Origin: Sulfurimonas sp. endosymbiont of Alviniconcha boucheti
Lineage (GTDB): Bacteria; Campylobacterota; Campylobacteria; Campylobacterales; Sulfurimonadaceae
Length of the DNA: 36,903 nt
Assembly (NCBI GenBank): GCA_021766785.1
Contig: JAICBP010000083.1
Span: forward strand, 69,221-106,123
Direction of reading: 5' to 3'
Positions 1 to 36,903 of the stretch are shown piece after piece; position 1 is the first letter of the stretch; each line of letters starts with the position of its first letter. The position numbers and the translations under genes were made by a program. The notes under the pieces were generated by a model. The model searched no databases. It was not told the origin of the DNA and saw nothing but the letters and a program-made list of their open reading frames with translations.

Positions 1-20
1 GGATCAGGATCAGGATCAGG
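1..20. repeat. GGATCA microsatellite in the lipoprotein linker
   Basis: Three tandem GGATCA units plus GG at the window edge encode alternating Asp-Pro on the minus strand. The tract may continue outside the window. Because the unit is 6 bp, changes in copy number would keep the reading frame and only alter linker length. Confidence 0.75.
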
Positions 21-170
21 ATTTGGATTCGGAATAGGGTCAATAGTTATATTCTTCTCAACGGGTTTTTTGTCTGCTATTGGAGGGGTAGTATTGCTAT
101 CTCTATTACAACCACTCATTCCTATTCCGAGCACAAGAAGTGCCGCCAATATTTTCTGTTGTAAGTTCAT
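1..170 (-). CDS. Surface lipoprotein, 5' part only (runs off the window)
   Basis: Only the first ~57 codons are inside the window; the rest lies beyond base 1. The protein starts MNLQQKILAALLVLGIGMSG and then has Cys21, a lipoprotein signal peptide with an ISGC-like lipobox (MSGC), so export and lipid anchoring are expected. After the Cys comes a polar linker ending in repeated Pro-Asp (DPDPDP). I chose the second ATG (168-170) because it sits 6 nt after AGGA, exactly as in the paralogue starting at 5676; an ATG immediately upstream at 171-173 is possible. The signal peptide, Shine-Dalgarno region and upstream bases are nearly the same as in that paralogue, so the two belong to one family. 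The function of the mature part cannot be judged from what is present. Confidence 0.8.
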   Translation of the reverse strand, partial: MNLQQKILAALLVLGIGMSGCNRDSNTTPPIADKKPVEKNITIDPIPNPNPDPDPD

Positions 171-200
171 CATGTTTCCTTTTTTTGATGTTGAATAAAA

Positions 201-229
201 ATTATATCATATAATTTTATATTTTACAA
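201..229 (-). promoter_or_regulatory. Sigma70-type promoter of the partial lipoprotein gene
   Basis: Read on the minus strand there is TTGTAA, a 17-bp spacer and TATAAT, about 30 bp upstream of the start codon at 170. The spacing is ideal and the -10 is perfect. It lies in the gap between this gene and the upstream cbiA stop codon, so the lipoprotein probably has its own transcript. Confidence 0.6.
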
Positions 230-273
230 TAATTAGCAGTTTAAAAACATTGCAAATCAAGATTAAGAACTTT

Positions 274-1542
274 TTAAACTAAACAGATAATATTTCCCAA
301 ACGCCACATTGTATGCAGGTAAGTAGCTTTAATCTTATCCTGAATATAGCCTCCACCCTTAGCATTTTTTTTACTGACTTTGTAGAGTTGTATATCTGCT
401 TTTGGAGCTTGTACTATTTTAGAGTAGTGAAAAGCATGTCCTCTAATTATCTCACCGCTCTTTAGTTCACATTTATAATACCCTAATCGTTCAGGTTTGC
501 TTGTTAACTCAAATGTTATAGGTAAAATGCCACTCATCTTTTTATCATCACAACTCTTTCCTAAGTAGATAAGCCCCGCACACTCTGCATATACTTTTTT
601 TGTTTTAGCATGATTGAGAAGAGAGTTTTTAAAGTTCTCTGAGTGAGCAATACAACTATATGCCTCTTCAGTTTCAACATATCCTCCTGGGATAATGACT
701 ATATCTGCTTCACTTGGAATAGTCTCATCCTTTGTAGAGTCAACTAGCACTACTTTTTTATATAGATCTTTGAGATACTCTAAGTTATCATAGTAAACAA
801 AAGAGAAGTTTTTATCTTTTATTAGTACACATGTCTCCTCTTTTTGTATGACTTTTGTAAAAGGATACCCGTTTATATTTACATCTTCTATCTCCATAAT
901 AGACTCTAATATATCTAACTCAATATGCTCTAGTATCTCGTGGCTTATCTCTTGCATCACTTTAGTATCTAACTCTTTTAGATCAAGACCTAAATGTGTG
1001 CTACAAAGGCTTTTTAGTCCTTTTTGTATCCAGCCACAAACTTTTATACCCTTTACCTCTTTTTCAAGATATTTTTTCACAAGGTCATAGTGCATTTGCG
1101 ATGATACTTTATTGAGTATTACCGCTTTTATCGTGTTATCTAAGCGGAACTCTTTCATTCCCTTTAACACAGCGGCTACTGTTATATAACTCCCTCCTGC
1201 ATCAAGAATAAGTAAAGAGGGTAAATGCAAAGTTCGTGCTATATCATAAGCGCTAGCACCCTTATCCATACCATCATAAAAGCCCATAACACCCTCTACT
1301 ATTGCCACTTCTTTGTTCATATAATTTGCAAATATCCACTTTAATTGCTCTTCATTCATCATATAGCCATCAAGGTTTACAGAGGGTGTCTCTGCTATCT
1401 TCTGGTGAAACTGTGGATCTATAAAATCAGGTCCACACTTATAGGGTCGTACACTCTTTTTGAAGTGCTGAAGAAGTGCCATGGTAAGTAGTGTTTTGCC
1501 TTGGTTAGAGGCGATGGCTGAGATTACTAATGCTTTCTTCAC
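274..1542 (-). CDS. cbiA: Cobyrinate a,c-diamide synthase CbiA/CobB
   Basis: The enzyme amidates the a and c side chains of cobyrinic acid (hydrogenobyrinic acid in the aerobic route), using glutamine and ATP, in the cytosol during cobalamin synthesis. The 422-residue protein has the two domains of the family: an N-terminal ATPase with a modified P-loop (SNQGKT near residues 12-17) and the CGPDFIDPQFH motif near 36-46, then a class I glutamine amidotransferase domain with YAECAGLIYLG, whose Cys near 322 is the predicted nucleophile. The start is GTG (1540-1542), with no strong Shine-Dalgarno site. It is divergent from cbiK across a 46-bp gap. The C-terminus (YLHTMWRLGNIICLV) is shorter than the usual HLHF-containing tail, so a late frameshift is possible but not shown. 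Confidence 0.9.
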   Translation of the reverse strand: MKKALVISAIASNQGKTLLTMALLQHFKKSVRPYKCGPDFIDPQFHQKIAETPSVNLDGYMMNEEQLKWIFANYMNKEVAIVEGVMGFYDGMDKGASAYDIARTLHLPSLLILDAGGSYITVAAVLKGMKEFRLDNTIKAVILNKVSSQMHYDLVKKYLEKEVKGIKVCGWIQKGLKSLCSTHLGLDLKELDTKVMQEISHEILEHIELDILESIMEIEDVNINGYPFTKVIQKEETCVLIKDKNFSFVYYDNLEYLKDLYKKVVLVDSTKDETIPSEADIVIIPGGYVETEEAYSCIAHSENFKNSLLNHAKTKKVYAECAGLIYLGKSCDDKKMSGILPITFELTSKPERLGYYKCELKSGEIIRGHAFHYSKIVQAPKADIQLYKVSKKNAKGGGYIQDKIKATYLHTMWRLGNIICLV

Positions 1543-1552
1543 TTTTTTTGCC

Positions 1553-1558
1553 TATAAT
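1553..1558 (+). promoter_or_regulatory. -10 element for cbiK in the divergent cbiA/cbiK gap
   Basis: A perfect TATAAT lies 30 bp upstream of the cbiK ATG. The 46-bp gap between the divergent genes must hold both promoters or one must start inside a neighbour. No convincing -35 and no cobalamin riboswitch were seen; the gap is far too short for one. Confidence 0.4.
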
Positions 1559-1588
1559 TTTAAATTAATTTTACACTATGGATAATTT

Positions 1589-2425
1589 ATGAAACGGTAT
1601 AGACATTATAACAAAGAGAAAGCAATAATTCTCTCTTGTTTTGGATCAGTAATAGAGCAAGAGAAATATCTGGCATTTGAGAAGTTTATACAAGAGAGTT
1701 TTTCTGATACTCCTGTTTTTACAGCATTTAGCTCAAAGATGGTTATAAAAGAGCTCGCAAAAAAGGGTGAGGTATATAAGAATCTCCCACAAGTAATGGC
1801 TGATGTAGATATGGCAGGATATAAACGCTATATCATTGTAAGTGTTAATATCTTCCCTACTGATGAGCATGAGGTGCTTACTCGTATGGTCAAAGGTTTC
1901 CGTATATTCTCTCTTGCTAACATCCGTTACTCTGCACCACTTCTTTACAAAACCAAAGAGACATCAAACTATCTCAACTTCCTTGATGCAAAAATTCGCA
2001 AAGGAAATAGTACTATCATCAACCTCTATATTATTCACGGCGTTCCAGTGCTTAATCTTGGTGGTCTTGAAGCGGTCAACTATACTGCTAACTTTTTAAA
2101 AAGGATAAATGAGAGAAATCTGATATGTTCTCTTGAGGGAGAGTTTCCATTTTTTGCTATTAAAGATACTATAAGACGTGACATTCTAAAGTTCACAAAT
2201 GGTGATAAAAATGCAAAAGTTCAGATAGTACCGATGCTTTTAGTAAGTGGCAATCACTACGATAAAGATATGCAAGAGATATGTAAAGAAGTGGGTGAAT
2301 ATTGTGATGCGAGCATTGTAAAGTCATTTACACAAGATAAAAAGTTTAATCTCATAGAACAAGAGAGAGTAAGAGAGATTTTTAAAGAAAATATATCTGT
2401 AGAGATGAAAAAGTTAGGACTTTAG
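1589..2425 (+). CDS. cbiK: CbiK-type sirohydrochlorin cobaltochelatase
   Basis: The enzyme inserts cobalt into sirohydrochlorin (precorrin-2 side) at the start of the anaerobic cobalamin pathway. The 278-residue protein matches the CbiK chelatase fold: N-terminal IILSCFGS, an AFSSKMVIKEL segment near residues 50-60, IFPTDEHEVL (the I.PG.EY motif) near 89-98, YIIHGVPV near 148-155 with the likely metal-binding His (usual MGHG), and PMLLVSGNHYDKDM near 216-229 (usual P.L.VAGDHA..D), which carries the second conserved His. It pairs with cbiA, transcribed away from it. The replacement of MGHG by IIHG, and of the Asp in AGDH by Asn, makes it a divergent member, so another chelatase substrate cannot be ruled out. 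Confidence 0.8.
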   Translation: MKRYRHYNKEKAIILSCFGSVIEQEKYLAFEKFIQESFSDTPVFTAFSSKMVIKELAKKGEVYKNLPQVMADVDMAGYKRYIIVSVNIFPTDEHEVLTRMVKGFRIFSLANIRYSAPLLYKTKETSNYLNFLDAKIRKGNSTIINLYIIHGVPVLNLGGLEAVNYTANFLKRINERNLICSLEGEFPFFAIKDTIRRDILKFTNGDKNAKVQIVPMLLVSGNHYDKDMQEICKEVGEYCDASIVKSFTQDKKFNLIEQERVREIFKENISVEMKKLGL

Positions 2426-2484
2426 AGATTGTTGTCTTGACTTATTGGGGTAGTATATTTATAAAACTCACAGGAATCGGTACC

Positions 2485-2503
2485 ATACTTTTGATAAAAG
2501 TAT
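2485..2503. terminator. Inverted repeat between convergent cbiK and lipoprotein genes
   Basis: A perfect 8-bp inverted repeat (ATACTTTT-GAT-AAAAGTAT) lies 60 bp past the cbiK stop. It is followed on the plus strand by TCCTTTATAAG, a poor U-tract. It may end transcription from either side, but the evidence is only the symmetry. Confidence 0.3.
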
Positions 2504-2557
2504 TCCTTTATAAGTCGAATCCGCCTAAGTTTATATCTTTCCCTTGAAAAATTTGCC

Positions 2558-2576
2558 TCCCCGCTTATCACGGGGA
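2558..2576 (-). terminator. GC-rich hairpin past the FISUMP lipoprotein gene
   Basis: TCCCCG-CTTATCA-CGGGGA forms a 6-bp GC-rich stem in an AT-rich gap, 26 bp past the minus-strand stop codon. On the minus strand a run of seven T precedes the stem and GGCAAATTTTTC follows it, so it is not a textbook terminator. Confidence 0.35.
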
Positions 2577-2601
2577 TCAAAAAAATAATAATACTATCGC
2601 A

Positions 2602-5600
2602 TTAGTCTTTTATACAACGGACAGAGAACCCTCGCGCTCGGTAGTAGTAGCTATTTATGTTCACCATATTTGAATTAAAGGCCATGCCATGTGCATCGTC
2701 TCCATGAACTGAACCAGTCCAGTAATCGCCGTTGATTCCCTCGTAGTACACTATGCCGTCATTGTATTTACGGAAGCCGGCCGCAGTCAGTTTTAAGCCA
2801 CTTGAGAGAGCACCTGTACGATCTTGTGAGCTCCAAGTTTTTGACTCTTGATAGAGCTCATTATTGGCATCTTTTGCTTCATTTGGATTTAATGGCAGTC
2901 TGTATCCTGTCGGACAGACATTGTTTGCGCTTGATTCACTCGCCCATAGGGTATTATCTCTGTTTACTCTCCAATCAGCGCTTGGTGTTGTGATAAAGAG
3001 TGAATTAGATGGATTATCAGCTTCTGTAGATATTTGACCGTATCTTCCAGGTTTTGTAGATGTTGTGCCGTATTTTCCAGCTCCTGCAGCACCACTTGTC
3101 CAGTTGATTAGCTCATGCCCATCCGCTTTTCTTCCCCATTGGAAGAGTGAACCGTAAGCTTTATAATCATTAATTGCCGTAGCTTGTCGCGTGGGGTTGA
3201 AAGCAGAGCTATTTATATTTGCATACTCTGCTCCTAGGTTATTGCTTAGCCAAGTTCTTCCTGTGATTGGGTTAGTTACAGGCATATAGACAAATCTATG
3301 CTCATATTTATTATTTGTCTGTACATTAAAGTTTCTGTCTAGTATTCCAGGCAATACTTTAAGTGTAGCTGTACCGGTAGAGCCTGTACTATCTGTCGGG
3401 TAGTTAAATGTAGCTACAACTTTACCTGCTTCATCATCTTCTATATCTAGTTTTTTAGCATTGTATGTAACATTTGTAGTAATAGTTGCATTAAATGTGC
3501 CACTTCCCACTGCAAGGCTTAGTTGCTCTGACCAGCTAAATGTTGCAACTATATCTGCCACACCATCTTCTGTATCTGCCGTAGCTATAGTATATGTTTT
3601 ACTATATGCCGGTAATGTTGTTGCCTCATTTGAAACAGTGTATGGAATACTTAGAATCAGAGTGTTTGAACCACTATCTATGACACCTTGGATATCTATA
3701 GCAGAACCATATGGTGTTTGGTCATGTATGCTCACTACATTTGCTTCTAAACTTGGGTTGTCAATCGTGATATTAGTAGGAAAAGAATCATTTTCTCCCA
3801 TTGTAAATTGTTTTATACAGCGGACATAGTTTCCATCTACTCGGTAATTGAAAATGACATTGTTTGTACGCACCCTATTTGAATTAAAATCCATAGTATG
3901 AGCATTAACTCCATAGGCTGAACCAGTCCAGTAGCCACCGAGATCACTATTACCACTTACGGTGCCATTGGTGCCATCATGAATTCCAACCCTAACAAGT
4001 TTTAGGTTACTTGTTAGGGCACCGACCATATTTTTAGTGCTCCAAGTATTTGTCTCTACATACCACTCATTTTCACCATCATTAGCTTCATTTGGATTAA
4101 GTGGTAGTCTGTACCCTACTGGACAGACATTGTTTGGACTTGATTCACTTGCCCATAGTGTATCATCTCGGTTTACTCTCCAATCATGTTGTGCATTTGC
4201 TTCTATGATATAGAGTGAACCAGATGGATCATCGGCCTTTGTAGATGTTGTACCGTATTTTCCAGCTCCTGCAGTACCACCTGTCCAGTTGATTAACTCA
4301 TGTCCATCTGCTTTTCTTCCCCACTGAAAGAGTGAACCGTAAGCTTTGTAATCATTACTTGCCGTAGCTTGTTGCGTTGGGTTGAAAGCAGAGCTATTTA
4401 TATTTGCATACTCTGCTCCAAGATTGTTGTTTAGCCAAGTTCTTCCTGTGATTGGGTTAGTTACCGGTAAGTAGAGGAATCTATGCTCATATACACCATT
4501 TGTTTGTACATTAAAGCTTCTGTCCGGTATTGCAGGTATGACTTTAAGATCCAATCTCCCCATAGTGAAATCCTTATCTGTTGGATACGAAAGTGTAGCG
4601 GCTATATATCCATTCGCAGTTATATCTAATTGTCTAGCATAATAAATATTACTGCCATTGACAGGCACGATCTTTGCATCAAAATAACCATCTCCTGCAG
4701 GTAGAGTTGCATTACCCCAGTGAAGTGCTACAACAACTCCGCTCTCGTTATTGCTTGTGTTGCCAGCATCAATAGTAAAGTGAGGACTTGTAAAACTGTT
4801 AAGAATTACACTACTATCTGCGTGATAAGGCACTTTAACCAACAGACCATTTGACGCTATACTTCCACCTACATTTACACCATGATTATCGTCAAGCATA
4901 CTTACCAAAGTTGCTGTAAGTGTCGGTGCCGTAATAGTAAGTTCTTTTGAAAATGAAGCAGGCATATTGTTTACTATGCCTTGAATAGCACTTGTTGAGT
5001 TTACGGCTCCGCCACCTATAGCTGTTATATGAAGTGCCCCATTGACTCTATCTAAATTATCTGCTGTTACTCCCGTTACACCTGCATTTAAATAGTCTTG
5101 TACATTTGGTGCTAGTTTTGTGTCATCACTTGCATATGTTGTGATTTTTCCTATTGCTTTTGCTTTTGCAGCGTCTGCTGCCGCTGCCGCATTTGCCACA
5201 TCAACTACTGTTTGAATCTCTGTTGCTATTGGGTTTGTTTTATCGGCAAATGTTCCTGCTTGCAGTGCTGCTGTATAATCAACACCATTAATCGCTCTGC
5301 TTACACCGTCAATCGCATTGATTTCAGCAGCTGTTACTGCTCTACCATCTGCATTTCCAGCAATATCTTCTATGATATGATCAATACTATTATTAGTATT
5401 ATTAAAATTACTTTTGGTGACACTGTTATTGATGCTATCATTAGTATCATTGTTGGTGATATTATTCTCCTCAGGGTTAGGGTCAATAGTTGTACTCTCC
5501 TCAGGATTAGGATTAATAGTTGTATTCCCCTCTGTTTTATTATTATCTGTTGTCTTGTTCTGTTCAGTTTTTTTATTCACTATTTGAGAGATAAGGTTGT

Positions 5601-5676
5601 TATCATTAGTATTACAACCACTTATTCCAATTCCTAGCACAAGAAGTGCTGCTAAAGTGTTCTGTTTTACGTTCAT
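2602..5676 (-). CDS. Large surface lipoprotein with two FISUMP-type modules
   Basis: This is a 1024-residue exported lipoprotein: MNVKQNTLAALLVLGIGISG followed by Cys21 (lipobox ISGC). Next come an Asn/Thr/Glu linker (about 22-95), an Ala-rich, probably helical region (about 100-240), and two tandem units of ~395 residues. Each unit has a beta-rich segment and a FISUMP-like domain (Fibrobacter succinogenes major paralogous domain), near 400-622 and 800-1024, recognised by GRTWLxNNLGAEY, YGSLFQWGRKADG, WRVNRD, NNVCPxGYRLPLNPNEA, YWTGS and the final VRCIK. FISUMP domains are found in surface and secreted proteins, and their function is mostly unknown. I start at ATG 5674-5676 (AGGA 6 nt upstream, signal peptide right after); an in-frame extension to 5772 would bury the signal peptide. 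It has no operon partner; convergent with cbiK. Confidence 0.85.
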   Translation of the reverse strand: MNVKQNTLAALLVLGIGISGCNTNDNNLISQIVNKKTEQNKTTDNNKTEGNTTINPNPEESTTIDPNPEENNITNNDTNDSINNSVTKSNFNNTNNSIDHIIEDIAGNADGRAVTAAEINAIDGVSRAINGVDYTAALQAGTFADKTNPIATEIQTVVDVANAAAAADAAKAKAIGKITTYASDDTKLAPNVQDYLNAGVTGVTADNLDRVNGALHITAIGGGAVNSTSAIQGIVNNMPASFSKELTITAPTLTATLVSMLDDNHGVNVGGSIASNGLLVKVPYHADSSVILNSFTSPHFTIDAGNTSNNESGVVVALHWGNATLPAGDGYFDAKIVPVNGSNIYYARQLDITANGYIAATLSYPTDKDFTMGRLDLKVIPAIPDRSFNVQTNGVYEHRFLYLPVTNPITGRTWLNNNLGAEYANINSSAFNPTQQATASNDYKAYGSLFQWGRKADGHELINWTGGTAGAGKYGTTSTKADDPSGSLYIIEANAQHDWRVNRDDTLWASESSPNNVCPVGYRLPLNPNEANDGENEWYVETNTWSTKNMVGALTSNLKLVRVGIHDGTNGTVSGNSDLGGYWTGSAYGVNAHTMDFNSNRVRTNNVIFNYRVDGNYVRCIKQFTMGENDSFPTNITIDNPSLEANVVSIHDQTPYGSAIDIQGVIDSGSNTLILSIPYTVSNEATTLPAYSKTYTIATADTEDGVADIVATFSWSEQLSLAVGSGTFNATITTNVTYNAKKLDIEDDEAGKVVATFNYPTDSTGSTGTATLKVLPGILDRNFNVQTNNKYEHRFVYMPVTNPITGRTWLSNNLGAEYANINSSAFNPTRQATAINDYKAYGSLFQWGRKADGHELINWTSGAAGAGKYGTTSTKPGRYGQISTEADNPSNSLFITTPSADWRVNRDNTLWASESSANNVCPTGYRLPLNPNEAKDANNELYQESKTWSSQDRTGALSSGLKLTAAGFRKYNDGIVYYEGINGDYWTGSVHGDDAHGMAFNSNMVNINSYYYRARGFSVRCIKD
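3022..3081 (-). repeat. 30-bp tandem duplication inside the second FISUMP domain
   Basis: Units 3022-3051 and 3052-3081 are imperfect copies. They encode the adjacent decapeptides RYGQISTEAD and KYGTTSTKPG. The first FISUMP domain has only one copy, so this insertion came after the domains duplicated. The frame is kept. Confidence 0.75.
3061..3310 (-). repeat. Long direct repeat, copy in second FISUMP unit
   Basis: This stretch is roughly 90% identical by eye to 4246-4495, with a constant offset of 1185 bp (395 codons). It covers the most conserved part of the FISUMP unit, from the KYGTTST segment back to the EHRFVYMPVTNPITG segment. Confidence 0.85.
4246..4495 (-). repeat. Long direct repeat, copy in first FISUMP unit
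   Basis: Partner of 3061-3310. The near-identity at DNA level, including third codon positions, points to a recent duplication or gene conversion between the two halves of one gene, not to ancient domain repeats. Confidence 0.85.
5465..5524 (-). repeat. 30-bp tandem repeat in the lipoprotein linker
   Basis: Two 30-bp units (5465-5494, 5495-5524) encode TTINPNPEES and TTIDPNPEEN in the linker behind the lipid anchor. A related sequence is in the linker of the partial paralogue near 40-60 (TIDPIPNPNP). Linker length seems to evolve by whole-codon repeat changes. Confidence 0.7.
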
Positions 5677-5899
5677 CACATTTCCTTTTTTTGATGTTAA
5701 ATAGAAGCTTTTCTCTAAGCTATCTGTTTTGATATTATTTTTAACTAAAGAGCCACTTGCAGATTCCCGCAAAAGTAGCTAATTTAATTTTTTGTAGTTA
5801 AAAAAGTTGAAATCTGATTTTAAAAAAGTTATAATTTCTTATGACAAAAACTTACCAGAAAGAAGATTCAACTTGTGTCTAAGATTATATCAACTCTAT
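5677..5899 (-). promoter_or_regulatory. Leader region of the FISUMP lipoprotein gene
   Basis: No gene is seen here. The AGGA site and the poly-A/TCAAAAAAAGG leader (5677-5697) match the paralogue at 171-190. An imperfect hairpin lies at 5751-5780 (on the minus strand AGCUACUU-UU-GC paired with GC-AAGU-G-GCU, including one G:U pair and a two-base bulge). I could not find a convincing -35/-10 pair with good spacing, so the promoter is undefined. Confidence 0.35.
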
Positions 5900-6269
5900 C
5901 AAATATAATACCCCTAAAAATCAAGTCAATTTTCTAAAAGATTTAATTTCATTCTCACCTGTTACTTTATGCCACACTTTTAGATAGTCAAGATAAACAT
6001 TCATTGATTTTTGATAGTTTCATAATTACTGATATAGATATTATCGTGTTTAAGCGTTCTGAAAAATCTCTCAATGACAATATTGTCAATACTTCTACCG
6101 CTGGCGTTTATCGAGATTTGAATCTTATGATCTTGAAGTAGTTTTGTTCGGCTATATATGTTCTACCTTTTTTCTACTCATTTTTTCATCTCCTTAATTC
6201 TTGTCATTTTATCTTTTTTGAAAATAACTTACTGAATTGGTATCTTAGATTTTAGGGGCATTATATTTG
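5900..6269 (-). mobile_element. IS3-family remnant with terminal inverted repeats (MITE-like)
   Basis: The 370-bp element is bounded by 20-bp inverted repeats, CAAATATAATACCCCTAAAA at 5900-5919 and, on the opposite strand, CAAATATAATGCCCCTAAAA at 6250-6269 (19/20 identical). Inside, on the minus strand, are AAGGAG and a short start MSRKK (an orfA-like beginning), then directly a fragment typical of the C-terminal end of an IS3/IS150 transposase (SGRSIDNIVIERFFRTLKHD, then NIYISNYETIK), and another frame (MNVYLDYLKVWHKV) ending in TGA right before the left repeat. The middle of the transposase is deleted and frames are broken. No clear target-site duplication flanks it. The right repeat overlaps the helicase 3' end. 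Confidence 0.75.
5922..6140 (-). pseudogene. IS3-type transposase fragment (rve C-terminal end)
   Basis: Read on the minus strand, about 40 codons encode HKIQISINASGRSIDNIVIE and then RFFRTLKHDNIYISNYETIK, the pattern seen near the last catalytic Glu of IS3-family DDE transposases (GRAxDNIxxERxWRTxKYExxY). It breaks at a TGA and continues in another frame as NVYLDYLKVWHKVTGENEI. The rest of orfA and orfB is missing, so it cannot transpose itself. Confidence 0.75.
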
Positions 6270-9200
6270 GGTTTATACATAGATAATTTGCATAAGGGAA
6301 GGTGCCTATTTTTATCATTTTTTTCATCAAACCATTCAATAATATTCTCAATTGTAATATCCACTACAGAATAGCCTTGTTCTTCATAAGTAAGAATATC
6401 CTTTTGCATCTTCTTTGATAGCTGAGCGATTACTATGTCATTTTGAACTATATGATACGGTTTATCCTTTGTTTGTTCACGGATATATGCCTGTGAGCCT
6501 GCAATTAAATCAATTCCTTGTGCATCATGCTGAGACAAAAAACTCATATATAAATCTGATAACCCCATAACTAAAGTCTTTTTATTAGGTTCAGTATATA
6601 TTTGATTATTAATGATACTTCTAACCGATGGAGTTGAGTTAGATCTAAAGTATTTTTTATCAGTTACAATAATTAATTTTTTCTTTGCCCGTGTCATTCC
6701 AACATAAAAAAGTCTGAAAAAATCATCATCCAATATCATTTTGTGATCTACTACTACTAAAATAACGGTCTCAAACTCTTTACCTTTTGCTTTATGTATG
6801 GTCGATACTAAAACTTTATTGTAAGTAGAGATAAGTTGTTCTGAAGATATTTCATCTAAGTAAATATGCCAAAGAGATGGTGTATAAACCTCATGGTCAT
6901 CTATAAAGCCTTTCACTATCTTATAGAGTATAGATAAGTTCTTAGATCCACTATATCGTTGTTTTACTTTTTCGTAGGATTCCCATAAAAGATTTTCATT
7001 AAGTTCTTTATCTTTTAATAGTCTATCTAAAAATTTAATCTCAACTAAACTACTAAGTTTAAATCCATCATTATCCAATAGATAATTTACAGCAATATTC
7101 TCATCATGAAGTAAAGCGTATATATCTGCCACTTCATCATTTTTAAACGCCAGTACAGCAAGACTTTTTTTGGCTTCAAGGTGCTCTTTCACTTGTTCAA
7201 CTGCTGGCTGTTGCAAATATTGTGAGTTACAATTCACTATTATAACTTCACCTTGATATTTAGAATGAGATACTAGTGGATGCTGTTTGTATCTGATAGG
7301 AATATTATGAATAAATTTATTTGAATATTCTACAATACTTTGGGTACTTCTAAAGTTCGTTAAAAGTTCATACTGAGCATATGATTTTTCCTCTTCATCA
7401 TTAAGTCCAAACTCTGTTTCAAACTCTTGGATGAATTTAATATCTGCATCATTAACATTAGATAAGATACACTGATCATCATCGCCAACGGCAATTAATC
7501 GTTTTTTATTCTCATGAGCATTAGATAGTGCTTTTATAAGCTCAAATCCATCTGAATTAATATCTTGATACTCATCTAATACTATAACTGTTTTAAAAGG
7601 TATATCTATCTTGTTCTCGTTAATTTGCTGTGCAGCTAAAGATACAACACTATGAAGTATATTTTCATCACTACTTGCTTCTCTCCCTATCAATTGAAGA
7701 GAAAATCCATGGAATGTAAATATATCTATATCATAAGCTAGTTGACCTATCAACTCAAACAGTCTAGATTTAAACTCCATCATAGCGGTACGAGAGTATG
7801 TAAGCATTAAAAACTGATCGGCTTTAATATCCTCTTGCAAGATAAGGGAAGCTATCTTGTGAACTAGAACTTTTGTTTTACCACTTCCTGGTCCAGCTAA
7901 GATCATTATTGCTTGGGATTCTTTATCATCTATAACTCTCTTCTGTTCATCGGAAAGACTATTAAAAATTTTATTGTAACGATACTCTGTCATAGGTCTT
8001 TTAAATTTTTCTTTTAACTCACCATACTTATTGACAAACATTCTATATGAAAGTGTAAAATAATCTTTCATGAAAGTTTGTGCTTGTTTAGAGTTTTTAA
8101 TAAGCCGCTCTGAATATTCACCAACTATATGTATAGATTCCATTTTTCGCTGGTAGTATGGTTCAAGTCTGGATTTATACTCAAGTTTTGTATATTTTTT
8201 ATTTGGAGCGAGCATTTTATCCATCTTCTTAATATTCATTGGTGCATAATAAATAAACCTGCCATTACCTAGTTCTAATATCCTAAGTTCATGTAAGTGA
8301 AGTAGTACTTTATCAATAATTTTTAAACTTTGATCCTTTTTTAGATTTAATACTTTTTGAAGTTCGAGCATAGAAAATTCAACTCTCTCTTTTGTGGTAG
8401 TTTTCTTCTCTGAAAGATTTGCTGATAAGTATTCAAGAGTCTTGAATCCAATGGAATGCTTATAATCAATGATACTTTTTACTTTATTGGCATCTACAAA
8501 CTCAAAATACCAAAGATCTTTTTGTCTATCAAGTCGGTTAAATTTAAACTGATGTTTATTCCCTATCCAGCTTTTTAGTAATACCTTTATTATAGAGCTA
8601 ATATTTTCATTTTTAAAATTTAGAGTTGAATCATCTAGCAGTATTTGATTTAATTCGCTCATCCGAATTGTTTGACTATGCTCTTTAATTAAATACTCGT
8701 ACAGTATCTTTTCAATTTTGGTATAACTTTGATATATTTTTATACTATCTTGGCTTAGTTTTAAACTCAAATCTTTTGCATCTGAAATAATTTTCATCTC
8801 TTTGAGTTCTAATACTGATTGTGTAACTACTTCATGGGAGTACCCAAGTATTTCAGTTAGTTCATCTAGTTGAACAGCTTCAGATTTTCCACTACCTAGC
8901 AGAGTCTGTAGGACACGAGACAATCTTATTTTTGACTCTTTGCTATACTTTTTAGTTGTACACTCTTCTTGTAAAATTGATAGAGAATCCTTCGCTACAG
9001 CATCAGCATAATACTGTACTCTATTTCTAGAACGTTCTACATAATTTTCTCTCTCAAGTTCTAGTAATGCTGTTTTTACTTTCATATCATAATCACTAGA
9101 CTTATCCTCTGTATCCCAACCAGCTTGCATGGCTATCTCTCTCGTTGTTAATCTAACTGGATTACGTTCATCCTTTTTAAGAACTCTAAAAATAGCATTG

Positions 9201-11083
9201 ATTTCATCTGGATTTATTTTTGAACGGGTTAAAGTAGTAAAATGCTTATCTAAATCACTTTGCGAAAATAGCAATGGGCATGAAGCTCTGATATTTTGAT
9301 CTCTTGCACCACGACCTGCTTCTTGAGAGTAATTTTCTAATGATTCTGATATTTCATAGTGAATTACATTTTTAATATTTGGCTTATCAACTCCCATTCC
9401 AAAAGCTGTTGTAGCGACAACTATATCTATATCATCATTTATATACTCTCTTAAAATTTGCATTTTAATATCTGTATCTAATTTAGAATGAAATGATTTA
9501 ACATTTTTACCAGTATCTAAAGCTAATTGTTCAGCAATATCATCACATTTTTTTGTTGATGATGGAATATATATAAGTGTTGACCCTGCTTTGGTATTTA
9601 TAAGCTCTAACAAGCTTGTGTATTTAGTTTTGTCACTATTTAACTCGTAACCTTCATAATCAAGATTTTTCCTTTCAGGCACTGCAATATAACGATTCAT
9701 TTTAAGATTTAAAGCAGACTCTATATACTCTGTAATATCATCCATTACTTTAGGTTTAGCAGTAGCTGTAAAGCAAGATACTGGAATATTCTCTTGGAAA
9801 GGTTTTTCTTTTAATAAGTCATTAATAAATGCACCAATGTAAAAATAGTCATGTCTAAAATCATTCCCCCATGTTGATAGACAGTGCGCTTCATCAATTA
9901 CAAATCTTTCAATTACACGATTTTTAAGTAAATTAAATAAAGAACTTGATCTAAGACTTTCTGGAGCTATATATAATATATCAGCATCACCATTAACTAC
10001 TTTCTCCATACTATCAGCTCTTTCGCTTGGAGACATATAACCACTCAATGCTACAGCTTTATAATTTGCAACGGTTTCATGAAAACTATCCATGTGATCT
10101 TTGATAAGTGCTTGAAGTGGAGAGATAACTACAGTAAGTGTTTTAAGCGATTTTGCTTTAATAATTGATGGAAGCCAAAATGTAAAAGTCTTTCCTCCAC
10201 CTGTAGGTAATATAGCAAGAAATGATTCATTCTTAAGTGCTGCAGTAACTATCTCTTTTTGAGAAATAGTTGTACCTGTTTCAAGAGTAGCGTCATGCCT
10301 TGGAAAATCCCTAAATGTACCAAATCCAAAAATATCTTTAGCTATTGAACTTAACTCATCTACAGACTTATCATAATCAAAACATAATCTTTCTTGTAAT
10401 GATGTTATCTCCTTATAATCATAAAGAACTTTAGGTGGTTGTGCATTTACCTCAAGTTCTGGCATTCTAATAGCCAATATAAAAGCAAGTTCAATTCTGT
10501 GAAAGGATAAGGCTTCTTTTAAAACATCTGGATTACGAATAATAGTTTTAAAGGCATTAAGAATTGAGCCTAGGAGAATAGTATCACTTAACTCTTCAAA
10601 TATATTTTCATGAATAATGAATTTAAAAAAGCCTTTAAATAGTTCTTCTTTTTTGAGTAAGGTATAAAAAATATTTCTTTGTAATATTGGTAGTGTTTTA
10701 AACTTATCAATTGATCGTAATAATAGTTCTTTTGAAAGTTTGGCGTCTTGAACTGGGTTATTTAAAAAGTTGTCTTCACTTTTATAGTTCTTAGGGAGGT
10801 TATGAAAGGTTTTTTCATTGAATAGGAGTAATGAGATAGGAAGAGTATCTATAAAGGTTTTATTTTGAAGTAGTGTACCTATTGAACTTGTCTCTAATAT
10901 TTTTTTATCAAAGGCAATAAAATTATGACCAGCAATATACTCTGTAGGAGCATATTTAATATACTCAAAGGCTTCTTTAATCGAACTAGTTTTTAATTCA
11001 TCTTCTTTATAAACTAGGCCTAATTCTTGTATATTTCCACTAAAAGAAGCTTCTATATCCATGTAAATAGGTTCTGAAATCAT
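6245..11083 (-). CDS. DEDD exonuclease - RecQ-like helicase - UvrD-like helicase fusion
   Basis: The 1612-residue protein joins three DNA-processing parts. Residues 1-125 resemble a DEDD 3'-5' exonuclease: D9/E11, GHNFIAFD (53-59), NPVQDAKL (Asp113). Residues ~270-610 are an SF2 RecQ-like helicase: LPTGGGKT (~294), DEAH (~397), FTATA, ATTAFGMGVDKPN and QEAGRGARD (~591). A long helical/winged-helix region follows. Residues ~1040-1480 are an SF1 UvrD/PcrA-like helicase: AGPGSGKT (~1064), LDEYQD (~1171), GDDDQCI, TNFRST, STIHKAKGKEFE (~1430), FYVGMTRAK (~1463). The zinc-binding Cys set of classical RecQ is not evident. It stands alone, with its own promoter. Repair or defence are both possible. 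The last codons and stop lie in the inverted repeat of the IS remnant. Confidence 0.9.
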   Translation of the reverse strand: MISEPIYMDIEASFSGNIQELGLVYKEDELKTSSIKEAFEYIKYAPTEYIAGHNFIAFDKKILETSSIGTLLQNKTFIDTLPISLLLFNEKTFHNLPKNYKSEDNFLNNPVQDAKLSKELLLRSIDKFKTLPILQRNIFYTLLKKEELFKGFFKFIIHENIFEELSDTILLGSILNAFKTIIRNPDVLKEALSFHRIELAFILAIRMPELEVNAQPPKVLYDYKEITSLQERLCFDYDKSVDELSSIAKDIFGFGTFRDFPRHDATLETGTTISQKEIVTAALKNESFLAILPTGGGKTFTFWLPSIIKAKSLKTLTVVISPLQALIKDHMDSFHETVANYKAVALSGYMSPSERADSMEKVVNGDADILYIAPESLRSSSLFNLLKNRVIERFVIDEAHCLSTWGNDFRHDYFYIGAFINDLLKEKPFQENIPVSCFTATAKPKVMDDITEYIESALNLKMNRYIAVPERKNLDYEGYELNSDKTKYTSLLELINTKAGSTLIYIPSSTKKCDDIAEQLALDTGKNVKSFHSKLDTDIKMQILREYINDDIDIVVATTAFGMGVDKPNIKNVIHYEISESLENYSQEAGRGARDQNIRASCPLLFSQSDLDKHFTTLTRSKINPDEINAIFRVLKKDERNPVRLTTREIAMQAGWDTEDKSSDYDMKVKTALLELERENYVERSRNRVQYYADAVAKDSLSILQEECTTKKYSKESKIRLSRVLQTLLGSGKSEAVQLDELTEILGYSHEVVTQSVLELKEMKIISDAKDLSLKLSQDSIKIYQSYTKIEKILYEYLIKEHSQTIRMSELNQILLDDSTLNFKNENISSIIKVLLKSWIGNKHQFKFNRLDRQKDLWYFEFVDANKVKSIIDYKHSIGFKTLEYLSANLSEKKTTTKERVEFSMLELQKVLNLKKDQSLKIIDKVLLHLHELRILELGNGRFIYYAPMNIKKMDKMLAPNKKYTKLEYKSRLEPYYQRKMESIHIVGEYSERLIKNSKQAQTFMKDYFTLSYRMFVNKYGELKEKFKRPMTEYRYNKIFNSLSDEQKRVIDDKESQAIMILAGPGSGKTKVLVHKIASLILQEDIKADQFLMLTYSRTAMMEFKSRLFELIGQLAYDIDIFTFHGFSLQLIGREASSDENILHSVVSLAAQQINENKIDIPFKTVIVLDEYQDINSDGFELIKALSNAHENKKRLIAVGDDDQCILSNVNDADIKFIQEFETEFGLNDEEEKSYAQYELLTNFRSTQSIVEYSNKFIHNIPIRYKQHPLVSHSKYQGEVIIVNCNSQYLQQPAVEQVKEHLEAKKSLAVLAFKNDEVADIYALLHDENIAVNYLLDNDGFKLSSLVEIKFLDRLLKDKELNENLLWESYEKVKQRYSGSKNLSILYKIVKGFIDDHEVYTPSLWHIYLDEISSEQLISTYNKVLVSTIHKAKGKEFETVILVVVDHKMILDDDFFRLFYVGMTRAKKKLIIVTDKKYFRSNSTPSVRSIINNQIYTEPNKKTLVMGLSDLYMSFLSQHDAQGIDLIAGSQAYIREQTKDKPYHIVQNDIVIAQLSKKMQKDILTYEEQGYSVVDITIENIIEWFDEKNDKNRHLPLCKLSMYKPKYNAPKI

Positions 11084-11178
11084 TTTATTCTTACCTTCAT
11101 TTTTATCAAAATAATTACTTATTTTGTATATAAGTTACTGATCTACTATATATACTTCTTTTCCTCTGATTTTCATTA

Positions 11179-11206
11179 ATTATACTATCCCAAGCAAATC
11201 AAACAA
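11179..11206 (-). promoter_or_regulatory. Promoter of the helicase fusion gene
   Basis: On the minus strand TTGTTT, a 16-bp spacer and TATAAT lie about 95 bp upstream of the ATG at 11083. This is the best sigma70-like match in the 418-bp gap. Confidence 0.5.
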
Positions 11207-11462
11207 CATTTTAAAATTTCTTATTTCAAATGTGATAAAATAAGAGTATTGTATTAAGTGGTTTGTTTTCCTAGGACATTATAGTTAATTTTAACGATAA
11301 AAAATAAAATAAATAGAGAAATAAAACTAAAAAGTATAAAAATTTTAAATAAATATATCAATATAATATATATTATCAAATAGTAAAGTCCATTTATTTT
11401 GCAATTATGTTTCTTTTGTGTTTATAACTGCGGGACTGAACACTATTCAAAGAAACTTTTAC
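11207..11462. other. AT-rich intergenic stretch with nothing recognised
   Basis: Between the helicase promoter and the rpsI terminator there is about 255 bp of very AT-rich DNA. I see no conserved ORF, RNA gene or repeat here. Confidence 0.5.
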
Positions 11463-11480
11463 CAAGAGAAGAGACTCTTG
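11463..11480 (-). terminator. Hairpin downstream of rpsI
   Basis: CAAGAG-AAGAGA-CTCTTG forms a 6-bp stem 22 bp past the rpsI stop codon. On the minus strand it is followed by GTAAAAGTTTC, a weak U-tract. It probably ends the rplM-rpsI transcript. Confidence 0.45.
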
Positions 11481-11501
11481 ATAAAGATAAAAAGGAGATA
11501 T

Positions 11502-11894
11502 TTAACGCTTAGAGAACTGACGAGAACGACGAGCTTTTCGTTTACCTGGTTTCTTACGTTCAACAACACGAGCATCACGAGTCATCATACCCTCTGGCTT
11601 GAGAACTGCTTTTACTTCTGGGTTAAATGCTACAAGTGCACGAGAAATTCCGTGACGAAGTGCATCAGCTTGACCACCAAAACCACCACCTAATGTAGTA
11701 GCAACAATATCAACAGACTCTGAAAGTTTAGATACTGCTAATGGTTGTTTAACACGAAGTTTTTTCGCTTCAAGTCCACCTAACCATGCATCTAAAGAGA
11801 GACCATTAATTGTAATTTTACCTGTTCCTGGAGTTAACCATACTTTTGCGATTGACGCTTTACGACGTCCTGTTGCATAAATTGTATTTGCCAT
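11502..11894 (-). CDS. rpsI: 30S ribosomal protein S9
   Basis: S9 binds 16S rRNA in the head of the small ribosomal subunit; its basic C-terminal tail reaches the P-site tRNA. The 130-residue protein is full length and has the family pattern: N-terminal [13 protein letters not shown], the central [19 protein letters not shown] and the C-terminal [17 protein letters not shown], which ends in the conserved lysine-arginine. It is 10 bp downstream of rplM, the usual pair in most bacteria, so both are made from one transcript. Confidence 0.98.
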
Positions 11895-11904
11895 ATGTAA
11901 ATCC

Positions 11905-12327
11905 TTACTTAGCTATTTGTGCAGTGTGAGGGTGTTCTGCACCTGCATATATTTTTAATTTTTTAAGCATTTTAGCACCAAGCTTAGTCTTAGGGAGCAT
12001 ACCACGAGCAGATAACTTATAAAGTTTCTCTGGATTCTTCTCTAAAAGCTCTGTTAGCTTAACACTCTTTGTAGAACCAAAATAACCTGAGTGAGAAAAG
12101 TACTCTTTATTTGCAACTTTTCCAAGTCCATTAAACTTAGCTTTAGAAGCATTAATAACTACTACATAGTCACCACAGTCGATATTTGGAGTCCAACAAG
12201 TTTTGTTTTTCCCACGAAGAAGAGTAGCAATTTCAGTCATCATACGACCAAAAGTTTTCCCTTCAGCATCAATCAAAATCCATTTTTGATCAATTTGTTC
12301 AGTAGATGCAATTTTAGTAAATTTCAT
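11905..12327 (-). CDS. rplM: 50S ribosomal protein L13
   Basis: L13 is an early-assembly protein of the large ribosomal subunit. The 140-residue protein is full length with typical segments: [47 protein letters not shown] and the region [25 protein letters not shown] before AEHPHTAQ. It is first in the rplM-rpsI operon; a promoter candidate is 60 bp upstream. Confidence 0.98.
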
Positions 12328-12387
12328 TTTGAACCTTTTTAATGATTTTATTTAAAAGTCAACGCGAACGTCTGTTTTAGTGGCAAA

Positions 12388-12417
12388 AGTATAGCTATAT
12401 AAACTTAAATAAAACAA
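12388..12417 (-). promoter_or_regulatory. Promoter of rplM-rpsI
   Basis: On the minus strand TTGTTT, an 18-bp spacer and TATACT end about 60 bp before the rplM ATG, leaving a short leader. Confidence 0.5.
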
Positions 12418-12510
12418 AAATTAAGAATAATTTAATTAAATATTACTGAATTTCAGATATTTTTAAAAAATAAAAAAGGTGTGTAAATAGTTATTAAATC
12501 TACTATTAGC

Positions 12511-12516
12511 TATAAT
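12511..12516 (+). promoter_or_regulatory. -10 element of the molybdate operon
   Basis: TATAAT lies 33 bp upstream of the modA ATG, and AAGGA (12536-12540) is 9 nt before the start. No clear -35 was found, as is common in Campylobacterota, where the -10 dominates. No recognised ModE-type operator was seen. Confidence 0.45.
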
Positions 12517-12549
12517 CTCAAAATTAAATAGATTTAAGGATCTTAATAT

Positions 12550-13293
12550 ATGAGTAAATTAGCTTTCCTCTTTTTTTTTCTGCTTTTTACTCAACTGCAA
12601 GCATCCTCACTCAACATCGCTGTAGCAGCAAATCTCAGCTACACTATAAAAGCTTTGGAGGCTGCATTTTCTAAACGCCACCATGGAGTTCATCTCAAAA
12701 TAACTCTAGGTGGTAGCGGAAAAATGGCAGCACAGATCATGCATGGAGCACCCTATGGGCTCTTTTTAAGTGCAGATATGAAGTATCCACAAAAGCTTTA
12801 CGAGCGTGGCTATGCTCTTAACGAGCCAAAACTCTACACCAAAGGGGCTTTAGCATTTTTTACTACAAAAGAGTTTACAGAACCTATATCACCAAAACTA
12901 CTCAGATCATCTCAAATAGATAAAATCGCTATTGCAAACCCCAAAACAGCACCCTATGGATTAGCAACTATAGAAGCACTCAAAAAGAGTGGCGTTTATG
13001 CCTTTGTAAAAGAGAAGTTTATCTATGGTGAGTCTATCTCCCAGACACTTCTTTTTGCCTCCTCATCAGACATCGGTATTGTAGCTCTCTCAGCTCTTTA
13101 TACTCCACAGATGAAGAGTTACAAAGAGGGGAAAAACTGGGCTCTTGTAGATGCAAAACTCTACACACCAATAGCACAAGGGATGGTACTCCTAAAGTTA
13201 GCAAAGAAAAACCCAGACTATAAACTTTTTTATGATTTTATCCTCTCTACAGAGGCACAACATATCTTCGCTAAATATGGATACCTCAAGTGA
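12550..13293 (+). CDS. modA: Molybdate ABC transporter, periplasmic binding protein
   Basis: ModA captures molybdate (or tungstate) in the periplasm and hands it to ModB. The 247-residue protein begins with a signal peptide (KLAFLFFFLLFTQLQA, cleavage expected near residue 19) followed by LNIAVAANLSYTIKALEAAF, the N-terminal substrate-binding segment of the ModA family. GGSGKMAAQIMHGAPYGLFLSAD (about 56-78) and DIGIVALSAL (about 176-185) complete the ligand site. It is the first gene of modA-mop-modB-modC; its TGA overlaps the GTG start of the next gene. Molybdate is needed for nitrate reductase and formate dehydrogenase. Confidence 0.93.
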   Translation: MSKLAFLFFFLLFTQLQASSLNIAVAANLSYTIKALEAAFSKRHHGVHLKITLGGSGKMAAQIMHGAPYGLFLSADMKYPQKLYERGYALNEPKLYTKGALAFFTTKEFTEPISPKLLRSSQIDKIAIANPKTAPYGLATIEALKKSGVYAFVKEKFIYGESISQTLLFASSSDIGIVALSALYTPQMKSYKEGKNWALVDAKLYTPIAQGMVLLKLAKKNPDYKLFYDFILSTEAQHIFAKYGYLK

Positions 13294-13685
13294 GTCTTAT
13301 AGATGCGAAAATCTCTGCTATAGAGAGTGAAGGAATTATTCATATAGTCACATTTCAAACTCAAGAGTATGTACTTAAAATGGTAAGCCTAGAACTACCT
13401 AAGGATTTAAAGATAGCTACAGAAGTCAAACTTCAAGTAAAAGCCACATCTGTATCCTTAGCAAAAGACCTTAAAGGAGAACTTAGTTACTCCAACCAAA
13501 TAAAGTGCCAGATAGAGAGCATAGAACAGGGTAAACTTCTCTCTTCAATAATGCTCACAACTGAAAAATTTCGTTTAGAATCCATCATCACGACAACGAG
13601 CCTAGAGAGACTCTCTTTAGAGAGAGGAGAGAGTGTCATAGCGCTCATCAACTCCTCTGACCTCTCCATAGCAGAGATACTCTAA
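13290..13685 (+). CDS. Molybdopterin-binding (Mop/TOBE) domain protein
   Basis: A 131-residue cytosolic protein made of two Mop/TOBE-like halves. The first contains EVKLQVKATSVSLAKD (about 45-60), the second the degenerate TSLERLSLERGESVIALINSSDLSIAE (about 101-127). Mop domains bind molybdate oxyanions, so this is probably a molybdate store or sensor. It begins at GTG, with GTGA overlapping the modA stop, and its TAA overlaps the ATG of modB, so translation is coupled. The same gene order is known in Campylobacter. There is no helix-turn-helix, so it is not a complete ModE repressor. Confidence 0.85.
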   Translation: MSLIDAKISAIESEGIIHIVTFQTQEYVLKMVSLELPKDLKIATEVKLQVKATSVSLAKDLKGELSYSNQIKCQIESIEQGKLLSSIMLTTEKFRLESIITTTSLERLSLERGESVIALINSSDLSIAEIL

Positions 13686-14353
13686 TGTTTGAACCTTTTT
13701 TACTCAGTTTCAAACTTGCTAGCATTACTGTAGCTATTCTCTTTTTTATTGCTCTACCACTGGCTTGGTACCTCTCTCAAACTCACTCTAAAGTTAAGCC
13801 ATTTATAGAAGCACTCACCGCTCTTCCAATAGTTCTACCTCCCTCAGTTCTTGGATTTTATATACTTGTAGCACTTTCACAAAACTCCCCTATTGGGGCT
13901 CTATTTAAAGATACTTTTGACATGAGCTTGGTTTTTAATTTTACCTCTTTAGTAATTGCAAGTTGTTTCTACTCTCTTCCCTTTATGGTGCAGCCTCTTC
14001 AGAGTGGATTTGAGTCTCTTAATAAGCAGATGTTAGAGGCAAGTTACCTCGCTGGAAAAAGCAAATTTCAAACTATCTTTTTTGTAGCCCTACCAAACAT
14101 AAAGTCATCACTCCTTACCGCTTTGATCATTACCTTTGCTCATACTGTTGGGGAGTTTGGTGTTGTTCTCATGGTGGGAGGGAGTATCCCTGGTGAGACT
14201 AAAGTTGCATCTGTTGCTATCTATGAGATGGTAGAGACTATGAACTACTCTTTAGCACATATATATAGTGCTATAATGATTGGAATAAATCTTGTAGTAC
14301 TTCTAAGTGTCTATATATTTAGTGCAAAACATAACAAAAAATTTGGACTCTAA
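13685..14353 (+). CDS. modB: Molybdate ABC transporter permease
   Basis: ModB forms the inner-membrane channel for molybdate. The 222-residue protein has about five membrane helices and the family motif that contacts the ATPase near residues 119-160 (EASYLAGKSKFQTIFFVALPNIKSSL, the EAA loop), followed by FAHTVGEFGVVLMVGGSIPGETKVASVAIY, a strong ModB signature. It overlaps the mop gene by one base (TAATG) and ends one base before modC. Confidence 0.95.
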   Translation: MFEPFLLSFKLASITVAILFFIALPLAWYLSQTHSKVKPFIEALTALPIVLPPSVLGFYILVALSQNSPIGALFKDTFDMSLVFNFTSLVIASCFYSLPFMVQPLQSGFESLNKQMLEASYLAGKSKFQTIFFVALPNIKSSLLTALIITFAHTVGEFGVVLMVGGSIPGETKVASVAIYEMVETMNYSLAHIYSAIMIGINLVVLLSVYIFSAKHNKKFGL

Positions 14354-14354
14354 G

Positions 14355-15203
14355 ATGATAGATATAAAAATAAATAAAGAACTTTTAGGTGCTTCAGGGT
14401 CGCTTATCCTAGATGTAGAACTTCAGATACAAAAGGGAGAGTTTTTAGCTCTAAGTGGCGATAGTGGTAGTGGAAAAACAACACTACTTCGCATACTTGC
14501 TGGACTTGAAAAAGCTAATGGGAACATAAAAGTACATCAGCAAGAGTGGTTAAACGCCAAACAAACTCTCCCACCACAAAAGCGCTCTATTGGTTTCGTA
14601 TTTCAAGAGTATGCTCTCTTTGATAATATGACAGTTATACAAAATCTACTCTTTATTGCAAAAGATAAAAATCTTGCACTACATTTACTAGAGATTACAG
14701 AACTCACAACACTACAAAATCGTTATCCAAAGACTCTTAGTGGTGGACAAAAACAGCGACTTAGCCTCTGTAGAGCTCTTATGCAAAAACCAAAACTTCT
14801 TCTTCTTGATGAACCCCTCTCTGCACTTGACTCACATATAAGATCAAAACTTCAAACACAGATTCTAAAACTTCATAAAGAGTTTGATACAACGACTATA
14901 ATGGTCTCTCACGACCCAAGCGAAATCTATAAACTTGCCTCTCGTGTTGTCATGCTTAAAGATGGAAAAGTTACAAAAGATGGCAAGCCAAGGGAGCTAC
15001 TTCTAAAACAAAACGGCTCACAGAAATTCTCTTTTTCAGGAGAACTACTAGAACTCAAAAAAGTAGATATAGTCTATGTAGCATTCATTGCCATAGGGCA
15101 ACAAATAGTAGAGGTAGTACTTTCAAAAGAAGAGGCAAGTAGCCATAAAGTAGGTGAGCGTGTCACTATTAGTACAAAAGCCTTTAGCCCTATACTCTCG
15201 TAA
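14355..15203 (+). CDS. modC: Molybdate ABC transporter ATP-binding protein
   Basis: ModC powers molybdate import. The 282-residue protein has Walker A GDSGSGKTT (about 36-44), the Q-loop FVFQEYALFD, signature LSGGQKQR, Walker B LLLLDEP, and SHD as the switch His. A short C-terminal TOBE-like region (about 215-282) follows, shorter than in E. coli ModC. I start at ATG 14355, one base after the modB stop; a longer frame from 14307 would overlap modB by 47 bp with no gain in conserved sequence. Confidence 0.93.
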   Translation: MIDIKINKELLGASGSLILDVELQIQKGEFLALSGDSGSGKTTLLRILAGLEKANGNIKVHQQEWLNAKQTLPPQKRSIGFVFQEYALFDNMTVIQNLLFIAKDKNLALHLLEITELTTLQNRYPKTLSGGQKQRLSLCRALMQKPKLLLLDEPLSALDSHIRSKLQTQILKLHKEFDTTTIMVSHDPSEIYKLASRVVMLKDGKVTKDGKPRELLLKQNGSQKFSFSGELLELKKVDIVYVAFIAIGQQIVEVVLSKEEASSHKVGERVTISTKAFSPILS

Positions 15204-15233
15204 AAGGCGATGGGTAAACTATAAGGAGTATAT

Positions 15234-15770
15234 ATGTTATGTGGGATTGATGAAGCGGGTCGTGGACCTATTGCTGGAGACTTAGTAGTTGCTGGATGTA
15301 TTTTCAAAGAGGCTGCAAAAATAGAGGGGCTAAATGACTCCAAAAAGATCAATGAGAAAAAACGAGAGAAGCTCTATGAAGAGATAATCCTACAAACCCA
15401 TTATAATATAGTAACAATCTCCTCCAAAGAGATAGATGCCTTGGGCATATCAAAGTGTATGACAAAAGCATTAGAGAAGATCAAACAAACACTCAAAGCA
15501 GAGAGATACCTCTTCGATGGCAATACCTCCTTTGGAGTTGAGGGCTTAGAAACGATGGTTAAGGCTGATACAAAAGTAGCAGAGGTTAGTGCAGCGTCGA
15601 TACTTGCTAAAGTCACACATGACAGAAACATTATAAAAGATGCTAAAATCTACCCTGAGTATGGTTTTGAAAACAATAAAGGCTATGGTACAAAAGCTCA
15701 TATAGAGATGATTAAAAAGTATGGCTACTCTCCCATCCATAGAAAAAGTTTTAAACTAAAAGATGTTTAA
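15234..15770 (+). CDS. rnhB: Ribonuclease HII
   Basis: RNase HII cuts RNA in RNA-DNA hybrids and at single misincorporated ribonucleotides. The 178-residue protein is at the short end for the family but complete. It has the N-terminal active-site motif GIDEAGRGPIAGDLVVAG (Asp6, Glu7), LFDGN near 94-98 with another catalytic Asp, AASILAKVTHDR with the last metal-binding Asp, and GYGTKAHIEMIKKYGYSPIHRKSF at the C-terminus. GGAG lies 6 nt before the ATG. It follows modC by 30 bp and may be transcribed with it. Confidence 0.95.
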   Translation: MLCGIDEAGRGPIAGDLVVAGCIFKEAAKIEGLNDSKKINEKKREKLYEEIILQTHYNIVTISSKEIDALGISKCMTKALEKIKQTLKAERYLFDGNTSFGVEGLETMVKADTKVAEVSAASILAKVTHDRNIIKDAKIYPEYGFENNKGYGTKAHIEMIKKYGYSPIHRKSFKLKDV

Positions 15771-15857
15771 ACTAAATACCATATTGTGTACCAAAAAGAG
15801 TATTTATAGTATGATATTTCCGACACAAAATAAAAATTCAGAAAACTCTTAAGAAAA

Positions 15858-17660
15858 ATGTGCTCAATATTTGGAATAATCGGTAGCTATAATGATAAAA
15901 GTGCTAAAGATGCACTAGAGAGGATGAGTCATCGTGGACCTGATCATTGTGGAGTTATACAAGAAGAGAAACTCTTTTTTGCTCACCAGCGATTAAGTAT
16001 CCAAGATAGAGATAAACGTTCTCATCAACCCCTTAAACACCAAAATATATACCTCTCTTTTAATGGTGAGATCTATAACTTTAAGGAGCTTAAGCGTGAG
16101 CTAAATTTCCCTTTTACCACTGAGAGTGACAGTGAGGTGATTATTGCGGCTTATCTCAAGTGGGGACTCTCTTTTGTTGATCATCTTCGTGGTATGTTTG
16201 CTATTGCTCTACTTGATGGGGAGGTACTCTATCTTTTTCGTGATAGACTTGGAAAAAAACCACTCTTTTTTATGCAAGAGACTCAAGCATTTCGTTTTGC
16301 TTCTGAACTCAAAGCACTCACTCCCTTTTTAAAAAAGATAGAGATGAATGAAGATGCCCTACTCTCTTATCTCTCTTTTTTAGCACCTACTCCACCTTTT
16401 ACATTTTTTCAAGGTATAAAAAAACTTGCTGCTGGAGAGTACCTTATTTATAAAAATGGAAAGTTCAAAGTAGATAAATACTACGACCTTTTAAATAGAC
16501 CCTCTACACTCATCCATAACAGAGAAGAAGCCCTTAGAAAGATAGAGAGTACACTTGAAGAGTCTATGAAACTCCGTTTTTCAACTGATGTACCTATGGT
16601 CGCTCTACTCTCAGGTGGTATTGATAGTGCCACAATCAACTATTATGCTAAAAAATATGGGTATAACCTCCTTACATACACATTAGGCTACAAAGAGTTT
16701 GCTAAGTATGATGAACGAGCAAGTGCGAGAGAGAGTGCAGAACTTTTAGGAGTACAAAACAGAGAGGTTGAGATAGATGAAGCTATATTTATAAATGCAA
16801 GTGATAAAGTCTTAGATACTCTTGATGAGCCACTCAATGATCCCGCCTCTATCCCTCTGTATCTCCTTTTTGAAAGGATTCAAAAAGATGGTTATAAAGT
16901 TGTTATGAGTGGTGAGGGGAGTGATGAACTTTTTCTTGGCTATAGAGAGTACTTTGAGTATCTTGACATTGAACATGCAAGTAATCTTACCCACAAAAAT
17001 TGGCTTAAAAACTACTTCCGTGCCAACTTCTCTATGAACCGAGAGTGGGAGTGGTATAAACGAATCTTTGACAATACTTTACTCTTTCGTACCTCTGGTG
17101 AGAAGTTTACTGACTTACAAAAAAATGCTCTTATGAAAAGCAACATAAAAGATAATAGCTCATTAAAGTATCTAGCACCATATAGAGAAAGATTTCTTAA
17201 CTCTATATATACAGATGAATCTCTTTGGTACAGCTACATAGACCTCAACCTCTTTCAAGCAGAACACTTTTTAACAAAACTAGATCGTGTTAGCATGGCA
17301 CACTCTATTGAATCGCGTACTCCTTTTTTAGATCATAAACTTGCCGAGACTCTCATCTGCTTAGATCCAAAACTACGCTATGAAGATGGCACTACAAAAT
17401 CTCTTCTCAAAGGTGTTATGCAAGGTAAGCTCAATAACAAAATACTCAAACGCAAGAAAAAAGGTTTTTCAAGCCCCTACATAGAGTACCTCATTAACTC
17501 AAAAAAAATTGAACTTATCTACGAAGTAAATAAAGAGACAGGACTCTTTAAACCTGACAAACTAAAAGAGTATATAAATAGTGCTGCAAAAGGGAGTTTT
17601 AAGCAGCATGTTTGGGGACTTTATGTACTATCTTTTTGGATAAAGAAAAATTTACTTTAG
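15858..17660 (+). CDS. asnB: Asparagine synthetase (glutamine-hydrolysing)
   Basis: The enzyme makes asparagine from aspartate with ATP and glutamine-derived ammonia. The 600-residue protein has Cys2 as the glutaminase nucleophile right after the initiator Met, SHRGPDHCG and LSFNGEIYNF in the N-terminal Ntn-type domain, then the synthetase domain with the PP-loop LLSGGIDS near 250-257, SGEGSDELFLGY near 350 and a conserved C-terminal KLDRVSMAHSIESRTPFLDH. Some paralogues act in surface polysaccharide synthesis, but no sugar genes are near. Downstream genes (a dicarboxylate/amino-acid carrier and an EamA exporter) fit amino-acid metabolism. Confidence 0.92.
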   Translation: MCSIFGIIGSYNDKSAKDALERMSHRGPDHCGVIQEEKLFFAHQRLSIQDRDKRSHQPLKHQNIYLSFNGEIYNFKELKRELNFPFTTESDSEVIIAAYLKWGLSFVDHLRGMFAIALLDGEVLYLFRDRLGKKPLFFMQETQAFRFASELKALTPFLKKIEMNEDALLSYLSFLAPTPPFTFFQGIKKLAAGEYLIYKNGKFKVDKYYDLLNRPSTLIHNREEALRKIESTLEESMKLRFSTDVPMVALLSGGIDSATINYYAKKYGYNLLTYTLGYKEFAKYDERASARESAELLGVQNREVEIDEAIFINASDKVLDTLDEPLNDPASIPLYLLFERIQKDGYKVVMSGEGSDELFLGYREYFEYLDIEHASNLTHKNWLKNYFRANFSMNREWEWYKRIFDNTLLFRTSGEKFTDLQKNALMKSNIKDNSSLKYLAPYRERFLNSIYTDESLWYSYIDLNLFQAEHFLTKLDRVSMAHSIESRTPFLDHKLAETLICLDPKLRYEDGTTKSLLKGVMQGKLNNKILKRKKKGFSSPYIEYLINSKKIELIYEVNKETGLFKPDKLKEYINSAAKGSFKQHVWGLYVLSFWIKKNLL

Positions 17661-17672
17661 GAAAATTATATT

Positions 17673-18884
17673 ATGATAAAAACTATAAAAAAGTACACAA
17701 CGACTAATACTCTTATAATAGTAGGCATCATCCTTGGAGCTCTCTTTGGCTCTTTTTTCCCTGAATTTGCTTTAGCACAAAAAGTCATAGGTACTGCCTT
17801 TGTTTATTTCTTAAAAATGATAGTTGTTCCACTTGTTTTTGCAAGTATATTTGTCGCTATTTTAGGGCTAGGTTCACTAGAACATCTCAAACGCATGGGG
17901 ATTAAAACCATCGGACTCTATATGCTTACTACTGCTCTAGCTGTGCTCACTGCCATTACTGCTATGAATATCTTTAGCATTGGAGAGAAAGTAAGTAGTA
18001 CAGGACTTGCCTTTCATAAGGCTTCTACCATAACCCCTTTCTCTTTTGAGAATATGATTCTCTCCTTTATCCCAACAAATATTTTTCATGCACTAAGCTC
18101 TGCTTCTATGATGCAAATTATCATTTTTGCTATTATGTTTGGGGTGGCTACACTTTACCTTAAGAAGGAGCAACAAAAACCCCTTCAGAATTTTTTCATC
18201 TCTGTGAGTGAAGCTATGTTAGTTATCGCTGGATGGATCATAAAACTCACTCCAATAGGTGTTTTCTCCCTCATCTCTTATGTCATTGCCGATCAGGGTA
18301 TAGAAGTAGTTCTTGGACTCTACAAATATATGCTTATCGTTATTGGTGCAATCCTCTTTCATGGGCTTCTCACTCTCCCAGCAATTTTAAGACTATTTAC
18401 AAAGATAAATCCCTATCACTACCTCTGGAATATTCGCGAAGCACCTATTATGGCATTTTCTACTGCCTCATCAGCTGCTACTCTGCCTATCAGTATGCGA
18501 GTTGTTGAAGAGATCGCAGGGGTGGATAAAAAAAATGCTTCTTTTGTCCTACCTCTTGGCGCTACTATCTCTATGGATGGAACAGCAATATACTTAAGTG
18601 TAGCAGTTCTCTACATCGCTAATCTTGCAGGAGTTCCCTTGGCGTTTGGGGATCAAGTACTCCTTGGAGTAACGGTTGTTGCACTTAGTGTTGGTGTTGC
18701 TGCTCTACCGAGTGCCTCTTTAGTTATGATGGTAGTCATCCTAAATCAGTTAGGACTTCCAGTAGAGTATATGGCACTCATAGTAGCAGTAGATAGGCTC
18801 CTAGATATGTGCCGTACTTCACTTAATGTCACCTCAGACCTCATTGTTACAAAAATAATAGACAGCTATGAAAAGAGAAAGTAA
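17673..18884 (+). CDS. Dicarboxylate/amino acid:cation symporter (DAACS family)
   Basis: A 403-residue inner-membrane carrier that imports C4-dicarboxylates or acidic amino acids with protons or sodium. It has several hydrophobic helices and the diagnostic motifs: a Ser-rich reentrant loop FSTASSAATLPISMRV (about 270-285), GATISMDGTAIYLSVAVLYIA (about 294-314), and the substrate/cation motif DRLLDMCRTSLNVTSDL near 372-388, where Arg and Asn are family hallmarks. An AGGA site precedes the ATG. It follows asnB by 12 bp and overlaps the next gene by 17 bp, so the three are probably one operon. Substrate (glutamate, aspartate or succinate) is not fixed by sequence. Confidence 0.9.
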   Translation: MIKTIKKYTTTNTLIIVGIILGALFGSFFPEFALAQKVIGTAFVYFLKMIVVPLVFASIFVAILGLGSLEHLKRMGIKTIGLYMLTTALAVLTAITAMNIFSIGEKVSSTGLAFHKASTITPFSFENMILSFIPTNIFHALSSASMMQIIIFAIMFGVATLYLKKEQQKPLQNFFISVSEAMLVIAGWIIKLTPIGVFSLISYVIADQGIEVVLGLYKYMLIVIGAILFHGLLTLPAILRLFTKINPYHYLWNIREAPIMAFSTASSAATLPISMRVVEEIAGVDKKNASFVLPLGATISMDGTAIYLSVAVLYIANLAGVPLAFGDQVLLGVTVVALSVGVAALPSASLVMMVVILNQLGLPVEYMALIVAVDRLLDMCRTSLNVTSDLIVTKIIDSYEKRK

Positions 18885-19734
18885 CACCTACTCATGGCTA
18901 CTTCTTCTAGCTATGTTTTTTTGGGGAACTGGTTGGAGTGCACTAAAAATTCTCACAGAAAATCTCTCCATGGATGTCATCATTTTTTGGCGTTTTCTTC
19001 TAATGAGTTTAGCATTTTTACCTATACTCTATTTCTTTAAAGTGCCAATAAGACTCAACTTCTCAGCTATCAAATTTATCTTTGCATCTAGTGTACTAAA
19101 TATAAGTTTTATGATGAGCTCTTTTTATGGTATTAAGTATGGACTAGCAGGAGCTGGGAGTATCATTATCACTTCCCTCTCTCCACTTATGACCTTTTTA
19201 CTCACACTTATTCTCTTTAAAAATAGAGTCTCCAACACACAAACTTTTGGTATATTTTTAGGTATTATTGGTGGTGTTATTATCCTCAACCTAGAAGATT
19301 TAGGGCTCTTTTTTGATGGTTCAAACATTTACTTCTTACTCTGTGCACTCATCTGGGCAGGAGTTACTCTACTCTCACAACATTCACAAGTGCATATTCA
19401 TCCTATTCACTATAGTTTTATCATCTCTCTTATTGCAACTGTTTTTTCCTTTTTCTATGGCTATAGTTCTGGTTTTAGTGTAGTTTTTTCACAAGATAGT
19501 AGGTTTTGGAGTGCTCTTCTCTATCTTGCTATTTTTGGTCAAACTATAGGAACAACTATTTTTTTTGTGGCTTCGGGCAAACTAGGGAGTGAGAGGACAA
19601 GCTCTTTTATGTTTCTTGTACCTGTATTTGCTCTTTTTTCTTCATGGCTTATCTTGGATGAGGCGATGCAAATTCATATTGTCATCGGTGGTGCTATCAG
19701 TATGTTTGCTGTCTATTTTATTAATAAGCACTAA
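18868..19734 (+). CDS. EamA/DMT-family transporter
   Basis: A 288-residue membrane protein with about ten helices arranged as two five-helix EamA halves (about 10-140 and 150-285). Typical features are AMFFWGTGWSALKIL at the start, IITSLSPLMTFLLTLILFKN closing the first half, and GQTIGTTIFFVASGKLGSERTSSFMFLVPVFALFSSWLILDE in the second. The family exports amino acids and other small metabolites. It overlaps the symporter gene by 17 bp, which suggests translational coupling. The substrate is unknown. Confidence 0.85.
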   Translation: MKRESNTYSWLLLLAMFFWGTGWSALKILTENLSMDVIIFWRFLLMSLAFLPILYFFKVPIRLNFSAIKFIFASSVLNISFMMSSFYGIKYGLAGAGSIIITSLSPLMTFLLTLILFKNRVSNTQTFGIFLGIIGGVIILNLEDLGLFFDGSNIYFLLCALIWAGVTLLSQHSQVHIHPIHYSFIISLIATVFSFFYGYSSGFSVVFSQDSRFWSALLYLAIFGQTIGTTIFFVASGKLGSERTSSFMFLVPVFALFSSWLILDEAMQIHIVIGGAISMFAVYFINKH

Positions 19735-19756
19735 TTAATCTTACTTTATATATACT

Positions 19757-19775
19757 ACTTATAATTATTATAAGT
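19757..19775. promoter_or_regulatory. Perfect palindrome overlapping a -10 box before the SQR-like gene
   Basis: ACTTATAAT-T-ATTATAAGT is a perfect 9+1+9 palindrome ending 11 bp before the ATG at 19787; it contains TATAAT (19760-19765). It could be an operator over the promoter, or an AT-rich chance symmetry. Confidence 0.4.
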
Positions 19776-19786
19776 TTGGGGCTGTT

Positions 19787-20968
19787 ATGAAAAAAGTACT
19801 TATATTGGGTGGTGGTTTTGCTGGTCTTGATGCCGCTATTCACCTCAAAAAGAAAAACTATGATGTTACTCTTGTAAGTGAACGTGATTTCTTTTATATC
19901 TATCCTACTTCTATCTGGATTCCTACACATGGCGCTGAGTTTCAAGACATCTGTATAGATCTTAAAGAGCTTCAAAAAGTACATGGATTTAAACTCCTAG
20001 TTGACACAGTAGTCGATATAAGTAAAGAAGAAAATTCTGTAACATTTGCTTCTGGAAAAAGTATAGAGGAGTACGACTACTTAGTTATTGCCATCGGAGC
20101 TTCAAAAATGAAACATCCTGGTCTAGAACATACTCTCTCTATTTGTGGTATGCCACAAAACTCTTTAGAAATTCGTGATGCTCTTGATAGACTCATAGAG
20201 AAAGGGAGTGGTAAAATAGCCATGGGCTTTGGTGGTAATCCTAAAGATAGCTCAGCTGTTCGTGGTGGACCAGGCTTTGAGCTTCTTTTTAATGTACACA
20301 ATATGCTCAAAAAAAAGGGCATCAGAGAAAATTTTGAACTGACATTTTTCGCACCAATGCCTGAACCTGGAAAACGTTTAGGTTCACAAGCTCTTAAGAT
20401 GATGGATCATATGTTTAATAGGCTAGACATCAAAAAACACTTTGGTAAAAAAATAACTGGCTTTGAGAGCAATGGGATCAACTTTGAAGATGGGAGTAAG
20501 TTAGAGTCTGACTTTACTATGTTTATTCCTGCTGGAAATGGTCATGATGTTATAGCAAAGTCCGACATTCCTAGAAATGAGGCTGGATTTATTAAAACAG
20601 ATGATTTCTCTTGTGTACTCAATACAGATGGCACTCCCTCTAATATCTATGCCATAGGTGATGTAGCTGCTTTAGAGGGTTATGATTGGAGAGCAAAACA
20701 GGGACATATTGCTGAAATAATGGCAAAAAATGTAGCACATAACATAGATGCAAGAGAGAGTAACTCCATGGCGTTTAAAGGCTATAAAGAGCATCTAAGT
20801 ATTTTATGTGTAATGGATAATGGAGATGGTGCGGCGTTTGTCTATCGTGATGCTAAACATGCTTTTATGCTCCCTATGCCAATCATAGGGCATTGGCTCA
20901 AACGTGGGTGGGGTTACTACTGTCGTAACTCCAAGCTAGGAAAAATTCCTAGACTTCCAGGAATGTAA
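19787..20968 (+). CDS. Sulfide:quinone oxidoreductase-like FAD enzyme
   Basis: A 393-residue flavoprotein of the SQR/NDH-2 superfamily, which feeds electrons from sulfide or NADH to quinone at the inner membrane. It has the FAD dinucleotide motif ILGGGFAGLDAA (6-17), FFYIYPTSIWIP near 35-46, and the second FAD motif NIYAIGDVAAL (286-296). The size, RGGPGFELLFNVHNMLKKKG (159-178) and the C-terminal LKRGWGYY fit SQR relatives better than NADH dehydrogenases. Cys residues are at 56, 120, 276, 341 and 379. Cys120 and Cys341 fit two of the three redox cysteines of SQR, but the middle one (expected near 155) is absent. It is a lone gene, convergent with the CNNM gene. Confidence 0.75.
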   Translation: MKKVLILGGGFAGLDAAIHLKKKNYDVTLVSERDFFYIYPTSIWIPTHGAEFQDICIDLKELQKVHGFKLLVDTVVDISKEENSVTFASGKSIEEYDYLVIAIGASKMKHPGLEHTLSICGMPQNSLEIRDALDRLIEKGSGKIAMGFGGNPKDSSAVRGGPGFELLFNVHNMLKKKGIRENFELTFFAPMPEPGKRLGSQALKMMDHMFNRLDIKKHFGKKITGFESNGINFEDGSKLESDFTMFIPAGNGHDVIAKSDIPRNEAGFIKTDDFSCVLNTDGTPSNIYAIGDVAALEGYDWRAKQGHIAEIMAKNVAHNIDARESNSMAFKGYKEHLSILCVMDNGDGAAFVYRDAKHAFMLPMPIIGHWLKRGWGYYCRNSKLGKIPRLPGM

Positions 20969-20986
20969 AAGAGTTAGGACTCTTTT
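20967..20986. terminator. Bidirectional terminator between SQR-like and CNNM genes
   Basis: AAAAGAG-TTAGGA-CTCTTTT forms a 7-bp stem that begins at the SQR-like stop codon and overlaps the 3' end of the convergent CNNM gene. The symmetric A and T ends give a U-rich 3' arm on either strand. Confidence 0.5.
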
Positions 20987-22014
20987 GCCTTACGCTTTTG
21001 TTTCATTTTTCGTTTTGCGAGTTCACGCATATCTTCTGTTGTATCACTCTCATCCATGATCTCAACACCTAAAACGGTCTCCACACAATCTTCTAAAGTT
21101 ATTATACCCTCTGTTTGATCATAGTTATCCATCACTAAGAACATATGATCTTTTTTAGCGATGAACATATCAAGTGCCTTACTAACTGGAACATTTTCGT
21201 TGATGGCAACTATCTCATTTTTGATACTCCCTATACTTACTGAGTCATCAAGTCGTGCTTGTCTAAAGAGTTTTTTTGTAAGGACTATCCCTGTTACATC
21301 CTCTATACTCTCTTTATATACAGGAATACGAGAAAATTTATAAATAGCATCTTCACGCTCTACTATCTCTTTAATGCTCATAGATTCATCAAGAGCAAAG
21401 ACGACTGAACGAGGTGTTAAAACCTCTCTAACTTTAATATTATCAAGGTTTAAGATGTTCTCTATAACATCAGACTCTTTTTCATCAATAACACCTTCAT
21501 CCTCGCTCTGTAGCATAGACTCAAGTAACTCTTCCTTTGTCAGAGAGTTTACATCTCCTGCATTTTTGCCTATTTTATCTGTTACAAAAAGTGTCATTAT
21601 TATAATAGGATAAGTAAGCCAAATAAAGATTCTAATAAACTGAGAGGCTAAAGGTGCTAAAGCTTTCCAATACATCGCACCAATAGTCTTAGGAATAATT
21701 TCACTAAAAAACAAAATAGCAAATGTAAGCACCACAGAGACTATTACAACAGCATCATTACCAAAGACTAAAGCAGCTTGAGCACCTACAGCTGCTGCAC
21801 CTAAAGTATTTGCAATAGTATTGAGTATAAGTATCCCTGCTATAGACTTGTTTATATTCTCCTTTTGTGCACGCAGTAAGCTACCAACATTTGGGCGCTC
21901 TTTTTCTAAAACAGCTACATAAGACATATTTATAGAGAGTAGCACTGACTCTAAGACAGAACAAAGAAATGAAACGCCAACAGATAGAACGAAAAAAAGT
22001 ATAAGTAAATTCAA
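20974..22014 (-). CDS. CNNM/CBS-pair membrane protein (CorB/CorC-like)
   Basis: A 346-residue inner-membrane protein with a CNNM (DUF21) transmembrane domain (about 1-150, with SEIIPKTIG near 105-113), then two CBS domains (about 190-315) and a basic tail (AKRKMKQKRKAKES). Family members act in magnesium efflux or divalent-metal homeostasis. It lacks the usual C-terminal CorC/HlyC transporter-associated domain and is therefore short. The start appears to be TTG (22012-22014), weakly supported by AGGA 12 nt upstream; no ATG lies in frame before Met30. It is 34 bp downstream of mgtE on the same strand, which supports a shared role in magnesium balance. Confidence 0.82.
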   Translation of the reverse strand: MNLLILFFVLSVGVSFLCSVLESVLLSINMSYVAVLEKERPNVGSLLRAQKENINKSIAGILILNTIANTLGAAAVGAQAALVFGNDAVVIVSVVLTFAILFFSEIIPKTIGAMYWKALAPLASQFIRIFIWLTYPIIIMTLFVTDKIGKNAGDVNSLTKEELLESMLQSEDEGVIDEKESDVIENILNLDNIKVREVLTPRSVVFALDESMSIKEIVEREDAIYKFSRIPVYKESIEDVTGIVLTKKLFRQARLDDSVSIGSIKNEIVAINENVPVSKALDMFIAKKDHMFLVMDNYDQTEGIITLEDCVETVLGVEIMDESDTTEDMRELAKRKMKQKRKAKES

Positions 22015-22048
22015 TGCTTATATAATCCTTAATTTTATTTTTGCTACC

Positions 22049-23377
22049 TTATAATAGTATATAAGTTGCCAAGCCCAAAAAGCTAAAAAAGCCTATAACA
22101 TCTGTAGCAGTAGTAAGTATAACCGTACTCCCGATAGCAGGATCAATCTCCATACGTTTTAATAAAAGTGGTACAGTTGCCCCAAATAATCCTGCGATAA
22201 ATAGGTTTATAATCATACTCAAACCTATCACAACACCTAACATTCCATGATCGAACCAAAGAGCAGCTATAACTCCAACTATTATAGCAAATACTAATCC
22301 ATTTACAAGAGCGATACTCACCTCTTTTTTAATAATTCTCATCGCATCTCCCTGAGAAATATCCCCAAGTGCAAGTTGTCTTACAACAACTGTGAGACTT
22401 TGAGTTCCTGCATTTCCACCCATGGAAGCGACTATAGGCATAAGTATTGCTAAAGCAACCATACTCTCTAGTGTCTGTGAAAATAGCCCAATAACAATAG
22501 AAGCGGCAATAGCAGTTAAAAGGTTAAACGCCAACCAAATAGCACGTTTACGACCAGCAAGTAAAACATCTTCATCCTCTTCTGCCTCATCATCAACACC
22601 AGCAAGATTGTACATCTGCTCTGTTGCATGTTCATTAATAATATCATACATATCATCTGAAGTGATACGACCAAGTAAAACGCCATAAGCATTTATAATA
22701 GCCAATACAGAGAGATCATACTGTTCAAATATATGTACAACTTCTTTAATATCTTCTGTATCAACTGCTTTTATAGGTTCAAAACTCTCTTCAGAATTTT
22801 CTATATTTTTTATAATTGTTTGTGAAAAATCAAAGATTAAGAGATCGTCCAAACCAACTGCATAACGAAGTCTGTTATCCTCATCTGTTATAAAAAGATT
22901 CTGTACATTTTCAACTTCATTCTCTTTACGAAGCCGTGCAAAACGTTTGATAACATCTTGAACAATCTCATGCTCATATGCGGTAAAAAGCTCAAGCTGC
23001 ATATAGGCACCAGCCTGATCTTCATCATAAGTCTGAAGCTTCTCAATCTCCTCTTGGTCATCTTTGTGAAGGGAGTCAAAAACTTCAGAGGCAACCTCAG
23101 AGTCAAGTTCTTCAAGCTCATGCATAAACTCCACTTGATCATCAGACTCAAGTTCACTAACAGCATGAGAGAGTTCATCAACACTAAGGTTTTCTACAAC
23201 ATCATCAAAAAATCTATCAGGAAGGGCAAGGGCAACATCCCCAACAAGATCCTTGGGTACAAGCTTAATAGCCTCAGAAAAATCGCTATCACTAAGTCCC
23301 TTCAGTATTTTAGCGATGTCACTAGGATGCATTTCACTAAGTTCATGTGCATGGAGATAATCTAAAAGTTGATTCAT
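22049..23377 (-). CDS. mgtE: Magnesium transporter MgtE
   Basis: MgtE is a gated magnesium channel of the inner membrane that closes when cytosolic magnesium is high. The 442-residue protein has the full layout: acidic helical N-domain (about 1-125, HPSDIAKILKGL at the start), two CBS domains (about 130-250, ending GRITSDDMYDIINEHATE), then five membrane helices (about 275-442) with the pore signature MPIVASMGGNAGTQSLTVVVRQLALG and the pore Asp in TTATDVIGFFSFLGLA. It is followed by the CNNM/CBS gene on the same strand, so uptake and a CNNM protein are probably co-expressed. Confidence 0.95.
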   Translation of the reverse strand: MNQLLDYLHAHELSEMHPSDIAKILKGLSDSDFSEAIKLVPKDLVGDVALALPDRFFDDVVENLSVDELSHAVSELESDDQVEFMHELEELDSEVASEVFDSLHKDDQEEIEKLQTYDEDQAGAYMQLELFTAYEHEIVQDVIKRFARLRKENEVENVQNLFITDEDNRLRYAVGLDDLLIFDFSQTIIKNIENSEESFEPIKAVDTEDIKEVVHIFEQYDLSVLAIINAYGVLLGRITSDDMYDIINEHATEQMYNLAGVDDEAEEDEDVLLAGRKRAIWLAFNLLTAIAASIVIGLFSQTLESMVALAILMPIVASMGGNAGTQSLTVVVRQLALGDISQGDAMRIIKKEVSIALVNGLVFAIIVGVIAALWFDHGMLGVVIGLSMIINLFIAGLFGATVPLLLKRMEIDPAIGSTVILTTATDVIGFFSFLGLATYILL

Positions 23378-23395
23378 AAATGCAATTATAACAAA

Positions 23396-23420
23396 ATAAT
23401 GTAAAGAGTTTTTACATTAT
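23396..23420 (-). terminator. Inverted repeat between the RND transporter gene and mgtE
   Basis: A perfect 10-bp inverted repeat, ATAATGTAAA-GAGTT-TTTACATTAT, lies 39 bp past the RND stop codon and 18 bp before the mgtE ATG. On the minus strand TTTTGTTATAAT follows, so it can end RND transcription just before a TATAAT (23385-23390) that may drive mgtE. An operator role is also possible. Another weaker stem (GAGCTTT/AAAGCTC) is at about 23434-23459. Confidence 0.45.
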
Positions 23421-23459
23421 GAAAAACTTTTAATGAGCTTTGTAACGAATTAAAAAGCT

Positions 23460-25751
23460 CTACTCTAAAAGAGATTTTTCACGCTTATCTATAAGCATAA
23501 GTAGTGCAGGTAATGCCACTAAATCTACTAACACAGCAATAACAAGTGCTGAAGCTGTAACTATACCAAAATGATAGTTGGGATTAAAATTACTAAAGAC
23601 AAAAACTAAAAATGCAATAGAGAGCACAAATGTCGTAAAAATAATAGCAGAACCAGCATAACTAAGAACATACTTCATAGCATCCTCTAAGTTATCACCA
23701 CGTTTTCTTGCCTCAATATACTTAACCATAAAGTGAATGGTATCATCCACTGCCACCCCTATGATGATGGCACCAGCAATAGCAACACCCATATCTATAT
23801 CAATATGTAACCATCCCATTACCCCAACTACCAGTGCTATAGGTAAAATATTTGGTACAATAAAAATCGGTAACATCCTCCAGTTTCTAAAGATAAGTAA
23901 CATCACAAGAGAGATAGAAACAACTGCTAGAGTTATAGAGTTTATTAACGTTGCGGTCACATCATGTTGCATGTGTGCAAACATAACTGTTTGTCCATGT
24001 ACTACAGCACTATATGGAGTTTTTTTCCACCAGTTTTTTATCCATGCGGTCTGCTCTAGATCTTTAGAGGTCTCTACAAGGTTTACTGAAACACTTACGC
24101 GCAGTAATCGTTCATCAATATCCATTTTATCATTTATCTCCATACCTTGAGGGAGTGAAAGGGAGTAGAGAAGAAGATACTGGGCTATAAGATCTTGGTT
24201 ATTTGGTATACTTTTACTCCCTGCCATAATACCATTAAAAGTTTTTACAATATCCATTAAAGAGCTAATATGTCGTATATCGGGATACTTTGCATAGAGC
24301 TCACTGTAAAATTGCTCTACAGTGTGCAAAAATTTTGGATCTTTTATCCCATCTTTTGCTTTTGAATCTACTACTACCTCATAGCTCATAGGACCAGTAA
24401 GTTTATCTTGCATCTCATTAACAGCTACACGAAAAGGGAAATCCTCTTTAAAGTACTTCACTGTATTTGAATCTACATTTGCCTTAAATATCCCAATACC
24501 TAAAGCTATAAATATAAGTGTGCTAAAGAGTAGAATATATTTTGCATTTTTAGCTAAAAACTGTGTGTACCAAACAGCTATAGGATGGTTATTTGCCTCT
24601 TGAATATTTGTATCTGCTTTTATTTTTGGATTGAGTATAGCTAAAAATGCTGGAACAAAAAGTATAGTGAGAAGAAATGCAAGAACTGCCGCACTTGCAG
24701 TAGCTATTCCAAGTGTCTGAATCGGTACAACAGCAGAGATACCAAGAGAGGCGAACCCAATTGAAGTCGTCACAGATGTTAAAAAAATCGCTAAGAAATT
24801 CTTTTTCACACTATAATGAATAGAGTCATGATTATTCATCCCTTTTTTTCTTGCCATTGTGTAGATCCATAGAAGATGCATAGCATCAGCAATACCAATA
24901 GCAACAACAAAGACAGGGACATTTGCTGTAAAATTGTTAAGCTTAAATCCTAGAAGTACTTGAATAGAGAGTACAATAAGGAATGTAAAGACAACAACAA
25001 TGGTACTTGCGAACATAGAAGAGAATTTTCTAAAGATGGTAAACATCAATAACATCGCCACTACTATAACTGCTGGAGTAAAAGTACCACCGTCATGCTG
25101 TGCTATTTCTATAAAAGAGCAGTTGATGACAGGTCCACCACCAAGAAAAAACTTATACCCATTTTTCTCTTCTTCTGGTTTTATTATCTGTAAAACTGCA
25201 TCACGAAGTTTAAAGCTCACCTCTGGATCATCCCCAGCCTTTGGTGTCATACGACCTACTATCATCGTTGATTTTGCATCTTTGGAGATAAGCCTACCTA
25301 CTATAATATCCTCTTTAACTGCTATAGCCTTTTTCTGAGCTAACTGCTCTTTTGTATAATTTGTAGGATTTTCTATAAAGGCTTCAACAAGTACATCATC
25401 AGGGTTCTCAGGATCAGCATGGACATACTGGTAGTTTGTAATGGAATCTACTCTTGCTATATAGTGAGTCTCCCAAAGTTTTTGTGTAATATTTTCTATG
25501 GTCTCTAATGCCTTAGGAGTAAATATACCATCTTCATCTGTAAACATGATAGTTACTGCATCATCATTTCCAAATACTGCACGAAAATTATCATAGTTTT
25601 TAAGAATCTTTGACTCTTTAGCAAACCAAATCCTATAGCTTCCTTCAAACTCTAAGTTTTTAAGAGATGCTGTCATCATAAAAGTAATAAGAGGAATAAG
25701 TACTACTATAATCCATCGAAATTTAATAACACTATTTATAAATTTTTTCAT
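23460..25751 (-). CDS. RND-superfamily exporter (MMPL/SSD type)
   Basis: A 763-residue inner-membrane transporter built from two similar halves, each with one helix, a large periplasmic loop and five further helices. Diagnostic are GIADAMHLLWIY (about 286-297) and GVAVDDTIHFMVKY (about 664-677), with charged residues in the membrane that carry protons in RND/MMPL proteins. The family moves lipids, hopanoids or other hydrophobic compounds out of the inner membrane. It is half the size of AcrB-type pumps and has no adaptor protein nearby. It follows the OM barrel and LolA-like genes with gaps or overlaps under 10 bp, so the three are best read as one machine. The substrate is unknown. Confidence 0.88.
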   Translation of the reverse strand: MKKFINSVIKFRWIIVVLIPLITFMMTASLKNLEFEGSYRIWFAKESKILKNYDNFRAVFGNDDAVTIMFTDEDGIFTPKALETIENITQKLWETHYIARVDSITNYQYVHADPENPDDVLVEAFIENPTNYTKEQLAQKKAIAVKEDIIVGRLISKDAKSTMIVGRMTPKAGDDPEVSFKLRDAVLQIIKPEEEKNGYKFFLGGGPVINCSFIEIAQHDGGTFTPAVIVVAMLLMFTIFRKFSSMFASTIVVVFTFLIVLSIQVLLGFKLNNFTANVPVFVVAIGIADAMHLLWIYTMARKKGMNNHDSIHYSVKKNFLAIFLTSVTTSIGFASLGISAVVPIQTLGIATASAAVLAFLLTILFVPAFLAILNPKIKADTNIQEANNHPIAVWYTQFLAKNAKYILLFSTLIFIALGIGIFKANVDSNTVKYFKEDFPFRVAVNEMQDKLTGPMSYEVVVDSKAKDGIKDPKFLHTVEQFYSELYAKYPDIRHISSLMDIVKTFNGIMAGSKSIPNNQDLIAQYLLLYSLSLPQGMEINDKMDIDERLLRVSVSVNLVETSKDLEQTAWIKNWWKKTPYSAVVHGQTVMFAHMQHDVTATLINSITLAVVSISLVMLLIFRNWRMLPIFIVPNILPIALVVGVMGWLHIDIDMGVAIAGAIIIGVAVDDTIHFMVKYIEARKRGDNLEDAMKYVLSYAGSAIIFTTFVLSIAFLVFVFSNFNPNYHFGIVTASALVIAVLVDLVALPALLMLIDKREKSLLE

Positions 25752-25760
25752 TCTTTGTCC

Positions 25761-27011
25761 TTAAAAATAGTAGGCAATATTAATACCTAACCTTTGATGT
25801 TTTCCTAAAATCTGATAAGCTGTTAAGGGCTCTAACTGTTTGTTTGATGGGATTATGTAATAATAATCACAAGAGAGCTTAAAAGTCTCAACAAAACGAC
25901 TCTCAAACTTCAGATAATAAGTCTGCTCATCATACTCCAAGTCAAAAATACCGCCGCCTATAAAAGAGCTATCATCAGCATTATTAAGACTATAGCGTCC
26001 ACCTATGAAGAGATCATTCTGCATAGTCTCAAATAGCAAACGATCAGAAGCCTTTTTTGACTCATAAGTATTATATCTATAATACTCTGTAATCAGGCCA
26101 AGAGCATTATTCTCATAAAAATTTTCTATAGTATGCTCAACGCCAACTCCAATATGAGAGTAATCACCTACAATAGGATTTTTATCTACTTTTGCATAGA
26201 GTGCTTCTAACTTTAAAAGGGTGTTCCCAACGACTAAAGTATCATAAGTCATAAACTTATTAACTATATATACATTTTCTTGAAAATTTGTAGGTTTTTT
26301 TTGTTGAAAATTTTGGAAATTTTCTGGTGCAAAGTAGCGTTGTGAATCATAGCCATTTTCATAAATAAATGCATAATCCATAGGATATTTTGTATCTGTT
26401 GATCCACTGTACTTCAAGTAGAGAGAGGGTCTATTTATACTCTTTTGACTCTTAAGTGTTTTATCATAAGTGACAAAATCTGGAAAAAAGTAATAGGCAT
26501 AGGACTTTCTCGCCATTAACTGTTGCTCTTCTCTTAGCTTTGTTATAAGAGAGAGTTCAGAGTTTTCAAAATAGTAAGTATAAGCAGCATTGTAAACGCC
26601 AAGCTTATCTTTTGCAAACATATCATTACGTAAATCTATAGGATTAAAACCATCTGTAATATTTCTAAGCTCTAATGAACCCCAAAATTCTATACTTTTT
26701 CCAATTTTAAATGCAGAGTTTTCAAAATCATATTTCGCATAAAATTCATTAAGTCTGACAAAAGTTCTATCTGTCTTCTCGCTCTCCTCTCTAAAGTCAT
26801 GGTAAGCTTGCTGCATATATAAAGAGCAAAAAAGTGTCAGATCAGTGTATATATATTTTAGCTCAAGTGTCTGTTTTGCAGTAAAGGAGTTCTTATTTTT
26901 TTTATCAGGATACTTTAGATAAAACTGTGAGTCTAGATCTACATGTCCAGAGAGCTCTACATCACTATAAAGTGTGCTAAACGCCAAAAGAGAAAAGAGA
27001 TATCTTCTCAT
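25761..27011 (-). CDS. Predicted outer-membrane beta-barrel protein
   Basis: A 416-residue protein with a short signal peptide (MRRYLFSLLAFSTLYS) followed by alternating, aromatic-rich strands. It ends in the typical barrel C-terminus GINIAYYF with a final Phe. Segments such as GKSIEFWGSLELRNITDGFNPIDLRND (about 103-129) recall DUF1302-type barrels found beside RND transporters, but I cannot prove the family by eye. It overlaps the upstream LolA-like gene by 4 bp (ATGA) and is 9 bp from the RND gene. Probably the outer-membrane partner of this module. Confidence 0.75.
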   Translation of the reverse strand: MRRYLFSLLAFSTLYSDVELSGHVDLDSQFYLKYPDKKNKNSFTAKQTLELKYIYTDLTLFCSLYMQQAYHDFREESEKTDRTFVRLNEFYAKYDFENSAFKIGKSIEFWGSLELRNITDGFNPIDLRNDMFAKDKLGVYNAAYTYYFENSELSLITKLREEQQLMARKSYAYYFFPDFVTYDKTLKSQKSINRPSLYLKYSGSTDTKYPMDYAFIYENGYDSQRYFAPENFQNFQQKKPTNFQENVYIVNKFMTYDTLVVGNTLLKLEALYAKVDKNPIVGDYSHIGVGVEHTIENFYENNALGLITEYYRYNTYESKKASDRLLFETMQNDLFIGGRYSLNNADDSSFIGGGIFDLEYDEQTYYLKFESRFVETFKLSCDYYYIIPSNKQLEPLTAYQILGKHQRLGINIAYYF

Positions 27012-27757
27012 CTCATCAGATATCTTTTTTTGAAATCTTTTGCAGTAAGCCCATTTTTTATTCTCTCATCACTCCATTTAAGGATAGTAGTTTTATCGTT
27101 TTGAACATTTCTCATAGTGATACCCTTTATACGATAAACACCATTAATCTTCCTATAGCCATCAAATACCTCTACTTTGAGTAGTTCATGCTTTCTATCG
27201 AAGTACTCTATTTTTTGGACGAGAAAAGTATCTTTATCAATATAAGAGACAAGTTTTGTATATCCTGAGTATTTTGAAATAGGAATTGCTGGAGATATAT
27301 AAACTTTTTTACCTTTGAGAGTAGCCTCTTTTGGTTCACCTTTATATCTATATTTTTTAGGGTTAAATTGACCTAAATCCTCATAAGAAAATTCACTCCC
27401 CATAAAAGCTCCAGACTTATTTTTACTTGCTATACGCTTAACACGTTTAAGTGCTGGAAGATAGAGCCACTGGTCATCATCCTTATCTATATGTTCATAA
27501 GAGAGAAATTTTGTTCCCTTAACATCTGCTGGTGAGAGAAACTCCATGAGAGATTTATCTTCATTCTCCCCCTCTAAAACCTTCATCTCCATAGTACGGA
27601 CTTTTTCTTGTCCTGCAGCATTAATAAGTCTCATTTGCATTGTAGATATAGAATCTTCAAAACCATCCATAACACTTTTGCTCTTTTGTGCCAACTCTGT
27701 ATTTGTCAGTGCCAAAAGTGTACTTATACTAAGTAATAGACCTATAAAAAATTTCAT
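27008..27757 (-). CDS. LolA-like periplasmic protein
   Basis: A 249-residue exported protein: signal peptide about 1-17 (MKFFIGLLLSISTLLAL), then a LolA/LppX-like fold with LMEFLSPADVKGTKFLSYEHID (about 69-90), QWLYLPALKRVKRI (about 96-109) and SGAFMGSEFSYEDL (about 115-128), the pattern of outer-membrane lipoprotein-sorting proteins of the COG2834 type. Such proteins carry lipid moieties through the periplasm. This is not the housekeeping LolA of the Lol pathway, judged by size and by its partners: it is coupled to the barrel and RND genes and 2 bp after the glucosaminidase gene. Confidence 0.8.
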   Translation of the reverse strand: MKFFIGLLLSISTLLALTNTELAQKSKSVMDGFEDSISTMQMRLINAAGQEKVRTMEMKVLEGENEDKSLMEFLSPADVKGTKFLSYEHIDKDDDQWLYLPALKRVKRIASKNKSGAFMGSEFSYEDLGQFNPKKYRYKGEPKEATLKGKKVYISPAIPISKYSGYTKLVSYIDKDTFLVQKIEYFDRKHELLKVEVFDGYRKINGVYRIKGITMRNVQNDKTTILKWSDERIKNGLTAKDFKKRYLMR

Positions 27758-27759
27758 TT

Positions 27760-28428
27760 CTATCTCTTGTCGTATTTTGTTAAGTCATTATGTCTGATAA
27801 CTTTACCAATGCTATCTACATACTTTGTACCGCGTTCAGAATATTTATCTAATCCTTTAATGATCTCAAAAACATCATCTGTTTTCATACGATACTCTCT
27901 TAGTTTTTTATATACTTTTACTCTAGCGATAGTAAGATAGTAAGTTCGTATAGAACCCTCTACATTTTTAAATTTTCTCAACCAAATTGTTCTATTACCT
28001 TTGCGCTTTTGTGCAGCAGCAATACGATCATCATTTTTATTGACACTCCAAACACCAAAAAGGTTATTCGCCTTAAGAAAGATATGAGAAGTTGCCCATG
28101 CACTCTCTATTGCAGCTTGTGCAATAGCTATACTTACAGGGTGTGGTTTAAGAGCAAGAAGCAGTTCTTCATCAGTTGTAACTCTATACAGATGTTTTAA
28201 ATCTTTTATCTCTTGTGTATTTTTTTTTGCACCAATATCTTTCTTGATTCTCTTATACTTTGCAGAAAGTTCTTCATGTACTTTTTGTACTGCTGGTACA
28301 ACTAAAGAGTAAAATCTCTTTTTTTCCTCTGAAACACTCAAATTTTTCACTGAAGTGTTTTTTATATCAACAACCTCATTTGCCTGTAAAATATAGACTC
28401 CAAGCAATAGTGCTACCAATAGTTTCAT
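27760..28428 (-). CDS. Bax-like glucosaminidase-domain protein
   Basis: A 222-residue exported protein with a signal peptide (MKLLVALLLGVYILQA) and a C-terminal glucosaminidase-type domain: AIAQAAIESAWATSHIFLKANNLFGVWSV (about 101-129), with Glu108 the likely catalytic residue, and ERGTKYVDSIGKVI. The domain is that of E. coli Bax and of peptidoglycan N-acetylglucosaminidases, so cell-wall cutting in the periplasm is likely. It lies between the AMIN protein and the LolA-like gene, in the same direction, with gaps of 42 and 2 bp. Confidence 0.85.
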   Translation of the reverse strand: MKLLVALLLGVYILQANEVVDIKNTSVKNLSVSEEKKRFYSLVVPAVQKVHEELSAKYKRIKKDIGAKKNTQEIKDLKHLYRVTTDEELLLALKPHPVSIAIAQAAIESAWATSHIFLKANNLFGVWSVNKNDDRIAAAQKRKGNRTIWLRKFKNVEGSIRTYYLTIARVKVYKKLREYRMKTDDVFEIIKGLDKYSERGTKYVDSIGKVIRHNDLTKYDKR

Positions 28429-28470
28429 CTCTCTTCCTTTTTATGTTTTATTTTAGCTAACTCCTCTCTC

Positions 28471-29085
28471 TTAATGAAGCATAAAGAGAGAGAAGTGCTT
28501 CTTTCTTACAAGATGATACTTGTAATGACCGTCTAATTCTATAACTATACGATAATAACCCTTATGATTTCCTATACGAATCTTTTTTACTATGCTATGC
28601 TTAGATATACTCTTCTCTAAACTTCTCATATTTATAGCTTTTTTTATGTCGCATACAATTCTATGTGGATTAGTAAGCATAAAGTTGCGTATAATCTTAT
28701 CTCGTGTGCTAATCTTTATCACTTTTTGTGTACTACTTATCTTAACGAAATGAGTCTTTAAGAGTTCAAGTTCACTCTTTTTTTCTTTAACACTGCTATG
28801 AAGCTTTTGAGAGAGAAAGAGAGGTAGATGCCAATCGACACTATTGCCTAGTTTTTCTGTTTTTTCTGTAACAGAACCATCAAGATTTTTATACTTTATA
28901 GTAATATTCTCAACTGTTCTTGCAGTAGATGGCAGTGTAATAGTAGCATGTTGTAAGGGAGCATACTCTATCTTTTTATTGGCAGTAACAAGGATCCCTT
29001 TTTCATCTGTAGCTGGGAGAAAAGGATTTTCTCTCGATATGAGTGCTATATTTATGAAAAAAATAACCGTGAAAATCTTTATCAT
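28471..29085 (-). CDS. AMIN-domain periplasmic protein
   Basis: A 204-residue protein with an N-terminal hydrophobic segment (MIKIFTVIFFINIALIS) and a C-terminal AMIN-like domain, seen in IKISTRDKIIRNFMLTNPHRIVCDIKKA (about 122-149) and the closing RIVIELDGHYKY. AMIN domains hold cell-envelope proteins at the septum or peptidoglycan. The position after recA-eno-ftsB-like matches the order in Campylobacter, where an AMIN-domain protein is encoded at the same place. I prefer ATG 29083-29085 (GGTGG 8 nt upstream) to the in-frame GTG at 29097, which lacks a good Shine-Dalgarno site. Confidence 0.75.
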   Translation of the reverse strand: MIKIFTVIFFINIALISRENPFLPATDEKGILVTANKKIEYAPLQHATITLPSTARTVENITIKYKNLDGSVTEKTEKLGNSVDWHLPLFLSQKLHSSVKEKKSELELLKTHFVKISSTQKVIKISTRDKIIRNFMLTNPHRIVCDIKKAINMRSLEKSISKHSIVKKIRIGNHKGYYRIVIELDGHYKYHLVRKKHFSLFMLH

Positions 29086-29134
29086 AAGTACAACCACCCC
29101 TTTTTTGTTTTACACATTATAGCGTATCTTGAAT

Positions 29135-29413
29135 TTATTGTGCACTAATCTCTTTGAGTTCAAAATATTCTCTTTGAAGATCAGCATTTTTCTGTTTAAG
29201 TGTACCTATTTCTGAGTGTAGATACGCTTCATAATCTTGTAATCCAAAAAGTATCTCTAAAGAAGATGTACCATATAACAACACCCCTAGATAAATTCCA
29301 AAAGCCACTACAATAAAGATAAGGATAAAAAACTTTTTAAGAGAGAGTCCTAAGTACTTCTGTATAAGAGTCTCACTTGTATCTATTTTCTCAAAAAGTT
29401 CTTCATTGTGCAT
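29135..29413 (-). CDS. FtsB/DivIC-like small septum protein
   Basis: A 92-residue protein with a cytosolic N-terminus (about 1-28), one membrane helix (FFILIFIVVAFGIYLGVLLY, about 28-47) and a C-terminal coiled coil (SEIGTLKQKNADLQREYFELKEI). Size and layout are those of FtsB/DivIC, which link FtsL and FtsQ in the divisome. It is 15 bp downstream of eno, a neighbourhood shared with other proteobacteria. Sequence conservation in this family is low, so the call rests on shape and context. Confidence 0.72.
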   Translation of the reverse strand: MHNEELFEKIDTSETLIQKYLGLSLKKFFILIFIVVAFGIYLGVLLYGTSSLEILFGLQDYEAYLHSEIGTLKQKNADLQREYFELKEISAQ

Positions 29414-29428
29414 AGTTTAAATCTGTCT

Positions 29429-30694
29429 CTAGCTAAAAAGTGCTGTACCTAAATACTCACCATATAAAACTTCATTTTCTATCTCTAAAAGACGATTATA
29501 TTTAGCAGTTCTTTCACCACGTGCTGTTGAACCCGTCTTTATTTGTCCACAGTTCAGTGCTACAGCAAAATCTGCGATAAATGCATCTTCACTCTCTCCA
29601 GATCGATGACTCATCACACAGTTGTAACCATTACGCTGCGCTAAACGTACACTAAGCATAGTTTCTGAGATAGAACCAATTTGATTTGGTTTTATAAGAA
29701 TGGCGTTTGCAATACCTTTTTGGATTCCTTCATTTAAAATATTGACATTTGTAACAAAAAGGTCATCACCTACTATTTGAATTTTATCACCAAGTTTCTC
29801 TGTCATAAGCTTAAATCCATCCCAGTCATCTTCACTTAAACCATCTTCAATTGAGACAATAGGGTACTTTGAACATAAATCTTCATAATAAGCAACAAGT
29901 TCACTAGAAGTAACAGTGCGCTTTTCAGACTCTAATCTGTAACCACCTTCAACAACAATCTCGCTTGCAGCGACATCAAGAGCAATAGCTATTTGCTCTC
30001 CTGGCTTATATCCAGCTTTTTCAATCGCTTCCATGATAATCTGAATAGGCTCTTCATTTGAGCTTAAATCTGGAGCAAAACCACCCTCATCTCCAAGAGC
30101 AGTTGAGTGCCCCTTTCCCTTAAGAATAGATTTAAGGTTATGATATACTTCAGCAGATGCACGAAGAGAAGTAGCAAAATCTTCAAAACCAACAGGCATA
30201 ATCATATACTCCTGAAAGTCAACAGAGTTATCAGCATGACTACCACCATTAATAATATTTAGCATAGGAGTAGGATTTACCATAGCATTAGCACCACCGA
30301 GATAACGGTAAAGTGGCATATCAAGAGACTTTGCAGCAGCACGTGCTACAGCCATTGAAACGCCAAGAACTGCATTTGCTCCAAGTTTAGCATAGTTTTC
30401 AGTACCGTCAATCTCTTTCATAGTAGCATCAACCATCGCTTGATTAAATGGACTCATACCGACTAAAGCATCGTTGATTTCATTATTAACATGACCTACA
30501 GCTTTTAAAACACCCTTACCCATATAGCGTTCATCACCATCACGAAGTTCTAATGCTTCACGTTTACCAGTACTTGCACCACTTGGCACTATCGCTGATT
30601 CAGATGTTCCATCACTTAACTCTACTGTCGCTTTTACTGTTGGATTTCCACGAGAATCCATTACTTCTATTGCACTTACATTATCAATAAACAT
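29429..30694 (-). CDS. eno: Enolase (phosphopyruvate hydratase)
   Basis: Interconverts 2-phosphoglycerate and phosphoenolpyruvate. The 421-residue protein is full length. It shows [17 protein letters not shown] at the N-terminus, [10 protein letters not shown] (about 204-213), the metal ligands in [19 protein letters not shown] and GDDLFVTN, and the enolase signature [14 protein letters not shown], followed by SHRSGESED. It lies between recA and the FtsB-like gene, as in other Campylobacterota. Confidence 0.98.
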
Positions 30695-30758
30695 ATAATT
30701 ACCTTTGGACTTTTAATTAATTATCGGCATTTTATCTAAATTTTACTAATAATGTACT

Positions 30759-31796
30759 TTAAACATCTGCTTCAGCAACTTCTGCTGCTTCCATCACCAT
30801 TACATCTGATATTCCCATCGCAACTTTTATTTTATTTTCTATCTCTACAGCAAGTTCTGGTTCATCTTTGAACTTCTGCTTTACATTTTCACGCCCTTGA
30901 CCAAGTTTACTATCTCCATAAGCAAACCATGCACCAGCTTTATCAATAATATCTAGCTTCACACCATAATCTACAAGTTCACCCTCTTTTGAGATACCCT
31001 CACCAAACATAATATCAAACTCAGCTTGCCTAAATGGTGGTGCAACTTTGTTTTTTATAACCTTTGCTTTCACACGGTTACCTATCTGACTTTCACCCTG
31101 CTTGAGTGAAGCTATTCGTCGAACATCTATGCGCACTGATGCATAAAATTTTAGAGCATTTCCACCAGTTGTTGTCTCTGGAGAACCATATCCCATCATC
31201 CCAATTTTCATACGAATCTGATTGATAAAAATAACAGTACAGTTCATCTTACTTAGTACACCCGTGAGTTTACGAAGAGCTTTTGACATTAAACGAGCTT
31301 GTACACCTACTTGTTGATCTGTCATTTCACCCTCTAATTCTATTTTTGGTGTTAATGCTGCAACAGAATCTACAACTATTAAGTCAACTGCACCACTTCT
31401 TGCTATAGTTTCTACTATATCAAGAGCTTGTTCTCCATAATCAGGTTGAGAAACAAGAAGATTTTCTACATCTACACCAAGGTTTTTAGCATAGACAACA
31501 TCAAGAGCATGCTCTGCATCTATAAAGGCACATACACCACCCATTTTCTGACTTTCAGCAGTAATTTGAAGTGCTAATGTTGTTTTTCCTGAAGACTCTG
31601 GTCCATACACTTCTACCACACGACCTTGAGGGACACCACCTATTCCAAGTGCTAAATCTAGTCCTAATGATCCTGTACTAATTGCTTGTATAGGTTCTAT
31701 ATTTTTATCACCTAGACGCATGAGTGCACCTTTGCCAAAAGCCTTGTCTATCTGCTTCATTGCTAAATCTAATGATTTTTGTTTATTTTCATCCAT
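30759..31796 (-). CDS. recA: Recombinase RecA
   Basis: RecA forms filaments on single-stranded DNA for homologous recombination. With the start at ATG 31794-31796 the protein has 345 residues; a GTG four codons upstream is in frame, but only the ATG has a GAG site at a usable distance. It has Walker A GPESSGKT (65-72), [13 protein letters not shown] (Walker B), [33 protein letters not shown] with the conserved DNA-binding loop, and an acidic C-terminal tail. First gene of the minus-strand block to eno. No clear SOS box is seen, as expected for a group usually lacking LexA. Confidence 0.98.
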
Positions 31797-31827
31797 TTTG
31801 GGACTCACTTATATTAAATTTTAAAGC

Positions 31828-31833
31828 ATTATA
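31828..31833 (-). promoter_or_regulatory. -10 element of recA
   Basis: TATAAT on the minus strand, 32 bp upstream of the recA ATG, in a 275-bp divergent gap shared with the TetR gene. No matching -35 is obvious. Confidence 0.45.
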
Positions 31834-32034
31834 TGCTAATTTTTGAAAGTATATTAAAAATATGGCAAATTGTCATACTTTTTTCTGTTTCTTACCTAAA
31901 ATTTTCCTCTTTGTTGATTTTTTTAGTATGGGTAGCTACTCACATAGAACATATATCAAACTTACAATCAGTAAAAATTTTCTTTATTACTTCAAAAGCT
32001 AATGACATTTTTTAATCATATTACTTTTTTAGGC

Positions 32035-32040
32035 TATAAT
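32035..32040 (+). promoter_or_regulatory. -10 element of the tetR-hupUV-like operon
   Basis: TATAAT lies 32 bp before the TetR ATG. A weak TTAATC is 17 bp upstream of it. The palindrome found before hydA is not repeated here. Confidence 0.45.
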
Positions 32041-32071
32041 ATCTACATAAATATGAAATTGGACACAACTA

Positions 32072-32665
32072 ATGGCTAGGATGACTAAAGAAGAGAGAAA
32101 GACAACTATAATTTCTGCTGCTTTACAATTATTTTCAGAGCGAGGTTTTTATATCACCACTATTCCAGATATTGCCAAAAAAGTTGGTATGAGTGTTGGT
32201 AATTTTTATAACTATTTTAATTCAAAAGATATTCTTGCAAAAGAACTTATTATATACATCTCTGAATATTTAGGAAGAAATATTCGTGTAATTAATGAAA
32301 AAGAGAGCTCAACAGAAGAAAAAATTTATGAAATAGTCTCTATGTATTTCAATATGGCAGATGAAGAACCTGAAATGATAGAATATTTTTTAAGAGTTTA
32401 TCTCTCAAATCGTGAAATATTTGGGGATGGATGTGAGGGGATGCTTTGTGTATCACCTTTTGTTACAGAGATGATGATGTTTTTTAATGATGGTGTGGAG
32501 TGTGGTAAGCTGCATAATCAAGATTTTTTTTCTGCATTTGGACTTTTTATGGGCTATCTTGGCGGTATGGTTTTTCTTTTCGGAGAGAAGATTCTTCCTG
32601 AACCATTAGAATGGTATAAAGAATCAATTTCACAAAATATATATAATGCACTCAAAACAAGATAA
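32072..32665 (+). CDS. TetR/AcrR-family transcriptional regulator
   Basis: A 197-residue one-component regulator. The N-terminal TetR domain (about 5-60) has AALQLFSERGFYITTIPDIAKKVGMSVGNFYNYFNSKDIL with the helix-turn-helix and the conserved YxYF. The C-terminal ligand/dimer domain is Met/Phe-rich and has Cys138 and Cys143 (GDGCEGMLCV) and Cys162 (near VECGKLH), which could sense metal or redox, though this is a guess. Its 3' end overlaps the hydrogenase small-subunit gene by 20 bp, so the regulator and the hydrogenase-like pair are made together. A TetR-type palindrome before hydA is the likely target. Confidence 0.9.
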   Translation: MARMTKEERKTTIISAALQLFSERGFYITTIPDIAKKVGMSVGNFYNYFNSKDILAKELIIYISEYLGRNIRVINEKESSTEEKIYEIVSMYFNMADEEPEMIEYFLRVYLSNREIFGDGCEGMLCVSPFVTEMMMFFNDGVECGKLHNQDFFSAFGLFMGYLGGMVFLFGEKILPEPLEWYKESISQNIYNALKTR

Positions 32666-33551
32666 AAAGCCATCTATTATATGGTTTCAAGGTCTCACTT
32701 GTAATGGTAACACACACTCTTTCTTAAATCTTGAGAACTTAGAGAAGCTTTTAGATAAGTTTGAACTCTTATCTCACCCTACCCTTCCTTCAACTCAAGA
32801 CTTTAAAACTATTACAGATTGTACTTTAATCTGTGATATTTTTATATTTGAGGGTACTTATGATCCTCTTATGAAACGAAATAATGTATTAGTATCTAAC
32901 ATAATAGAGCATTATTCAAAATATGCAAAATATATTATAGCAGCAGGCTCATGTGCTAGTTTTGGAGGTATCTTTAGATCAAGTGCTCCGCAGAGAAACA
33001 GTGGAATACTTTTTGTTGAACAAGAAAAATCTGGACCACTTTTAAGCTATGAGAGAAAAGTTATTAATATCTCTGGTTGTCCACTACACCCCCAATGGCT
33101 TTCATATACTTTAAATATGATAGAAAAAGGAAACAACATAGAGATCGATTCTCTACATCGTCCAATAGAACTCTATAGTAATCTAGCGCATCATGGGTGT
33201 ACAAAAAACGAGTATTTTGAGTGGAAAGTAGATACGGAGAATTTTGGAGAGAAAGAGGGATGCCTTTTCTATAAGCAAGGATGTCGAGCACCAATGACTC
33301 ATGCCTCTTGCAATAAAATATTATGGAATGAAGTGAGCTCCAAAACAAGAGTTGGGACACCTTGTTTTGGCTGTACAGAACCAAATTTTCCTCGCTCAAA
33401 TCTTTTTAGCACAAAGACAAATATGTCTATACCAGAAGATGTACCACTAGGAGTTCCAAAACGTAACTATTTAACAATCACTGGAATAGCGAAAACTTTC
33501 CATATTAAACGACTAGAAGGAAAACTTATTGATTACAAAACAACTGATTAA
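32646..33551 (+). CDS. [NiFe]-hydrogenase small subunit, cytosolic HupU/HoxB-like
   Basis: The 301-residue subunit carries Fe-S clusters that take electrons from the NiFe site. It has no Tat signal, so it stays in the cytosol, like sensory (HupU/HoxB) and group 2 hydrogenases. Cluster ligands visible: C19, C103, C145 (proximal), H182/C185/C206/C213 (distal), C222/C240/C243 (medial). Asn22 (CNGN) replaces the second proximal Cys. The spacing C206-C213 has one residue more than the usual CLYxxGC. The gene overlaps tetR by 20 bp and the large-subunit gene by 23 bp. Whether it senses or consumes hydrogen cannot be settled from sequence. Confidence 0.85.
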   Translation: MHSKQDKKPSIIWFQGLTCNGNTHSFLNLENLEKLLDKFELLSHPTLPSTQDFKTITDCTLICDIFIFEGTYDPLMKRNNVLVSNIIEHYSKYAKYIIAAGSCASFGGIFRSSAPQRNSGILFVEQEKSGPLLSYERKVINISGCPLHPQWLSYTLNMIEKGNNIEIDSLHRPIELYSNLAHHGCTKNEYFEWKVDTENFGEKEGCLFYKQGCRAPMTHASCNKILWNEVSSKTRVGTPCFGCTEPNFPRSNLFSTKTNMSIPEDVPLGVPKRNYLTITGIAKTFHIKRLEGKLIDYKTTD

Positions 33552-34827
33552 TCAAATAGAAGGTGAAGCAACTATCTCTTTTGATATCAAAGATGGTGTG
33601 GTAGATTTTGCGACTATTGCATTTCCCCATTTTCGTGGTATAGAATCTATTTTAAAAAGAAAAGATGCTTTAGATGCTTTAGTGATTACACCTAGAGTTT
33701 GTGGAATATGTGGACATGCTCACCTAATGGCAACAGTCCGTGCCATAGAAGATGCCTATAAAAATGCAGGCTATCGAGTAGAATTAAGCAAAAAAGTTGA
33801 AATAATTAGAGAATTTACATTGGTAATGGAGATAATTCAAAATCACTTTAAGTGGATCTATTTAACAATTATCCCTGAAATATCAAAATTGATTAAACCT
33901 AATCAAAAGCAAACGCCACTAAAAGGTGCTTATGCCGCAAGTATTGCTTCTAAAGCAATTGCAATTTTTGCAGGGCAGTGGCCACACTCATCATATATGA
34001 TACCTGGTGGAATAACTACAGATCCTACAAATGTTGATATATTAAAGGTAGAATCTTATGTAGATGAACTTATTAATTTTTTTGAAAAAGAATCTATAGG
34101 TATTTCACTTGAAACGTTTCTCTCTTTTAAATCAAACAAAAACTTTGGAGGTTTAAAGAGTGATATATCTTTTCTTGAAAATAATTTGATGAATCTAAAT
34201 ATGGATAAGAAAGGTTTTGCACATGATAGATTTTTAGTTCTTGGTAAACATACATTCTCAAAGCCCTTAAAAATCGAGCAGACATACCCAACGAGTAGTG
34301 ATGTAAAATATGTAAATATTACAGAAGCATACTCTTTAAATCAAGTTTCATATGCAAAAAATGCGCAATATGGAGATATTTTTTATGAAGCGGGTCCTTT
34401 ATCAAGAACAATTTCTAATAATTTACCAATAGTGAAAAATATATATAGAAGATCTAAAGATAGTGCATACACAAGAGTAATGTCCAGAATTTTTGAGCTT
34501 GCAACTCTTTTGCAACATGCTAAAAATTTACTATCAAAAATAGATATTTCTCAAAAATCCTATACACAATGCATGGATATTTCAAAAATTACAGCAAAAG
34601 GAATAGGTGTAGTCGAAGCACCTCGTGGACCTTTACTCCACCTTACAGATATTAAAGATGGCGTTATTCAAGAGTATAAAATAGTAACACCAACACAATT
34701 TAATATAGGTAGTAGTACAAAAGAGAATCCCACACCTGTGCAACAAGCGATGCGAGGTACTACAAAAGAAGAAGCACTCTTTATTTTTCGTACTTTTGAT
34801 GTTTGTTCTGTTTGCACAACACATTAA
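33529..34827 (+). CDS. [NiFe]-hydrogenase large subunit, HupV/HoxC-like, no C-terminal tail
   Basis: The 432-residue subunit holds the NiFe site. The L1 motif is RVCGICGHAH (C58, C61, H65) and the L2 motif is DVCSVCTTH (C426, C429, H432), where Val replaces the usual Pro of DPC. The protein stops exactly at His432, so there is no tail for the maturation endopeptidase. This is known for regulatory hydrogenases (HoxC/HupV type). The start is TTG (33529-33531) with AGAAGG 8 nt upstream. The N-terminal INQIEGEA replaces the usual NRVEGxL. Together with the overlapping small subunit and TetR it forms a three-gene unit. Confidence 0.85.
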   Translation: MITKQLINQIEGEATISFDIKDGVVDFATIAFPHFRGIESILKRKDALDALVITPRVCGICGHAHLMATVRAIEDAYKNAGYRVELSKKVEIIREFTLVMEIIQNHFKWIYLTIIPEISKLIKPNQKQTPLKGAYAASIASKAIAIFAGQWPHSSYMIPGGITTDPTNVDILKVESYVDELINFFEKESIGISLETFLSFKSNKNFGGLKSDISFLENNLMNLNMDKKGFAHDRFLVLGKHTFSKPLKIEQTYPTSSDVKYVNITEAYSLNQVSYAKNAQYGDIFYEAGPLSRTISNNLPIVKNIYRRSKDSAYTRVMSRIFELATLLQHAKNLLSKIDISQKSYTQCMDISKITAKGIGVVEAPRGPLLHLTDIKDGVIQEYKIVTPTQFNIGSSTKENPTPVQQAMRGTTKEEALFIFRTFDVCSVCTTH

Positions 34828-34917
34828 AATTCTAGTTAGTCCGTAATTAATATAAGAAAAATAGAATTTAACAAAATTTTAAAAAAGCTAATATCTGTTT
34901 AAGTTATTCTTATGTAA

Positions 34918-34923
34918 GATAAT
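34918..34923 (+). promoter_or_regulatory. -10 element of hydAB
   Basis: GATAAT, with a weak CTGTTT 17 bp upstream (34895-34900), is the best promoter in the 134-bp gap before hydA. The palindrome at 34920-34939 overlaps it. Confidence 0.4.
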
Positions 34924-34939
34924 GAATGATTATTCATTA
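34920..34939. promoter_or_regulatory. TetR-type operator candidate before hydA
   Basis: TAATGAATGATTATTCATTA is a perfect 8+4+8 palindrome. It contains TGAATGATTATTCA, close to operators known for TetR-family repressors (for example the TGAATGA/TCATTCA type of Bacillus FadR). It starts in the -10 box and ends 22 bp before the hydA ATG, a position where binding would block transcription. Confidence 0.6.
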
Positions 34940-34961
34940 ACTATAGAAAGAGGAGTTTACT

Positions 34962-36197
34962 ATGACGGATAGAATAGAGGGTGTCAAAAAGCTTTTTACA
35001 TCTAAAAGTGCACGTGTAGAAACAAATAGAGGTGATGCTCATTATGAAAAACTGTTTCAGTCATGTCTAGCAAGAGTTGAGGAGTTAAAATCACAAACAC
35101 CAATTAATAAAAGATTGGATATTAGTGATGTATTAGAGACTCAAGGTGTTAATAGAAGGGATTTTATGAAATGGGCAAGTGCTGTTACAGGTATGCTTAT
35201 GTTACCTGCTTCATTTACCCCTTTAGTGGCAGATGCAGCACTACTTATGAACAGAGCTCCAGTTATATGGCTGGAACTTTCTGATTGTGCAGGAAATTCT
35301 GAAGCACTTTTACGTTCTGATGGACCAAAAATTGATGAGATTGTTTTAGATATCATCTCTTTAGAGTTTCATGAGACTCTACAGGCCGCTTCTGGACATC
35401 AAGCAGAGAAGCAATTAGAAGATGCGATACATACTTTTAAAGATAAATACCTTCTTTTTGTAGAAGGCGCGATTCCTATGGGTATGAATGGTCAATTTGG
35501 CACCATTGGTGCAAGTGGTGAAACAATGTATGATCATTTAATGCGTGTTGCTAAACATTCGGCAGCTATAGTAGCAGTCGGATCATGTGCTACATTTGGT
35601 GGTGTACCAGCAGCTTCTCCTAATCCTACAGGGGCAGTTGGTGTTATGGATGTTATAAAAGGAAAACCTCTTATTAACATTCCAGCATGTCCTGCTAACC
35701 CTGCCAATATGGTTGGTGTTATTATTCACTATATCTTAACTGGTCAAGTTCCTGAATTAGATTCACTTTTACGTCCTAAATTTGCATTTGGTTACCGTAT
35801 CCATGATAACTGTGAACGACGTGCACACTTTGATGCTGGTGAATATGTTGAAGAGTGGGGAGATGAAGGTGCGAAAAACAATTTTTGTCTTTATAAAGTA
35901 GGCTGTAAAGGACCTATGACCTTTAACAACTGCTCAATCGTTCGTTATAATGAAGGTGTAAACTGGCCAGTTGGTGTTGGTCGTGGTTGTATTGGTTGTT
36001 CTGAGCCAGATTTTTGGGATAAATATGCATATGAACGCCCAATGGCAGATGCAAATATCAAAGCACCAACAGGTGGTGTTGAAAAGACTGTAGATGAGTT
36101 TGGTTTAGGACTTCTAACAGCAGCAGGTATTGGAATAGGTATCCATGCAGCAGCAAGTATAGTAGCAGGAAAAAAAGAAGATAGAGGGGAAGCATAA
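34962..36197 (+). CDS. hydA: [NiFe]-hydrogenase small subunit, Tat-exported, membrane-anchored
   Basis: The 411-residue subunit belongs to the respiratory uptake hydrogenase. After a ~60-residue N-terminal extension comes a Tat signal, NRRDFMKWASAVTGMLMLP (64-82), ending near DAALL. Proximal-cluster ligands are C109, C209, C243; Asn112 (CAGN) replaces the usual second Cys. Distal and medial ligands are in IHDNC, NFCLYKVGC, NNC and GRGCIGC. A C-terminal membrane helix (about 383-402, GLLTAAGIGIGIHAAASIVAG) anchors it to a cytochrome b subunit expected downstream. GAGGAG precedes the ATG. It overlaps hydB by one base (TAATG). It oxidises hydrogen at the periplasmic side and feeds quinone. Confidence 0.93.
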   Translation: MTDRIEGVKKLFTSKSARVETNRGDAHYEKLFQSCLARVEELKSQTPINKRLDISDVLETQGVNRRDFMKWASAVTGMLMLPASFTPLVADAALLMNRAPVIWLELSDCAGNSEALLRSDGPKIDEIVLDIISLEFHETLQAASGHQAEKQLEDAIHTFKDKYLLFVEGAIPMGMNGQFGTIGASGETMYDHLMRVAKHSAAIVAVGSCATFGGVPAASPNPTGAVGVMDVIKGKPLINIPACPANPANMVGVIIHYILTGQVPELDSLLRPKFAFGYRIHDNCERRAHFDAGEYVEEWGDEGAKNNFCLYKVGCKGPMTFNNCSIVRYNEGVNWPVGVGRGCIGCSEPDFWDKYAYERPMADANIKAPTGGVEKTVDEFGLGLLTAAGIGIGIHAAASIVAGKKEDRGEA

Positions 36198-36903
36198 TGG
36201 CAAAAAAACATATAATAGTAGATCCAATTACTAGAATTGAGGGTCACTTAAGAGTTGAAGCAGTAATCGATGAAAATAACACAATTGTTGATGCATATAC
36301 AGCATCTACTTTATTTCGCGGAATAGAAACTATTCTTCAAGGGAGGGATCCTAGAGATGCTGGTCTTTTAGCTATGCGTATCTGTGGTGTATGTACAGGT
36401 ACACATTATCAAAGAAGTATAGAAGCTGTTGAAGATGCTTTTGATGTAACAATTCCTAAGAATGCGCGTATAGTTCGCAATCTTATACAAGGTGCTCTTT
36501 ATATACATGACCATCTAGTTCATTTCTACCATCTACATGCACTTGATTTTGTTGATGTTGTATCTGCACTTTCTGCTGATCCTAAAAAGACTTCACAAGA
36601 GGCTATCAAGTGGGCTAGTGTAGCTGGTACAAGCCCTTTTATTGAGGGTTCTGGAAAGTTTAAAGAGATTCAAGAGAGAGTAGCCAAATTTGTAAAACAG
36701 GGTCGTTTAGGTATTTTTGGAAATGGTTACTGGGGTAACAAACACTACAAACTTACACCAGAACAGAACCTTATAGGAGTTGCACACTACTTAAAAGCTC
36801 TCGATATTCAAAGAGATTTAGCAAAAATGCAAGCAGTTTTTGGTGGTAAAAATCCACACCCACAATCAATAGTAGTTGGTGGAGTAACTTGTGTTCAAGA
36901 TAT
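36197..36903 (+). CDS. hydB: [NiFe]-hydrogenase large subunit, 5' part (runs off the window)
   Basis: The first 235 codons are present; the 3' end is outside the window. It begins MAKKHIIVDPITRIEGHLRV, with the conserved Glu15, and has the L1 motif RICGVCTGTH (C63, C66, H70) that binds half of the NiFe site. FYHLHALDFVDVVSAL and GRLGIFGNGYWG follow. This is a canonical respiratory large subunit, unlike the HupV-like protein 1.4 kb upstream. It pairs with hydA through a one-base overlap. The L2 motif and any C-terminal maturation tail cannot be seen. Confidence 0.95.
   Translation, partial: MAKKHIIVDPITRIEGHLRVEAVIDENNTIVDAYTASTLFRGIETILQGRDPRDAGLLAMRICGVCTGTHYQRSIEAVEDAFDVTIPKNARIVRNLIQGALYIHDHLVHFYHLHALDFVDVVSALSADPKKTSQEAIKWASVAGTSPFIEGSGKFKEIQERVAKFVKQGRLGIFGNGYWGNKHYKLTPEQNLIGVAHYLKALDIQRDLAKMQAVFGGKNPHPQSIVVGGVTCVQD

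Follow-up and report, generated by a model that had tools for sequence, protein, structure and literature searches.

Does the inverted repeat just ahead of the uptake hydrogenase gene hydA serve as an operator and, if so, for which regulator and in response to which signal? The repeat lies in the window, by which we mean the whole stretch of 36,903 nucleotides analysed from the Sulfurimonas sp. endosymbiont of Alviniconcha boucheti. A sequence-only reading had taken it for a TetR-type operator at the hydA promoter. The features that bear on the question are as follows.

Left of tetR, opposite strand: recA, named from sequence
32072–32665, plus strand: tetR, a TetR/AcrR regulator of 197 aa (Pfam TetR_N, 3.1e-15)
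32646–33551, plus strand: divergent [NiFe] hydrogenase small subunit (Pfam PF14720/PF01058), overlapping tetR
33529–34827, plus strand: divergent [NiFe] hydrogenase large subunit (Pfam PF00374), with RVCGIC and DVCSVCTTH retained
34898–34907, plus strand: -35-like element TTTAAGTTAT, resembling the C. jejuni consensus TTTAAGTNTT and conserved upstream of the operator
34918–34923, plus strand: -10-like hexamer GATAAT, matched in register by TATAGT/CATAAT-like hexamers of relatives
34920–34939: the site as first read, comprising the core plus extended arms, with one central mismatch
34923–34936, plus strand: operator core TGAAT-GATT-ATTCA, conserved before hydA in TetR-linked loci
34950–34955, plus strand: Shine-Dalgarno sequence GAGGAG of hydA, from sequence
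34962–36197, plus strand: hydA, uptake hydrogenase small subunit and predicted regulated gene (TIGR00391, 447 bits)
36197–36903, plus strand: hydB, second gene of the predicted regulated operon, truncated by the window end (PF00374)
Past the window: hydC, a HypF-like gene, hypF, two maturation proteases, a nicO-like gene, hypB, hypD and a hypE-like gene

The site and the hydA promoter

The sequence TAATGAATGATTATTCATTA occupies 34920–34939, and 22 bases separate it from the start codon of hydA. Although it had been described as fully symmetric, comparison with its own reverse complement showed mismatches at positions 9 and 12, so that nine of the ten base pairs match and one does not. The TGAATGA/TCATTCA pattern ascribed to it held in part, the TGAAT/ATTCA core being present but the right arm reading TTATTCA instead of TCATTCA. 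The palindromic symmetry of TAATGAATGATTATTCATTA alone is not above chance, as the window contained four 20-mers with at least 9 of 10 matching pairs, compared with 2.1 expected under a first-order model. In the 2.24 Mb genome, TAATGAATGATTATTCATTA occurs as a single exact copy, and WNTGAATNNNNATTCAWW was matched exactly at the operator site only.

The suggested overlap with a probable -10 element was borne out, in that the operator core and GATAAT have one base in common, the last of the hexamer. The -35-like element resembles TTTAAGTNTT, the -35 consensus of C. jejuni (PMC7755780, PMC3824568). In relatives, TTTAAGTTA is conserved upstream of hydA and, with a TATAAT-like hexamer, runs into the operator core; a conserved Campylobacter-type promoter adjoins the operator. 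The positions of GATAAT and the core place the predicted transcription start, at about 34930, inside the operator. A start region inside the operator is a usual location for a repressor site, and the operator sits over the promoter end, as expected of a repressor site. The product of hydA carries a Tat-like signal, the TAT_signal score being slightly below its cut-off.

The tetR gene lies about 2.3 kb upstream of the site, with the two hydrogenase-like genes in between, and the successive overlaps of these three genes resemble those of a translationally coupled unit. A search for intrinsic terminators between the hydrogenase-like genes and hydA gave none, so that read-through from them into hydABC is possible. 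Elsewhere in the window, on the minus strand at 6245–11083, there is a 1612-aa open reading frame that appears from sequence motifs only to be a fusion of RecQ-like and UvrD-like helicases.

Conservation of the site and its association with TetR

Comparative genomics is decisive for the operator assignment. We gathered TetR-linked loci from relatives and compared them at hydA. TGAAT-N4-ATTCA was found with at most one mismatch in 52 of 53 hydA upstream regions and exactly in 38, counts in which some records may be one organism present in two collections; the corresponding frequencies in shuffled stretches were 1.9% and 0.16%. In nearly all relatives the core stands just ahead of the hydA ribosome-binding site, its flanks being AT-rich and its centre favouring GATT. 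The footprint that had been proposed as a check therefore came out positive, with the site kept in place across many Campylobacterota families.

We also examined 31 relatives that have a hydA relative with a readable upstream region. The site was present upstream of hydA in 21 of the 22 genomes with TetR and in none of the 9 without it (Fisher 5e-7, ignoring shared ancestry). In two genomes (G036 and G022), hydA and tetR lie on different contigs, yet the hydA site is present.

The genome contains three exact cores, one at hydA, one lying 34 nt ahead of nicO and one within a soxY-like gene. The third was discarded as a target, as it is located inside that gene. The second is a conserved core upstream of the nicO-like nickel-transporter gene, which precedes hypB and whose Pfam match (20.1 bits) is below the 27.7-bit cut-off. 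This nicO site was exact in 11 of 13 TetR-positive loci as compared with 1 of 7 TetR-negative loci, one TetR-positive locus having no readable upstream region; genome G010 retains the nicO site without TetR. The sites at hydA and nicO together give a predicted TetR regulon of hydABC and nicO-hypB. Neither this second target nor the hydrogenase pair between tetR and hydA had featured in the sequence-only reading. A genome scan allowing one mismatch returned 33 matches, as against 44 for a reversed control pattern, and since this is not above the control we claim no additional targets. At one locus (L033:12806-13489), a gene for a 227-aa cysteine-containing protein without a Pfam match is divergent from nicO, so that the nicO operator may occupy a shared regulatory region there.

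The regulator itself has an N-terminal helix-turn-helix domain (PF00440, 56 bits against a cut-off of 24) and is 88% identical to its counterpart in S. indica NW8N. A PDB search with its AlphaFold model (pLDDT 86.8) yielded 470 matches at E<=0.001, led by TetR-type regulators and including FadR structures near the top; the predicted overall fold is that of a normal all-helical TetR. On this comparative evidence, the stretch at 34920–34939 is very probably the conserved operator of the TetR encoded at 32072–32665. We infer that the protein binds there and represses: a TetR dimer on TGAAT-N4-ATTCA would lie across the hydABC promoter at its -10 end and start region and so block RNA polymerase. 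Repression of hydABC by TetR is highly probable, and the earlier proposal that TetR represses hydAB but not itself appears well supported by the footprint, by co-segregation with TetR and by the position at the promoter end. Through the second site, TetR would also repress the nicO-hypB operon, which provides nickel supply and maturation.

The hydrogenase pair, the signal and competing explanations

Across 200 genomes of the class, TetR and the hydrogenase small subunit were adjacent in 38, TetR occurred without it in 1, the small subunit without TetR in 0, and neither in 161, these counts ignoring shared ancestry. No Tat signal was found in the tetR-adjacent small subunit. The large subunit retains the active-site cysteines (RVCGIC, CSVC) and, on comparison of its C-terminus with those of HoxC/HupV and HoxG, ends in ...DVCSVCTTH, without a C-terminal maturation peptide. 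Its best PDB match was a hydrogenase-2 chain (7utd, 2.3e-39), and it fell in a clade separate from HoxC/HupV with 100/100 support, in a tree of 14 rows with few references. CxxN in the small subunit was considered as a special trait and dismissed, as Thermus, Runella and the HydA of the window share it. The pair may function like a regulatory hydrogenase, but its membership of group 2b is doubtful on this tree.

The TetR of the window contains a conserved C121-E-G-M-L-C126. Among hydrogenase-linked TetRs, CX4C was present in 64 of 64 and C-x-G-x-x-C in 63 of 64, and CX4C was missing from six unlinked TetR paralogues. The CX4C region (residues 111-130) is the least certain part of the TetR model.

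We infer hydrogen as the signal, and contact between the hydrogenase pair and TetR as its route. TetR would be co-produced with the cytoplasmic pair, which would act as a H2 sensor; when H2 is present, the pair would alter the state of TetR, perhaps via CX4C, and hydABC and nicO-hypB would be derepressed. A sensor is needed before H2 arrives. We favour a sensor over a co-regulated catalyst because the operon of the pair appears to lack the operator. That H2 is the signal, acting through the hydrogenase pair, seems to us more probable than not, whereas a direct route, in which electrons or a conformational change pass from the pair to CX4C in a kinase-free H2 switch, is put forward only tentatively. 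In many Campylobacterota, this operator probably acts as the on/off switch for hydrogen use. Expression data from S. multivorans are partly contrary to H2 as the signal: the hydB transcript rose about twofold with H2 (p 0.224, not significant), and hupL was barely transcribed (PMC5357620). Were TetR equally unexpressed in S. multivorans, hydABC would be constitutive there, but this is a rescue argument.

Three further loci are of note. In G188 (L220, 3263-5465), the TetR carries CX4C and the hydA operator is intact, but a divergent sulfide:quinone oxidoreductase-like gene takes the place of the sensor pair; having TetR and the operator without an adjoining pair, this genome is a natural test case. 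S. paralvinellae GO25, which has been listed as lacking Group 1 hydrogenase (PMC7952632), carries the entire tetR-sensor-hydABC-hypF cluster on a 49.8 kb plasmid (L183, NZ_CP041407.1 22895-40190), where it adjoins a site-specific integrase and the operator is intact. In Runella slithyformis, of the Bacteroidota, two TetR genes lie directly upstream of another hydrogenase pair (L241, pRUNSL01, 1-4063), perhaps an independent pairing.

An alternative is that TetR is a repressor sensing persulfide, sulfur compounds or oxidants via the CX4C thiols, the linked hydrogenase being catalytic; the cell would then shut down hydrogen use when sulfur compounds serve as the donor of choice. The conservation of CX4C fits this explanation, as do the sulfide:quinone oxidoreductase-like gene beside tetR in G188 and the reported repression of S. 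denitrificans hydrogenase activity with thiosulfate (reviewed in PMC6682613). However, it leaves unexplained why TetR is accompanied by the cytoplasmic hydrogenase in 38 genomes and lacks it in one, and the pair lacks the operator that would be expected if it were co-regulated. We consider this explanation unlikely. A nickel or metal sensor, tuning hydrogenase and nickel-uptake expression to the nickel supply, would account for a second target at the nicO-like transporter gene before hypB, its cysteines could bind metal, and nickel regulates the hydABC genes of H. pylori (PMC6682613). Since it likewise does not explain why TetR is almost always linked to the hydrogenase pair, we regard it as improbable.

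The promoter of tetR bears on a further alternative, namely that TetR represses the hupSL-like pair itself and that the hydA site belongs to a different regulator. This was proposed, as far as hupSL is concerned, for S. multivorans (PMC5357620), and the small subunit gene follows tetR and overlaps it. It is nevertheless very improbable, as no exact operator was found upstream of tetR in any of 63 loci, against 52 of 53 hydA promoters with the site, and the hydA site is missing where TetR is missing. Between recA and tetR in the window, no match comes closer than two mismatches, which agrees with the earlier observation that the site is absent there, and autoregulation in this genome was rejected for want of a site at the tetR promoter; TetR here would thus not repress its own operon. 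One-mismatch cores upstream of tetR were found in 8 of the 63 loci, above the roughly 1.2 expected; they lie in a few lineages, in which tetR may be autoregulated. A hint of this is seen in one family (L228, L230, L231 and L232), where the one-mismatch core TGAATATTCATGCA (or TGAATACTCATGCA) stands upstream of tetR. Three TetR paralogues without CX4C and unlinked to hydrogenase (L037:6792, L237:3654 and L036:6735) have the core some 70-80 bases ahead of their respective genes, with one mismatch in L036, which suggests shared DNA recognition and a different signal. An origin of the palindrome by chance, as an AT-rich inverted repeat, is hardly credible: the window does hold four near-palindromes where 2.1 are expected, but conservation, position and co-segregation outweigh this.

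Relation to known systems

The analysis identifies a regulator together with its operator of 14 bp, a nearly obligate partner and two target operons, and the question of whether the group II hydrogenase is a sensor or a catalyst becomes directly addressable. If the link to H2 is true, this would be a kinase-free mode of H2 sensing, and the direct switch, if true, would govern the oxidation of hydrogen in many free-living members of the Campylobacterota. In the open-access literature searched, we found no paper naming the operator, hydA as the target or a link between TetR and the sensor, and no description of a H2-responsive regulator in Campylobacterota.

The Group II hydrogenase treated in passages of two papers on Sulfurimonas (PMC4584964, PMC7952632) is likely the tetR-linked pair described here. 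Its role, H2 sensing or energy conversion, is debated in those passages and called speculative or enigmatic; unlike the present analysis, they assign no regulator, operator or target. S. multivorans apparently has the same arrangement of TetR, hupSL (SMUL_1421-1422) and hydB (SMUL_1424), for which it was suggested that the TetR upstream of hupSL might repress hupSL and that a H2 sensor is missing (PMC5357620). The operator data presented here differ from that proposal in indicating hydA as the TetR target.

The operator of Bacillus FadR, an acyl-CoA responsive member of the TetR family, has TGAATGA/TCATTCA arms as well, and the FadR structures 5gpa and 3whb are among the nearest solved folds. 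In contrast to FadR, the TetR of the window scores 43.3 bits against the 200-bit cut-off of the FadR equivalog, and it has hydrogenase and nickel target genes and the CX4C motif. A further close parallel is HoxBC/HupUV (HoxA-HoxB-HoxC-HoxJ of C. necator pHG1), which is likewise a cytoplasmic [NiFe] pair encoded near an uptake hydrogenase and a nickel transporter, and in which the HoxC/HupV large subunit also ends at its last CxxCxxH motif (DPCMVCTVH), without a maturation peptide. The pair described here differs in having CxxN for CxxC in the small subunit and in forming a separate clade in a small tree. Its partner is a TetR one-component regulator and not a histidine kinase with an NtrC-type activator, genes for which were absent from the neighbourhoods examined around the TetR-hydrogenase pair.
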